Source of the DNA: Candidatus Zixiibacteriota bacterium
GTDB lineage: Bacteria; Zixibacteria; MSB-5A5; RBG-16-43-9
Assembly: GCA_030692925.1 (NCBI GenBank)
Contig: JAUYBY010000062.1
Location: 1-56,517, forward strand
Direction of reading: 5' to 3'
DNA length: 56,517 bases
In this document: one piece after another, positions 1-56,517 of the stretch
How positions within the stretch are numbered: the stretch's first letter is position 1
Layout of the letters: the number at the start of each line of letters is the position of its first letter
Made by a program: the position numbers and the translations under genes
Notes under the pieces: generated by a model
What the model was told of the DNA's origin: nothing
What the model saw: only the letters and a program-made list of their open reading frames with translations
The model's database searches: none

Positions 1-80
1 TACCTGTGTCAGTTGATTGATCTGTAACCTATGCTACTTGATAATACACTAAAGCCTTCCGCTACAAAAGGAGGAAGGCA

Positions 81-1124
81 GTGGAACAAAGAAAATTTAT
101 CGATTTAAGGAGCGATACTGTCACCCGTCCCTCTAAGGAGATGAGAAAAGCCATTGCCGAGGCTGAGGTGGGGGATGACGTTTTCGGGGACGACCCAACC
201 GTCATAAAATTGGAGGAGATGGTGGCTTTCCTTTTAGGGAAACAGAAAGCTCTTTTTGTCCCTTCCGGGACTATGGGCAACCAGGTCTGCTTAAGGTCCT
301 TGACTAATCCAGGGGATGAGGTCATCTTGGAAGTAAACTCGCATATCTACAATTATGAAGTTGGCGCACCTGCGGCTTTGTCCGGGCTTCAGCTTCATCC
401 TATAAAAGGTGAAAGAGGGATTATGAAGGCTGAGCAAATCTTTGAAGAGATCAGGCCTGACAATATTCATCATCCGCCAACTGCACTCATCGTCATCGAA
501 AATACCCATAACCGGGCAGGAGGAACGATTTATTCTCTTGAAGTAGTGCAGAAAATCAATGAGGTGGCACTAAAGTGTAACGTGAAGATGCATCTGGATG
601 GTGCCAGACTATGGAACGCTTCTGTTGCCACCGGGATTCCCCTGAATATGTATGCCAGCTATTTTGATTCGGTTTCCGTGTGCTTATCCAAGGGCTTAGG
701 AGCGCCAATTGGCTCGGTTGTTGCAGGGAGCACGGAGTTTATCAAAAAAGCACGCAAGAATAGAAAGATGTTTGGAGGCGGAATGAGGCAGGTGGGGATT
801 ATCGCGGCTGCGGGGATTTATGCGATTGAGCATAATGTCAACCGCTTGTCAGAAGACCACAAAAATGCCCGGCTTTTGGCTGAGGGGTTATCGAAGATAA
901 AAGAGATTTATATCGATATGGAGACAGTGCAGACGAATATGGTGATTCTGGAGATTAAGGAGGAAGGGAAGGATGCAGAGTGGTTGGTGGAAAGACTGAA
1001 GGAAAATGGGATTCTTAGTATTCCTTTTGGGAAAAGAAAAATGAGACTGGTTACGCATCTGGATGTGAATACAGAAGATATTCATCAGACGATTGAGGTT
1101 TTTAAGAGGGTGTTTGAGGGTTAA
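81..1124 (+). CDS. ltaE: Low-specificity L-threonine aldolase
   Basis: PLP-dependent enzyme of 347 residues that splits L-threonine (and allo-threonine) into glycine and acetaldehyde in the cytoplasm. The N-terminus LRSDTVTRPS, the VGDDVFGDDP block, the PSGTMGNQ loop, the HLDGARLWNA strand and the PLP-binding lysine in LSKGLGAPIGS (about Lys204) are the family signature in the usual order, and the length is normal. The start is GTG at 81, chosen because AAAGGAGG lies 6 to 14 bases upstream. It stands alone: the next gene on the same strand is 170 bases away and differs in base composition. The assignment to the aldolase family is firm; stereospecificity cannot be read from sequence. Confidence 0.93.
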   Translation: MEQRKFIDLRSDTVTRPSKEMRKAIAEAEVGDDVFGDDPTVIKLEEMVAFLLGKQKALFVPSGTMGNQVCLRSLTNPGDEVILEVNSHIYNYEVGAPAALSGLQLHPIKGERGIMKAEQIFEEIRPDNIHHPPTALIVIENTHNRAGGTIYSLEVVQKINEVALKCNVKMHLDGARLWNASVATGIPLNMYASYFDSVSVCLSKGLGAPIGSVVAGSTEFIKKARKNRKMFGGGMRQVGIIAAAGIYAIEHNVNRLSEDHKNARLLAEGLSKIKEIYIDMETVQTNMVILEIKEEGKDAEWLVERLKENGILSIPFGKRKMRLVTHLDVNTEDIHQTIEVFKRVFEG

Positions 1125-1217
1125 CAAAAGTAGTGCAGGATGCAAAATTTAGAACCATTACATCAGTATCCTGCCCCTTTCCACTCTATGTAGGTCAGAA
1201 TGGTTACACATTTTTAG

Positions 1218-1250
1218 TTGACTATAGATTATTATAGGATATAATATAAT
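1218..1250 (+). promoter_or_regulatory. Promoter of the GmrSD-type gene
   Basis: TTGACT at 1218-1223 and TATAAT at 1240-1245 are separated by 16 bases; a second TATAAT follows at 1245-1250. The -10 region lies inside the first copy of the direct repeat described separately. Confidence 0.6.
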
Positions 1251-1297
1251 CAAGAAACTAAGATAACCAGTAAGTATCATATTATAGGATAAAATAT
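1231..1297 (+). promoter_or_regulatory. Two direct repeats over promoter and start codon (putative operator)
   Basis: ATTATAGGATATAATAT at 1231-1247 recurs as ATTATAGGATAAAATAT at 1281-1297, 16 of 17 bases identical and exactly 50 bases apart. Copy one contains the -10 box; copy two contains the AGGA that would serve as ribosome binding site and runs into the ATG at 1296. This layout suits autoregulation by a DNA- or RNA-binding protein. The function is inference. Confidence 0.45.
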
Positions 1298-3092
1298 GCA
1301 AACTCAAAAGTATTCAGTCAATCAACACTTAACGGAAACAGTTCTATCGTGGGTGAAATCAGGTGAGATAGCAATACCTGAAATTCAAAGACCTTTTGTG
1401 TGGGATTCAACAAAAATCAGGGATTTAATGGATTCATTGTATCAAGGATATCCTATAGGTTATTTAATTGTTTGGCGTAATCCAACAGTGAAGCTAAAAG
1501 ATGGCACCATAGCGGAGGGAAAGAAAATTCTTATTGATGGACAACAACGTGTCATAGCACTAAAAGCTGCTATTTTGGGTGAAAGGGTAATCAACAAGGA
1601 ATACAAAAAAATCAAGATAACAATAGCATTTAACCCCAAAGAAGAAAAGTTTGAAGTGTTTAACCCTGCTATTGAAAAAGATAATAGTTGGTTACCCGAT
1701 ATATCTAAGATTATAGGGGGCGACGTAAATATACTTGAGTTGGTTGATGATTATTGTACAAAAAACCGGGACATCGACCGTAATTCTTTTTATCAGAAAA
1801 TAGAATCTTTAAGACAAATAACGAAGAAACAAATAGGAATAATTGAGTTAGAGCATGACTTAAATATTGAAATAGTGACAGAAATTTTTATACGGATTAA
1901 CTCTCAAGGGGTCAAGTTAGATCAGGCTGATTTCGCCATGTCAAAAATTGCATCCAATGAACGTTATGGAGGGTCAAATCTTAGAAAGTGCATAGATTAC
2001 TTCTGCCATTTGTCAATTGCTCCTGAGTTTCACTCCCACATTATCGAAGTAGATAAGGATTTTTCTGCTACGGACTATTTTCAAAAGATATCTTGGCTAA
2101 AGAATGAAAAAGATGATTTATATGACCCTGATTATAATGATATGTTGAGAGTCGCTTTTACCTCCGAATTTAATAGAGGGAAATTAGCAGATTTGGTCAG
2201 TTTGCTATCAGGCAGAAATTTTGAAACAAGAACATACGAAGAAGAGATAGCAAAAGAATCTTTTGAGACGCTTGAGAAAGGCATACTGAACTTCATAAAT
2301 GAAACTAATTTCAAGCGGTTCATAATGATAATTAAATCAGCTGGATTTATTTCTCCCGATTTAATCCGTTCCCAAAATGTTCTAAACTTTGCATATATTT
2401 TATATCTTAAACTAAGATCTCAAAATTATAATCCCGCCGATATAGAACAATTTGTGCGTAAATGGCTTGTATTATCAATCTTAACAGGTAGGTATTCAGC
2501 CTCTCCTGAAACTTCGTTTGATTATGACATAAAAAATATTTCCAATAAAAATTTTAGCGAGTATCTTCAGAGTATAGAAAATGCTGAGTTATCAAATAGT
2601 TTCTGGGATGTTGCATTACTGCAACGCTTTGATAGTTCGGTATCCAGTAGTCCGTATTTTAATGTTTACTTGGCTGCTCAAGTAAAGGCGAATGATAAAG
2701 GCTTTTTATCAAAAGATATTTCAGTGAAAGACCTAATCGCACACAGGGGAGACATACATCATATATTCCCGAAAGACTATCTTAAGAAGAATGGGTTAAA
2801 AAGAGGGGATTATAACCAAATTGCTAACTATGTTTATATGCAATCTGAGATAAATATTAAGATTGGCGATAAAGCTCCATGTGAATATTTCAAGGAAGTA
2901 GAAAGACAATGTAATGGAGATAAATTGAAATATGGTGGTATAAATGATCTGGGGAGTTTACGAAACAATTTAAAGATGAATTGTGTTCTCGATACTATAT
3001 TTTCAATGGATATTAGTAATTATGGCGAGTTTTTAAAGCAAAGAAGATTATTAATGGCAAGAAAAATAAAGGATTATTATTTTTCTTTATAA
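1296..3092 (+). CDS. GmrSD-type DUF262/DUF1524 restriction protein
   Basis: A 598-residue single-chain protein. The N-terminal DUF262 domain shows [10 protein letters not shown] (about 27-36) and ILIDGQQR (about 78-85), the DGQQR ParB-like nucleotide-binding motif. The C-terminal DUF1524 HNH-like nuclease shows IHHIFP (about 486-491) followed by the spaced asparagines of [18 protein letters not shown]. In this family (GmrSD, BrxU, SspE) the first domain uses NTP to control the second, which cuts modified or foreign DNA; type IV restriction of modified phage DNA is therefore the likely role. It has its own promoter, no partner genes, and is clearly more AT-rich than its neighbours, which suggests horizontal acquisition. 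The substrate modification cannot be deduced. Confidence 0.85.
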
Positions 3093-3320
3093 ACTCTGAT
3101 CTATTTACTTTCGCAACATGGCTGATTCCTTTTTCGTTTGCTACGACTGGATCCAAATGAGTAAAAAGTCGAGAACAATATGCTATGCCCCCATCATTTG
3201 TGAGTCCATTATATGAATTAACCCTTACTTTTTCAGGTTTAGCACTCTGATGCTATCCGCTGGCTTCTTTCCTAAAATATAGAAACCTGCCAGCAGCTAA
3301 CTTGTAGAAAAGAGGAAAAA

Positions 3321-4898
3321 ATGAAAAGTAAATCAATAGTTCTGCTTGTTTTGTTCACAATCTTCTTGTCAAGTCTCGCCAAAGCTGAGAACGTAAAACT
3401 GTCCTATCCCCCAGATGTGGTTTCTGCTCTTGATTCCGCCGGGAGTAATCGAGTGGAGCTGGAAAAGGTTTTGTCGCATTATACTTCTGCAAAGGATTCC
3501 TTGAAACTGGAAGCCGCATTTTTCCTGATCGGCAATATGGAAGGGCACAGCTACGTGACTTATGCTCTTCAAGACACTAACAGAAAAGAGGTCAGCTTCA
3601 ACGTTCTTGATTATCGGGATTATGACACCTTAAGAGCGGAATGGGATACTTTGGAACAACGTTATGGTTCCCTTGATTTCGAAAAGAAAGAAATAATTTA
3701 CGACTTGAATACCGTCACAGCCGATTTCTTGATCAAGCAAATAGATTACTCGTTTAAAGCCTGGCGGGAAAAACCCTGGGCAAAGAAATTATCTTTTGAA
3801 CAGTTTTGCGAATATGTGCTGCCCTATCGAGGGAGCAATGAGCCTCTGGAGAGCTGGCGTGAGTTTTTCTGGGAGAAGTACAAAGGTCTGGAAAAGAAGA
3901 TGACAGACCCCTATGACCCTATTCAGGTAGCAAAATTGATCAATGATGATGTCAAGTCGTGGTTTGCCTTTGACCCGCGCTATTATTATCACCCGACTGA
4001 CCAGGGGCTTTCTGAGATGCTCAAAAATCATCTGGGAAGATGTGAGGATATGACCAATGTGACCATTTATGCTATGAGAGCGAATGGTCTAGCTGTTACT
4101 TCCGACTACACCCCTTTCTGGGCAAATGCCGGGAATAACCATGCGTGGAATGCAATAGTTACTCTGGATGGTAAAGTGATTCCCTTTATGGGAGCTGAGG
4201 CAAATCCGGGAGAATATCATCTTTGGAACAAACTCGCCAAAGTCTATCGCAAGACCTTTGATAAACAAAAAGACAATCTTGCCTTTCAGGAGAAAAAGCA
4301 AAAGGAGATACCGGGCTGGCTTGCGGGTAAAAGTTATAAAGATGTCACCAAAGATTACGAAGAGGTTTGTGATGTAACGGTCAACTTCAATAAAGAGATT
4401 CCGGACTCGGTGGATATCTCATACCTATGCGTTTTCAACGATGGCGAGTGGCAGCCTGTTCACTGGGGTAGAATCGAGAACAAAAGTGCAGTCTTCACGG
4501 ATATGGGGAAGGACATCGCTTACCTGCCGGCCCTCTATCTGAATGGCAAGGTCGTTCCCTATGGCGATCCGTTTATTCTTCTCTCTGATTGCAGTGTCCA
4601 GGAGATTCAGGGTGATGAGAAGAAAACTACGTCGTTAGCTCTAACTTCCACGACTGCCAGGAAACAAGAAGCGTCAACTGATGGGATAGCGAAAACATTC
4701 CTCACGCAGGGAAAGGAATATGAACTTTTTTACTGGAAGGATGGCTGGCAGAAATTGGGAAGTTCAGTTGCGGGCGATAAGCCTCTGGTTTTCGAAAAAG
4801 TCCCAACAGGATGTCTTTACTGGCTTGTTCCAAAAGACTCTGACAAAGAGGAGGAAAGAATTTTCACGGTTGAAGATGAGAAGCAAGTATGGTGGTAG
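3321..4898 (+). CDS. Secreted transglutaminase-like protein
   Basis: 525 residues with an N-terminal signal peptide (MKSKSIVLLVLF..., cleavage after about LAKA). The middle contains a transglutaminase/protease-like core: the catalytic Cys in GRCEDMTN (about residue 240) and the His in NNHAWNAIV (about 275). The C-terminal third is beta-rich and unassigned. Such proteins occur in Bacteroidetes and related phyla as exported peptidases or cross-linking enzymes; which of these applies here is not shown. ATG at 3321 follows GAGGAA with good spacing. The gene is monocistronic: 228 bases of featureless sequence precede it, and a strong terminator at 4969-4999 follows. Confidence 0.75.
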   Translation: MKSKSIVLLVLFTIFLSSLAKAENVKLSYPPDVVSALDSAGSNRVELEKVLSHYTSAKDSLKLEAAFFLIGNMEGHSYVTYALQDTNRKEVSFNVLDYRDYDTLRAEWDTLEQRYGSLDFEKKEIIYDLNTVTADFLIKQIDYSFKAWREKPWAKKLSFEQFCEYVLPYRGSNEPLESWREFFWEKYKGLEKKMTDPYDPIQVAKLINDDVKSWFAFDPRYYYHPTDQGLSEMLKNHLGRCEDMTNVTIYAMRANGLAVTSDYTPFWANAGNNHAWNAIVTLDGKVIPFMGAEANPGEYHLWNKLAKVYRKTFDKQKDNLAFQEKKQKEIPGWLAGKSYKDVTKDYEEVCDVTVNFNKEIPDSVDISYLCVFNDGEWQPVHWGRIENKSAVFTDMGKDIAYLPALYLNGKVVPYGDPFILLSDCSVQEIQGDEKKTTSLALTSTTARKQEASTDGIAKTFLTQGKEYELFYWKDGWQKLGSSVAGDKPLVFEKVPTGCLYWLVPKDSDKEEERIFTVEDEKQVWW

Positions 4899-4911
4899 AT
4901 CTTTCTGCACC

Positions 4912-4943
4912 GCACCCCCAAACGGTTTGGGGGTGCCACCCTC
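4912..4943 (+). repeat. Family A palindrome, copy 1
   Basis: Inverted arms CACCCCCAAAC and GTTTGGGGGTG at 4913-4935 separated by one base, followed by CCACC on the right. This is one of nine copies in the window of a palindrome that brackets the RAYT gene at 25182-25748. Confidence 0.8.
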
Positions 4944-4968
4944 ACGAATGATACTGACCTCACCCTGA

Positions 4969-4999
4969 CCCTCTCCTAAAAGGAGAGGGATTTTTTTTT
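4969..4999 (+). terminator. Intrinsic terminator after the transglutaminase-like gene
   Basis: A perfect 9-bp stem CCCTCTCCT / AGGAGAGGG with an AAA loop, followed by nine T residues. Confidence 0.85.
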
Positions 5000-5504
5000 A
5001 CGGGCGAACCTGCGTGTTCGCCCGAAAGGTAAAACAGACATTCCTGTCTGTTTTGACAGTCAGAGAGCTAAGCGGGCTGGCTCTTAACCACAAGGATGTC
5101 AGACCTACCAAGGGTTTGTAGAAGTAATTCATGAATTGCCCCTACAATTTGCATTCAAATAATGTAATTTAGGGTTAAAGAGGAAAATGCAAAATAAATC
5201 CGCATTTTTATAATGACGGTCATAGTTTTTATATTTTGATGGTTTATTTTTATTGCTGTCAAAAACGACAATAATTTTTAACTCCTGTTGTTGCTTCTTC
5301 CCCCCATCCTCGCTGAGGAAACCTTCGGCGGGGATTTTTTTATGATTGGTCTTTTTGGAAGAATAATGGCCCCACGTTGAGGGCAACGTGGGGATACCAT
5401 GTCTTATTGACTTTTTTTGTAGGGGCGAGGTTTCCTCGCCCTTGGTTCTCAGGGCGGCGAATCTGTCGAACCTTCGAACAGAATGCTCGTCCCCACTTTT
5501 GGTC
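5000..5504. other. Gene-free stretch packed with palindromes
   Basis: No credible gene. It holds a hairpin with arms CGGGCGAAC/GTTCGCCCG (about 5000-5023), another with AAAACAGAC/GTCTGTTTT (about 5032-5055), a terminator-like hairpin with T tract (5306-5341), a family D palindrome CCCCACGTTG/CAACGTGGGG (5370-5392) and GGGGCGAGG/CCTCGCCC (about 5422-5441). The promoter of the Crp-family gene begins at 5505. Confidence 0.6.
5306..5341 (+). terminator. Hairpin with T tract
   Basis: Stem ATCCTCGCTGAGG pairs with CCTTCGGCGGGGAT through several G-T wobbles around an AAA loop, followed by seven T residues. No gene ends immediately upstream, so it may be a decayed element rather than a working terminator. 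Confidence 0.5.
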
Positions 5505-5548
5505 TTGACATAGAATAACGACAGGTTAAATTATCGTTAAATATATCG
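5505..5548 (+). promoter_or_regulatory. Promoter and tandem repeat upstream of the Crp-family gene
   Basis: TTGACA at 5505-5510 and TAAATT at 5527-5532 (16-base spacer). TTAAATTATCG (5526-5536) is followed directly by TTAAATATATCG (5537-5548); the near-repeat over the -10 and start region could be an autoregulatory site, but it is not a canonical Crp/Fnr palindrome. Confidence 0.4.
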
Positions 5549-5574
5549 TAATATAAGAAGTGAGGTTACTTTAG

Positions 5575-6261
5575 ATGTTGAAAAAATTAGAAATAGTCGG
5601 GAGAATCCCATTTTTTTCGGACTTGTCTGAAAACGAGCTTTTAGAGGTCAGCCAGAAATTCTCAGAAAGGGAATTTAAAAAAGGAGAATACCTGTTCTGG
5701 GAGGGTGAGCCTGCTTCTTACTTGTATGTGATCAAATCCGGAAAGGTGAAGGTTCTAAAACATTCAGCAGGTGGTAAAGAGATAGTATTAGAAGTCGTAA
5801 CTCCTGGTGAAATCTGCGGAGGGGGGACGATATTCTCTGAGATCCAGTATGCCTCAGCCAGAGCTGAGGAAAAGTCAAGAGTCTACTCTCTTTCAAAGAG
5901 GGATTTACTTTCCCTGCTCAAAACCCAGGAAGGCTTAGCCCAGGGGGTCATAAGTTTTCTGGGAAGAAAGCTGATGCAAGCCCATGAGATGATGATTGGG
6001 CTTATCTCGGGAAAGGTGGAGAAAAGACTGGCTGCGCTCCTGCTCGGGCTTTCAGAGAAGCACGGCACGCCGTTTCCGGGTGGGATAAAGATCAACCTTA
6101 AACTTACCCGGCAGGACATGGCAGACTCCGTGGGAACGACCGTGGAAACAGCCATCCGTGTGATGAGCCGGTTCAAAAAAGAGGGGATTTTGGGGTCAAG
6201 CTCAAAAGAGATCGTAATCAAAGATAAGGGAAAGCTCAGGGAATTAGTCAGGGAAGTTTAG
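5575..6261 (+). CDS. Crp/Fnr-family transcriptional regulator
   Basis: 228 residues of normal family length. Residues about 14-125 form a cyclic-nucleotide-binding beta-roll (KKGEYLFWEGEPA, VIKSGKVKVLK, GEICGGG), followed by the dimerisation helix and a winged HTH at about 150-215 (LTRQDMADSVGTTVETAIRVMSRF). There is only one cysteine, so an Fnr-type Fe-S cluster is not possible; the effector may be a cyclic nucleotide or another small molecule, or the sensor may be ligand-free. ATG 5575 has GAGGT eight bases upstream. It converges on the PAP2 gene with an 10-base gap, so target genes are not indicated by position. Confidence 0.9.
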   Translation: MLKKLEIVGRIPFFSDLSENELLEVSQKFSEREFKKGEYLFWEGEPASYLYVIKSGKVKVLKHSAGGKEIVLEVVTPGEICGGGTIFSEIQYASARAEEKSRVYSLSKRDLLSLLKTQEGLAQGVISFLGRKLMQAHEMMIGLISGKVEKRLAALLLGLSEKHGTPFPGGIKINLKLTRQDMADSVGTTVETAIRVMSRFKKEGILGSSSKEIVIKDKGKLRELVREV

Positions 6262-6271
6262 AAGCGAAAAG

Positions 6272-7222
6272 TCATATCGCCCGTTTTTTTGGTAGCTGCG
6301 CCTTTTCTGCAGGGGCGACCCACTCTTTGGCTTCGCTCAGAGCAGTGAGCCTGTCGAACTGCCGGGTAGCTCCTACATTCTTTGACAACCTCGCGGACAA
6401 ATATACGCTTGCCAAGCCTATTAAAATTCCTGCAATGACATCGGAAAAATAATGATACCTGCCGTAGACCGTGGCTAAGAAAAAAAGCAGAATTATTGGA
6501 CAGACAAAGGCGAATAATTTTTTGTCAAAACGATAGGATAAGAATATCATCACGGTCCCGGCAGCGCAGTGGGCAGAGGGGAAGGAGCCGCCCTGGAACT
6601 GTCCGTTTCCTTCAATGTAAAGCATAATCTTTCTAAAGATGAACCCCTCCAGCTCCTTGCCACCATCCAGGACGAAGCGGGGACTGGCTGCTGGGAAAAT
6701 AAAAAAACCCAGGAAGCAAATGGAATATGCTAAAATCAAAGGTAAAAGGAACTGATCCAGAGCTTGCGGATTGACTTTGAAATAGAAGTAAATACACAAA
6801 AAGGGTATCATGGGCAGATAGATGAAGTAAGCAAACATAAAGATTTCGGTGGTGACCGGTGAAAAGAATTTCTCCAGCCAGAAATTGGGCAGAACCCCGA
6901 ATAGATTTATTTCAAAACTCATAATTAAATTATCATACCAGCCCGGATAAAAGATGTGAACCATCTGTCCTGATTCCTTATATAGGTAAATAGAGGCGAT
7001 TAAAGGGAAAATCGCAAGGCCAAAACCCAGAACATTACTGATCAGTTTCTCCCTTAAAAAGGAAAAAGAAATCAAACCCAAAATGAAAATTAAATTAAGG
7101 AAGACGAGAGAGGAAAAACCTGAGTTATTCTTGCCGAAAACGATTAAAATCAGAGTCAAACTTAACAGGTAGACCGTTAATAGCCGGTCAACCGGTCTCA
7201 AAAATTCAAAAGGTTTTCTCAT
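6272..7222 (-). CDS. PAP2-superfamily membrane phosphatase/phosphotransferase
   Basis: 316 residues with about six or more membrane helices. The PAP2 motifs are GGSFPSAHCA (catalytic His) and GRYHYFSDVIAG (His and Asp), as in the Aur1/inositolphosphotransferase-like branch. Such enzymes cleave or transfer phosphate or phospho-headgroups on lipids at the membrane. It is the last gene of a three-gene operon: its ATG directly abuts the TAG of the CPBP gene. The last ~40 residues (ATRQFDRLTALSEAKEW...) are not membrane or PAP2 sequence; they are read from an intergenic repeat-like sequence at about 6290-6400, so the native C-terminus was probably replaced or extended by an insertion. The substrate lipid is unknown. 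Confidence 0.8.
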   Translation of the reverse strand: MRKPFEFLRPVDRLLTVYLLSLTLILIVFGKNNSGFSSLVFLNLIFILGLISFSFLREKLISNVLGFGLAIFPLIASIYLYKESGQMVHIFYPGWYDNLIMSFEINLFGVLPNFWLEKFFSPVTTEIFMFAYFIYLPMIPFLCIYFYFKVNPQALDQFLLPLILAYSICFLGFFIFPAASPRFVLDGGKELEGFIFRKIMLYIEGNGQFQGGSFPSAHCAAGTVMIFLSYRFDKKLFAFVCPIILLFFLATVYGRYHYFSDVIAGILIGLASVYLSARLSKNVGATRQFDRLTALSEAKEWVAPAEKAQLPKKRAI

Positions 7223-7924
7223 CTATAAATAAAGGATAAAAAGATCCATAGCTATTCCGATAAACCAGTGTAAGAGGAAAACATAATAAATGGATTTTCC
7301 CCTGAGGGCCAGCTTCCCGAATAATATACCGGCAGCGATGGAGGCTAAAATCTCTCCGTCCGGTTTACCGATATGCATTAATACGGATGGCAAAGTCTGA
7401 ATTAGAATGGCATTCCACTCTCCGAAGACATCTTTCAACCCAAAAAGGAGATACCCCCGGAAAAAGAACTCCCAGCTTATATAGTAAAGCCCGTATATCA
7501 ACTCGTAGAGTAAAACCAACGAGAAAGTTTTTCCAGCCAGGGCAAAGAGAGGGTACTCCGCCTTGAATTGAGGCATCCTTGAAGAAGGGAGAATCATAAC
7601 CAGGGCAATCAAAGGGAATAAAATCAGAAAAGAGGTTATCCCGAATTTGAAATCTCCCTTTTTAAAACCGTAATCTGATATCTTTTCTTTCAGAACATAT
7701 TTTATCAGGATAAAGGGAATTAAGATCAAAAGTAAAACCGAGCAGAGGAAGAAATATATATACGCTGGGAAACAATGTTTGAAATCTACTCCACAAATCG
7801 TAGGGAAAATAGAAACGAATGATTGAGGATAACCATAATATTTGAAAATGACCAGAAGGATAGAAGCAGATAAAAGTATCACGCTCGGCTTGAGGTCGAT
7901 TTTTCCTATGTTAAGTTTATTCAC
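7223..7924 (-). CDS. CPBP-family intramembrane metalloprotease
   Basis: 233 residues, polytopic membrane protein of the CPBP (CAAX protease and bacteriocin-processing, Abi) family. The conserved motif is WEFFFRGYL (the second Glu and Arg of the usual EExxxR are kept, the first Glu is Trp), followed by SVLMHIGK and LLHWFIG, supplying the other expected histidines. It starts at GTG 7924, overlapping the TGA of the upstream epimerase by four bases (GTGA), so the two are translationally coupled. Proteolytic activity is a family inference; the operon setting suggests a membrane or lipid context. Confidence 0.8.
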   Translation of the reverse strand: MNKLNIGKIDLKPSVILLSASILLVIFKYYGYPQSFVSIFPTICGVDFKHCFPAYIYFFLCSVLLLILIPFILIKYVLKEKISDYGFKKGDFKFGITSFLILFPLIALVMILPSSRMPQFKAEYPLFALAGKTFSLVLLYELIYGLYYISWEFFFRGYLLFGLKDVFGEWNAILIQTLPSVLMHIGKPDGEILASIAAGILFGKLALRGKSIYYVFLLHWFIGIAMDLFILYL

Positions 7925-8967
7925 TGTATACTCTGTTTCGCCTCAGGTAAGAGTTTAATAGAATCTCTGTTAGGGGCTGTTTTCTGGTTTAATATCCACT
8001 CACAGGTAATTTTCAGTCCTTCTTTCAGGGGAAGGTACTTATACCCCAGTTCCTTTTCTGCTTTTTCAGATGAATATATCCAATTCTGCAGGAAAGTGTC
8101 TACCCAATCCCGGCTGATCCTCGGATATTTTTTGAATATATTAGCTTTTTTTTCTTCAAGCCAGGCAATGAATCTGGCTATTTTCGGAGGAATACTTATT
8201 TGCAGGTGCTTGGTTCGCATAATCTCATCCAGCAGAGAGAAGAGATTTTTTAAAGTTATGTTGTCACCTCCCAGCAGATACCTTTCACCGGTTTTCCCCT
8301 TTTCCATCGCCAGGATTTGACCTGAGACTACGTCCTCTACAAAGGCATAATTCCCAATTTCTTTACCCCGGTTTAAAATCAGGGGGAATTTCCCTTCGAT
8401 GTATTGTTGCGCTATTCTCGTGACTGAATTGGCTTCGGTCAAAAGTCCTGGACCATACACTCTGGTCGGGTTTACCATCACCAGGTTCAATCCCTTTTCG
8501 ACGAATTTTAAGGCTTCCAGTTCAGCTAGATATTTGCTCTTTTCGTACTCGGTGTAAAAATGGTTTCTTTTCTTCCAGTCTTTTTCAGTAAGGGCTCTAT
8601 CCTGGCTTGGACCCAGAGTTACACAGGATGAAGTGAAAACTATTTTCTTCACTCGATTCTTGAGTGCTGATTCAAATACATTTACTGCACCTCTCACATT
8701 GACTTTGTAGTACTGATTTTTATCAAAGCTCCAGTTTCTGGCATAGGCAGCCAGATGGTAGACTTTATCGCATCCTTTCATCCCTTCTAAAACCGAATTT
8801 TCATCGGTGACATCTCCGTAAAAAAAACGAATCTTCTCTTTTCTTTCTAAATTGGCAATGCTACTCTGCGAACGGACTAAAAGATGCAAAACCTCATCTT
8901 CCAAAGAAAGCCTTTCGATTAATTTTCTTCCGATAAACCCGGTGCCGCCGGTGATAAAAATAGCCAT
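7921..8967 (-). CDS. NAD(P)-dependent epimerase/dehydratase, dihydroflavonol reductase-like
   Basis: 348-residue extended short-chain dehydrogenase. The Rossmann motif GGTGFIGRKL lies at the N-terminus, FTSSCVTLGPS supplies the catalytic Ser, and YEKSK supplies the Tyr and Lys; VNPTRVYGPG follows as usual. Close relatives include sterol/hopanoid-associated epimerases and dihydroflavonol 4-reductase-like proteins, so a lipid- or isoprenoid-linked substrate is plausible given the downstream PAP2 gene. First gene of the minus-strand operon 8967-6272; GAGGG lies about nine bases before ATG 8967. Confidence 0.85.
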   Translation of the reverse strand: MAIFITGGTGFIGRKLIERLSLEDEVLHLLVRSQSSIANLERKEKIRFFYGDVTDENSVLEGMKGCDKVYHLAAYARNWSFDKNQYYKVNVRGAVNVFESALKNRVKKIVFTSSCVTLGPSQDRALTEKDWKKRNHFYTEYEKSKYLAELEALKFVEKGLNLVMVNPTRVYGPGLLTEANSVTRIAQQYIEGKFPLILNRGKEIGNYAFVEDVVSGQILAMEKGKTGERYLLGGDNITLKNLFSLLDEIMRTKHLQISIPPKIARFIAWLEEKKANIFKKYPRISRDWVDTFLQNWIYSSEKAEKELGYKYLPLKEGLKITCEWILNQKTAPNRDSIKLLPEAKQSIQ

Positions 8968-9264
8968 AATCTAAGAACCCTCAATTACTTGTCGGGAAAA
9001 TAAGCTCAATAATGTTTTTGTCAAGGGTTTTTGTGTTTAGCTCAGCTACTCACTGTAGGATGTCTTTTCATGAGTGTCATTTTGTAGGGCAACTCTCAAG
9101 ATCCATTCTGGACCTTCAGGATTACATTTTTTTGCTTTTAGCAAGGCTAAAATCTTGCCTCACTCTTTGTAAAGAAATGGTAGGGGCAATTCATGTCCAT
9201 TTGGATCCATCTGGAAATTGCCCCTACCTCACGACAATAATTTATCTAATCTTTTTAGTGTTTC
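8968..9264. other. Intergenic stretch upstream of the epimerase operon
   Basis: No credible gene on either strand. The only clear structure is the 48-bp element at 9180-9227, annotated separately. Confidence 0.6.
9180..9227 (+). repeat. 48-bp element, copy 1
   Basis: Ends are inverted repeats GTAGGGGCAATT and AATTGCCCCTAC with a fixed interior. Its reverse complement occurs at 30123-30170 with 47 of 48 bases identical, so this is a discrete, recently copied element rather than a random palindrome. Confidence 0.85.
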
Positions 9265-9600
9265 ACCAAAATGATAATGTCCTAAATTACCAAAGTAGAA
9301 ATGTCCTAAGAGATAGCTATAATTTTCCCTTAAAAAACAGGGAGGATTATGGCAGAAGAGGATATTATCAGGATGAGCATAAGAGAGGTTAAGCGATTAA
9401 AGGTAATCCAGGAGGCTATAGAGAGGCATATAACCCTGAGGGTAGCTGCCTCCATGATAGGGCTTTCAGAGAGGCAGACAAGAAGGCTGGTTAGGGGAGT
9501 GCGTGAAGAGGGCGAAAGAGGTGTGATTCACAGGTTGCGAGGTCGTTTTTCAAACAGGAAGGCGCATGTATATTAACCAAATAGGTCATTTCTATTTTGG
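9265..9600 (+). mobile_element. Internally deleted insertion sequence (MITE-like remnant)
   Basis: The right end AGGTCATTTCTATTTTGG (9583-9600) is the inverted complement of CCAAAGTAGAAATGTCCT (9290-9307), 16 of 18 bases. On the left a second, tandem copy of the end sequence is present (9265-9285 and 9289-9309, 24-base period), as expected for transposase binding sites. Between them only the first ~75 codons of a transposase remain, so most of a normal transposase gene is missing and the element cannot move by itself. Confidence 0.7.
9349..9576 (+). pseudogene. Transposase N-terminal HTH fragment
   Basis: 75 residues, all of it a helix-turn-helix region: IREVKRLKVIQEAIERHITL then RVAASMIGLSERQTRRLVRGV, the N-terminus of integrase-core (ISNCY/IS481-like) transposases. 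The DDE catalytic domain is absent and the frame stops at TAA 9574-9576, immediately before the right inverted repeat. A good ribosome site (GGGAGG) precedes ATG 9349, so a DNA-binding peptide that recognises the element ends could still be made; that is conjecture. Confidence 0.75.
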
Positions 9601-9638
9601 CTTGACAAATCTTGCTATAACACCAGAGAGGATTTCAT

Positions 9639-9666
9639 TTGACTTTGAGCAATTGACAAATATATT
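9639..9666 (+). promoter_or_regulatory. Promoter of purL
   Basis: TTGACT at 9639-9644, 16-base spacer, TATATT at 9661-9666, about 33 bases upstream of the purL ATG. Confidence 0.5.
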
Positions 9667-9698
9667 TAAGATTCAGCGCAAATCTCAGGAGATAAAAG

Positions 9699-11933
9699 AT
9701 GAAAGAATCTAAAGTGACTCTAAAATTAGCCAAAGAGCACGGGCTTTTAAAAGAAGAATACGAGAAGATAAAAAAGATTTTAGGTCGAAACCTGACTTAC
9801 ACTGAGCTTGGAATCTACTCGGTGATGTGGTCCGAACACTGCAGTTACAAAAATTCGATTGCCCAAGTTAAGACTTTCCCCCGGGAGGGGAAAAATCTGT
9901 TAGCCAAAGCTGGTGAGGAGAATGCCGGTGCAGTTGATATCGGGGATGGCTTAGCAGTGGTTTTCAAGATCGAAAGCCACAACCACCCTTCGGCAGTTGA
10001 GCCATATCAGGGGGCAGCCACCGGGGTCGGCGGGATACTCAGAGATATCTTCTGTATGGGTGCCAGACCTGTTGCCTCTTTAGATTCCTTAAGATTTGGC
10101 GAGCTTTCCAATTCACGGGTGAGGTATCTTTTCGACGGGGTGATAAGAGGAGTCGGAGATTACGGCAACTGTTTTGGAGTCCCTACAGTGGCTGGTGAAA
10201 TCTATTTTGACGAATCGTACACTGGAAACCCTCTGGTTAACTGTATGGCCGTAGGTATAGTCAAACCAAATGAGATGGCAAGCGCAAAGGCTTACGGGGC
10301 AGGAAATCCGGTTCTTCTGGTTGGTGCCTCAACTGGCAGGGATGGAATTCACGGGGTAACATTTGCTTCTGAGGAGATAAGCGAGAAATCGCAGAAGAAA
10401 AGGCCTTCGGTGCAGATAGGGGACCCGTTTATGGAAAAGCTGCTTCTGGAAGCATCCTTAGAGATAATCAAAGCTGGTCTTTTAGTTGGGATTCAGGATT
10501 TAGGAGGAGCAGGACTTTCCTGTGCCACTTCAGAAACTTCTGCCCGGGGCAAAAGCGGAATGGAGATCGATGTTTCCTTAGTCCCCTTACGGGAAAAAGG
10601 GATGATACCTTATGAGATAATGATCTCGGAATCGCAGGAAAGGATGTTAGTCATCGCTAAAAAGGGTAAGGAAAAGGAGGTTCAAAAGATATTTTCTAAA
10701 TGGGGACTGAATTCTGCCATAATCGGATATGTGACTGATGACAAGATGTTAAGGGTTAGAAATAAGGGTAAAGTCGTAGCGGAGATACCGGCTGATTCTT
10801 TGGTCTTAGGAGGTGGAGCGCCAGTCTACACAAGAGAAAAGAAAAGACCGGCATATCTTGCCAGGACTTCAAAATTAGATCTCTTCAAAATAAAAATTCC
10901 TGCAGACTTAAATGAGGTGCTCTTAAAACTTATAAACTCTCCGAATATTGCCAGCAAGAGGTGGGTCTATGAACAGTACGATACTATGGTAAGAACCGGA
11001 ACTGCAGTCGGACCCGGCTCAGATGCCGCAGTTATCCGCCTGCGAAAGACAAATAAAGCTCTGGCAATGACCACAGACTGCAACGGCAGATACTGTTATC
11101 TTGACCCGAGAATGGGAGGAAGAATTGCAGTGGCTGAAGCGGCAAGAAATTTAGTCTGCTCAGGCGCACTTCCTTTAGCCATAACCAACTGTTTAAACTT
11201 CGGGAATCCCTATGACAAAGAGGTTTACTGGACTTTTGTGGAATGCATTGCCGGAATGTCCGAGTCCTGCAGAGCGTTAGAGACTCCGGTTACGGGAGGA
11301 AACGTCTCCTTCTATAATGAGGACCCGGAGAGGAAGGTATATCCTACTCCGGTGGTGGGGATGATTGGATTGATCGAGGACGTCAAATACATAACCACCC
11401 AGTGGTTCAAAGAAGAAGGGGATATAATTGTCCTTTTGGGGAAAAATAAAGAAGAGCTGGGCGGGACAGAATATCTTAAGCTGGTTCACAATTTAGTAAA
11501 AGGTAAACCTCCGGTTTTAGATTTGGATTATGAAAAGAAAATTCAGCAAACCTGCCTTAATCTGATTAAAAAAGGGATAGTCAAATCCGCTCACGACTGT
11601 TCAGAAGGTGGTTTAGCCGTGGCTTTAGCTGAATGCTGTTTTACCTCCGGGAATAACTTACTATTAAATGCAGAAATCACTTTATCGGAAGATTTCAGAA
11701 AAGATGCTCTCCTTTTCGGCGAGAGCCAGTCCAGAATCATCCTGAGTTTAGATGAAAAAGACCTGTTAGAGTTAGAAAAAACTGCAAAGGAACGTAAGGT
11801 TGATTTTACCGTTCTGGGAAAAGTCGGAGGAAAAAATCTCAGAATAAACCAATGGATAGATCTGCCAGTTCAGAAACTTAAGGAGAGGTTTTATAATTCG
11901 ATTCCAGGAATAATGGAGAAAAAAGTTAGATAG
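9699..11933 (+). CDS. purL: Phosphoribosylformylglycinamidine synthase subunit PurL
   Basis: 744 residues, the normal length of small-type PurL, the catalytic subunit that converts FGAR to FGAM with ATP and ammonia from PurQ, in de novo purine synthesis. Diagnostic blocks are [11 protein letters not shown] near the N-terminus, [20 protein letters not shown] for the nucleotide site, [12 protein letters not shown] and the second-half AIRS-like repeat with GGNVSFYNE and [21 protein letters not shown] precedes ATG 9699. The partner genes purS and purQ are not in this window, and the gene is flanked by an IS remnant and by repeats, so it is solitary here. Confidence 0.97.
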
Positions 11934-12024
11934 GGATGTTTTCTGTCTTTAGCCACGTTGAGGGCAACGTGGAAATACCGATTTTGTGACGGATAGCCAC
12001 GAGAGCTATCACTACATCAGCTTT

Positions 12025-12048
12025 CACCCTCAAACAAGTTTGAGGGTG
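12025..12048 (-). repeat. Family A palindrome, copy 2
   Basis: Arms CACCCTCAAAC and GTTTGAGGGTG with a 2-base loop, with the GCCAC flank on the right, which places it in the minus orientation. Confidence 0.8.
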
Positions 12049-12142
12049 CCACACCCTGTAGTTGCCCGATTTATCGGGCGTTCGGTTGGTTGTTGGTCTC
12101 CTGACCAGCGACTATAATTTAAAGCCAGGCTGTCCAATAATT

Positions 12143-12170
12143 TCTTCGTTGGTATGGACACTAACGAAGA
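12143..12170. repeat. Family C palindrome
   Basis: Arms TCTTCGTTGGT and ACTAACGAAGA around a short TATGGAC centre; related copies occur at 12338-12363, 30286-30313 and 43716-43741. Confidence 0.65.
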
Positions 12171-12187
12171 GTAAAAGATAAATTTCC

Positions 12188-12217
12188 TTGACAAACTTTA
12201 TTACATCTTTATATTAA
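12188..12217 (+). promoter_or_regulatory. Promoter of the 12413 gene
   Basis: TTGACA at 12188-12193 and TATTAA at 12212-12217 with an 18-base spacer; the same TTGACA...TATTAATCT arrangement recurs at 17448-17477. Confidence 0.55.
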
Positions 12218-12337
12218 TCTGCCGATAAAATTAGTTGAAGAGATATTTCTCTCTGTATTACTCATGTTGGAGAAAATAGCTAAAAAAATTCACTGAAAAA
12301 ATTTTTCTCAAAAGGAGGTGAGAGGATAGGAATTCTT

Positions 12338-12363
12338 CTGCGTTGGTGAGGACACCAACGCAG
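12338..12363. repeat. Family C palindrome inside a 5' leader
   Basis: Arms CTGCGTTGGTG and CACCAACGCAG at 12338-12363. It sits between a strong but orphan Shine-Dalgarno (AAAGGAGGTGAGAGG, about 12311-12325) and the real start region at 12401-12413, as if it had been inserted into the leader. Confidence 0.65.
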
Positions 12364-12412
12364 AGCAGAAAACTTTTTTGAGGGAACAAAAAATCATCGA
12401 GGAGGGATGAGA

Positions 12413-14563
12413 ATGAAAGATTTTAAGAAGTTTTATTTCTGGGGGCTTTTTTTATTAGTACTTCTAAGTTTTCAATCCAGCTATGGGTTGACCAACTACG
12501 TTTTCTTCACTGTCAACGGAGACACCACTTTAAAGACCACCGCGGTGCAGGGTGATAATTTTAGCTGGGGATCAAATTGTGCGGTCGGTGCCCAGCTCTA
12601 CTGGCAAATCTGGATTGATACGGACAGCAATGGGGTACCGAATGCTGGCGATAAGCTGCTTTTTGACTTCGTCATCGCAGATGGAGACACTTCCTCTCAG
12701 GGACCTCCGCCAGATGTAAGTCCGACTCCAGACGGCTGGTATATCAGCCAGCCTTTCCCTTTCGGAATTGCGCCGACACATTATGTCTTCAAGGTTATGG
12801 ACCTTTCAGACAGCACCACCGCCCAAAGGAGGATCATAGTCACTCCGCTCCCTTCACCACCTAACAAATTCACAGGCTGGGTGACCATACCCGGACACTC
12901 GGCTCCTGATGCGCTTTTGGAAAACATCTGGATAGAGGCAGATGACAGCGTGTTTGAGAATGCTTTCTGGGCCGGGTTGACCAACGACAGCGGATACTAC
13001 GAAATCAACGTGGGAAGCAGCGGAACCGGACGTACCTTTATTATTAAACCTTCAGACGTTCAGGGTTTTATCACTCCTGCAAGGAAAAATAAAGTAGCCT
13101 CTGGTGTGGTGGACAGCGTTTATTTTGCTTACCAGGTTCCAGTTGACAGTATCTACGGGCAGATAAAAGATGACCGGGATTCCTTGATCAGACAGCTCCT
13201 GTGGATCTGGTGCAGCCCACGTTTTGGCGGACCGCAGGAAAAAGGATCGCAGACTTCAGATGGAAACTATAAGGTTTATTTCGGCTCTTCTGAGTTAGGG
13301 GAATGGGATATAGGTACGAGTTCGGAATATTTAGCCCCGAATTACCTGACCCCAAACAGTTTTCAATTTAACAACCAGATCCAGCACGGTATCCAGCACA
13401 ATTTCACCTGCCTGAGAACAGACACGGTTATCTACGGCAGAGTCACAGAGATGGGAGGGCTTCCAGTTCATCCTTATAAGATTCAAGCCTATTCCAGCCT
13501 GCTTTCAAGCTGGACCGAGGCAGTTTCCGGGACAGGCTCGAATAACAATTTCGTGTTGCATATCTCCTCTAAGGATTCCTCTGGCTGGACTGTGCAATTA
13601 GCTACCTGGGATAATAGATATCCGATTCCGGCTGGATACATCTTGGAGGGAGGAAACAAGTCTAATATCTCGCCAGGTGATACGGTATTGCTGAACCTGA
13701 TATCCGGGAAAATGGTCAGAGATACAGTCAAGATAGATCCGGGTGATCCAGGAGTGAGCTGGAACAGCGTCTGGATGAACTTCTGGTCAGCCGGCAAGAG
13801 CTATGGGGGAAATCCTGACAATAACGGGATATATACCATCTATGTTGATTCCGGAACCTACGACGTGAACGTTTATTATCCGGGATACCTCTCTAATCCG
13901 AGGTCTCGAAACGTTTACGTGAGTAAGGATACCACTGGTGGGTTAGGTTTTATTCTGAATAAAGCTCATGCTCACATCTCAGGCAGTTTAACTAATGTGA
14001 CTCTTCCTCTTTCTCCTGGCAACTGGGTCAACGGGGAGACCGATTCATGGCCCAATGGGTATGGCACCAGCTCAGAGGTTGACAGGATAACCGGTCATTT
14101 TGATCTGTACCTGTGCGATGGAAGCTGGACTATCTCCCCTCCGTACATTTCCGGCTATAACACTCCTCCTTCGCAGAATCCGGTTATTTCCGAGTATCCT
14201 GACACTTTGATAACGATTAATTTCTCTTACGTTCCTTCCGGGGTTAAAGGGGATGAGAACTCTAACGGCTTACCCAAGGTTTTCACTTTAGACCAGAACT
14301 ATCCTAACCCGTTTAACCTGACGACTGAGCTGAGATATTTTGTGCCGGAGAAATACCAGTCGGTTTTTGTCTCCCTGAGAATTTATAATCTTTTGGGACA
14401 GGGGATAAGGACTTTGGTAAATGAAACCCAGATTTCAGGCAGACATTCGGTTACCTGGGATGGAAAAGATGATAAAGGGAGAGATGTCTCAAGTGGAATC
14501 TATTTTTACCGCTTGGAAGCGGGAGATTCTAAATTGACCAAAAGGATGGTTTTGCTAAAATAA
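12413..14563 (+). CDS. Secreted protein with T9SS-type/FlgD-like C-terminal domain
   Basis: About 716 residues with signal peptide (MKDFKKFYFWGLFLLVLL...). The body carries carboxypeptidase-regulatory-like or CNA-B-like beta repeats (FTGWVTIPGHSAPDALLENIWIE..., VYGRVTEMGG-type strands). The C-terminus, about 90 residues, is a FlgD-Ig-like sorting domain: LDQNYPNPFNLTTE, then IYNLLGQGIRTLV, VTWDGKDDKGRDVSSGIYFYRL and a basic end KRMVLLK. I chose ATG 12413 rather than the in-frame ATG at 12407 because GGAGGG (12401-12406) abuts the latter. Likely exported and surface-anchored through a type IX-like system; no enzymatic domain is recognisable. A perfect terminator follows at 14591-14623. Confidence 0.8.
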   Translation: MKDFKKFYFWGLFLLVLLSFQSSYGLTNYVFFTVNGDTTLKTTAVQGDNFSWGSNCAVGAQLYWQIWIDTDSNGVPNAGDKLLFDFVIADGDTSSQGPPPDVSPTPDGWYISQPFPFGIAPTHYVFKVMDLSDSTTAQRRIIVTPLPSPPNKFTGWVTIPGHSAPDALLENIWIEADDSVFENAFWAGLTNDSGYYEINVGSSGTGRTFIIKPSDVQGFITPARKNKVASGVVDSVYFAYQVPVDSIYGQIKDDRDSLIRQLLWIWCSPRFGGPQEKGSQTSDGNYKVYFGSSELGEWDIGTSSEYLAPNYLTPNSFQFNNQIQHGIQHNFTCLRTDTVIYGRVTEMGGLPVHPYKIQAYSSLLSSWTEAVSGTGSNNNFVLHISSKDSSGWTVQLATWDNRYPIPAGYILEGGNKSNISPGDTVLLNLISGKMVRDTVKIDPGDPGVSWNSVWMNFWSAGKSYGGNPDNNGIYTIYVDSGTYDVNVYYPGYLSNPRSRNVYVSKDTTGGLGFILNKAHAHISGSLTNVTLPLSPGNWVNGETDSWPNGYGTSSEVDRITGHFDLYLCDGSWTISPPYISGYNTPPSQNPVISEYPDTLITINFSYVPSGVKGDENSNGLPKVFTLDQNYPNPFNLTTELRYFVPEKYQSVFVSLRIYNLLGQGIRTLVNETQISGRHSVTWDGKDDKGRDVSSGIYFYRLEAGDSKLTKRMVLLK

Positions 14564-14590
14564 TTCTTCTTTCCAATTCGTATTGATATT

Positions 14591-14623
14591 AGAAGGTCAA
14601 CTTAATAGTTGACCTTCTTTTTT
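14591..14623 (+). terminator. Intrinsic terminator
   Basis: Perfect 11-bp stem AGAAGGTCAAC / GTTGACCTTCT with a 6-base loop and a T run. Confidence 0.9.
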
Positions 14624-14739
14624 AAAGGGTCATTGAAAAACCAGAATCTTTGATGATGCAAGTCCTGCCTGTTGCTCCTTGGTCGCACCTCTTTGATAGG
14701 GCGGGTAAGGTCGAGTGTTTAGGGAGTTTTAAAAAAAGC

Positions 14740-14767
14740 TTGACAAAGTGTTTAAAAGCAATATCTT
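14740..14767 (+). promoter_or_regulatory. Promoter of the cytochrome gene
   Basis: TTGACA at 14740-14745 with TATCTT at 14762-14767 (16-base spacer), about 60 bases before the start codon. Confidence 0.5.
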
Positions 14768-14828
14768 TTTCACTTGATAAAAATTGGATTAGATTGTTAA
14801 ATTCTTCACAAAGGAGGTGAGAGAGAAG

Positions 14829-15434
14829 ATGAGAAAGATCAGCTTGTCCTATGGATCCAAATTCGGACTGGTTTTAGTAAGCTTTTTGTTTTTTATGTTT
14901 TTCAGCTTGAGCTATGCACAAACCACGCCTAAAGGAGACACCACTAAAGCAGCAGCTCCTGCCAAACTTAAATATATGGGAGCCCTGAGCTGCAAGATGT
15001 GCCATAACTTAGAGAAAACTACTGGTAAGCAGTATGATATATGGGCGGCCTCCAAGCATGCCATGGCATATAAAGACCTTGCCGGCGATAAAGCCAAAGA
15101 GGTTGCCAAGGCTAAGGGAATAGAAGATCCACAAAAGAGCGACAAATGCCTCAAGTGCCATATAACGGGATTTGGAGCCTCGGCTGCGGAGAAGGGTCCT
15201 AAATACAACATGGCTGAGGGAGTGGGATGTGAAGCCTGCCATGGTCCCGGGGAGAAGTATAAAGATATGAAAATAATGAAGGACCCGAAGCTGGCAAAGG
15301 AAAATGGCATGATAATGCCCGGGGAGAAGGAGTGCAAAGTATGCCATAATCCGGATAGCCCGACTTATAAGGAATTCAAATTTGCGGATGCGATGAAGGT
15401 GATTGCGCACCCAATTCCTAAAAAGACCAAGTAA
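14829..15434 (+). CDS. Four-haem c-type cytochrome (cytochrome c554-like)
   Basis: 201 residues with a signal peptide (MRKISLSYGSKFGLVLVSFLFF... cleaved near SYAQ). Four CXXCH haem-binding motifs are visible: CKMCH, CLKCH, CEACH and CKVCH, with WAASKHAMAYKDL after the first, as in the cytochrome c554/multihaem c family. Periplasmic or surface electron transfer is the expected role. The start is ATG 14829: AAAGGAGG (14810-14817) is 11 bases upstream, and the GTG at 14817 lies within that site. It is a single-gene unit with its own promoter and terminator, so the electron partner is not indicated. Confidence 0.88.
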   Translation: MRKISLSYGSKFGLVLVSFLFFMFFSLSYAQTTPKGDTTKAAAPAKLKYMGALSCKMCHNLEKTTGKQYDIWAASKHAMAYKDLAGDKAKEVAKAKGIEDPQKSDKCLKCHITGFGASAAEKGPKYNMAEGVGCEACHGPGEKYKDMKIMKDPKLAKENGMIMPGEKECKVCHNPDSPTYKEFKFADAMKVIAHPIPKKTK

Positions 15435-15455
15435 ACAGGAGTAAAGTTTTTAGAG

Positions 15456-15492
15456 CGGCTGATCTACTAAAAATGGGTCAGCCGTTTTTTTA
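15456..15492 (+). terminator. Intrinsic terminator after the cytochrome gene
   Basis: CGGCTGATC pairs with GGGTCAGCCG (15456-15484), followed by eight T residues. Confidence 0.8.
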
Positions 15493-15510
15493 AGAGGGTT
15501 TGTTTAACTA

Positions 15511-17262
15511 ATGAGCAAAAATAGTATAAGTATCAAGGCTATTTCATTTTTTTTTCTGATCATATTTTCTTTTTGCACTGAGTTCTCATTCCCTGACCCG
15601 TTATCCATACCTCCAGATAAAATCGATAATAAGACCCTGGTCTTCTTACAAAAGCTTCCCCCTGATTCACTGTCCTCTTTCTGGATTTTTTTCAAGGATA
15701 AAGGTCCAATCGAACAGGGGGCTTATGAAAAAAATCTGCAGGAAAATATATTCCGTTTTCCGGAAAGAACTATCCAGAGAAGAAGCTTGAAAGGGAATGG
15801 AACGTTGGTAGATTTTTACGATCTGCCTGTTTGCCCGTTTTATGTAGACTCTCTTAAATCGACCGGTGTAAAGATAAAAACTGTGTCCAGATGGTTAAAT
15901 GCGGTAAGTATTATAGCTACAGTAAAGGATATAGAAAGAATTGCTGAATTTGGCTTTGTCCAGAAAATTCAGAAAGTAGCAACCTTTTATAGACCACTTC
16001 CGGAGATAGAAAGAAAAGCTCCAGAGTATAAAAAAAGTTTAGTTCCAGAAATTCTGGATTATGGGCTTTCCTATGCTCAGCTTCTGCAGATTCACGTTCC
16101 TGAACTGCACAGATTAGGTTATACTGGTAAGGGCATCAGAATTGGAATGCTGGATACCGGTTACTTTTTGCATCATCGAGCATTTCAGTATCTGATCGAT
16201 TCGAACCGGATTGTAGCCACTCGTGATTTTATAAACGGAGATAGCAATGTCGAAGATTCGCCTGATATACAGAGATTACATGGAACTTATACTTTATCAG
16301 CTCTGGCAGGCTATTCTCCAGGTAATTTAATTGGACCGGCTTATAATTCTGAGTTCGTTTTAGCCAAGACGGAAATTGCTGCTCAGGAGATTCAAATTGA
16401 GGAAGATTACTGGGTAGCAGGAATAGAATGGGAGGAAAGCCTTGGAGTTGACATCGTGTCCTCCTCACTGGGATATACAGACTGGTACACCCCGCAGGGA
16501 TTGGATACAGCCTTATGCACCAGAGCTGCAAATATCGCTGTCTCTAAGGGGGTAGTGGTGGTGAACTCAGCAGGAAACGAGAGGAATTTACCCTGGCATT
16601 ATATTATTGCTCCAGCTAATGGGGATAGTGTGATTGCGGTAGGGGCTGTGGATCTGAACGGGAATATTGCATCTTTCAGTTCTGTAGGTTTTCCCTGGGA
16701 TTTTCAAAAGGGGAAAATCAAGCCGGATGTGTGTGCCTGCGGAGTGGGGACTTACTGTGCGAATGTCTCAGGAGGCTACAGTAACATCAACGGCACTTCC
16801 TTATCCACACCGCTGGTGGCTGGTGCCTGTGCACTTATACTCCAAGCTGATACTACCATAAAACCGATGCAACTGAGGGATAGATTGTGGAGGACAGCCT
16901 ATGGGGTTTCTTCTCCAGATACGCTGTATGGCTACGGGATAGTCGATGCAGTGAGAGCTGCCGGGTTCAATTATGCTCTGGTTCAGACTGAGAAAAAAAT
17001 CTTTGCCTTTCCTAACCCGTTTGAAGATAACCTTACTGTTTTGGTGAAGGTGCCTCAGAGTTCACAAGTACAGTTTTCGATCTTCAATTCTGCAGGGGAG
17101 AGAGTCTTGAAAAGCAATCCTTCTTTGTATGATTCGGAAAATTATGTGTTCTTCTGGAAGGGAAAAAATGAAAAGAACGAGGAAGTGGCTTCTGGAATCT
17201 ACCTAGTCAAAGTGGATATAGATGGCAATTCGGAGATAATCAAGGTGTATAAAAATAAATGA
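15511..17262 (+). CDS. Subtilisin-like (S8) secreted protease with FlgD-like C-terminal domain
   Basis: 583 residues: a hydrophobic N-terminal signal, a prodomain, and an S8 catalytic domain with Asp in GMLDTGYF (about 214), His in RLHGTYTLSALAG (about 257) and Ser in NGTSLSTPLVAG (about 430), plus VVNSAGNE for the oxyanion asparagine. The final ~80 residues form a FlgD-Ig-like sorting domain (FAFPNPFEDNLTV... FWKGKNEKNEEVASGIYLVKV). The triad is intact, so an active, T9SS-type exported serine protease is expected. ATG 15511 has only a weak ribosome site (GAGGG 15 bases away). Confidence 0.9.
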   Translation: MSKNSISIKAISFFFLIIFSFCTEFSFPDPLSIPPDKIDNKTLVFLQKLPPDSLSSFWIFFKDKGPIEQGAYEKNLQENIFRFPERTIQRRSLKGNGTLVDFYDLPVCPFYVDSLKSTGVKIKTVSRWLNAVSIIATVKDIERIAEFGFVQKIQKVATFYRPLPEIERKAPEYKKSLVPEILDYGLSYAQLLQIHVPELHRLGYTGKGIRIGMLDTGYFLHHRAFQYLIDSNRIVATRDFINGDSNVEDSPDIQRLHGTYTLSALAGYSPGNLIGPAYNSEFVLAKTEIAAQEIQIEEDYWVAGIEWEESLGVDIVSSSLGYTDWYTPQGLDTALCTRAANIAVSKGVVVVNSAGNERNLPWHYIIAPANGDSVIAVGAVDLNGNIASFSSVGFPWDFQKGKIKPDVCACGVGTYCANVSGGYSNINGTSLSTPLVAGACALILQADTTIKPMQLRDRLWRTAYGVSSPDTLYGYGIVDAVRAAGFNYALVQTEKKIFAFPNPFEDNLTVLVKVPQSSQVQFSIFNSAGERVLKSNPSLYDSENYVFFWKGKNEKNEEVASGIYLVKVDIDGNSEIIKVYKNK

Positions 17263-17447
17263 CGAATGACGGATTTCGAATGATGGATAAAAACTGTAGA
17301 GGAGGATCACCCCACCCAATCGGTGATAGGAAAAGGGCGAGTCCGCCTGTGGCGGATTGCCCTTACAAATCGTCGGTATATAACCAAGGGTGGCACCCTC
17401 AAACTTGTTTGAGGGTGAATCCTCTGTAAAAAAAACAATTATAAATC
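17263..17447. other. Repeat-filled gap
   Basis: No gene seen. 17263-17292 holds the family E direct repeat (ACGAATGACGGAT / TCGAATGATGGAT), then a GGGCGAGTCCGCC/GGCGGATTGCCC palindrome (about 17336-17362) and family A copy 3 (17388-17417). Confidence 0.6.
17388..17417 (+). repeat. Family A palindrome, copy 3
   Basis: GGGTGG flank on the left, then arms CACCCTCAAAC (17394-17404) and GTTTGAGGGTG (17407-17417) with a TT loop: plus orientation. Confidence 0.8.
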
Positions 17448-17477
17448 TTGACAAAATCAGATTTTATATTTTATTAA
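17448..17477 (+). promoter_or_regulatory. Promoter of the structured leader and the 17641 gene
   Basis: TTGACA at 17448-17453 and TATTAA at 17472-17477, 18-base spacer. Confidence 0.55.
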
Positions 17478-17482
17478 TCTAA

Positions 17483-17604
17483 ATGGAGGTCGCCTATAGA
17501 GCCTGTTTAAAGATTTAGTTTTACCGTTTTTAACGGGAAAGGAAAAGGAAACCTAATTTATGGGCGACAATTTTAACAGCCGAAAAATCTATTCGGCTTT
17601 TTTT
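17483..17604 (+). ncRNA. Structured 5' leader ending in a terminator (candidate riboregulator)
   Basis: A 9-bp closing stem GTCGCCTAT (17489-17497) / ATGGGCGAC (17560-17568, one G-U pair) encloses a 62-base domain with a TTAG/CTAA stem (17515-17518/17553-17556), a CCGTT/AACGG hairpin (17524-17536) and a purine-rich strand (GGGAAAGGAAAAGGAAACC). Ten bases later a terminator AGCCGAA/TTCGGCT plus T tract (17578-17604) ends the leader before the coding region. The arrangement is that of a transcription-attenuating riboswitch, but I do not recognise the class. Confidence 0.45.
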
Positions 17605-17640
17605 ATGAACAGAATTAAGTAAACAAAAACGGAGGATTGG

Positions 17641-19113
17641 ATGAGTCATAATAAAAAAATCATATTATTCTTAACGCTGGTTTTGCTGGTGCCTTCTTTA
17701 AGCCAGTCCGGGGACTACATCAATTACTCCCTGGAGACCCCGGCTTCAGGCTTAGCGGGTAACAGTGTGGTGGAGATAATCTGGGATGGGCGTTATATCT
17801 GGGCTGGAACTGGCAACGGGCTAAGCCGTTCATCAGACGGAGGCAGAACCTGGCAAACTTTTGACCATACCAATGGTTTAAATCAGGATGGGATCTCAGC
17901 CTTAGCCTATAATAACAAAGATTCGACTTTATGGGTGGCGACCTCTTATACCCTGATCAGAGAGGGGGTATCTTATCCGTTTGGGGATGGATTTAATAAG
18001 ACTACTAACCAGGGGCAAATTTGGGCCTCTTTTAAACCAGAGCAAGCCAGTGAATACGGTAAATTAGCCTATGATATTGCAATTTCAGACACCACAGTCT
18101 GGGCGGCTTGTTTCTGTGGTGGACTTATCCGTTCTAAGGACGATGGGTTAAATTGGGAGAATGTGTTTGTGGATTCTATTGCTAAGGCGTATTACGAACA
18201 AGGTAAATGTGAGGATTTCAGAAATAGTTTTTTTTCGGTTGTAGCTGATGTAGCTGACACTTTTAATTCTGATACCACTTTCATCTGGGGCGGGACTGCC
18301 GCAGGTATTTTCAAGTTCGTCTATACAACTTCAGACACTGCGGACACAGTAATCGGCTATCAGCAGAGCGATACCCTCCCCTCTATCTCTGGGAACTTTG
18401 TGGTTTCCTTAGCTGTTCAAAAAATAGGGGATAAAAAGATAGTCTGGGCAGGAACACAGCCGACATATAACGGTTCATATGCGGCAAGCTTCACCACAGA
18501 TAATGGAGTTACCTGGTCACAGACTTTAGCAGGGGATAAGATATGGAATTTCGACTTTGAGGATTCAGTTGTCTGGGCAGCTACCAGCTCCGGACTCAAA
18601 AGGTCGACTGATTTAGGAACTTCCTGGAAAGTATTTAATTATATGCAGGATAAAGATCAACCAGACCAGCAGATTTGGAGCACGGAGTTTTACGCTGTCA
18701 GAGTGGTAGATGATTCAATAATCTGGGCTGGAAATTTCGATGGCCTGGTCAAAAGCACAGATGATGGAATTTCCTGGAAGGTCTACCGCTCCTTTGCCCC
18801 CATAGGGACTGCACAGGCAAAAAGCTCTTATGCTTATCCGAATCCCTTTTCACCGATGACCGCTAATCAGAAAGTAAGGATTCATTACAAGCCTGATTCG
18901 GATGGGGAAGTAACCATAAAAATCTATGATTTCGAGATGAAGTTGGTCAAAACTGTTTTAGAAAACGCCCCCCGTGCCGGAGGAGTAGAATACGACCAGG
19001 TGTGGGATGGCAAAAACGAGAAGGATGAGATAGTTGCCAATGGAATATACTTTTTCAAAATAGAAGGACCGGGTGGTCAGAAGGAGTGGGGTAAAATCGG
19101 GGTTATAAAATAA
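17641..19113 (+). CDS. Secreted BNR/YCF48-like beta-propeller protein with FlgD-like C-terminal domain
   Basis: 490 residues, signal peptide at the N-terminus (MSHNKKIILFLTLVLLVPSL). The body has repeated propeller blades with the pattern WAGTGNGLSRSSDGGRTWQ, WAATSSGLKRSTDLGTSWK and WAGNFDGLVKSTDDGISWK, typical of sortilin/BNR/YCF48-like folds. The C-terminal ~85 residues are the sorting domain: SYAYPNPFSPMT, IKIYDFEMKLVKTV, WDGKNEKDEIVANGIYFFKI. No catalytic residues are evident; surface binding is a reasonable guess. GGAGGA precedes ATG 17641. It is followed 33 bases later by a PorV-like gene and probably co-transcribed with it, downstream of the structured leader. Confidence 0.82.
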   Translation: MSHNKKIILFLTLVLLVPSLSQSGDYINYSLETPASGLAGNSVVEIIWDGRYIWAGTGNGLSRSSDGGRTWQTFDHTNGLNQDGISALAYNNKDSTLWVATSYTLIREGVSYPFGDGFNKTTNQGQIWASFKPEQASEYGKLAYDIAISDTTVWAACFCGGLIRSKDDGLNWENVFVDSIAKAYYEQGKCEDFRNSFFSVVADVADTFNSDTTFIWGGTAAGIFKFVYTTSDTADTVIGYQQSDTLPSISGNFVVSLAVQKIGDKKIVWAGTQPTYNGSYAASFTTDNGVTWSQTLAGDKIWNFDFEDSVVWAATSSGLKRSTDLGTSWKVFNYMQDKDQPDQQIWSTEFYAVRVVDDSIIWAGNFDGLVKSTDDGISWKVYRSFAPIGTAQAKSSYAYPNPFSPMTANQKVRIHYKPDSDGEVTIKIYDFEMKLVKTVLENAPRAGGVEYDQVWDGKNEKDEIVANGIYFFKIEGPGGQKEWGKIGVIK

Positions 19114-19146
19114 TCCTATTGCGGATCCGAGGAAAGGAGTTTAAAA

Positions 19147-20085
19147 ATGATAAAAAAGATTTTTTTGGCCATGAATCTCCTCCTTATATTCTGTATCTCC
19201 TTAACCTATGCCACTACGGGGGATGGCGGATATGCAGGGGTTTTCTCGAGAATGGGTTTCGACGCTAGGGCTCTAGGGATGGGAGGAGCTTTTGTTGCAG
19301 TTGCGGATGATGGTTTCGCCTCGTCTTTTAACCCGGCTGGTTTGGTTCAGCTTAAAAGACCTACTTTCAGCGCCAGCTACAGGTTTATGAGTTTAGACCG
19401 AAAACTGAGCTACGTGAGCTATCAGCAACCGATCAAAGGAGGCGCCGCAGTAGGGCTCTACTGGATAAATGCAGGCGTAAGCAATGTTGAGACGAGAGAT
19501 TACGAGGGAAAGGTCACAGGGGAGTTAACTAACCACGAGAACCTGGTGAACTTCAATTTCGCCAAGAGGATTATTCAACAGTTTTCCGTTGGTTTGAACA
19601 TTAGATATTCGCAATCTAACCTTGCCAACCTAGACGCAAACACTGTGGGGTTTGATTTGGGTGTGCTTTTCACTCCGTATGAGAAACTCAGGATAGGTCT
19701 GGCAGCAGACAATATCGGGATGAGATATTCCTGGAATTCAGGCAAGTACTGGCAGGAGTTTGACCAGGTAGGCACGGATACTAAAGAGGATTTTCCACTT
19801 AATTTCAAATTAGGCGGTTCGTATCTCTTATTAAAGGATAAGCTGCTTCTGTCTGCGCAAATGGATAAAAATAATAAGCAGACAGCCAGGCTGCATTTTG
19901 GTGCAGAATACCAGGGGTTGAAATATTTAGCCGGGAGATTGGGATATAATGATGGCTCCTTCACTTTCGGGCTGGGGATCAGACAGAAAGTGAAATCGAT
20001 AACTTTTGGTTTAGATTATGCTTTTATCTCCAGCCAGGTTGGAACAAATCCGGATAATCTGGTTTCGATGGGGATAGAATTTTAG
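19147..20085 (+). CDS. PorV/PorQ-family outer-membrane beta-barrel protein (first paralogue)
   Basis: 312 residues with signal peptide. The family hallmark follows the cleavage site: FDARALGMGGAFVAVADDGFASSFNPAGL, then alternating amphipathic strands and an aromatic C-terminal strand ending VSMGIEF. Members are FadL-like 14-strand barrels; PorV shuttles type IX substrates, though many paralogues have unknown cargo. AAAGGAG precedes ATG 19147. It sits directly after a gene with a T9SS-type sorting domain and before a second PorV-like gene, which supports a role in export or surface attachment of those proteins. Confidence 0.8.
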   Translation: MIKKIFLAMNLLLIFCISLTYATTGDGGYAGVFSRMGFDARALGMGGAFVAVADDGFASSFNPAGLVQLKRPTFSASYRFMSLDRKLSYVSYQQPIKGGAAVGLYWINAGVSNVETRDYEGKVTGELTNHENLVNFNFAKRIIQQFSVGLNIRYSQSNLANLDANTVGFDLGVLFTPYEKLRIGLAADNIGMRYSWNSGKYWQEFDQVGTDTKEDFPLNFKLGGSYLLLKDKLLLSAQMDKNNKQTARLHFGAEYQGLKYLAGRLGYNDGSFTFGLGIRQKVKSITFGLDYAFISSQVGTNPDNLVSMGIEF

Positions 20086-20093
20086 ATTTACAA

Positions 20094-20121
20094 GTAGGGG
20101 CACGGCATGCCGTGCCCCTAC
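20094..20121. repeat. Perfect 28-bp palindrome between the PorV-like genes
   Basis: Arms GTAGGGGCACGGCA and TGCCGTGCCCCTAC, perfectly self-complementary. A near-identical copy lies at 38526-38552. It separates two otherwise adjacent genes. Confidence 0.8.
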
Positions 20122-20137
20122 CGGATTGAGGTGTAAG

Positions 20138-21070
20138 ATGAAAAAGATTTTCTCATTAGTTAAATCAGTCTGGCTCATTGTTCTGGTTATTCTGTTGAGC
20201 TCGGCTGCTTTTGGGGCAAGCATTCCTGACAAGGCCGGAACTTCAGGCTTGTCCTTTCTCAAATTGGGAATTGGAGCCAGGCCTACTGGTATGGGCGAGG
20301 CTTTCACTGCTATCTCTGGAGACATATTTTCTCTTTACTGGAATCCAGCCGGAGTTGCCCGGCATACTGGGACCGAATTTGCTTTTATGCACAACCAGTG
20401 GTTTCAGGATGTGAGCTTAGAATATGCGGCTCTTTGTTTCGGTTATAAGAAAAACGTCTTCGGTTTGGGCTTGACCCTCAGCCAGGTCACAAATTTAGAA
20501 AGAAGGGAAGGTCCGACTGAAAATCCGATAAGTTATTTTGATGAGCATGACCTCTCTTTAGCCTTTTCCTGGGGGAGAAAACTAAATGATAAATTTGACT
20601 TAGGCATCTCCACGAAATTTCTTTATGAGAAGATAGATTTTTCCTCAGCTACTGGACTGGGGTTCGATTTAGGTGCGGTCTACTTGTTGAGGCCTGATAT
20701 TCAGATAGGAGGAGCGATCCTGAATCTGGGTTCGAAAATGAAATTTGAACAGGAGGAATTTAATTTACCCACCAGGTATAAAGTAGGTGCTGCCTATCTG
20801 GGGCATGAAAAGTATTTCAATGGCGATTTCATCCTTAGTCTGGATTTAGTCAAACCAAATGACAATGACCTTAAGGTTCATTTAGGCGGCGAATATACAT
20901 ACAAGGAAAAGTTCACCTTAAGGAGCGGATACCAGATTGGTTATGATGACAAGAACATTTCTCTGGGCCTGGGTTTGAAAATCAAGAAATATGCAATCGA
21001 CTATGCCTTTGTTCCCTTTAGCTCAGATATAGGAAATTCTCACAGGATTTCAGTCAATTTAAAGCTCTAA
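20138..21070 (+). CDS. PorV/PorQ-family outer-membrane beta-barrel protein (second paralogue)
   Basis: 310 residues with signal peptide (MKKIFSLVKSVWLIVLVILL). After cleavage near FGAS comes the family block GTSGLSFLKLGIGARPTGMGEAFTAISGD...YWNPAGVA, which resembles true PorV more closely than the first paralogue does. The C-terminus ends in an aromatic/hydrophobic barrel strand (HRISVNLKL). The start is ATG 20138, with GAGGT six bases upstream; the TTG at 20126 is upstream of the ribosome site. The gene lies 52 bases after the first paralogue, the gap being almost entirely a palindrome. Confidence 0.82.
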   Translation: MKKIFSLVKSVWLIVLVILLSSAAFGASIPDKAGTSGLSFLKLGIGARPTGMGEAFTAISGDIFSLYWNPAGVARHTGTEFAFMHNQWFQDVSLEYAALCFGYKKNVFGLGLTLSQVTNLERREGPTENPISYFDEHDLSLAFSWGRKLNDKFDLGISTKFLYEKIDFSSATGLGFDLGAVYLLRPDIQIGGAILNLGSKMKFEQEEFNLPTRYKVGAAYLGHEKYFNGDFILSLDLVKPNDNDLKVHLGGEYTYKEKFTLRSGYQIGYDDKNISLGLGLKIKKYAIDYAFVPFSSDIGNSHRISVNLKL

Positions 21071-21138
21071 ATAATATTGAGGGAGATTATTTGTCGGGCA
21101 AGGTGCCAGACCTACGAGGTCCAACAAGAAATCTGTAG

Positions 21139-21161
21139 CGTCCTCACTCCTGTGAGGACGA
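21139..21161. repeat. Palindrome upstream of the dehydrogenase gene
   Basis: Arms CGTCCTCAC and GTGAGGACG around TCCT; same style as the other intergenic hairpins. Confidence 0.6.
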
Positions 21162-21208
21162 AAAATAGTTCTAGCTTCCGTGAGGTCATGGATTCAAAGG
21201 AGTAACTT

Positions 21209-22327
21209 ATGCCAAAATATAAGATAGCCTGGCTGCCAGGGGATGGCGTGGGTAAGGATGTAATGGAAGCAGCCAAGATCGTCTTAGATAAAATCAAATT
21301 AGACGCAGAATATATTCACGGAGACATCGGCTGGGAGTTCTGGTGCAAAGAGGGGAATCCTCTGCCGGAAAGGACGATCCAACTTTTAAAGAATACCGAC
21401 TGTTGTCTTTTCGGAGCTATCACCTCCAAACCTAAAGAAGAGGCAGAGGCTGAGTTAGTGCCTGCTCTAAGAGGTAAAGGGCTGGTCTATTCCAGCCCGA
21501 TTGTCAGATTGCGCCAGGAATTTAATCTGAGAACAAATCTAAGGCCCTGTAAAGCCTATCCGGGGAATCCTTTAAATTATAAAGAAGGGATAGATTTAGT
21601 TGTTTTCAGGGAAAATACCGAGGATTTATATTCTGGGGTAGAGTTTCATCCTCTGCCAAAAGAGGTTATGGATTCGCTTTTAAAAAATCATCCCAAGATG
21701 AAAAGATTTGCCTCGACTTCTTTAGAGGATATTGCGGTGAGCTTAAGAATAATTACGCGCAAAGCTTCTCAAAACATCATCCGGGACGCTTTTGAATTTG
21801 CCAGAAAAAATAAAAGAAAATCTGTAACAGTGGTTGAAAAACCAAACGTTATCCGTGAAACCTCCGGGCTTTTCATCCGGGAAGCTCGCAAAATTTCTAA
21901 AGAGTATCAGGAGATAAAGCTGTATGAAGCCAATATCGATGCCATCTGTATGTGGCTTATAAAAAATCCTCTGGATTATGACGTGCTGGTGACCTCCAAT
22001 ATGTTCGGGGATATAATCTCTGACCTGTGCGCCCAGTTAGTAGGCGGGTTAGGGTTTGCCTCCAGTGGAAACATTGGGGACGATTATGCAGTATTTGAGC
22101 CAACCCATGGCTCAGCCCCTAAATATGCCGGTCAATACAAAGTCAACCCGATTGCCACTATCCTGGCTGCCAAACTGATGCTGGATTGGTTAGAGGAAAA
22201 GGAAAAAATGGAGAGGTTAGAAAATGCAGTCGCCACGGTGGTTAGAGAAGGTAAAATCAAAACCTATGATATGGGTGGAAGAAATTCTACTCTGGAAGTG
22301 GCTGAGGAGATTGCGAGAAAATTATAA
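21209..22327 (+). CDS. Isocitrate/isopropylmalate dehydrogenase family protein (likely NAD isocitrate dehydrogenase)
   Basis: 372 residues of the beta-decarboxylating dehydrogenase family. PGDGVGKDVMEAA begins the fold, YSSPIVRLRQEFNLRTNLRPCKAYPG carries the substrate-binding arginines, VVFRENTEDLYSGVEF the Tyr/Glu region, and NMFGDIISDLCAQLVGGLGFASSGNIG with EPTHGSAPKYAG the metal aspartates and the NAD(H)-type cofactor loop. FRENTEDLYSGVEF is characteristic of isocitrate rather than isopropylmalate enzymes, so NAD-dependent isocitrate dehydrogenase is preferred; no leu genes are nearby. AAAGGAG lies well placed before ATG 21209. The gene is unrelated to its secretome neighbours. Confidence 0.85.
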   Translation: MPKYKIAWLPGDGVGKDVMEAAKIVLDKIKLDAEYIHGDIGWEFWCKEGNPLPERTIQLLKNTDCCLFGAITSKPKEEAEAELVPALRGKGLVYSSPIVRLRQEFNLRTNLRPCKAYPGNPLNYKEGIDLVVFRENTEDLYSGVEFHPLPKEVMDSLLKNHPKMKRFASTSLEDIAVSLRIITRKASQNIIRDAFEFARKNKRKSVTVVEKPNVIRETSGLFIREARKISKEYQEIKLYEANIDAICMWLIKNPLDYDVLVTSNMFGDIISDLCAQLVGGLGFASSGNIGDDYAVFEPTHGSAPKYAGQYKVNPIATILAAKLMLDWLEEKEKMERLENAVATVVREGKIKTYDMGGRNSTLEVAEEIARKL

Positions 22328-22466
22328 TACGATGACGGATGACGAATGACTAATAAAATCAAAATCCTGTGTCTGCCCTGACTTTTGAAAAACTAGTACC
22401 AGTTTTTCAGGTCAAGCATGTCCGTAGGACTGCATGACTACTGTGCTTTTGAAAAACCAGTACCAG

Positions 22467-22496
22467 GGGTGGCACCCTCAAACTTGTTTGAGGGTG
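22467..22496 (+). repeat. Family A palindrome, copy 4
   Basis: GGGGTGG flank then arms CACCCTCAAAC (22473-22483) and GTTTGAGGGTG (22486-22496). The gap 22328-22466 before it holds a family E GACGAATGAC repeat and an AAAAACTAGTACCAGTTTTT palindrome (about 22388-22408). Confidence 0.8.
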
Positions 22497-22545
22497 TGTA
22501 AGTTGATTGACTGGGATTGAAAGCTGCACCGCTCAAGGAGAAAAT

Positions 22546-24471
22546 ATGATGAAAGCGCTTAAAGGTTTTGGGATATTATTGATGTTCTCAATCATTCTAT
22601 TTCTTTTCTTGCCACCCAGAATTAATTCTCAAAATCAAGGCCTGGATTACCAAGTTGCAAGACCCATATTGAAGTCTTTTGATATTTCTAGAGTTTCGAT
22701 ACCCCTGGATTCCCTTTTCAATGTCAAAATCAACTCAGATAGCACAACCCAGATTCAAAATGAAGAGCAGGTGGTGATCAATCCTCTAAACAAAGATAAC
22801 GTGGTAGCAGTATGGAGAGATTTCAGGTATGGGTACAGGAGGGTGGGAGTCGGTCGTAGCAGTGATGGGGGAAGGACCTGGACAGATGTTCTTTTTAATA
22901 ATGCTTATGGTAGTTTTCCCTGGCACAGCGATCCGGGTTTGACTGTGGATAGAAACGGAAATTTCTACACGGTGGTTTTAGGAGTGGATCCAGGTATAAA
23001 CCAGAGCGAGATATTGGTTTTTAAATCGACAGATGGAGGAATAAGCTGGGGAATTCCTACCACAGCCGTGCCTCCGAGCATAGGTATTTTTGAGGATAAA
23101 GAGCTTATGGCTTGTGACCGGAGCGGAGGACCTTATGATGGAAACCTTTATATTGCCTGGTCAAGGTTTTACAGCAACTATAACCAGATCTGGTTTGTGC
23201 GTTCAACTGATGGTGGGAACAGTTTTGAAGACCCTCAAAGGATCGGAGACTTAAACTCAGTTCAGTGGCCAGTCCCGGCAGTTGGTCCTGATGGTGAGGT
23301 CTATGTTGCCTGGGTTGGGTTCAGCTCAAGCGCTTTAAAATTAGACAAATCTATTGATGGAGGGGTTACCTTCGGTACGGATAGAACTATACAGCCCCTG
23401 TCATTTGTTGCTGGAACGATAAATGGTGGAATCTATACTTTCTCCTATCCGGCAATAGATGTTGACATTAGCAATGGTTCCAATCGGGGGTTTGTCTATG
23501 TTGCCTACGAGGATTATGGAACAGATGGGAGCCTGGATATGTTCTTCACCCGTTCAACTGATGGGGGAGTTAGCTGGAGCACTAAAAAAAGGATAAATGA
23601 TGACCCTTCAGGAAACAGGGCGGACCAGTTTCATCCCTGGTTAGCAGTTGACCAGAAAGGGGTGATAAGCGTTATCTTCTATGACCGCAGAAACGACCCT
23701 TACAGTTACCTGATGGACGTTTATTTAACTCACTCTTTTGATGGCGGATTAACTTTTACCCCTAACCGGCGAATAACCACAGTCTCCTCAGACCCCAGAG
23801 CCGGGGTATCATTAGCTGAATACCGGACTGTCTCTTTGAAAATGCCTGCTGGACTGATTGGCGAGTATATTGGTTTAGCCACCTGGGATAGCTATCTGAA
23901 TGCTGTGTGGACAGACACACGTGAGGGAAACCAAAATGTCTACACTACTGCTCTGAGATATTACCAGCCACCTTCTGCTTTTTCTCTTTTGATGCCACCT
24001 CATCAGGATTCGATATTTACCGAGAGCCTGACTTTTAGCTGGGAGCAGGCTTTAGATACTCTTCCAGACCGGATAGTCAGCTATACTTTGTATCTCTCAA
24101 AGTCAGTCAATTTCCGGTCTGAATCCACGACAGTTTATACCGGTCTGAGCCAGACTTCATTTCATCGGGATACTCTGAAGACTGGGCCAATCTATTACTG
24201 GAAGGTAAAAGCCTCAGATAATTTCGGGATGGAAAGATGGTCCAATCAATCCAGAAGCTTTTATCGCTACTTGCCCGGAGATGCTAATGGTGATGATAGA
24301 TACAGCGTTTCTGATGCGGTCTTCTTAGTGAATTATCTTTTCAAAGGAGGGAAAGCATCCTCGCCTTTGGGAGCCGGAGATGCAGATTGCAGCCGGGATG
24401 TTGCAGTTGCAGATATAGTCTATCTGGTCAACTATCTTTTCAAGGGCGGGCCAAAACCTTGTATTCCATAA
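22546..24471 (+). CDS. Secreted sialidase-like (BNR) protein with C-terminal dockerin
   Basis: About 641 residues with signal peptide (MMKALKGFGILLMFSIILFLF). The N-terminal ~430 residues contain repeated Asp-box-like blades (GRSSDGGRTWTD, FKSTDGGISWG, VRSTDGGNSFED, TRSTDGGVSWS), a sialidase-type propeller; no Arg triad or FRIP motif is evident, so catalysis is unproven. A fibronectin-III-like module follows (PPSAFSLLMPP...YYWKVKASDNFG). The end is a type I dockerin pair: GDANGDDRYSVSDAVFLVNYLFKGG and GDADCSRDVAVADIVYLVNYLFKGG, expected to bind Ca2+ and a cohesin. The start is ATG 22546 or 22549 after AAGGAG (22535-22540). Confidence 0.85.
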   Translation: MMKALKGFGILLMFSIILFLFLPPRINSQNQGLDYQVARPILKSFDISRVSIPLDSLFNVKINSDSTTQIQNEEQVVINPLNKDNVVAVWRDFRYGYRRVGVGRSSDGGRTWTDVLFNNAYGSFPWHSDPGLTVDRNGNFYTVVLGVDPGINQSEILVFKSTDGGISWGIPTTAVPPSIGIFEDKELMACDRSGGPYDGNLYIAWSRFYSNYNQIWFVRSTDGGNSFEDPQRIGDLNSVQWPVPAVGPDGEVYVAWVGFSSSALKLDKSIDGGVTFGTDRTIQPLSFVAGTINGGIYTFSYPAIDVDISNGSNRGFVYVAYEDYGTDGSLDMFFTRSTDGGVSWSTKKRINDDPSGNRADQFHPWLAVDQKGVISVIFYDRRNDPYSYLMDVYLTHSFDGGLTFTPNRRITTVSSDPRAGVSLAEYRTVSLKMPAGLIGEYIGLATWDSYLNAVWTDTREGNQNVYTTALRYYQPPSAFSLLMPPHQDSIFTESLTFSWEQALDTLPDRIVSYTLYLSKSVNFRSESTTVYTGLSQTSFHRDTLKTGPIYYWKVKASDNFGMERWSNQSRSFYRYLPGDANGDDRYSVSDAVFLVNYLFKGGKASSPLGAGDADCSRDVAVADIVYLVNYLFKGGPKPCIP

Positions 24472-24478
24472 AAAACAA

Positions 24479-24511
24479 ATGACGAATAACGGATGTCGAA
24501 TGACGGATAAA
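24479..24511 (+). repeat. Family E direct repeat
   Basis: GACGAATAACGGATG followed by TCGAATGACGGATAA; related sequence at 17263-17292, 22331-22352 and, inverted, 43760-43790. Confidence 0.55.
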
Positions 24512-24518
24512 AAAGTAT

Positions 24519-24549
24519 GGGTGGCACCCTCAAACTTTGTTTGAGGGTG
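24519..24549 (+). repeat. Family A palindrome, copy 5
   Basis: GGGTGG flank, arms CACCCTCAAAC (24525-24535) and GTTTGAGGGTG (24539-24549): plus orientation. Confidence 0.8.
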
Positions 24550-24603
24550 AGTAGAGTTACTCAATAAAACAGTAAAGCTAAAGCTTTACACTCCATTCAT
24601 TCT

Positions 24604-25080
24604 TCAGATCTTCGGGGGAGCTATTCCGAGTATCCGCAGGTATTGATTTATCTGGCTTCGGTGGTGGATGTCGTGCTCCAATAAATGGGTGAATATCCAG
24701 TAACCATCCAAACTAAAAGTTTCACCTGGACGCTCTATCTTATATACTTTGCTGAGCACTTCTGGCGGTTCTGCAAAAAATCTCTCCAGTCTTTGCCAGT
24801 GAATTTCAAGATGTTTAGCTACTTTTTCTTTGGATGGACAGGGAACATCTGCAAAGGCAAGCTCTGTTGATTTCTTACCTTTCATAACCTCTTCATACCA
24901 CCAGTCAGAACATTCGGAGATATGTAAGAACAATTTACCCAGTGAGATCATCTTGTCTGCAGGTGCCCAGTTGAGTTTATCTTCTGGAACAAGCTCCAAA
25001 GCCTGATTTAGTGCTGGCTTTACGCTTTCTCTCCAGAATTTTATCTGATATTTAAGTAAGTCATTTCCGTCGGATAACAT
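24604..25080 (-). CDS. DinB-family metalloprotein
   Basis: 158 residues forming a four-helix bundle of the DinB/YfiT type. The metal-binding histidines are at the expected places: LFLHISECSDWW in helix two and LLEHDIHHRSQINQYL in helix three/four. Members of the family include thiol (bacillithiol, mycothiol) transferases and many of unknown function; no specific reaction can be assigned. I place the start at ATG 25080 (MLSDGNDLL) because AGGAGG sits exactly upstream; the longer frame to 25131 lacks a ribosome site. It stands alone on the minus strand between palindromes. Confidence 0.75.
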   Translation of the reverse strand: MLSDGNDLLKYQIKFWRESVKPALNQALELVPEDKLNWAPADKMISLGKLFLHISECSDWWYEEVMKGKKSTELAFADVPCPSKEKVAKHLEIHWQRLERFFAEPPEVLSKVYKIERPGETFSLDGYWIFTHLLEHDIHHRSQINQYLRILGIAPPKI

Positions 25081-25154
25081 AGTTCCTCCTGGCCAGTTTT
25101 TTTTAAAATTCTTATTAATATTTTTAAACAAGTTATTGGTATGTATGTTATATG

Positions 25155-25179
25155 CACCCTCAAACTTTATTTGAGGGTG
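25155..25179 (+). repeat. Family A palindrome, copy 6 (3' side of RAYT)
   Basis: Arms CACCCTCAAA and TTTGAGGGTG; it ends two bases before the stop codon of the RAYT gene. Confidence 0.85.
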
Positions 25180-25181
25180 AA

Positions 25182-25748
25182 TTAAGTCAAAGGAAAGCTC
25201 TCAATATCTACAGGGATAATCCCATTCCCTGAGCCATTCCAATCCTTTACGCTCGACCATTGCCAATCTTCTGGTTTGCTTACAAGTCCCCGGCGAACGG
25301 GATTGTTATGTATGTAGTTTATTGTGTGGAGCAATGTTTTCCTTGAAGTTATATTTCGATCATATCCACCACCATCCTGCCAGAATCGATAATGAGTATG
25401 TTTTTGCCCGGTTGCCATGAACTTCAACTTTCGGGCGTCATTCTTTCTCAAATACAGCACGGCCTTTCGTGAGACGGATTGCTTAATGGATAGCAGGATT
25501 TCAGAAATAGAATAGATTTCATTCCTGGGCCAGATCAACAAATGTACATGTTCGGGCATAAATACGTAAGACCACAAATCAAATTCATGTTTTAGCTTGG
25601 CTCTTATTATTGCCTCTGCAAGATACTTCCGGGTTCTATCGGATAACAAGAATGGCTGTCCTTTGAAGCAGGAGAAAGTCAATTCATGGGCGTGTCGCGG
25701 GGAATTGTATCTATGGCATCTCTTTCGATGGATTTCTTCAAATGACAT
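25182..25748 (-). CDS. REP-associated tyrosine transposase (RAYT, Y1/HUH family)
   Basis: 188-residue transposase-like protein of the TnpA-REP group. The HUH metal-binding motif is EHVHLLIWP (His67 and His69), and the C-terminal helix YINYIHNNPVRRGLV contains the region with the catalytic tyrosine followed by the conserved NPVRxGLV. The N-terminus HRYNSPRHAHELTFSCF is also typical. Such enzymes cleave single-stranded palindromic REP sequences and spread them. In support, family A palindromes lie on both sides (25155-25179 and 25769-25794) and seven more copies are present in this window. All key residues appear intact, so it may be active. Confidence 0.9.
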   Translation of the reverse strand: MSFEEIHRKRCHRYNSPRHAHELTFSCFKGQPFLLSDRTRKYLAEAIIRAKLKHEFDLWSYVFMPEHVHLLIWPRNEIYSISEILLSIKQSVSRKAVLYLRKNDARKLKFMATGQKHTHYRFWQDGGGYDRNITSRKTLLHTINYIHNNPVRRGLVSKPEDWQWSSVKDWNGSGNGIIPVDIESFPLT

Positions 25749-25768
25749 ATTTCAAAAGTTACTGTTGT

Positions 25769-25794
25769 GCACCCCCAAATTAATTTGGGGGTGC
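25769..25794 (-). repeat. Family A palindrome, copy 7 (5' side of RAYT)
   Basis: Arms CACCCCCAAATT and AATTTGGGGGTG, with GCCACC on the right (minus orientation), about 21 bases upstream of the RAYT start. Confidence 0.85.
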
Positions 25795-25805
25795 CACCCT
25801 TCTTC

Positions 25806-27416
25806 CTATTTAGGCTGCCACCTGAACTGATCAGGGTTTGATTTTAAAACCTCTCTGAGCCAATTTTCGGGATATCCTTTTTCTTCCGGCTCGCTGTTTT
25901 CATCCTGCACATACCCATCATTGTACTTGGTAATCAGATGCTCGCCAAGTTGTTTCCATCGTGACACCACTTTCTCGGCATTTGTAACTGAATAATCTGT
26001 CAGGTATCGAGTCAACAGCTTTGAGTCCGTTTTGACAAGTTCCAATGCAGTTTTTTCAACTGTTGGCTGCAGGGTGAAGAAGTTTCCTTCAATATCCTTC
26101 TGCACTGCTTGAATCTCTGGCAGCATATATGAATATTTCAAATTGGCATAATTTGCCACAAAGTTGAAGACCCACCAGGCTGATTCCCAGGAAAACTTGT
26201 TCAGACTGCCCACTGTGAAAGACTTTGGAACTGTATCTATGCTGCAGTAAAAAGGTGTATAGCAGGAGGTGTAGGTATCATCCAGCCCGTACCAGAGCAC
26301 ACCTCCCACCGGGTTTGGTAGCCAGGAGCGGGATTGAGATACAAATGAAAAAGCGGTCTGAGGAGTCGAAATCGAACGTTCCCACCCATACTCAACACTG
26401 TCGACCATCCAGGTGATTGGTCTGGCGCGATTCGGATTTCCATACGGACCAGCATCAATCCCTTTGGTCAGATCATAAGGCGTGCCTTCATAATGGTCAC
26501 GCATCAAGCCAAACACATCCGCTACAGATAGCTTTTTGTCAGGTTTGATCCACAAAGGATAAGGCTCTGCACCTTCTATTCCTCGGTGGTAATCAGGAGA
26601 AAAGTTTTTTGAAGGTGCTACCCGTCTGAAGATACTCCATACGCGAGTATCAGCATATCTTTTATTTTTTGCATCAGCTGGACAATAAGCGTCACTGAAG
26701 CGGAAAGGATTGCCAGATTTTGGATCGTAATAACCCTTTTCTACTGCGAAAGAGATAACATTTTCAGAATACAAGCAGTTCTTCGGGTCTTTCAGAGGGA
26801 ACTCGCCGATTCTGGATTTATTAGCATGGCAGGATATATATCCATCCGGCACCCTCAGAGCTACCCATTCTGCGACTTTGCCACCTTTGCCTGGTCCAAT
26901 CATCTCCAGTATCCATGCCTCTTTGATGTCGCCGATGGAGAATGATTCTCCTGTGGAACGGTATCCATAGTCCGCCATAAGCTCAGTCATCACTTTTATT
27001 GCCTCCCCGGCGGTTTTTGCTCTCTCCAGTGCGAGCTGTATCAGGTCCCAGTAATGCAGAAGACCATCCGGATTTTGTAGTTCCTCTCGTCCATCAAAGG
27101 TGGTCTCGCCAATGGTCAATTGATGTTCGTTCATATACCCTACCACAGCATAGGTGTGAGGGACCTGCTTTATCTTGCCCCGCACCCTTCCGCGCCAGTC
27201 AGTTATCTCAAGTGAATCTCCTGGCTTATGATCTGCTGCTGGAGTATATTCGAGATGGGAATGAAACTCCCCGTCGCAGGTATAGGTAATCATAACTGAG
27301 CCATCCTCTGAAGCCCCTTTGGTCACCAGAAGACTGGTGCACGGGTCTACCTGGGAAATAAAAGCAAAAAAGAAAAGGCTGACGCAAGCAGATGTTAGAA
27401 AAAATTGTTTCTTCAT
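25806..27416 (-). CDS. Secreted C69-family dipeptidase
   Basis: 536 residues, N-terminal nucleophile (Ntn) hydrolase. A signal peptide (MKKQFFLTSACVSLFFFAF) runs up to the nucleophile Cys26 in VDPCTSLLVTKGASEDG; processing directly before this Cys would generate the active N-terminus. Further family blocks are GYMNEHQLTIGETTF, GESFSIGDIKEAWILEM and SCHANKSRIGEF. Members cleave dipeptides or act on acyl-peptides; export to the periplasm or outside is expected here. GAGGTGATT precedes ATG 27416. The gene stands alone and diverges from the small gene at 27701. Confidence 0.9.
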   Translation of the reverse strand: MKKQFFLTSACVSLFFFAFISQVDPCTSLLVTKGASEDGSVMITYTCDGEFHSHLEYTPAADHKPGDSLEITDWRGRVRGKIKQVPHTYAVVGYMNEHQLTIGETTFDGREELQNPDGLLHYWDLIQLALERAKTAGEAIKVMTELMADYGYRSTGESFSIGDIKEAWILEMIGPGKGGKVAEWVALRVPDGYISCHANKSRIGEFPLKDPKNCLYSENVISFAVEKGYYDPKSGNPFRFSDAYCPADAKNKRYADTRVWSIFRRVAPSKNFSPDYHRGIEGAEPYPLWIKPDKKLSVADVFGLMRDHYEGTPYDLTKGIDAGPYGNPNRARPITWMVDSVEYGWERSISTPQTAFSFVSQSRSWLPNPVGGVLWYGLDDTYTSCYTPFYCSIDTVPKSFTVGSLNKFSWESAWWVFNFVANYANLKYSYMLPEIQAVQKDIEGNFFTLQPTVEKTALELVKTDSKLLTRYLTDYSVTNAEKVVSRWKQLGEHLITKYNDGYVQDENSEPEEKGYPENWLREVLKSNPDQFRWQPK

Positions 27417-27638
27417 TAATCACCTCTCATTTTTTCTTCTGTTTAAATTCGGAAAAGAAGGTATTTTTATCAAAAAAATCTCGGAATGCTAAAGACTGAG
27501 ATAAAATACAAACCTTTTCTGGAAAATCAAGATAAAATCTGGCTTTAATATTCAGGAAAGTTCGTGGAATTCAAGCAAGAATGCTGCTTCTGTCTAAACC
27601 GACACAATTGACTACGCCAAAGGTTATATCTTTTTTAT

Positions 27639-27667
27639 TTGACTTTGCTTCAATTCCTGAATAGATT
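27639..27667 (+). promoter_or_regulatory. Promoter of the small basic protein gene
   Basis: TTGACT at 27639-27644, 17-base spacer, TAGATT at 27662-27667. Confidence 0.5.
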
Positions 27668-27700
27668 ATGCTCGACAGTAACCTAAAAACGGAGGGATAA

Positions 27701-27937
27701 ATGAAAGAACAGCCCCAGGAAAAAGAGAAACTGCCAGAAGAGAAAGCGGAACATAAAGAGGAAAAAGCCGGTAAAGAGAAACATGAAAGACTGAAACAAG
27801 AGCATGTCATAGAATCCCAGTTTAAAGAAAAAATGAAAGATTTTAGAAGGGATATGACCAAGCACGGCAAGCACCTTTTCGATCGCAAGAGGAAAGACAA
27901 ATTCTTGGGCGGGACCAAAGGAAGAAGAGGGGGCTGA
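27701..27937 (+). CDS. Small, highly charged Lys/Glu-rich protein
   Basis: 78 residues with no recognised domain. The composition is about half Lys, Glu and Arg: a Glu/Lys-rich first half likely to form an extended or coiled-coil helix (KEKLPEEKAEHKEEKAGKEK), then a basic tail ending KFLGGTKGRRGG. It has no membrane segment or signal. A good ribosome site (GGAGGG) and a promoter 34 bases further upstream support it as a real gene. Nucleic-acid or ribosome binding would suit the basic tail, but this is only a guess. Confidence 0.6.
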   Translation: MKEQPQEKEKLPEEKAEHKEEKAGKEKHERLKQEHVIESQFKEKMKDFRRDMTKHGKHLFDRKRKDKFLGGTKGRRGG

Positions 27938-27989
27938 AAACATTTTGAAGGGGGTTCAAAAGCAGTCAGATATTTAAGAGAATGTGTGG

Positions 27990-30170
<2,181 letters not shown>

Positions 30171-30180
30171 GCGTGCAAAT

Positions 30181-30262
30181 CACCCTCAAACCACTTTGAG
30201 GGTGCCACCCAGCTAGATATGGAGAAGCAATAGGGTGGCATCCCCAAACTTGTTTGGGGATG
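30181..30262. repeat. Inverted pair of family A palindromes (BIME-like), copies 8 and 9
   Basis: Copy 8 (30181-30204, arms CACCCTCAAA/TTTGAGGGTG, GCCACCC flank right, minus orientation) is followed by copy 9 (30234-30262, GGTGG flank left, arms CATCCCCAAAC/GTTTGGGGATG, plus orientation). Two opposed REP units separated by about 30 bases are the classical composite form spread by RAYT proteins. Confidence 0.75.
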
Positions 30263-30285
30263 GCTGGGAAATAATGAGAACATTG

Positions 30286-30313
30286 TCTTCGCTGGTGGGG
30301 ATTCCAACGAAGA
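30286..30313. repeat. Family C palindrome
   Basis: TCTTCGCTGGTGGGG opposed to TTCCAACGAAGA around a short centre; related to 12143-12170, 12338-12363 and 43716-43741. Confidence 0.6.
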
Positions 30314-30322
30314 GGAGAGAAA

Positions 30323-30419
30323 GAAATTCACAGCTGATTTAACAGATTAAGCAGATTTAATAAAAGATTTATCAGCCTCAAGGTCAAATTCGACTTAATC
30401 ATAATAATCAGTTGTGAGG
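30323..30419 (+). mobile_element. 97-bp MITE-like element, copy 1
   Basis: Begins near TCACAGCTGATT and ends near AATCAGTTGTGA, that is, 12-bp terminal inverted repeats with one mismatch. A second 97-bp copy without indels lies at 31559-31655 (nine mismatches; 41 consecutive bases identical). The right end (TGTGAGG) supplies the ribosome binding site of the AI-2E family gene. Confidence 0.75.
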
Positions 30420-30431
30420 GAGTTTTTTCAA

Positions 30432-31487
30432 ATGCCTGAACCAAAAACTTCTCTAACCTTACAATCAGTAGCCTTACCCTTTTTGGCTCTGGCCGCCTTT
30501 ACCGCTTTCTGCTATTTCGCCAGCCCGATTTTGATTCCGATTCTTGTTTCCGTCTCTTTAGCCTATATGTTAAGCCCGTTTATTTTTTTCTTGGAGCGCC
30601 TTAAAATCCCTCATTTTATCTCGGTGCTTTTAGTGGTCTTGGCCAGTCTGGTCATTGTAGGGTTCTTAAGTTACCTGATAATCGGTCAGGCAAATTCCTT
30701 TGTTCAGCAGATTCCTGCTTACTGGGACCAGGTCCTCTCGTTCCTTGCCCGGCTTAAACAGAATCTAATCGACAGAGGTGCAATCTCTCCAGCCCAGGCA
30801 CCGGATTTAGAGAACCTGCAATTGAAAAATTTAACCTGGGTTTCCAAGTATTTAGCTCGTGGCTTAAGCTCGCTTCTTTCTTTTATTTTTGGCTCGTTCT
30901 TTGTTTTCTTTTTGACGCTTTTTATTTTGAATGAATATCCTTATCTGAAGAAGAAAATCATAAAAGCATTCGGGAGTTCAAGTGAGCAGTTAAGTGAAAA
31001 AATTCTGACCGAGATAAATCAGCAGATCAGGGGTTTTGTTCTGGTAAAATTCTTCACTTCTTTAGCTCTCTCCTTGATTTACTCTCTCGGATTTCTGGTG
31101 CTGGGGCTGAACTATGCCTATATCCTGGGACCTTTAGCCGGATTTTTGAATTTAGTTCCTTATATCGGTCCCTTTGTGGGCTTAATCATTCCCCTTGTGG
31201 TCGCTGGAATTCAGTTCCAGTCTTTTTTCCCGGTTCTGTGGGTTTTTATCTTTTATGAGGCAATTCAGCTTTTAGAAAGCAACCTGGTCACGCCGAAACT
31301 TTTAGAGAATAAGATAAATCTCAACTCTTTAGCTATCCTGATCGCCTCTATGTTCTGGGCATGGCTCTGGGGAGCGATAGGTATCATCTTAGCGGTCCCG
31401 ATAACTGCGGCTATCAAAGTAATCTGCGACCATGTTGAATCCTTAAAACCGATAGGGATAATTTTGGGAGGAAAAAAAGAAGAATAG
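30432..31487 (+). CDS. AI-2E family transporter (PF01594)
   Basis: 351 residues with about seven to eight membrane helices. The family pattern is seen: paired N-terminal helices (PFLALAAFTAFCYFASPILIPILVSVSLAYML), a central soluble segment, GFVLVKFFTSLALSLIYSLGF, GLNYAYILGPLAGFLNLVPYIGPFVG with the conserved PYIGP, and LAVPITAAIKVI at the end. Despite the name, most members are not autoinducer exporters; several are Na+/H+ or other solute exporters. I start at ATG 30432 with TGAGGGAG about ten bases upstream; GTG 30414 lies before that site. The gene is bracketed by two copies of the 97-bp element. Confidence 0.85.
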   Translation: MPEPKTSLTLQSVALPFLALAAFTAFCYFASPILIPILVSVSLAYMLSPFIFFLERLKIPHFISVLLVVLASLVIVGFLSYLIIGQANSFVQQIPAYWDQVLSFLARLKQNLIDRGAISPAQAPDLENLQLKNLTWVSKYLARGLSSLLSFIFGSFFVFFLTLFILNEYPYLKKKIIKAFGSSSEQLSEKILTEINQQIRGFVLVKFFTSLALSLIYSLGFLVLGLNYAYILGPLAGFLNLVPYIGPFVGLIIPLVVAGIQFQSFFPVLWVFIFYEAIQLLESNLVTPKLLENKINLNSLAILIASMFWAWLWGAIGIILAVPITAAIKVICDHVESLKPIGIILGGKKEE

Positions 31488-31887
31488 ATATTTGTAGGGG
31501 CTGACCTGTGTGTCTGCCCGAAAGCTCACGCTGGATGTTATCATCCAGCGCTTGAAGAGAAATTCACAGCAGATTGAACGGATTAAGCGGATATGATAAC
31601 AGATTCATCAGCCTCAAGGTCAAATTCGACTTAATCATAATAATCAGCTGTGAGGAACTTGCAGGTGCTGTCAGGCGTTACCACCTGACAACTTGGCATT
31701 TTAATATGGTGTCTTGAGGAAACTCCTGACACCACAGTGATAGGGCTTGATAAATCAAGCCCCTACAAGTAGATAATGTAGGGGTTCGATTCATCGAACC
31801 CAAAATGGTCTGGGCTGCGCGATTCACATCTTAAAAATAATTCTGAGGGTCCACATTTTTCACAAGATAAAAAAAAGAATACTTTTT
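31488..31887. other. Repeat-filled gap before the YihY gene
   Basis: No gene seen. Contains a CGCTGGATG/CATCCAGCG hairpin (about 31529-31551), 97-bp element copy 2 (31559-31655), a CAGGCG/CCTGAC imperfect hairpin near 31670-31690, GGGCTTGAT/ATCAAGCCC (about 31742-31761) and GGGTTCGAT/ATCGAACCC (about 31782-31800). Confidence 0.6.
31559..31655 (+). mobile_element. 97-bp MITE-like element, copy 2
   Basis: Same orientation and length as 30323-30419. Terminal repeats here are TCACAGCAGATT and AATCAGCTGTGA. Combining both copies gives a perfect consensus 12-bp inverted repeat TCACAGCTGATT / AATCAGCTGTGA. Confidence 0.75.
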
Positions 31888-32742
31888 TTGTGGCAATGGT
31901 TCAAAGAAACCTACATCCATTTTTTCTCCAAAGACAACTGCCCTTTGATGGCGGCGGCTATCTCTTTTTATGCCATTTTGTCTCTGATTCCACTTTTCCT
32001 GCTTCTTATCTCCCTTCTGGGTTTTGTGCTTCATTCATCTGAAAAAGCTTCCTCCTCAGCTTATTACCTGCTGGTCAAGACCTTCCCTTTATCTACTGCC
32101 TCCTCTTTCAAACTCCTTTTTCACCTGGTTCAAAAGAGGGGAGTCTTTGGATTTTTTGGGCTTTTAGGTCTGACCTGGGCGGCGTCCAGGATTTTCAGTG
32201 TGATTGAGCAGGCTCTCAACATCGTATGGAAAGTAGCTAAGGGTAGAAGATATTTTCATAGTAAACTTCTTTCGGTGATACTGGTTCCAATCTCCCTTGT
32301 GATTATCATTCTCTCCTTAGGCCTGACGAACCTGTACTCCTTTGCCAGGAACCAGACACTCCCACTTCTACATTTCAGACTTTCAGATGCTCCCTTCATC
32401 GCCAATCTTCTTGCCATTCTCATTCCGGTTTTATTAAGCCTGCTGCTTTTTTTCTTGCTTTACAAATTCATACCTTATCGGAGAATTTCAAATTTCGTCG
32501 CCTTTGCAGGGGCAATATCTGCTTCCCTTTTATGGGAGATCTCCAAAAATCTCTTTGATATCTATATTAAGAATTATGCCGGAGTGGAAAAAGTGTATGG
32601 TTCATTCGGAGCCATCATAATTTTGCTTTTCTGGATTTATTATTCTGCCTTTATTCTTCTAATCGGAGCAGAAGTCGGGGTGAACTTTGAGATGTTAAGA
32701 GGGAAAAACAAAGTAGGAGGTATGGCTGAATCGTCTGATTAA
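31888..32742 (+). CDS. YihY/BrkB-family inner-membrane protein
   Basis: 284 residues with six membrane helices. The family signature is FSKDNCPLMAAAISFYAILSLIPLFLLLISLLGF at the N-terminus, LTWAASRIFSVIEQALNIVWKV in the middle, and the C-terminal ASLLWEISKNLFDIYIKNYAGVEKVYGSFGAIIILLFWIYYSAFILLIGAEV. It was once mistaken for RNase BN; its function is unsettled (possible permease or membrane morphology). The start is uncertain: TTG 31888 is the best in-frame choice for the conserved N-terminus but no clear ribosome site precedes it. A terminator follows at 32798-32831. Confidence 0.85.
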   Translation: MWQWFKETYIHFFSKDNCPLMAAAISFYAILSLIPLFLLLISLLGFVLHSSEKASSSAYYLLVKTFPLSTASSFKLLFHLVQKRGVFGFFGLLGLTWAASRIFSVIEQALNIVWKVAKGRRYFHSKLLSVILVPISLVIIILSLGLTNLYSFARNQTLPLLHFRLSDAPFIANLLAILIPVLLSLLLFFLLYKFIPYRRISNFVAFAGAISASLLWEISKNLFDIYIKNYAGVEKVYGSFGAIIILLFWIYYSAFILLIGAEVGVNFEMLRGKNKVGGMAESSD

Positions 32743-32797
32743 GCTCGTAGGGGCAGGTTTCAAACCTGCCCCTACCGGAGAGATCGAGCATAAAAAA

Positions 32798-32831
32798 GGC
32801 AGTCCCGCATTAGGCGAGACTGCCAGTTTTT
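32798..32831 (+). terminator. Intrinsic terminator downstream of the YihY gene
   Basis: GGCAGTC (32798-32804) pairs with GACTGCC (32818-32824), followed by five T residues; A residues on the other side make it possibly bidirectional. Confidence 0.65.
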
Positions 32832-33005
32832 CCTTTGAGCGACGTAGGGACAGCCCTAGTGGCTGTCCGCATTAAGGTTCGGACAGGGGACCCACGCCTC
32901 TGGCGGGATTTCGCAAGGCTCAACAAGCCCTGTCCCTACAGAAATATTCCTAAAAAAATTACTTAGGCAAGAGTCCTCTGGGGGTCTGCCCCTACTCCAA
33001 AAAAT

Positions 33006-33044
33006 CTAAAAAAAAGACAGCTTCGCCAAAAAAACGAAGCTGCC
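33006..33044 (-). terminator. Intrinsic terminator of the small lipoprotein gene
   Basis: CAGCTTCG (33018-33025) pairs with CGAAGCTG (33035-33042); on the minus strand the hairpin is followed by a run of eight T residues. Confidence 0.8.
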
Positions 33045-33071
33045 AATTTTTTCCATGGATAAGGATGAATT

Positions 33072-33233
33072 CTACTTTCCACCGGTAGTATCAGCTTGAG
33101 TCGTTTCAGCCGGTGCTGCCTGCTCGGTAGTAGCAGGGGCTTCCTCTGTTTTCTGCTCTGCTTTCTTAGCACATCCGGCAAAGATGGCTAAGGTGAGAAG
33201 AAGAGCAATCAAAAGCGCGATTAATTTCTTCAC
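33072..33233 (-). CDS. Small lipoprotein
   Basis: 53 residues. Starts at GTG 33233: MKKLIALLIALLLTLAIFAGC gives a short positively charged n-region, a hydrophobic stretch and the lipobox IFAGC with Cys21, so a lipid-modified envelope protein is expected. The remaining 32 residues are Ala/Thr/Glu-rich and disordered (KKAEQKTEEAPATTEQAAP...), ending GGK. GGGAGGTGAT lies about 11 bases upstream and a terminator directly downstream, which makes this a convincing gene despite its size. It is divergent from the Tol-Pal operon. Function unknown. Confidence 0.8.
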   Translation of the reverse strand: MKKLIALLIALLLTLAIFAGCAKKAEQKTEEAPATTEQAAPAETTQADTTGGK

Positions 33234-33305
33234 TTACTTTATCACCTCCCTTTGGGTCTCATTATCTCGATTTTCCTGACAATTCGCTTCTCTTTTGTTT
33301 TTTAC

Positions 33306-33334
33306 TTGACCTGTGTTTCCGGTTTTCGTATAAT
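33306..33334 (+). promoter_or_regulatory. Promoter of the Tol-Pal operon
   Basis: TTGACC at 33306-33311, 17-base spacer, perfect TATAAT at 33329-33334. Confidence 0.7.
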
Positions 33335-33451
33335 CTGTCTCAACGTCTGAACTTCTGGCTTCGGACGGTGTATAACATATTAGGCTTCAATTTATAGCCT
33401 AAGTTTTGATTGTCAACAGAAAAATTCTTAATTTTTCAAGAAAGGAAATCG

Positions 33452-34162
33452 ATGCACTTTTTGACTTTTTTGCTGATGGCTCCTGATCCAGCCGCTTTCA
33501 GGGGTAACATAATCCGGATGGTCCTGGAGTCGGGTGTTTTTGCCCAGGTAATCCTGCTTATTCTTTTGATCTTCTCCATTATCTCCTGGGCCATAATGAT
33601 AAACAAGCTCAGGGTTTTCAGAAAGGTGGAAAAGGAGACCAGAAGGTTTCTTACCACCTTCCGCAAGAGCAGGAGCCTTTCGGAGGCGTATCTGGTCTGT
33701 GGCCTGTTGCACAGAACTCCTCTGCACAACATGCTGGTGGCAGGATTCAAGGAGACCGAGCAATTCTCTAAAAAAGATGAAGTAATCCCGTTGGAGAAAA
33801 GAGCAGAGGTAGTCAAGATGACTCTGGACCGGGTGGGAGCAGAGGAGATAAGCCGGCTGGAAAGAAATGTGGTCTTCTTAGCTACCACTGGAAATATCAG
33901 CCCTTTTTTTGGGCTACTTGGCACAGTCTGGGGTGTTATGGATTCATTTGCCAGCATAGGGATAAGAGGGACAGCCAGCTTAGCTGTAGTCGCTCCAGGA
34001 ATAGCCCAGGCATTAATCGCCACGATTTTCGGTCTGGCAGTAGCTATCCCTGCGGTTATCGGGTACAATTATTTCAATAACCGTCTGAAGTTCGTCGCAA
34101 CAGACATAGACAATTTCTCCTTAGAATTCCTTACCACTGCTAAGAAAGAAGGGATTTTATGA
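33452..34162 (+). CDS. tolQ: TolQ proton-channel subunit (MotA/TolQ/ExbB family)
   Basis: 236 residues with three membrane segments: VFAQVILLILLIFSIISWAIMI near the N-terminus, and two later helices in FLATTGNISPFFGLLGTVWGVMDSF and ALIATIFGLAVAIPAVIGYNYF. These carry the conserved channel-lining threonine and the GLLGTVWG and GLAVAIPA blocks. With TolR it forms the proton-driven motor of the Tol-Pal complex in the inner membrane. The start is ATG 33452 (MHFLTFLL) after AAAGGA; an earlier TTG at 33410 has no ribosome site. ATGA overlap with tolR at 34159-34162. Confidence 0.93.
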   Translation: MHFLTFLLMAPDPAAFRGNIIRMVLESGVFAQVILLILLIFSIISWAIMINKLRVFRKVEKETRRFLTTFRKSRSLSEAYLVCGLLHRTPLHNMLVAGFKETEQFSKKDEVIPLEKRAEVVKMTLDRVGAEEISRLERNVVFLATTGNISPFFGLLGTVWGVMDSFASIGIRGTASLAVVAPGIAQALIATIFGLAVAIPAVIGYNYFNNRLKFVATDIDNFSLEFLTTAKKEGIL

Positions 34163-34560
34163 GAAAAAGGCAGTACGGTGCACTTTCTGACATCAATGTA
34201 ACCAATTTAGTGGATGTGGTCTTAGTCCTCCTAATTATTTTTATGATTACTGCTCCGATGCTACAGAGTGGAATAGACATCAATCTTCCAAAGACCGTTG
34301 CCTCAGAAAAAGACTTAGGTGAAGGGATTGTTGTTACCATAACCAAGGAAAAAGGCATCTTCGTGGATGACAAGATCACCCCTTTGAACAAATTCGAACA
34401 GAGATTAGGGGCGATGAGGGCTAAAAAGGGCGGCAAAGCAGTATATTTGCGGGCTGATTCAGGAGTGCCCTACGGGTTTGTGGTGGAAGTGATGGGGAAG
34501 ATCAAGAATATGGGCATAAGCGATCTGGGGTTAGTCATAGAACCAACAGGTAAAAAGTGA
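34159..34560 (+). CDS. tolR: TolR/ExbD-family biopolymer transport protein
   Basis: 133 residues: short cytoplasmic N-terminus (MRKRQYGALSDINVTNLVDV), one membrane helix (VVLVLLIIFMITAPML) with the essential aspartate in NLVDVVLVLL, and a periplasmic domain (GIDINLPKT..., YLRADSGVPYGFVVEVMGKIKNMGI). This is the standard TolR/ExbD architecture and length. It partners TolQ to convert proton flow into force on the TolA-like protein. Overlaps tolQ and the next gene by four bases each, so the three are translationally coupled. Confidence 0.93.
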   Translation: MRKRQYGALSDINVTNLVDVVLVLLIIFMITAPMLQSGIDINLPKTVASEKDLGEGIVVTITKEKGIFVDDKITPLNKFEQRLGAMRAKKGGKAVYLRADSGVPYGFVVEVMGKIKNMGISDLGLVIEPTGKK

Positions 34561-35252
34561 CCAGGGATTTTTATATTTCTCTTGCGGCTCATTTGGTGAT
34601 CCTGCTTGCCGTAGCAATCTTGGTTCCGGTTACTGCCTATTATCAGATGAAAGGGTATCCCCAGATCTACAGGGTAGGATTGGTGAGCCTGCCAGCAGGC
34701 GGGGGCGTAACCACAGGTCAGGCTAGTTCTACTGGTGCGTCAGCCCCGGCTGAGGGAGTCGGATTGAAGGAAATAAAAACTGAGCAGAAAAAAGCGAAAA
34801 AGACTCAGCCGAAAGCTTTGCAACAGAAAACGCAGCCTTCAAAAAAGACTGCAGAGACCATTGCAAAGCCTGGGGAAGGTAAGGGAGCTGGTGGTAAAGA
34901 AGGGAAAGGTGAAGGTTATGAAGTCTCTTTGGGTGGAGGACTGGGTTCTGCTTATGTGGAAGGGGGGAATTTTGAATCTTCTTATTATCTGGATATCGCC
35001 TTTGGGAAGATAAGGGGGAATTTTTCCAATCCCTTAAGACAAACGACCTTTCCGATAAGGACAACGGTCTACTTTAAAATCCTTAAGGACGGGAAAATAG
35101 CAGAGCCTGTTGTTGAAGCGCCTTCAGGGGTTGCCCCTTTTGACCAGGCAGCCCTGCGCGCGGTTATTTCCTCTGACCCGTTACCTCCGTTACCACAGGA
35201 GTACAAAGGCGAATGGCTGGGGATTCATCTGGAATTCGAATTTTTACCTTGA
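34557..35252 (+). CDS. tolA: TolA/TonB-like energy-transducing protein
   Basis: 231 residues: one N-terminal membrane helix (FYISLAAHLVILLAVAILVPV, including the His typical of TolA/TonB), a flexible Lys/Gln/Pro/Gly-rich periplasmic linker (about 55-125: EQKKAKKTQPKALQQ..., GKGAGGKEGKGEG) and a C-terminal TonB_C/TolA_C-like domain (FPIRTTVYFKILKDGKIAEP, FDQAALRAVISSDPLPPLP). In position and layout it is the TolA of the operon, although the C-terminal domain looks TonB-like, as is usual outside Proteobacteria. GTG start at 34557, overlapping tolR. Confidence 0.85.
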   Translation: MTRDFYISLAAHLVILLAVAILVPVTAYYQMKGYPQIYRVGLVSLPAGGGVTTGQASSTGASAPAEGVGLKEIKTEQKKAKKTQPKALQQKTQPSKKTAETIAKPGEGKGAGGKEGKGEGYEVSLGGGLGSAYVEGGNFESSYYLDIAFGKIRGNFSNPLRQTTFPIRTTVYFKILKDGKIAEPVVEAPSGVAPFDQAALRAVISSDPLPPLPQEYKGEWLGIHLEFEFLP

Positions 35253-35461
35253 GGCAAATGATATAAAAACGGATGTGCTCGTCGTCCCGCCAACGGCGGG
35301 ACTGACCCGACGAGATAAGACAAACAATACTTGATTGCCAGGTCAGGGGACCTGGCAATCACCGGAAGGTTTATCTCCGCCTAAAGATGAAAAGATGGAT
35401 GGAAACCTGACAGAGAGGGATTTCGCAAAGATCAACCAGCTTAACTTCAAAGCAAAAAAAT
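35253..35461. repeat. Palindromes between the tolA-like gene and tolB
   Basis: TCGTCCCGCC/GGCGGGACTGA (about 35280-35303) inside a wider CGTCG...CGACG frame, and ATTGCCAGGTC/GACCTGGCAAT (about 35334-35359). They interrupt an otherwise tight operon. Confidence 0.6.
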
Positions 35462-36766
35462 ATGAAATTAAAAAAAATCGCCATATTAGTTTTTTCAATC
35501 CTTTTCTCATTGATTGATTTGAAAATTGGTTTTGCCCAGACAGAAGTCTACGTCAAGATGCCGGTGGGTGGGTCTGAGCCTCTGGACATTGCGGTCACCG
35601 ATTTTTCCCCCAAGAAAAAAGGGTTCTCCGCAGACGAGAAGAGCTGGTCCGTTCAAATCCCTCAGATAGTAAGGGCAGACCTTGACTTCTCCCTTTTGTT
35701 CTATGTGACGGAGATCGATTCTTTTGCCAGATCAGTAGTGGGTGCTGACCCTCTGAATTTCGACGGCTGGTTTAAATTGGGGGTGCAGATGGTTCTCAGC
35801 GGAGAGGTGGAACAAAAAGGGGACGAGATCAAAGCAGATGTTTCTTTGTATGATGTAGTAAAAAGTAAAAAAATCTACTCAGAGTCATATAAAACTTCAT
35901 CGGATAATGTCAGAGGATTAGCTCACACCATTTCGGATGATGTTGTCCTCAAGTTTACCGGAGACAAGGGGATATTCAATACCAGAATCGCTTTTGTCTC
36001 CAGCCGGAGCGGGAACAAGGAGATTCATATCTGTGACTATGACGGTTTCAATGTCAAGAAAGTTACTGCAGATAAATCCATTGACTTATCACCGCGCTGG
36101 TCACCGGATGGTAAAAAGATTATATATACATCCTATAAAAAAGGAAATCCTGATTTATGGATAAGGGATTTACAGACAGGCACTGATCAGGTCCTTTCTG
36201 CTCAAGCCGGGTTAAATTCTGCTGCCTCCTGGTCCCCGGACGGAAAATACATCAGCCTGGTCTTGAGCAAAGGAGGAAATCCTGATATCTACCTGCTGGA
36301 TCAATCCGGAAAGATAATCAGAAGATTGACCAACAGCTCTGCTATAGCCTCTTCACCCTCATTTTCTCCCAACGGCAAGGAGATAGTCTACACCTCTGAC
36401 AAAACAGGATTGCCGCAACTCTACGTTATGGATAATCAGGGGAGTAATGTCCGGAGATTAACTTATGACTTAGATTACTGCGATTCGCCTGCCTGGTCTC
36501 CAAAGGGGGATAAAGTTGCATTTGTGGTCAGGACCTCTTCAGGATTCGACATATACACAATCGAAGTTACCGGGCAGAACCTGAGAAGACTGACCTATGG
36601 CTCAAATAATGAAAACCCGTCCTGGTCAACGGATGGTTATCATTTAGTTTTTTCCTCTGACCGCACAGGTAGGCATGAGGTCTACACTATGGACTGGGAT
36701 GGTCAGAACCAGAAAGCGATTACCTCAGGAGGGGAAAATTATAATCCCTCGTGGTCTGGCAGGTGA
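35462..36766 (+). CDS. tolB: TolB, periplasmic beta-propeller of the Tol-Pal system
   Basis: 434 residues with signal peptide (MKLKKIAILVFSILFSLIDLKIGFAQ). The TolB N-terminal domain (DIAVTDFSPKKK..., WFKLGVQMVLSGEVEQ) is followed by five to six WD-like PD40 blades, each reading SPRWSPDGKKIIYTS, AASWSPDGKYISLV, SPSFSPNGKEIVYTSD, SPAWSPKGDKVAFV, NPSWSTDGYHLVFSSD. It binds Pal and links the inner-membrane motor to the outer membrane. ATG 35462 has no obvious ribosome site; the 209-base gap before it is filled by palindromes, which may weaken or insulate its translation. Confidence 0.95.
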   Translation: MKLKKIAILVFSILFSLIDLKIGFAQTEVYVKMPVGGSEPLDIAVTDFSPKKKGFSADEKSWSVQIPQIVRADLDFSLLFYVTEIDSFARSVVGADPLNFDGWFKLGVQMVLSGEVEQKGDEIKADVSLYDVVKSKKIYSESYKTSSDNVRGLAHTISDDVVLKFTGDKGIFNTRIAFVSSRSGNKEIHICDYDGFNVKKVTADKSIDLSPRWSPDGKKIIYTSYKKGNPDLWIRDLQTGTDQVLSAQAGLNSAASWSPDGKYISLVLSKGGNPDIYLLDQSGKIIRRLTNSSAIASSPSFSPNGKEIVYTSDKTGLPQLYVMDNQGSNVRRLTYDLDYCDSPAWSPKGDKVAFVVRTSSGFDIYTIEVTGQNLRRLTYGSNNENPSWSTDGYHLVFSSDRTGRHEVYTMDWDGQNQKAITSGGENYNPSWSGR

Positions 36767-37146
36767 TTGGTAATAGGTCGTAGGTTATAGGTGGTAGATG
36801 ATAGGAGAAGAAGATAGCAACTTTGATCTGTCATTGCGAGCTCCGATTTATCGGAGCGAAGCAATCCGCTTACTTCAGAAAGGAATACACGTAGGGGCGT
36901 CCAATTGGACGCCCTGGTAGATTCGGGTGGAGACCCCGCAGATCGGGATTTCGCAAAGCTCAACAAGCTCCACCCCTACGCGACTCTGCGTGAATCTGAC
37001 TGAAGTCAGTTGCTATCGGTTGGTCTCCAGACCAACCGAAATAATTACACTTGAACAACAAACCCAAGTTGAGCGCTAGGGGTTCAAAATTTTGAACCCC
37101 TACAATCTTTTGAACAACAAAATTTTCTAATCTTTTTCGATTTTTC
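36767..37146. other. Repeat-filled gap between tolB and pal
   Basis: No gene seen. Contains a GCTCCGAT/ATCGGAGC hairpin in a CATTGCGAG...GAAGCAATC repeat (36829-36863), a long fold-back bounded by GTAGGGGCG and CACCCCTACG (36892-36981), CGGTTGGTCT/AGACCAACCG (about 37015-37041) and TAGGGGTTCAAAA/TTTTGAACCCCTA (37077-37102). Confidence 0.6.
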
Positions 37147-37175
37147 TTGACAACTTTTTGGGGTTTAGTTATATA
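37147..37175 (+). promoter_or_regulatory. Promoter of pal
   Basis: TTGACA at 37147-37152, 17-base spacer, TATATA at 37170-37175. It gives pal-cpoB their own promoter, separate from tolQ. Confidence 0.6.
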
Positions 37176-37215
37176 GTGAAAGAATTGAACTCTAACCTTG
37201 AAAAGGAGGTGAAAG

Positions 37216-37728
37216 GTGAGGTATATTTTAGTAGTTCTGCTGGGGGTTTTTATCCTGGCATTTTTCTGGGGATGCAAGTCGGGCACCAAGATAAAGCCGG
37301 CAGTTGAGCAACCTGCTCCTAAAGAGGAGGTAAAGAAGGAAGAGCCAGCACCGGTGAAGCAGGAGGAGGTCAAGCAAGAAGAGAAGGTAGAGATTAAACT
37401 TGACCCGATCTACTTCGACTTCGACAAGTATTTCCTCAGGTCTGATGCCAAGGATGCCCTGAACCGCAATGCCCAGTCGTTAAAGGATAATCCTCAGGTC
37501 AAAATCAGGATAGAAGGAAACTGCGACGAGCGGGGAACGGTGGAGTACAACATAGCCTTAGGAGAAAAGAGGGCTAAGGCAGCTATGGATTATCTGGTGA
37601 ACCTGGGTATCGACCAGTCCAGGATAACGATAATCAGCTACGGCAAGGAAAAACCTTTATATCCGGGTCATAATGAAGAAGCTTGGTCCAAAAACCGCAG
37701 GGACGATTTCGTGATCGTCTCCAAATAA
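37216..37728 (+). CDS. pal: Pal, peptidoglycan-associated lipoprotein
   Basis: 170 residues. The N-terminus (MRYILVVLLGVFILAFFWGC) is a lipoprotein signal with Cys20 as the lipidation site. A charged linker rich in Lys, Glu and Pro (VEQPAPKEEVKKEEPAP...) leads to an OmpA-like peptidoglycan-binding domain: IYFDFDKYFLRSDAKDAL, VKIRIEGNCDERGTVEYNIALGEKRAKAAMDYL and NRRDDFVIV. The length and motif order are standard. GTG 37216 follows AAAAGGAGGTG with six bases between. Forms the outer-membrane anchor of the Tol-Pal system; cpoB follows 22 bases downstream. Confidence 0.95.
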   Translation: MRYILVVLLGVFILAFFWGCKSGTKIKPAVEQPAPKEEVKKEEPAPVKQEEVKQEEKVEIKLDPIYFDFDKYFLRSDAKDALNRNAQSLKDNPQVKIRIEGNCDERGTVEYNIALGEKRAKAAMDYLVNLGIDQSRITIISYGKEKPLYPGHNEEAWSKNRRDDFVIVSK

Positions 37729-37750
37729 AGGAGTTTAGAAGAGAAAGGCG

Positions 37751-38515
37751 ATGAGTCTGGCGGAAAATTATCTAAAAGCCGGGATACTTGTCTTGATGTT
37801 GTGTCTTTTGTCATCCGGCTGTGTCTCGCGAAGGGAGATAGTCAGGTTTCAGGAACAGCTCGACTATCTGGAGGAGAGTAACCATCACCTGGAAAAAGAC
37901 GTGGCTTCTCTGGACAGTCTGCTGAAAGCACAGCTGGATGAAAACCAGAGGCTCAAGGCTGATATTTCCTCAACCTTGGGTTCGATTGACGACCGGCTCT
38001 CGATGTTAGAAGGCAGGGTGGAGGAATCAGGGCACCGCTTCACCGAGCTGAAAAAGCAGATGGAGAACAGAGAGATTTCGCCACAGGATACTTCAGGGTT
38101 ACCGGATTCACTGAAAATGAGAGTCAGCCTGGATCCGCAAAAGCTATATGACCAGGCTTATTTTGATTTCGCCAAAGGCAGTTACGATTTAGCCATCCAG
38201 GGGTTCTCGGATTACCTGCGCTATTTTCCCAAGGGCAGATCAGCAGACCAGGCACATTACTGGATTGCCGAGTCGTATTATGCCAAAAAAGATTATGAAC
38301 GGTGCCTGGATGGATTTCAGAAACTCTTGCAGAATTTCCCCAGCTCAAACAAGCTTCCTTCAGCTCTTTACAAGATCGGGCTGTGCTACGAGGAGCTGAA
38401 AAATCAGATAAGGGCAAACCGTTATTTTAAAGAGGTGGTAAGCAGATACCCGGATTCGCCTGAGGCTAAATTAGCTAAGGAAAAAATGGGTATTAGCGGA
38501 GCTAAGAAAAGATAA
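37751..38515 (+). CDS. cpoB: CpoB/YbgF-like Tol-Pal periplasmic protein
   Basis: 254 residues with a signal ending in a lipobox-like LLSSGC (Cys about 24), so this version may be a lipoprotein, whereas Proteobacterial CpoB is soluble. Residues about 30-115 are a coiled coil with heptads (EQLDYLEESNHHLEKDVASLDSL...), followed by three tetratricopeptide repeats (KLYDQAYFDFAKGSYDLAIQGF, AHYWIAESYYAKKDYERCLDGF, ALYKIGLCYEELKNQIRANRYF). This is the standard trimerisation plus TPR layout. It ends the Tol-Pal cluster and coordinates envelope constriction with peptidoglycan synthesis. Confidence 0.9.
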   Translation: MSLAENYLKAGILVLMLCLLSSGCVSRREIVRFQEQLDYLEESNHHLEKDVASLDSLLKAQLDENQRLKADISSTLGSIDDRLSMLEGRVEESGHRFTELKKQMENREISPQDTSGLPDSLKMRVSLDPQKLYDQAYFDFAKGSYDLAIQGFSDYLRYFPKGRSADQAHYWIAESYYAKKDYERCLDGFQKLLQNFPSSNKLPSALYKIGLCYEELKNQIRANRYFKEVVSRYPDSPEAKLAKEKMGISGAKKR

Positions 38516-38525
38516 TGTATTTACC

Positions 38526-38552
38526 GTAAGGGCACGGCATGCCGTGCCCCTA
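38526..38552. repeat. Palindrome, second copy of the 20094-20121 sequence
   Basis: Core GGGCACGGCA/TGCCGTGCCC, identical to the inner 20 bases of the palindrome between the PorV-like genes. Confidence 0.75.
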
Positions 38553-38575
38553 TAACTGTCTTAAGTATACCTTTT

Positions 38576-38625
38576 GTAGGGGCGTTCAATCCTAGAAACG
38601 GATCCGCAGGATTGAACGCCCCTAC
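38576..38625. repeat. Long palindrome between cpoB and the DUF2723 gene
   Basis: Arms GTAGGGGCGTTCAATCCT and AGGATTGAACGCCCCTAC (18 bp, one-base shift) around a short GATCC-containing centre; lies between convergent genes, so it may also act as a bidirectional terminator. Confidence 0.7.
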
Positions 38626-38631
38626 AGGTTT

Positions 38632-40491
38632 TTACTTAAATGGCCGGGCTAAAAGTTCTCCGTATTTTCCCCTGAGGTTCTGGGCCAGCGTATCCTGCTT
38701 GAAATAAAGCAGATAAGAAATTCTGTTTTGAATCATCGCGGAATAATCTTTAAGATAAAACAAGGTTCTGTCATCCTTGTAGGTTCCTTGATCCAGGACC
38801 CCGCGCAATTGGAATTCCGGATAGCTATAAGGATAGTATCCAATATCCTTTTGTAAACGAAAAACCATACCATCGGGGAACTGGATGAAGGGAGTAAGAA
38901 ATTTCTCATCCGTCATAAGGTCAGCATAAATCGGTTTTTCCGGATAGCTTTTCAAAAGGAACGACTGAATCATATCCACATAGCTTTTTTCAATGACATT
39001 AGGGTCATACGGCTTTCCGTTCTCGAATAAATATACCTGTTCCTGAAAACGATTGATCTCCTTTTCAGACTTCTGATATAATTCAGGATAGTTCTGCTGG
39101 ATATATTTCAGATACCAGCTTCTTCGCGAGAGTTCGGTATCTATAAATCTGACATCCGGCCTTTTATTTTCCACATATTTTAGATAAAGCCAGGGTGAAT
39201 AGTGGTCCCAGATTTTAGTCAAAACGATCGAGTCCTTTTTAATTGACCTTAAGATATTTCCCGCATAATCGTAGGCAAAATAATTTCTGCTCTCATCCTG
39301 CTTGAAATAATTGCGAAAGAGACTGATAAGGGGAAGGGAGAAAAAAAGAATTATCAAAATTACCGCGACTGCGCGAGGATCATGTCTTCGTCTTTGAAGA
39401 AGGGAGAAAAACCAGGCTATTCCGCACCCGAGCCAGACAGCGGCTACCAGAAAAGAGGGGAGGAAGTACGGACCGATATCCGGAATCTGGTAGTTTATTC
39501 CATAGAAAATCGTAAAGATAAAAATTGAAAGCAAAGAGATGAAGACCTTCCAGTTTTTTTTCAAAAGGGTTATAAATCCGAGGATGATCCAGGGAAGAAG
39601 GTAGAACGGGAATTGCGAATAGAGAAGGTGCAGATAGTTCTTGAGACTTTCCCAGAATGCCTGGCTTGACTCAGAAAACATCCAGACGCGGTACTGCCAG
39701 CCGCTTATGTGCCTTTTGAGATTCGACAAAATGGAAGGGTCTCCCCAGTTTAATACAGGATTAAGTGAGGAACGAACCGGCAGATATAGGTATACGGAAA
39801 TACCCAGGATGAAAAAAGAGAGCAGAAGGAAAATCCTTTTTTTCTCGAAAAAGGACTTACCATAGACCATCAGGAAAAGGAAGATAAATCCCGGGAAGAG
39901 CAGAACGGTGGAGAGGTGGTTGCCAAAGCTCAAGCCGTAAAGGAAAAAGAAAAGGTAAAGATATTTATCAGACTGAGCCAGCTTTCCTCTGCTTTTCAGG
40001 TTTAGCTGGGAGAGTATCAGGTAAAAAAGTATCGCATTCAGCAAGGAGTTCAGGGCATAGACCTCGTTAGACGTAGCCTGAGACCAAAGGGTAGGAGTAA
40101 ATGAGAATATAAGGGTGCTGAGCAGTGAGATGTAACTGCGCCAGCTCTTTTGTAATTCCGGAAACAGGAGCTCAAAAATGGTATTCAGGATAAGAAACAA
40201 GAACAGATTCGAAAAAGAGATAAAAAATAGCGATAGTAGATTGTGATTCTGTACCGGAGACCTCAGAGGGAAAAGGGAGAAGAGCCTGCCTATCAAGGTA
40301 TAGACCGGATATCCGGTAGGATGAGCGATTCCGAGAGTAGTGCAGACTGTGGCCAGCTCGCCGCTGTCGATCCAGGAGACAGTGGGAGAAAGAGTCAAAA
40401 GATAGAAAAAGCCACTCAAGAGAAAAACCGCAAATGCCAATAGGAAAGTGTCTCTATTGAACCGGAATAGATAAGACCTTGTGGGGGACAT
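38632..40491 (-). CDS. DUF2723 membrane protein (O-mannosyltransferase-like)
   Basis: About 619 residues with a dozen or so membrane helices. The N-terminal DUF2723 signature is clear: PTVSWIDSGELATVCTTLGIAHPTGYPVYTLIGRLFSLFP, in which the first-loop Asp-Ser-Gly-Glu corresponds to the acidic catalytic loop of GT-C fold glycosyltransferases. The soluble C-terminal ~200 residues (ILRSIKKDSIVLTKIWDHYSPWLYL...) follow the membrane part, as usual. A lipid-linked-sugar transferase acting on the periplasmic side is inferred. I prefer ATG 40491 (MSPTRSYLF); a GTG at 40512 is possible and neither has a clear ribosome site. Lies 72 bases after ssb on the same strand. Confidence 0.82.
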   Translation of the reverse strand: MSPTRSYLFRFNRDTFLLAFAVFLLSGFFYLLTLSPTVSWIDSGELATVCTTLGIAHPTGYPVYTLIGRLFSLFPLRSPVQNHNLLSLFFISFSNLFLFLILNTIFELLFPELQKSWRSYISLLSTLIFSFTPTLWSQATSNEVYALNSLLNAILFYLILSQLNLKSRGKLAQSDKYLYLFFFLYGLSFGNHLSTVLLFPGFIFLFLMVYGKSFFEKKRIFLLLSFFILGISVYLYLPVRSSLNPVLNWGDPSILSNLKRHISGWQYRVWMFSESSQAFWESLKNYLHLLYSQFPFYLLPWIILGFITLLKKNWKVFISLLSIFIFTIFYGINYQIPDIGPYFLPSFLVAAVWLGCGIAWFFSLLQRRRHDPRAVAVILIILFFSLPLISLFRNYFKQDESRNYFAYDYAGNILRSIKKDSIVLTKIWDHYSPWLYLKYVENKRPDVRFIDTELSRRSWYLKYIQQNYPELYQKSEKEINRFQEQVYLFENGKPYDPNVIEKSYVDMIQSFLLKSYPEKPIYADLMTDEKFLTPFIQFPDGMVFRLQKDIGYYPYSYPEFQLRGVLDQGTYKDDRTLFYLKDYSAMIQNRISYLLYFKQDTLAQNLRGKYGELLARPFK

Positions 40492-40563
40492 TTTAGAATC
40501 TAAGACCAGCACCAGAAGTCTGTTTTCTCTGAGAGCTAAAGGTGAGTCTAACTTTCAAATCTA

Positions 40564-40983
40564 TTAGAAAGGCAGATCCTCATCTGTGCCCTCGGTGACC
40601 TCTGCGTCCTTTTCGACTGGCTCCTCGACTGGCTCCTCGACCGGTCCAGCTTCTTTGCGCTCTAATTTCATTACCCTGAAGGCTACGACCTCGCTGACAT
40701 ATTTCTTGTTTCCATTGCGGTCATCATAGGAACGGTTCTGGATCCTGCCCTCAACGAAGACCTGGTCGCCTTTTTTTAATATATCCTTGGCGCTTTCGGC
40801 CTGCTTTCCCCAGATAACCAAATTATGCCAGTCAGTCTTCTCCTGAAATTGGCCGGATTTATCTTTCCAGCGAAAGGTGGTGGCTAAGGAAACAGTGGTT
40901 ACAGCCTGACCACTGGGAGTATACCTTTTTTCCGGATCCTTGCCCAGATTACCGATCAAATACACTTTGTTTAAACTTGCCAT
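40564..40983 (-). CDS. ssb: Single-stranded DNA-binding protein
   Basis: 139 residues. The OB fold occupies residues 1-105 (MASLNKVYLIGNLGKDPEKRYTPSG, FQEKTDWHNLVIWGKQAE, KKGDQVFVEGRIQNRSY), followed by a short acidic linker with the repeat EEPVEEPVE and the invariant tip DEDLPF that recruits repair and replication partners. Length is on the short side because the linker is brief, but the protein is complete. GGAG lies upstream of ATG 40983. Confidence 0.96.
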   Translation of the reverse strand: MASLNKVYLIGNLGKDPEKRYTPSGQAVTTVSLATTFRWKDKSGQFQEKTDWHNLVIWGKQAESAKDILKKGDQVFVEGRIQNRSYDDRNGNKKYVSEVVAFRVMKLERKEAGPVEEPVEEPVEKDAEVTEGTDEDLPF

Positions 40984-41257
40984 TCTTTCACTCCAGATTT
41001 AGAAGTTGCTTTTGAATAAAATACCATTTAATTTTCTGATTGTCAACTTCTTTTAGTTAGGGTCGGGAATTATTTTATCTGCCAGAGGACAAGACCTGCG
41101 GGGTAAATAGTTACGATGTTTGGTAAGACGTAGTCGTTCCAACTACATCAGTCAGCATTGACTTTACGATACAAAAGTGGCTATGAGCAGAAATACGTAT
41201 ACCCAGGTTGAGGGCAACCTGGGTATACCTTCACATTCAAAAGAACAAAAGGTTTTT
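40984..41257. repeat. Gap with family D palindrome
   Basis: No gene seen. ACCCAGGTTG/CAACCTGGGT with a following ATACC at 41211-41236 belongs to family D (also 5370-5392, 11952-11971 and, inverted, about 47041-47064). Confidence 0.55.
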
Positions 41258-42715
41258 TTACTTTACCAGTACCACATCGATCCGGCGGTTCTGCTGTCTG
41301 CCCTCTTTGGTGTCATTGGAAGCAATCGGTCTGGACTCCCCATATCCGGTGGCAGTGATTCTATCCTCGCTTATTCCCATATTGGCTATTATGTATGCGG
41401 TTACAGCTTTGGCTCTGGTTAAGGACAGCTGCATATTGTAAGTCTCATCACCCATTGAATCGGTATGTCCTTCAATGATGATTTTCCTGTCAGGAAAATC
41501 CCGGATAGCTTTTTGAACCTTGGACAATAACCCGAAACTCTCCGGTAGAATGGTAGATTTTCCGCTGGGGAAGTTTATCCCGTAAAGTCGGATAATGATA
41601 TTCTCTCCTTCTTTTATCACACTGGCTTCGTCTTTGGAGAAGAGCTTCTCCAAATTGACAAAATCCTCATCCTCTATGCTTTTCAACTCCAGCTCCTTAT
41701 AACCCGCCTCCTTCTGAGCAACTTTTTCTTCCAACGCATCTAACTTCTCCTCCAGCCCTTTGATTTTTTCGTCTTTTTGCTGTAGCTCAGAAAGAAGCTC
41801 CTTTTTTTCCTGTTTTAGATTATCTATCGCCAGAATTATCGATTCTACCGGTTTTTCTGGACCTTGATCGAATTCAGGAGAATAATCCACCTCTTTGGCT
41901 ACCCTTGAGATCAGATCTTCCTCCTGCAAGGCGAGTTTCTCAAAAGAGGGGTACTCGATTTTCAGGTTCTGAAATTTGGAGGATAAATAGGCAGCGTGCC
42001 GTGCCTGATAAGCTGCCTGTTCAGCTTTAGAAGTAGCATCCTCAGCCGCATACCTTTCAGTATTCAGAAGCTGTTCAGTTAAAGCTAAAAGGTCTTCAGA
42101 GTTTTTCAAGGTCACAGGTGCATATTTATCAGCCTTAGCTTTAGTCTTAGCTTCTTCAACTAATCTTCTCGCCTCTCCCAGGATGCTCCCTTTGATTGCT
42201 TTTAACTCCGCCTGGTTGAACTTTGCCTCAGCCATTTTAGCCTTTTCCCTGGCACCGTTCAAATCACCTGCCTCAATCCGCAAAGCGGCTTCCTCAAAAG
42301 CCTTTTTAGCTAAATCATAAAGGTCCGGTGCAAATTCCGGGGCATTGGCTTTAAGAGCTTTTTCCCTTGCCTGTAAGACCGGGGCAAAAGGAACACGAGC
42401 CACCTCTGCAATCTTATATGCTTCAGTTAGGTAGGTCTTGACTTTTTCTAACCTGCTTTTGATCTCCTTAAGCTCCCCTCCTTTTTTGAACTTCTCATAA
42501 GCGAGGCTATATTCATCCGAAGCTTTTCCAAAATTCTTAGGAGAAAGGATGTCAACTTGCTGGTTTCTGGCTTTAGCTAACTCATCTCTAACACCACTGA
42601 AGATTGATTCCTCAGTGGAGCTTTCCTGCTGAGCTAACGGGAGATTAGTGCTGATTAACAAAGTGAAGAGAGTGAAAAAAACAAGTGTAACCTTTAAGCT
42701 TTTAACGGAAAACAT
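41258..42715 (-). CDS. OmpA-family protein with long coiled-coil region
   Basis: 485 residues with signal peptide (MFSVKSLKVTLVFFTLFTLLISTNLPLAQQ). Residues about 35-290 are Ala/Glu/Lys-rich helices with DUF4398-like repeats (SPKNFGKASDEYSLAYEKF, ARKAL-like heptads), then a canonical coiled coil (LKQEKKELLSELQQKDEKIKGLEEKLDALEEKV). The C-terminal ~115 residues form an OmpA-like peptidoglycan-binding domain (GINFPSGKSTILPES, IIIEGHTDSMGDETYNMQLSLTRAKAV, NRRIDVVLVK). The protein probably spans the periplasm from the wall. AAAGGAGG precedes ATG 42715; a TTGACA lies at 42772-42777 on the same strand. Monocistronic. Confidence 0.85.
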   Translation of the reverse strand: MFSVKSLKVTLVFFTLFTLLISTNLPLAQQESSTEESIFSGVRDELAKARNQQVDILSPKNFGKASDEYSLAYEKFKKGGELKEIKSRLEKVKTYLTEAYKIAEVARVPFAPVLQAREKALKANAPEFAPDLYDLAKKAFEEAALRIEAGDLNGAREKAKMAEAKFNQAELKAIKGSILGEARRLVEEAKTKAKADKYAPVTLKNSEDLLALTEQLLNTERYAAEDATSKAEQAAYQARHAAYLSSKFQNLKIEYPSFEKLALQEEDLISRVAKEVDYSPEFDQGPEKPVESIILAIDNLKQEKKELLSELQQKDEKIKGLEEKLDALEEKVAQKEAGYKELELKSIEDEDFVNLEKLFSKDEASVIKEGENIIIRLYGINFPSGKSTILPESFGLLSKVQKAIRDFPDRKIIIEGHTDSMGDETYNMQLSLTRAKAVTAYIIANMGISEDRITATGYGESRPIASNDTKEGRQQNRRIDVVLVK

Positions 42716-42879
42716 GTTCGCCTCCTTTGATCGTTAGGTTGAACAAGAATTTACACTATTCGTTTATACTTTGTCAAGATTTTTCCACCCTTGAAAACTT
42801 TATCGACAAAGGGCAGACAAAAATTAGAATTCTTGGAAAAAATGATTGGTCAATTGATTTCTTTTTCGTAGATTGAAAG

Positions 42880-42945
42880 AAGTAGGCAGTAGGTAGTAGA
42901 CAGTAGACAGGGAAGAAAGTAGGCAGTAGACAGCAAACAGGAGAA
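42880..42945. repeat. Short tandem repeat upstream of the nitroreductase gene
   Basis: Degenerate AGTAGGCAGTAGGTAGTAG and AGTAGACAGTAGACAG units (7-base period) followed by GACTTTAGACTTTAG units at 42946-42960. Low-complexity sequence, with no coding potential. Confidence 0.6.
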
Positions 42946-42995
42946 AGACTTTAGACTTTAGCCTTAAGACTATGGACTTTAAAAAGAGGTGCAAG

Positions 42996-43511
42996 ATGGA
43001 GTTTTTAGAGGTGGTGAAAAACAGGCATTCGGTCAGGGTTTTTAAGGACAAAGAGATAGAAAAAGAAAAGTTAGATAAGCTGCTTTTTGTGGCGAACTCT
43101 TCACCTTCGGCTGGTGATCTGCAGGCTTATCAGATAATTTTGGTCAGAAAAAGTGCTCTAAAAATAGTTTTGACCAAAGCTGCTTATGGACAAGATTCCA
43201 TTACTCAGGCACCTGTGAATCTGGTTTTCTGCATTGACCCTTTGCGCTCTGCTCGTAAATATGGTAAAAGAGGCTCGGAGCTTTATTCTGTCCAGGATGC
43301 TACAATCTCTGCCGCCTACGTTCATTTAGCTGCGGTAGATTCAGGATTGGGAAGCGTCATCGTTGGTGCTTTTGATGAAGAGACGGTCAGCAAGATTCTG
43401 GATTTGCCAGGAACCTTAAGACCTATAATAATTCTTCCTATAGGTTATCCGGATGAAGAGCCTGAGACAACTCCGCGCAGAAAGATAGACGATCTGGTGA
43501 AAGAAGCTTGA
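42996..43511 (+). CDS. Nitroreductase-family protein
   Basis: 171 residues of the FMN-dependent nitroreductase fold: VVKNRHSVRVFKDKEIEKEKL near the N-terminus with the FMN-phosphate arginines, ANSSPSAGDLQAYQIILV, a helix VQDATISAAYVHLAAVDSGLGSVIVGAF and ILPIGYPDEEPETTPRRKIDDLV at the end. The length matches short flavin reductases of this family. Substrate unknown. I choose ATG 42996, preceded by AGAGGT with five bases between; ATG 42972 has no ribosome site. Monocistronic. Confidence 0.88.
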   Translation: MEFLEVVKNRHSVRVFKDKEIEKEKLDKLLFVANSSPSAGDLQAYQIILVRKSALKIVLTKAAYGQDSITQAPVNLVFCIDPLRSARKYGKRGSELYSVQDATISAAYVHLAAVDSGLGSVIVGAFDEETVSKILDLPGTLRPIIILPIGYPDEEPETTPRRKIDDLVKEA

Positions 43512-43806
43512 AGCCAATTCATTGTCATTCTGGGGGAGTTCCCTATAGGGACGTCCGAAGAATCTTTATAATTTTATCTGAAGATAGTTTCTTCACCCCT
43601 CGCTAAGTTGGAGTGCATCAGCTTGCTGATGCAATGAACAAAAAACATGCAAGAGCAAGCTCTTGCACTCCAGTTGCTCTCTGTTGGTCTCCTGACCAAC
43701 AGAGAAGATACTTTTCTCCGTTGGTGAGGACACCAACGAAGAGCAATGCTATCTTAAATCCGTTATTCGTCATCAGTTATCCGTCATCCGATTTGTTAGT
43801 TTTTGT
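43512..43806. other. Repeat-filled gap after the nitroreductase gene
   Basis: No gene seen. Holds a half-copy of the GTCATTCTG...GAAGAATCT repeat (43521-43566), a GGAGTGCATCAGC...GCAAGAGCTTGC...GCACTCC fold-back (about 43610-43672), CTCTGTTGGTCTCC/TGACCAACAGAG (about 43677-43702), a family C palindrome (43716-43741) and an inverted family E unit (43760-43790). Confidence 0.6.
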
Positions 43807-43835
43807 TTGACAAGTTAATAAGGAGTTAATATCTT
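43807..43835 (+). promoter_or_regulatory. Promoter of the small membrane protein / MgtE-N gene pair
   Basis: TTGACA at 43807-43812, 17-base spacer, TATCTT at 43830-43835. Confidence 0.5.
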
Positions 43836-43873
43836 GGCAAAAATTTAGTCGATATATTTAATGGAGGTTTTAT

Positions 43874-44029
43874 ATGTCGGAAAATAAAAGACCAGTTTTT
43901 ACCGGGCTAATACTGATTTTAATTGGTTTGTTATTCTTCTTAAATAGCCTCGGGTACATAAGCGGTGACATCTGGAGATTCTGGCCCCTGATATTAATCA
44001 TCTGGGGAATTAAAAAGCTGGTTTATTGA
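43874..44029 (+). CDS. Small two-helix membrane protein (LiaF transmembrane/DUF5668-like)
   Basis: 51 residues: MSENKRPVFTGLILILIGLLF, then FLNSLGYISGDIWRFWPLILIIWGIKKLVY. Two short hydrophobic helices joined by a GYI...WRFWPL turn are the signature of the LiaI/LiaF transmembrane region, where W-x-F-WP is conserved. GGAGG is nine bases upstream of ATG 43874 and a promoter precedes. It ends nine bases before the next gene, so the two are co-transcribed. Function unknown; possibly an envelope-stress sensor or a membrane partner of the downstream proteins. Confidence 0.75.
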   Translation: MSENKRPVFTGLILILIGLLFFLNSLGYISGDIWRFWPLILIIWGIKKLVY

Positions 44030-44038
44030 TTATAGTAT

Positions 44039-45304
44039 ATGCAAGATCCTGGATTGAAAATGTTTTTGTTTTTCTCCGAGCTTTTAGGTCGCTCAGTTAT
44101 CGACTCAGAGGGGAAATCTCTGGGTAAGTTAGTGGACCTGAAAGTGAAGATGGGGGAGCTTTTCCCTATGGTGGTCACCTTGAGAATCAGAAGAAGAGGG
44201 GCGAAAGCGCCTCTGGCTCTGGACTGGTCTGAGGTGGAGAGCTTGAACGGCAACCTGGTTACTTTGAAATTAGATGCGGAGAAAAAATTTAAGGATTTGC
44301 AGCTAAATGAGGGGGAGATACTTCTTAAAGAGGAACTTTTAGACAAGCAAGTGGTGGATACCTACGGAGCCAAGATCGAAAGGGTAAACGATATTCATCT
44401 GCTGATAGCAGATGGAGAGCTACGGATTGTGCACGTAGATTTCGGGATGAGGGGGATTTTCAGACGTCTGGGATGGATTAAGATGGTGGATTTTCTCACC
44501 AACTGGTTTTTCGCCTATCAGTTGCCGGAGAAGATGATCTCCTGGAAATACGTTCAGCCTTTAGCCAGCGACCCTCAGAAAAAGAATCTGATACTTAACG
44601 TTACCTTAAGGAAACTACACGAACTCCATCCTTCTGACCTAGCGGACATAATTGAGGATCTGGACCAGGGGAAAAGAGCTACGGTCTTTAAATCTCTGGA
44701 CACCCAGACTGCCGCCGAAACCCTGGAGGAAGTCGATCCAAAGATTCAGGCTTCTTTAATCGAGTCCGCCTCGGAAGAAAAGGCCTCGGATATCTTAGAG
44801 GAGATGGCTCCGGATGAAGCGGCTGACCTTTTAGCAGACTTACCGGAAGAGAAGAAAAGCAAGCTCATCCAGACCATGGAAAAACCTCACCGCGAAAAGT
44901 TAGAAGAGCTGCTGACCTTCGAGGAAGGAACCGCGGGAAGTATAATGACCAAAGATTTTATCTCTATACAGGATGATAAGACCATCAGCGAGGCAATCGA
45001 TGAGTTCAGAAAAACCACTCACCCTTTGGAAACGATCGCATATCTTTACGTTACCGATAAAGAGAATCGGTTAGTAGGGGTTTTAACTGTCAGGCATCTG
45101 CTTTTGTGCGTAAATGAAGCGCCCCTGTCCAAGCTGATGAACACTCATCTGGTTAAAGTCAAGCCGGAGGAGAATGTCAAAGACGTCGAGGAGATCTTTA
45201 AAAAATATAAGTTTATGGCAATTCCGGTAGTGGACGAGGGAAATCATCTGACCGGGATAATTACCCTGCGTGATGCAGTGGAATCGAAATACAAAGAATT
45301 TTGA
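44039..45304 (+). CDS. PRC-barrel / MgtE N-terminal / CBS-pair protein (putative Mg2+ sensor)
   Basis: 421 residues, with no membrane helices. Residues about 8-160 contain two PRC-barrel-like units (LLGRSVIDSEGKSLGKLVDLKV and LLDKQVVDTYGAKIERVNDIHL). Residues about 195-300 are the MgtE intracellular N domain: LHELHPSDLADIIEDLDQGKRATVFKSLD, DILEEMAPDEAADLLADLPEEKKSKLI, FEEGTAGSIMTKDFISI. Residues 300-421 form a CBS pair. This is the cytosolic Mg2+-sensing part of MgtE without its channel. The next gene encodes an NRAMP-related transporter with atypical metal-site residues, so this protein may gate or sense for it. The start may be ATG 44039 or ATG 44060; neither has a strong ribosome site. Confidence 0.82.
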   Translation: MQDPGLKMFLFFSELLGRSVIDSEGKSLGKLVDLKVKMGELFPMVVTLRIRRRGAKAPLALDWSEVESLNGNLVTLKLDAEKKFKDLQLNEGEILLKEELLDKQVVDTYGAKIERVNDIHLLIADGELRIVHVDFGMRGIFRRLGWIKMVDFLTNWFFAYQLPEKMISWKYVQPLASDPQKKNLILNVTLRKLHELHPSDLADIIEDLDQGKRATVFKSLDTQTAAETLEEVDPKIQASLIESASEEKASDILEEMAPDEAADLLADLPEEKKSKLIQTMEKPHREKLEELLTFEEGTAGSIMTKDFISIQDDKTISEAIDEFRKTTHPLETIAYLYVTDKENRLVGVLTVRHLLLCVNEAPLSKLMNTHLVKVKPEENVKDVEEIFKKYKFMAIPVVDEGNHLTGIITLRDAVESKYKEF

Positions 45305-45359
45305 AATACCGATTGGAGTATAAACCTTTAGGGACTGTTGAAAAACTGTAATTAGTAGA

Positions 45360-45455
45360 GTGTCATTCTGACCCCGCCTTTGGCGGGGGAAGAATCTCCA
45401 TATCGCTCAAAGAGATTCTTCGGTCGTCCATTTGGACTCCCTCAGAATGACAGAG
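45360..45455. repeat. Fold-back element between sensor and transporter genes
   Basis: Outer arms TGTCATTCTGA (45362-45372) and TCAGAATGACA (about 45443-45453), inner arms GAAGAATCT and AGATTCTTC, and a CCCCGCC/GGCGGGG hairpin inside. Half of the same sequence is at 43521-43566. This type of repeat is scattered in many environmental genomes. Confidence 0.7.
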
Positions 45456-45534
45456 TGGATTTTTTTTTCAACACACCATTCTGGTTCGCCATAGAAAGGC
45501 AAAACTTTAGCTCCAAATAATAAATTCAAAGAAT

Positions 45535-46779
45535 ATGAGAGAGAGCTTTTTTAAATCTCGCTGGAAAACCCTTCTAATCTTCCTGGCAGTAGTGGGCCCA
45601 GGGATTATCACTTCCAATGTGGACAATGATGCCGGCGGTATCACGACTTATACGCTGGCTGGCGCTAAATACGGTTATGGTTTACTCTGGTCTTTAATCC
45701 CAATAATGGTGGTTTTGGTGATAATCCAGGAGATGAGCGCCCGGATGGGGGTGGTTACCGGAAAAGGACTTTCTGACCTTATCCGGGAAAGGTTCGGCGT
45801 TAGGATCACTTTTTATCTTCTTTTAGCAATACTCCTGACTAACTTTGGAAACGTGATTGCAGAATTTGCCGGAGTGGCTTCAAGTCTGGGGATTATTAAT
45901 GTTCCCAAATATGTCTCAGTACCGTTGGCTGCTTTTTTTGTATGGATTCTGGTGGTGAAAGGTAGTTACCGGTCGGTTGAAAAAGTGTTTCTGTATGCGT
46001 GTCTCTTCTATGTTGCCTATATAATCTCAGGGTTCCTGGCAAAACCGGATTGGGGTTCAGTGACAAATGAACTGATAAAACCTCGTCTGCAATTTTCCGC
46101 AGGATACTTAGGAATGCTTATGGGTTTGGTCGGAACGACCATTGCTCCCTGGATGCAGTTTTATCTGCAGGCCTCAGTGGTAGAAAAAAATATAAAAGTA
46201 AAGGATTACAAACATTCAAGGGCTGACGTCATTCTGGGAAGCTTTATTGTTACCATAGTAGCCGGGTTTATAATCCTCACCTGTGCGGCAACGCTTTTCA
46301 AAGCTGGTATTCCAGTCAACAATGCAGCAGATGCGGCTCTGGCTCTGAAGCCCTTGGCTGGAAAGTATTGCTCATACCTTTTTGCCTTCGGGCTTTTAAA
46401 TGCCTCCTTATTTGCGGCATCCATCTTGCCGCTCTCGACTGCTTTTGTGGTCTGCGAAGGTATGGGCTGGGAGAACGGAGTGAATAAGAAATTCTCCGAG
46501 GCTCCCCAGTTCTACGGGCTTTACTCGCTTCTTATTTTCTTAGGTGCGGGGATTATTCTTCTGCCCGGAATTCCTCTTTTCCCCGTGATGTACATCTCCC
46601 AGGTGATAAACGGGATCGTCCTACCAGTGCTTTTGATCTTCATCCTAATTTTGATAAACGACAAAAAGCTAATGGGGGAATATGTCAATAAACGAGTTTA
46701 TAACTTCCTCTCCTGGGCAACGGTGATCGGCTTGATTTTGCTGAGTTTTGGTTTATTGATCTCAGTGCTCAGGGGATGA
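45535..46779 (+). CDS. NRAMP-related divalent metal transporter, probably Mg2+-selective (NRMT-like)
   Basis: 414 residues, 11 predicted helices. The helix-1 metal site aligns with NRAMP DPGN but reads DAGG (SNVDNDAGGITTYTLAGAKYGYGLLW): Asp kept, Asn changed to Gly. The helix-6 motif is APW in GTTIAPWMQFYLQASVV instead of MPH: the transition-metal-selective Met is Ala. As I recall, this pattern is that of NRAMP-related magnesium transporters rather than Mn2+/Fe2+ transporters. The upstream neighbour carries the MgtE Mg2+-sensing module, which independently suggests Mg2+. The 230-base gap before it holds a fold-back repeat. No ribosome site is seen at ATG 45535; a terminator lies at 46822-46849. 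Confidence 0.85.
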   Translation: MRESFFKSRWKTLLIFLAVVGPGIITSNVDNDAGGITTYTLAGAKYGYGLLWSLIPIMVVLVIIQEMSARMGVVTGKGLSDLIRERFGVRITFYLLLAILLTNFGNVIAEFAGVASSLGIINVPKYVSVPLAAFFVWILVVKGSYRSVEKVFLYACLFYVAYIISGFLAKPDWGSVTNELIKPRLQFSAGYLGMLMGLVGTTIAPWMQFYLQASVVEKNIKVKDYKHSRADVILGSFIVTIVAGFIILTCAATLFKAGIPVNNAADAALALKPLAGKYCSYLFAFGLLNASLFAASILPLSTAFVVCEGMGWENGVNKKFSEAPQFYGLYSLLIFLGAGIILLPGIPLFPVMYISQVINGIVLPVLLIFILILINDKKLMGEYVNKRVYNFLSWATVIGLILLSFGLLISVLRG

Positions 46780-47313
46780 GCATCAGATTAAGCTACAAAT
46801 CGCAGAGGTCGTAGTTCGTAGCGTCCGACTTTATTACGGACGTTTTTTTATTAAGGTGTAGAGACGCATGCTATGCGTTTCTACATTTTTATAAAAAAGT
46901 ATGAATCACACCTTGAGCCGGTATGGGCGTATTGCAGTATAACCGGCTCACGGTTCTGAGCGAAGACAAAGCGCAATACATCACTACCTTCTCCGATTGA
47001 ACAGGCAAGATGCCTGTTCCACCAATCCCAGAACCGGTAGACCCGGGTTGCCCCCAACCTGGGTATGATTCTCAGCAGAAAAAAATCATTCAATAAAATG
47101 GGGACAGCTTAGATTGAGATAACGTAGGGGGGCTAGGGAAAACGCTACCTCAAATGGCTATCCCCATAATCAAAAATCTTTATGTCGTTTTAATCTAAAT
47201 CATCTGTGTTTATTTACGATTGGATTTGCCCCGATGCTTTTTACAAGATTATCGGGATAAATCTAAAATCCTTTAATCAGAAACAATTTTTAAATCAAAT
47301 CATCTTTTAAAAG
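46780..47313. other. Gap between transporter gene and tRNA-Ala
   Basis: No credible gene. Contains the terminator 46822-46849, a GTAGAGACGCAT/ATGCGTTTCTAC palindrome (about 46858-46885), AACAGGCA/TGCCTGTT (about 46999-47017), an inverted family D palindrome ACCCGGGTTG/CAACCTGGGT (about 47041-47064) and featureless AT-rich sequence. Confidence 0.6.
46822..46849 (+). terminator. Intrinsic terminator of the NRAMP-related gene
   Basis: CGTCCG (46822-46827) pairs with CGGACG (46837-46842), followed by seven T residues. Confidence 0.8.
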
Positions 47314-47386
47314 TGGAGCCGACGGGGGTCGAACCCGTGACCTTTTGACTGCCAGTCAAACGTTCTCCCAACTGAACTACGGCCCC
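47314..47386 (-). tRNA. tRNA-Ala (anticodon GGC)
   Basis: On the minus strand, acceptor arm GGGGCCG/CGGCTCC, D arm GTTCAGTTGGGAGAAC, anticodon arm TTTGA-CTGGCAG-TCAAA with anticodon GGC, and T arm CGGGTTCGACCCCCG (one mismatch aside) fold as a complete 73-base tRNA with discriminator A. The 3' CCA is not encoded (CTT follows). Confidence 0.95.
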
Positions 47387-47452
47387 ATAACTACAAGGTT
47401 CAAAGGTTCAAGAGTTAAATGGTTCAAGGTTAAAGACAAAAAAACAAAAACA

Positions 47453-47480
47453 ATAATAATAACTTGCGAGAGGTTGTCAA
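47453..47480 (-). promoter_or_regulatory. Promoter of tRNA-Ala
   Basis: On the minus strand TTGACA (47480-47475), 16-base spacer, TATTAT (47458-47453), about 67 bases before the tRNA. Confidence 0.55.
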
Positions 47481-47504
47481 GGAAAATCTGTTAATCTTCG
47501 GAGT

Positions 47505-47543
47505 TGTAGGGGCATCCCGCCAAAGGCGGGACTGTGCCCCTAC
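47505..47543. repeat. Palindrome at the 3' end of the second M16 gene
   Basis: TGTAGGGGCA...TGCCCCTACA outer arms with an inner TCCCGCC/GGCGGGA hairpin; it begins a few bases after the stop codon and could terminate transcription. Confidence 0.65.
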
Positions 47544-47545
47544 AG

Positions 47546-48859
47546 TCATTTCGAAGTGAAAAGAGTCTGGTCGATTTTGGTGGTGTCTCCTAATACACCG
47601 AAATGGATATCTTTGATGTAGGTTTTAGCAGCAGATTCTATATCCTTCGGCGTCAACCTCTTAGTTTCGTCAACAAATTTAAAACTTCCCTGCCAGCCTA
47701 TTCCGGAAATCTCTCCTCTGGCTAAGAAATCTGCCTGGGCACGATTTGTCTCCAACCCCAGATAATAATTGGTCAGGAATACATCCACAGCATCAAGTAA
47801 CTCTTTCTGGGAAACCGGATTAGACTTGAGTTTATCTACCTCTCTCAACATCACTCTCATAGCAGAGTCCGGGTCGACTGTGGTTATATAAAGGTATCCG
47901 AAATTGGAAAGCCGGCTGCTCATCCCGCTACTTACAGCATAGGTAAGGTTCCTTTTGGTTCTTAGCTCCTCAAACAGACGGTCGTCCAGGATGGATAAGG
48001 CTATCTTCATAGACGCATACTCGGGCTGGGATAGATTGGGCACATGATAAAATCCCATGATGTAATTGGTAGGGAGTTTCTTTTCAACCATCCTTAACTC
48101 AGGCTTCTGCACCCTGGGTGCATAAGGTGGCTGGCTAAGTTTGTAGTCCCCTGCCGGGAGCTGGGAAAAGGTTTTCTCGATTTTTTCCTTGAGCTGATTC
48201 TCATCCAAGTCTCCCACAACTACCAGAAGTAATCTGGAGTTAACAAAATTGTCCTTATGGAAGGTTTTCAGCTCCTCAGGACTTATCCTGGCAAGAGATT
48301 CCTCTGTTCCCCGGATGCGGTTGTAATAGGGATGGTCAGTATAGAAAAGTCTTTCAGAGATTTGCTGAATGTAGGGATCAGGGTTTTCCTTCTCATTTTT
48401 AGCCGCATTGATCATCTGCTGCCGGACTAAGTTGACCTCTTTTTCAGAAAGGGTTGGATTCAATATTACGTCTGAAAAAAGCTCCCAGGAACGATCAAAA
48501 TAGTCCGTGATGCATCTTAAAGTTAAGGTAGAATAGTCGCTGGAAACCTCTGCGCCTATCTGCGAACCCATTCTATCCAGTTCCGCGCTCAAGACGTCCT
48601 TAGGGAAGTTCCTGGTTTCTCTTTTAGAGCTGTTCAAAAGAAAAAGCTCTATCCCCTGAGTTGAATCGGATAAAAGCTGGGCTCCTCCTTTAAGATAAAG
48701 ATTGGCTGAGACCACCTGGTTTGTGGGAACTTTCTTGAAGATCACCTTTAAACCATTAGACTCGAAACTTACCACGTCCTTCTGCGCCAAAAGGAGCGAA
48801 GATAAAAGTAGATAGACTACAAGGATTATAAGGGCCGGGATAGAAAGGTATTTTTTCAC
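47546..48859 (-). CDS. M16-family peptidase homologue, non-catalytic subunit
   Basis: 437 residues with signal peptide (MKKYLSIPALIILVVYLLLSSLLLAQ). It has the two-domain M16 fold, but at the position of the HxxEH zinc motif it reads GIELFLLNSS, so zinc and catalysis are lost. The RTKRNLTYAV motif with the substrate-contacting Arg and Tyr in the C-terminal domain is kept. This is the pattern of the regulatory or substrate-holding subunit of heterodimeric bacterial M16B proteases. It starts at GTG 48859, overlapping the TGA of the catalytic partner by four bases, so the two subunits are coupled in translation. Confidence 0.88.
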   Translation of the reverse strand: MKKYLSIPALIILVVYLLLSSLLLAQKDVVSFESNGLKVIFKKVPTNQVVSANLYLKGGAQLLSDSTQGIELFLLNSSKRETRNFPKDVLSAELDRMGSQIGAEVSSDYSTLTLRCITDYFDRSWELFSDVILNPTLSEKEVNLVRQQMINAAKNEKENPDPYIQQISERLFYTDHPYYNRIRGTEESLARISPEELKTFHKDNFVNSRLLLVVVGDLDENQLKEKIEKTFSQLPAGDYKLSQPPYAPRVQKPELRMVEKKLPTNYIMGFYHVPNLSQPEYASMKIALSILDDRLFEELRTKRNLTYAVSSGMSSRLSNFGYLYITTVDPDSAMRVMLREVDKLKSNPVSQKELLDAVDVFLTNYYLGLETNRAQADFLARGEISGIGWQGSFKFVDETKRLTPKDIESAAKTYIKDIHFGVLGDTTKIDQTLFTSK

Positions 48860-50235
48860 AGTAAATCCTCCGGTTTTAGATTAATCTTGGATTGGTTCTC
48901 AGAAGAAAGCATCACGCCGATGACAGAGGGTTTGTCTTTGATGTAAGTGTCTACATATTTCTTTATATCCGCACTGGTGACTTTCTTCAAGTTATCCACA
49001 TAGTTCAAATAATAATCTATTCCAGCACTGCACCACCAGAAACCCAGGTTCAAGGCGAAATCACTGCCGGTCTCCCGGGTGTAAATATCGTCAACTGCCA
49101 GTTTATTTTTCGCATACTGCAAAAGGTCGTCTGAGAAGTAATCGTTCTGGTCAAATTTAGAGACTTCCTGCATTATAGCTTTGTTAAGCTGGAGAAGCTT
49201 GTCCGGAGTGGTTTGGGCGGTGATCTGGATAGGGCCAGTGTGTTCCTGGGTGTAATAACCTAAATTGCAGAATAAAGCCAGCCCGGTTTCCACTAAATTT
49301 TTTTGAAAACTTGAGTTATCCTGTGACAAGATGTAAGAAAAAACATCTGCGGCATAAGTGGATTTGATATCTTTGGAAAGGCTCGGACCCTGCCAGATGA
49401 TTTGCAGAGTCACTGTTTTGACCGGTTGATTGACTATCTCCGCTTCGCTTTTGTTCAAAGGAGGGTGAACTGGTATAGGATATTCCTTAAAAGGATCAGG
49501 TCCTTTTTCCCAGGAGCTAAACAGCTCTTTTGCCAGCTTGAAAATCTGCTGGTGTTCTATATCCCCTGAGACGATCAGGGCTGAGTTGTTGGGGATATAA
49601 TATCTTTTCTGAATGGTCATCATCTTTTCACGGGTGGCGGTCTTGATGACCTCTCTATCCCCGATCACATTTTTCCGGCTGAAGTACTTGTACCAGAGCT
49701 TCTTTCCAATTGCCTGGTTGAGATGGAAGGAAGGAGTCGCCTCGTTTCTATCATACTCTCCTAATACTACCTCCCGCTCCTTTTCCAGCTCTGCCTGGTT
49801 GAAAAGCGGGGTCTCTATGGCATCCTTCATGAAAAGCATGCCCGGTTTCAAACTGTCTTTTGACTGGGTGAAATAGTAATTCACATATTCAGTGGAGGTG
49901 CCCCCGTTCCAGACCATGCCTAATTCCCTTTGCCGCTCCATATATTTTTCCTGATTCGGTATGGCTTTATTCCCTTTGAAGAACATATGCTCATACAGAT
50001 GGGAAAGTCCATCGTACTCAGGTGGTTCGGTATAGGCTCCATTCTTCACCGCAATAGAGATTGTTACCAGTGGAACTGTATGGTTCTCGATAACAATCAC
50101 CTCCAGGCCATTGTTTAACTTGGTGGTGAAGATCCCTTCTTGCCCTCCGGATCCAGTTTCAGACTGAGCGTATAATAAGGAGAAAAGAAGAAAGAGAAAA
50201 AAAGGAAAGCACAAGAGGATCTTTTTGTAACGCAT
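48856..50235 (-). CDS. M16-family zinc metallopeptidase, catalytic subunit
   Basis: 459 residues with signal peptide (MRYKKILLCFPFFLFLLFSLLYAQ). The inverted zinc motif is HLYEH in YDGLSHLYEHMFFKGN, and the third ligand Glu lies in EREVVLGEYDRNE, at the usual distance of about 75 residues. Acts in the periplasm with the following non-catalytic homologue as a heterodimer, likely on small peptides. The RxxxxxY motif of the C-terminal half is not evident here, which again suggests complementary half-sites. Upstream ribosome site AGGAGG before ATG 50235. Confidence 0.92.
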   Translation of the reverse strand: MRYKKILLCFPFFLFLLFSLLYAQSETGSGGQEGIFTTKLNNGLEVIVIENHTVPLVTISIAVKNGAYTEPPEYDGLSHLYEHMFFKGNKAIPNQEKYMERQRELGMVWNGGTSTEYVNYYFTQSKDSLKPGMLFMKDAIETPLFNQAELEKEREVVLGEYDRNEATPSFHLNQAIGKKLWYKYFSRKNVIGDREVIKTATREKMMTIQKRYYIPNNSALIVSGDIEHQQIFKLAKELFSSWEKGPDPFKEYPIPVHPPLNKSEAEIVNQPVKTVTLQIIWQGPSLSKDIKSTYAADVFSYILSQDNSSFQKNLVETGLALFCNLGYYTQEHTGPIQITAQTTPDKLLQLNKAIMQEVSKFDQNDYFSDDLLQYAKNKLAVDDIYTRETGSDFALNLGFWWCSAGIDYYLNYVDNLKKVTSADIKKYVDTYIKDKPSVIGVMLSSENQSKINLKPEDLL

Positions 50236-50499
50236 AAAACCTCCTGCCGATTATAAGTTTAACACCTTTTATTTCTTATACTGAAAAATTCTGATTCCAG
50301 TTTCATAAACTTTCCAATTTTACGGAAAAAGGAAGCGGGTGTCAACTCTAAAGTTAAAAAAAGGAAGACGTGAGACGGGAGAAGTGAGATGAGAAAGACG
50401 TGAAAAATCAGAAAGACCCAATCAGATGGTAAGGAGATTCAGCCTTGACTTTTCTCGATCGGAGGTGCTCTTTTTTTGGATATATTAGAAAAAGAAAAC
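50236..50499. other. Gap between the M16 operon and the tRNA-Leu promoter
   Basis: No gene or RNA seen. Contains degenerate purine-rich sequence with GACGTGAGACGGGAGAAGTGAGATGAGAAAGACGTG-type units (about 50368-50403) and a GGAGGTGCTC stretch; no strong palindrome. Confidence 0.5.
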
Positions 50500-50527
50500 T
50501 TGACAAGAATCGATAATTCAATATAAT
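50500..50527 (+). promoter_or_regulatory. Promoter of tRNA-Leu
   Basis: Consensus TTGACA (50500-50505), 16-base spacer, consensus TATAAT (50522-50527): the strongest promoter sequence seen in the window. Confidence 0.75.
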
Positions 50528-50610
50528 TATGCCTTGGAACTTGAATTGATTAAGTGGTTGGGTGGTGTGGTCTAATCACCAATCACTATTCACTAATCAC
50601 TGCTTTATCC

Positions 50611-50696
50611 GCCGGAGTGGTGAAACTGGCAGACGCGCCGGACTCAAAATCCGGTGAGGCTTAAACCTCATGTCGGTTCGATTCCGACCTCCGGCA
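50611..50696 (+). tRNA. tRNA-Leu (anticodon CAA)
   Basis: 86 bases. Acceptor GCCGGAG/CTCCGGC, anticodon arm CCGGA-CTCAAAA-TCCGG with anticodon CAA, a long variable arm (GTGAGGCTTAAACCTCAT) as expected for a class II tRNA, and T arm GTCGGTTCGATTCCGAC. Discriminator A; CCA not encoded. Confidence 0.95.
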
Positions 50697-50848
50697 TTGA
50701 AATCAAGTTTGAAGTTTGGCGTTGGGAGTTTGAAGATGTAGTTTTAGAACGATTGGCCATTTTGGTGTGCGAATCAAAACTAAAATTATCTTGACTCCAA
50801 TCTAATAGAATATTACTTTAGAGTAAAATAAATGAACTGTCTTGAACT

Positions 50849-51775
50849 ATGAAGTTTATTAATCAAATTATCTGCGGCGATGCCCTTGAGATTATGAAAC
50901 AGCTCAAGCGGGAAAGCATTCATTTAATTATAACAAGTCCTCCTTATTGGAATCTGGTCGATTATGGTTTTGAAGGACAAATTGGTCAGAGCTCTTATGA
51001 ACAGTATATTCAGGATCTTTTAGACATCTGGATTGAAGCTGATCGGGTATTAATCCCTAATGGAAAATTATGTATAAATACTCCTATAGTCCCAATAAAA
51101 AAAGAAGTCATAAATGACCAGCATACTCGCCATATTAAAAATATAAACAACGACATCGAATACTCAATTTTAAATAACACCTCTTTTCAAAGATTCAGCC
51201 TCTATATCTGGCAGAAACAAACTACTGAAAAGATGTTTGGGAGCTATCCTTATCCGCCCAACATCTACGAAAACAACACTATTGAATTCATGAATGTCTT
51301 AGTGAAGCCTGGAGAACCAAGGAAAATACCTAAAGAGGTTAAAGAATATAGTAAGTTGAGTATGGAGGAGTGGATGGATTTGACCAGACAAGTATGGTAT
51401 ATTTATCCTGAAGATGTAAGCAGAAGTGGAGGCCATCCAGCTCCTTTTCCGGTAAAGTTGCCGGCAAGACTAATCGCTATGTATACCTTCGGAGCGGTGA
51501 AGAACCTTGACTTTAAGGGCGATATAATCCTAGATATGTTCAATGGAACTGGTGCCACTTGTGTGGCGGCCAAGGCAATGGGGAGGAGATATATAGGGAT
51601 AGATAAATCAGAAGAATATTGCAAAATTGCCAGGCAAAGAGTTGAGATTACTCAGGTCAGTAAGATTGACCTGTTTACTAAGAAGATAAAGTTTGAAAAT
51701 AACCAGAAGCAATATGATCTTTCCTTAGAGCAAACTGTAAAACCCAGCCTATCAAAAGTTATCCGTGATAAATAA
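50849..51775 (+). CDS. Type II DNA methyltransferase (beta class, N4-cytosine or N6-adenine)
   Basis: 308 residues. Motif IV TSPPYW (30-34) lies near the N-terminus and motif I DMFNGTGATCVAAKAMGRRYIGID (about 228-251) near the C-terminus, the order of beta-class MTases; SPPY favours N4-cytosine. The middle segment (about 80-190) is the likely target-recognition region and has no recognisable relatives by eye. A cognate endonuclease-like gene overlaps by 11 bases, so this is the M of an R-M pair. The flanking tRNA-Leu and lower GC suggest an acquired island. The recognition sequence cannot be predicted from sequence. Confidence 0.9.
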   Translation: MKFINQIICGDALEIMKQLKRESIHLIITSPPYWNLVDYGFEGQIGQSSYEQYIQDLLDIWIEADRVLIPNGKLCINTPIVPIKKEVINDQHTRHIKNINNDIEYSILNNTSFQRFSLYIWQKQTTEKMFGSYPYPPNIYENNTIEFMNVLVKPGEPRKIPKEVKEYSKLSMEEWMDLTRQVWYIYPEDVSRSGGHPAPFPVKLPARLIAMYTFGAVKNLDFKGDIILDMFNGTGATCVAAKAMGRRYIGIDKSEEYCKIARQRVEITQVSKIDLFTKKIKFENNQKQYDLSLEQTVKPSLSKVIRDK

Positions 51776-53153
51776 AGATTATTGGAACAAATTCATTAAG
51801 TCGTTTACTACTGATAAATCCTACTGGTACGTCCCCAAAGGCAAGACAATCAATCAAGAAAATCTCTTTTTGTTAAGAGAGCAGTTAAAAATTTTAAAGA
51901 AATATGAGAAAAAAGACTGGCGTGAGTATCAGAAGGTTTACACAGATGAATTGAATAAGAAAAAACTAATAGAACACCGAGCCAAAGGTCAGAAACCCAG
52001 TGATTATACTGCAATCGCCAGAATGTTAAAGGTAATCTTTGATCTTTTAGGTGTTGCCTGGGTTGATAAGGAGAGCAAAGTATATATTACTTCAACTGGA
52101 GATGAGTTCATAAAAACCAACAAGCTTGACCAGATAGTTAAAAAACAACTTCTTAAATACCAGTTTTATAATCCCTCTTATAGAGAAGAATATTTTAGAT
52201 GTATAAAGCTCTTTCCTCATTTATTTCTTTTAGAGATTCTATTTGAATTTTATAAAACCGGAATTTCAAAAGATGAGTATGTTTTATCTGTCAGCCGTGC
52301 TAAGTCACATGAACAGCTATCCGAAAAGATCGAACTTATACGGAAATTCCGTGAATTGAGCAGAAGTCAAAGGGCAAGCCTAATAAGCAAATTAGAGAAA
52401 GTTAAGATAAAGCAAAAAGGTAAAAGTTCAAGACGCTCAAGCATCTACAACACGATTTTTCTTAACCATTCTTACTCGCTGAATTTTTTTACATATCCAG
52501 AATATATAAAAGTATCAAATAACAAAATCATTTTGGCAAAGAATAGGTTAAAGGAAGTAGAGTCTCTAATTAAAGAACATAGAGAAAAAGCAGTATATGT
52601 TGATTTCGAAAACGAGAAGGATTGGTTAGCCTTCTATGGGGACTTCGAGAAGGGTAGTTCTTATCTTAACGCTTTAAATTATTATGAAGACAAGATCAAC
52701 ATAAATAAATCTCTGGAGATATTCAGAGAGGCGAAAAAGAAAAACTTAATACCCCTGGAAGAGAAAGAAGAGGCTTATATTGAAGCCAGAATCAAAGAGA
52801 AGATGTTAGAGGACTTTTTAGAATTCAAATTAGACGAGTTGGAAAAGGGATTGACCTTGATTAGAAGACAATATCCTACTTTAGTTGGGCCCATAGATAT
52901 ACTTGCGAAAGACCTGAATGGCAACTATGTCGTAATAGAGCTTAAAAAAGGACGCTCTTCAGATAGAGTTTTTGGTCAGATAACCAGATACATCGGGTGG
53001 ATAAAAGACAACCTGAATCCTAATGTGCGAGGAATAGTTGTAGGAAGTCCTATAGAAGATAAATTAGTCTATTCAAGGAAAGGGTTAAATAATCTCGAAC
53101 GAGTCAAGTTGAAAGAATTTAATTTCTACTTCAAATTTTCAGATAAAGGTTGA
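51765..53153 (+). CDS. Restriction endonuclease with NucS/DUF91-like C-terminal nuclease domain
   Basis: 462 residues. The C-terminal ~95 residues form a PD-(D/E)xK nuclease: VGPIDILAKDLNGNYVVIELKKGRSSDRVFGQI, with Asp, Glu and Lys of the D...ExK site, resembling the nuclease domain of NucS/DUF91 proteins. Residues 1-360 are helix-rich (YRKLKYEKK..., ISKDEYVLSVSRAKSHEQLSEKIELIRKF) and unassigned, probably the DNA-recognition part. GTG 51765 overlaps the methyltransferase end by 11 bases, so M precedes R in one transcript. A type II enzyme with this domain order is not one I recognise. Function inferred from context and motif. Confidence 0.75.
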   Translation: MINKDYWNKFIKSFTTDKSYWYVPKGKTINQENLFLLREQLKILKKYEKKDWREYQKVYTDELNKKKLIEHRAKGQKPSDYTAIARMLKVIFDLLGVAWVDKESKVYITSTGDEFIKTNKLDQIVKKQLLKYQFYNPSYREEYFRCIKLFPHLFLLEILFEFYKTGISKDEYVLSVSRAKSHEQLSEKIELIRKFRELSRSQRASLISKLEKVKIKQKGKSSRRSSIYNTIFLNHSYSLNFFTYPEYIKVSNNKIILAKNRLKEVESLIKEHREKAVYVDFENEKDWLAFYGDFEKGSSYLNALNYYEDKININKSLEIFREAKKKNLIPLEEKEEAYIEARIKEKMLEDFLEFKLDELEKGLTLIRRQYPTLVGPIDILAKDLNGNYVVIELKKGRSSDRVFGQITRYIGWIKDNLNPNVRGIVVGSPIEDKLVYSRKGLNNLERVKLKEFNFYFKFSDKG

Positions 53154-53454
53154 GCAATCGGGCGAGGAAACCTCGCCCCTGACGGCTCAAAAAATCCTTG
53201 ACTCTTTTCGTATTTGCTGTATAATAGTCACCCCACTTCTCTATGTGGATAAAGTCATTTGCGAAGAGTTTCTGAAGAATGCCAGGATACGAGGTAAAGT
53301 AATGCTCGAATCCTTCATCCTCGCCCTCCCTCATTGGTCGGTCAGTGTATCGCGGAAGCAAGACTATATCAGAACGTCGTTGCGAGAATAAAGAGAGCAG
53401 AAAGGTCGTCTTACCAGAACCGGACGGTCCACTTAATGTGTAGATACGTCCCAT
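53131..53454 (-). pseudogene. Truncated guanylate kinase-like fragment
   Basis: 107 codons; about the first 80 match the start of guanylate kinase: P-loop GPSGSGKTT, VLLPRYTDRPMREGEDEGFEHYFTS (the GMP-binding RYTxRPxRxGE...Y), and KWGDYYTANTKRV. The other ~120 residues of a normal 200-residue kinase are missing. The reading frame then runs into an intergenic GGGCGAGG/CCTCGCCC palindrome (53159-53178) and the end of the endonuclease gene, whose sequence supplies the C-terminus. Lacks the Lid and C-terminal helix, so an active kinase is unlikely. Confidence 0.75.
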
Positions 53455-53701
53455 ACCCGCCTCAAAGAGTAATAGCTTTGACTTCCTTTATATCCTCATC
53501 TTTAATGGCGTTAGATTAGAAGACTATCGATACAAAATGATTAGCCCTCTATATGTACCTCTAAAAGTCAAGGATTCAGTTATGATGCCGACTCCGTATC
53601 TATCTATCAATTGCTAAAATAATGCAAAAATAGAAAAAGCCAAGTTGAAATGCTGACGAATGCTGTACTGCAGGAATTAATCCGTTAAAACAGGATAAAA
53701 C
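53455..53701. other. Gap upstream of the dockerin selenoprotein candidate
   Basis: No gene or strong palindrome seen; AT-rich sequence. The promoter of the next gene begins at 53702. Confidence 0.5.
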
Positions 53702-53729
53702 TTGACTTTTTTTGTTCTTCTGTTATATT
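53702..53729 (+). promoter_or_regulatory. Promoter of the dockerin selenoprotein candidate
   Basis: TTGACT at 53702-53707, 16-base spacer, TATATT at 53724-53729. Confidence 0.5.
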
Positions 53730-53845
53730 GATTTTAAAACTGATTGTAGCCATCAGGAGGCAGCAACAGCAAGTTTTTTAGATAAATCTGGTGAACTATG
53801 GCAAAGTATGAACAGCAGTTCTGGAACAACAAAAGGAGGTAGGGA

Positions 53846-55168
53846 ATGAGCAACAAAGGTAAGCTTTATGGGGCTGTGGTCAGGGCTAAACTGTTGATCT
53901 TGCTTTACTTGGTTCTGATGGGGCTGATGGTATCTTCGGCAGCAGGTGAAGCCAGTAAGCCTGTTGTTTTCACTCATGCAGTTTTTGCAGAGCTGGCAAC
54001 AGCTACCTGGTGACAGTATTGCCCATATGCAGGTGCTGCATTAGAGAACATATACAGAAGCGGGAGCTATCCGTTTTACTTCGTTGCATTGGTCTCCGAC
54101 AAGGACATATACGCAAATGGCAGGATAACGGATTTCAACTTGTATGGTTATCCAACGGTTTTCTTTGATGGGGGTTATAAAGTCAGTGTTGGAGGTGGAT
54201 CCGGAAGCCAGGCAGCCTATACCGCCAGCATCAACAGCTGTGGAAACCGGCCAGTATCAAACGTAGATCTGAACCTGTCTTTTACCTGGCTGGGAAACGC
54301 CACCATGGATATAGTAGTTTCAGTCCAGAACAATGACACGAGCGATTATACCGGCTACTTGAGGGTATACGTGACTGAGGCTGTTTCCAAAATGGGCTGG
54401 AAGTACGATTATGGCGGGAAACCCATTGGTTCCGCATTCCTGGACTATGCGTTTGCCGAGAGCGTGCATGTAGCGGCAGGTGCGGTCTGGATGGATTCTA
54501 CCAGATGGAATGGGAATCTCCATTCGGATGGGTACGGACATACTTTCGGGAATATAATTCGCAGCAACACCACGGTGATAGCTGCGCTTTTCAACCCTCA
54601 GTGGCACCAGGGGTATGCATATCCGCCCAGCACCAATCCTTTTAATGCCTATTACGTGGACGACGCAGCCGCAGCCTGGATCAACGTGCCTCCCAATGTG
54701 CCTAACGACTCCCTGCCAAGAGATTCGGCGAAAGCGGTAAGTCCCTATATTGATCTCAGATGGACCGGTGGTGATTCTAACTACTTTGACAGGGTAGTGT
54801 ATGATGTTTATTTCGGCACGGTCGATCCACCACCCTTTGTGGTCAACAGGACTTCAGCCATGTACGATCCGGGAACGTTGCCTTTCGGCACCACGTATTA
54901 CTGGCAAATCGTCGCAAAAGATAACAGCGGCGATTCAACAGTGGGTCCCGTTTGGCGCTTCACGACCATTGCTCGTGGTGACTGCAACGCAGACGGGCTT
55001 AAAAATGTATCGGATGTGCTGTATCTGGTCAACTATCTGTTCAAGTATGGATCGCAGCCTAATCCTATGGCAGTCGGAGATGTCGATTGTGATACTCAAG
55101 TTAACATCAACGACATAATCTATTTAATCAATTATCTTTTCAAAGGAGGACCTCCACCAGGGTGTTAA
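53846..55168 (+). CDS. Putative secreted selenoprotein: thioredoxin-like UxxC domain, FN3-like module and dockerin
   Basis: Read through the in-frame TGA at 54011-54013, this is a 440-residue protein with Sec56. ATG 53846 follows AAAAGGAGGT with six bases between. Residues about 10-33 are a signal peptide (LLILLYLVLMGLMVSSAAG). Then comes VFAELATATW-U-QYCPYAGAALE: the TGA replaces the first Cys of a thioredoxin-like CxxC (UQYC). The fold continues with YPFYFVALVSDKD and the cis-Pro loop GYPTVFFDGGY (Pro103). An FN3-like module (DLRWTGG...TYYWQIVAKDNSG) and a type I dockerin pair follow (376-440). A SECIS-like hairpin follows the TGA. If TGA is a stop, only a 55-residue peptide is made. A nonsense mutation of TGC or TGT is the alternative. 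Confidence 0.7.
54011..54045 (+). promoter_or_regulatory. In-frame TGA with SECIS-like hairpin
   Basis: After TGA (54011-54013) the hairpin ATGCA (54027-54031) - loop GGTGC - TGCAT (54037-54041) forms, with a T-T mismatch just below it. GGT in the loop is exactly the seventh codon after TGA, the same position as in the classic fdhF element as I recall it. The lower stem is weak (GTAT/ATAC only). Confidence 0.6.
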
Positions 55169-55786
55169 AGGATGAATAAAATTTTAGCAATCGAAAGGGA
55201 CAGACATTTGTGAGCTGTCCCCCTTTTTTTTCCAACCTGAAAATATTCTGACACCCTGTGCCCGTGAATAGATGAACCAATTACCCCACCATCCAACTCT
55301 ACATATTTGCTAAAAACTATATAGAACTGCACGGTGGGGTAGAACTTGCTCGACTTACTCGCTCTGTTTTTAGTAGTGCTTAAGTAAGTTTGTCCTGGAG
55401 AATTTAGCGCAGATTCTCTTTGGGGAATACAGTCTAAGAGAGACGGGGGTAGGGGAGCGCTACCCCCCACTGCCTGTGTCAAATTTGTGCCAACTTGGAT
55501 TAGGTTATCTTGGGTTTTTATGGGTTGTGATGGGCTATCACAAAGTGGGGAACTTTCTGTATGGCTTTGCAATAGCCCATTTCCTAACAAGTTGCGTAAG
55601 GTGCTGAAAAGGATTCAAATCCCGTCACCCACCTGGGAAATGCAGTGATTGGTGATTTGTGATTAGTGCTGGGAAAAAATTGATCCCGAGTTTCCACAAA
55701 AGTAATAGCAGGTCAGGAGCTCCGTGCTCCTGATTTCATTCTGATGTCAAATCAGATAAATATTCTTTGGGGAAGCCAATTAACCA
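55169..55786. other. Gene-free stretch after the dockerin gene
   Basis: No credible gene. Holds the terminator at 55197-55231, a GGGGGTAGGGGAGCGCTACCCCCC palindrome (arms at about 55446-55457 and 55458-55468), a TGTGTCAAATTTGTGCC stretch and a tRNA T-arm-like sequence GGATTCAAATCCCGTCACCC (55611-55630), possibly the remnant of an integration site, and a family-E-like GTGATTGGTGATTTGTGATTAGTG repeat (about 55646-55669). Confidence 0.45.
55197..55231 (+). terminator. Intrinsic terminator after the dockerin gene
   Basis: GGGACAG (55197-55203) pairs with CTGTCCC (55215-55221), followed by a run of T residues. Confidence 0.8.
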
Positions 55787-56275
55787 GTGATTAGTCTGAT
55801 GAGAAGAAAGCAAAAAGTGTTAAACAATATCTCTATCGAACTTGCAACAAAAGCTGACTTACCATCCATTAAACCACTGCTCCTGGAATTGATGGATGCG
55901 ATGGAAGATACGGAAGGTTTTGACCTGGAACAGGCTTTTGAGAACTGCCGTACCATGATGGAAGACCCTGCTCATTACCTGTTAGTGGCGAAGGATAAGG
56001 ATAAAGTGATTGGCTTTGTGAACTTCATGACAAGAAAAACAATACTACATCCGGGTCTATCTGGACTAATCGACGAGTTAGTCGTTTCCAGAAGTCATCG
56101 AGGTATGGGAATTGGGAAAAATCTGCTCTTGGCTGCTATCGAAGAGTGTCGAAAGCTTGGGTGTTGTGAAGTTGAGGTCAGTACGGAAAAAAGTAATACC
56201 CGTGCACGGGAGTTTTACCAGAGATGTGGTTTCGAAGAGGATGCGGTTTTGTTGGAATTCAATTTTGAGGAATGA
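55787..56275 (+). CDS. GNAT-family N-acetyltransferase
   Basis: 162 residues (158 if ATG 55799 is used). The GNAT fold shows IELATKADLPSIKPLLLELM at the start, YLLVAKDKDKVIGFVNFM, and the acetyl-CoA motif A in LVVSRSHRGMGIGKNLLLAAIEECRKLG (R-x-x-G-x-G), followed by VEVSTEKSNTRAREFYQRCGF, a typical motif B. The substrate (small amine, antibiotic or protein N-terminus) cannot be told. Neither GTG 55787 nor ATG 55799 has a clear ribosome site. Flanked by repeat-rich DNA, no operon partner. Confidence 0.85.
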   Translation: MISLMRRKQKVLNNISIELATKADLPSIKPLLLELMDAMEDTEGFDLEQAFENCRTMMEDPAHYLLVAKDKDKVIGFVNFMTRKTILHPGLSGLIDELVVSRSHRGMGIGKNLLLAAIEECRKLGCCEVEVSTEKSNTRAREFYQRCGFEEDAVLLEFNFEE

Positions 56276-56371
56276 TCTGGCTAACGGAGAAGGTGCATCA
56301 GCGCTACAGAGTCTTTTGCTATCAAGAACGTTCTAAATTCGTCCCTTTAAGCATTTATTTAATGATTTTGC

Positions 56372-56400
56372 TTGACAAATCGCTTTTAATTACGTATAGT
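56372..56400 (+). promoter_or_regulatory. Strong promoter leading out of the window
   Basis: Consensus TTGACA (56372-56377), 17-base spacer, TATAGT (56395-56400). It drives whatever follows the window end. Confidence 0.65.
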
Positions 56401-56466
56401 ATTTAAAGCTCTAAGGTTTTTTGAGGTTATTGCAGTTGTTTAGGATTGATTTACAAGAGATAATTA

Positions 56467-56510
56467 GCCACGGAAGCCTTCGGTGCAATGAGGTTTCGGT
56501 GGCTTTTTCG
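56467..56510 (+). terminator. Hairpin with T tract in a leader
   Basis: AGCCACGGAAGCCT pairs with AGGTTTCGGTGGCT (12 of 14 bases), followed by TTTTTCG; about 65 bases after the promoter with no coding region in between, so possibly an attenuator or the end of a small RNA. Confidence 0.6.
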
Positions 56511-56517
56511 TTTTTAA

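Follow-up and report, generated by a model that had tools for sequence, protein, structure and literature searches.

A predicted exported thioredoxin-like selenoprotein with a dockerin tail in a Candidatus Zixiibacteriota genome

Thioredoxin-like selenoproteins of prokaryotes

Prokaryotic selenoproteins are catalogued in 119 families in a 2026 review (PMC13188914), among them the Omp28-related selenoprotein GOS_C (NF045500), first predicted in 2008 from 74 ocean sequences (PMC2398784; listed in PMC13188914); DsbG-like and DsbA-like selenoproteins also figure there. The published limits for the bacterial SECIS element (bSECIS) are a loop of 3-9 nt, a stem of 4-16 bp, a G in the first two loop positions, a distance of 16-37 nt from the UGA and an MFE ≤ -7.5 (PMC13188914).

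The gene considered here lies in the window, the whole 56,517-nt stretch of contig JAUYBY010000062.1 that was analysed. Its UGA codon 56 is very probably decoded as selenocysteine (Sec), guided by a hairpin, in a predicted thiol-disulfide oxidoreductase, presumably exported, that belongs to the thioredoxin superfamily; this reading is based on the equivalence of TGA and Cys among homologues, the sel machinery of the source genome, selection on the codons after the TGA, and the hairpin of the family.

Reading frame and domain architecture

The open reading frame starts at ATG 53846 and contains one in-frame TGA, at codon 56 (54011-54013), after which 384 codons follow; the next in-frame stop is TAA 55166-55168 (Table 1). 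The TGA sits at the first Cys of a thioredoxin-like CxxC (TATW-U-QYCPYA), with GYPTVFFDGG downstream; these elements, together with the ribosome site and signal peptide reported in the initial annotation, are confirmed by direct reading. The 360 residues given there for the protein correspond roughly to the part after the TGA, the length with Sec being 440. A table-11 reading would split such genes in two at the UGA. Elsewhere in the window (50849-53153) a DNA N6/N4 methylase adjoins a NucS-C/YhcG-like nuclease with a few-base overlap, and the two look like a restriction-modification pair.

Table 1. Features of the putative selenoprotein gene, in window coordinates
Feature	Position	Strand	Basis or remark
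Sigma-70-like promoter match TTGACT-16-TATATT	53702..53729	+	consensus match only; 5 found in the region vs 3.3 expected
Shine-Dalgarno sequence AAAAGGAGGT	53831..53840	+	read directly; strong ribosome site
Putative selenoprotein gene	53846..55168	+	440 residues including Sec56, stop TAA; G001 orthologue shares the architecture and the TGA codon position
Signal-peptide-like N-terminus, residues 1 to about 35	53846..53950	+	hydrophobic stretch by eye; cleavage site inferred
Thioredoxin-like domain, about residues 36-135, U56-Q-Y-C59-P and cis-Pro loop GYP	53951..54250	+	profile of 22 relatives vs PDB
TGA codon 56, putative selenocysteine	54011..54013	+	same column: TGA in 49 homologues, Cys in 37 others
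SECIS-like hairpin ATGCAG-GTG-CTGCAT	54027..54041	+	6 bp stem, loop GTG starting +20 after UGA
Beta-sandwich-like domain, about residues 136-281	54251..54688	+	fold inferred; weak Omp28 match at residues 96-178
Fn3-like module, about residues 280-376	54683..54973	+	fold inferred; repeats of many multi-domain proteins are 40-54% identical
Type I dockerin, residues 378-431	54977..55138	+	PF00404 E=8e-7, above cut-off

In the PDB, the 22-member profile finds PDI, thioredoxins and enzymes like them (best E 8e-7), over a span that takes in the cis-Pro as well as UxxC, and positions E12, U/C19, C22 and P66 of the alignment (A2) are invariant, in keeping with the UxxC and cis-Pro of a thioredoxin fold; a Pfam search of the window protein itself gives no thioredoxin match. 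Omp28 (PF11551) reaches 15 bits (E=0.023) in the window protein, under its gathering cut-off of 34.9, and an AlphaFold model of the thioredoxin and beta-sandwich region from eight sequences has a pLDDT of 38, too poor to use. The dockerin assignment is made at 29.6 bits, against a cut-off of 22.9. The thioredoxin domain comes first in the window gene, in the same-genus orthologue (G001) and in G006; in most other class members and in an archaeal relative it follows the counterpart of the second domain.

Evidence for selenocysteine at codon 56

Relatives of the thioredoxin domain are present in 57 of 132 genomes of the class by whole-genome search, and the homologue set comprises 86 distinct domains, some of them Cys homologues of Bacteroidota, Ignavibacteriota and a single Thermoplasmatales archaeon. 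The first CxxC position is TGA in 49 of these and Cys in 37; in every homologue with an active-site stop (49/49) that stop falls on the catalytic-Cys column, so that chance is excluded as the source of this placement of the putative Sec codon, and TGA almost certainly serves as a Sec codon in dozens of other related genes of this class too, often alternating with Cys. The same-genus orthologue shares 73% identity and keeps the TGA, one of the two same-order copies has it, and G006 holds two copies, one with TGA and one with TGC. About 15 Sec/Cys switches (bootstrap 13-16) are needed on a tree that was built without the Sec/Cys column and is only partly resolved owing to its few columns; at least 5 switches are forced by well-supported branches. 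The closest relative found outside the class belongs to a Thermoplasmatales archaeon MAG (L006 3001-3747; 45% identity) and has Cys and a swapped domain order, which suggests gene transfer or misbinning.

The window hairpin lies within the published bSECIS limits for loop (3), stem (6), G in first position and spacing (19 nt), and outside them for MFE; it folds at -4.9 to -5.4 kcal/mol, a stability matched by 28% of synonymous shuffles, and a competing fold reaches -7.2. A loose hairpin of this kind stands after 13% of the window's TGA triplets, and 15 of 2101 triplets pass a strict test for the fdhF position, so the hairpin alone was rejected as proof. The single hairpin is weak, and the selenoprotein claim rests on the family. 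When a SECIS-like hairpin is defined by an energy of -3 kcal/mol or better, a loop start at +17 to +22 and a G within the first two loop bases, 45 of the 49 TGA members have one, against 5 of 27 class Cys members; the median folding energy over +10 to +33 is -9.1 vs -3.4 kcal/mol for the two groups (Mann-Whitney p=2e-9), and stability exceeds that of 95% of synonymous shuffles in 31/49 and 1/27, respectively. Two-sided changes occur in four of seven pairs in a 14-sequence subset, which was picked by hairpin position and therefore leans towards structure; this level of covariation is attained in none of 500 shuffles, and its score is 0.46 compared with ≤ 0.13 for slid pairings.

Release factor competes with UGA decoding in bacterial selenoproteins, and this, with the weakness of the window hairpin, speaks for UGA being mainly a selenium-dependent switch that acts mostly as a stop and lets the complete protein be made only with plentiful Sec-tRNA; such a switch is very unlikely, as it adds to Sec insertion without being a true alternative, and its truncated product would be just the signal peptide and first strand.

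Between the window gene and G001, pN/pS is 0.22 over the 361 codons after the TGA and likewise 0.22 for residues 35-55 before it; the signal-peptide-like part evolves fast (0.68), synonymous sites have nearly saturated (pS 0.69), and the window gene shows no disabling changes. This purifying selection implies that the part past the TGA is translated and selected. TGA is a normal stop in the code of the source genome and G006 carries a Cys paralogue, as would suit a pseudogene or a Cys gene recently hit by a nonsense mutation; however, the same-genus copy keeps TGA with synonymous divergence nearly saturated, purifying selection continues beyond it, and the same column holds TGA in 49 homologues, so that this origin is extremely improbable and for practical purposes refuted. 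A sequencing or assembly error at 54011-54013 might be suspected in a draft assembly of 112 contigs; its probability is negligible, as TGA at the same codon in independent genomes excludes a misread codon.

Sec insertion also requires the machinery, and selA, selB, selC and selD are all present in the source genome, in one cluster on contig C80 and all above curated cut-offs. The selC gene (C80:7343-7434; 65.6 bits) has the anticodon TCA (UCA) according to ARAGORN, and selD carries a TGA of its own at SSSGU-AAK, the known SelD Sec site. Across the class, selB is found in 116/132 genomes and tRNA-Sec in 105/132. A second RF01852 match (C54) was rejected as tRNA-Sec, being a tRNA-Ser. Downstream of the sel cluster (C80; L167 9931-11697) lies a dockerin-tailed, metallopeptidase-like protein with an HEFFH motif and a weak DUF6055 match. 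Homologues with Cys in the column would fit a UGA read as Cys or Trp through a code change or misacylated tRNA, a vanishingly unlikely reading given the complete selA-B-C-D set, the restriction of TGA to codon 56 in the window gene and to the Sec site in selD, and the hairpin that tracks TGA. The proposal of the initial annotation, that Sec56 is inserted and that the gene is not a pseudogene, is supported by the sel genes, by homologues that are not all Cys at this codon, and by the selection past the TGA.

Proposed function and comparison with known systems

In the proposed mechanism, SelB and tRNA-Sec would decode UGA codon 56 as selenocysteine under the guidance of the hairpin that follows it; once the protein is exported, its UxxC pair would react with other proteins outside the cytoplasm through their disulfides or thiols, with Sec56 as the likely attacking and Cys59 as the likely resolving residue. 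The C-terminal dockerin presumably binds a cohesin-bearing surface scaffold; dockerin matches number 50 and cohesin matches 11 in the source genome, and docking of the window protein to such a scaffold is therefore plausible. An open frame reported at 24,197 aa, a giant gene of some 72 kb, contains one of the cohesin matches (C11:15601-15777). Judged by eye, most class members have at their end a dockerin-like tail similar to D-x-x-YLINYLFKGGPAP, and 17/86 have a strict motif; relatives outside the class have other endings. It is possible, at somewhat less than an even chance, that the class as a whole makes surface-docked extracellular selenoproteins, in which Sec-based disulfide enzymes are plugged by dockerins into cohesin scaffolds, Sec is repeatedly gained and lost at one codon (about 15 switches), and the sel machinery is nearly universal. 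Sec oxidises easily, and its extracellular use on docked proteins raises the question of which reaction pays. Many replacements between Sec and Cys at one codon, within a class that keeps its Sec machinery, amount to a natural test set; the gain and loss of the hairpin and the cost of Sec are therefore open to direct study in this family.

Among described proteins, thioredoxin and protein disulfide isomerase share with the window protein the CxxC-P active site and cis-Pro, and their structures are matched by profile; the window protein differs in having Sec for the attacking Cys, in its predicted export and in its multi-domain build with a dockerin. DsbG-like and DsbA-like selenoproteins, which are presumably exported, are likewise thioredoxin-like with UxxC; however, their accessory domains differ, and neither type is detected in the window protein by Pfam or NCBIfam. 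E. coli fdhF, identified in E. coli genomes by a 100% identical match, encodes an unrelated protein, yet its SECIS hairpin, 13-28 nt after the UGA, also has GGT at codon +7 and a similar loop flank (TGCAGGT..CTGCA). The placement that the initial annotation had likened to fdhF holds, the loop starting at +19 in fdhF and +20 in the window gene, weak as it is as lone evidence; the likeness may be convergent.

The nearest catalogued family is NF045500, which has in common with the window family a thioredoxin-like UxxC with Sec at the first Cys, a SECIS-like element and mixed Sec/Cys membership; the window protein differs by its Fn3-like module and by the lack of an Omp28 domain above cut-off. The NF045500 profile scores 18.8 bits on the window protein, in the dockerin region only, against a cut-off of 200 bits that is reached in 0/194 genomes, and membership was rejected on this score. 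Same-order members in G008 and G010, which have dockerin tails, score 50-61 bits over 218-236 residues; shortly after selB, G008 (C1:2468000-2474500) carries a tandem run of four Omp28-like genes, each with TGA and a dockerin tail. A dockerin-linked extracellular selenoprotein was given as undescribed in the initial annotation, and no account of a selenoprotein with a dockerin tail came up in a search of open-access papers; the claim is narrowed by NF045500, in which an Omp28-related, thioredoxin-like UxxC protein is already catalogued. The window protein falls in a clade of 70 members separate from NF045500-type members (support 100/99), and the new part looks to be this mostly dockerin-tailed sister clade of NF045500.
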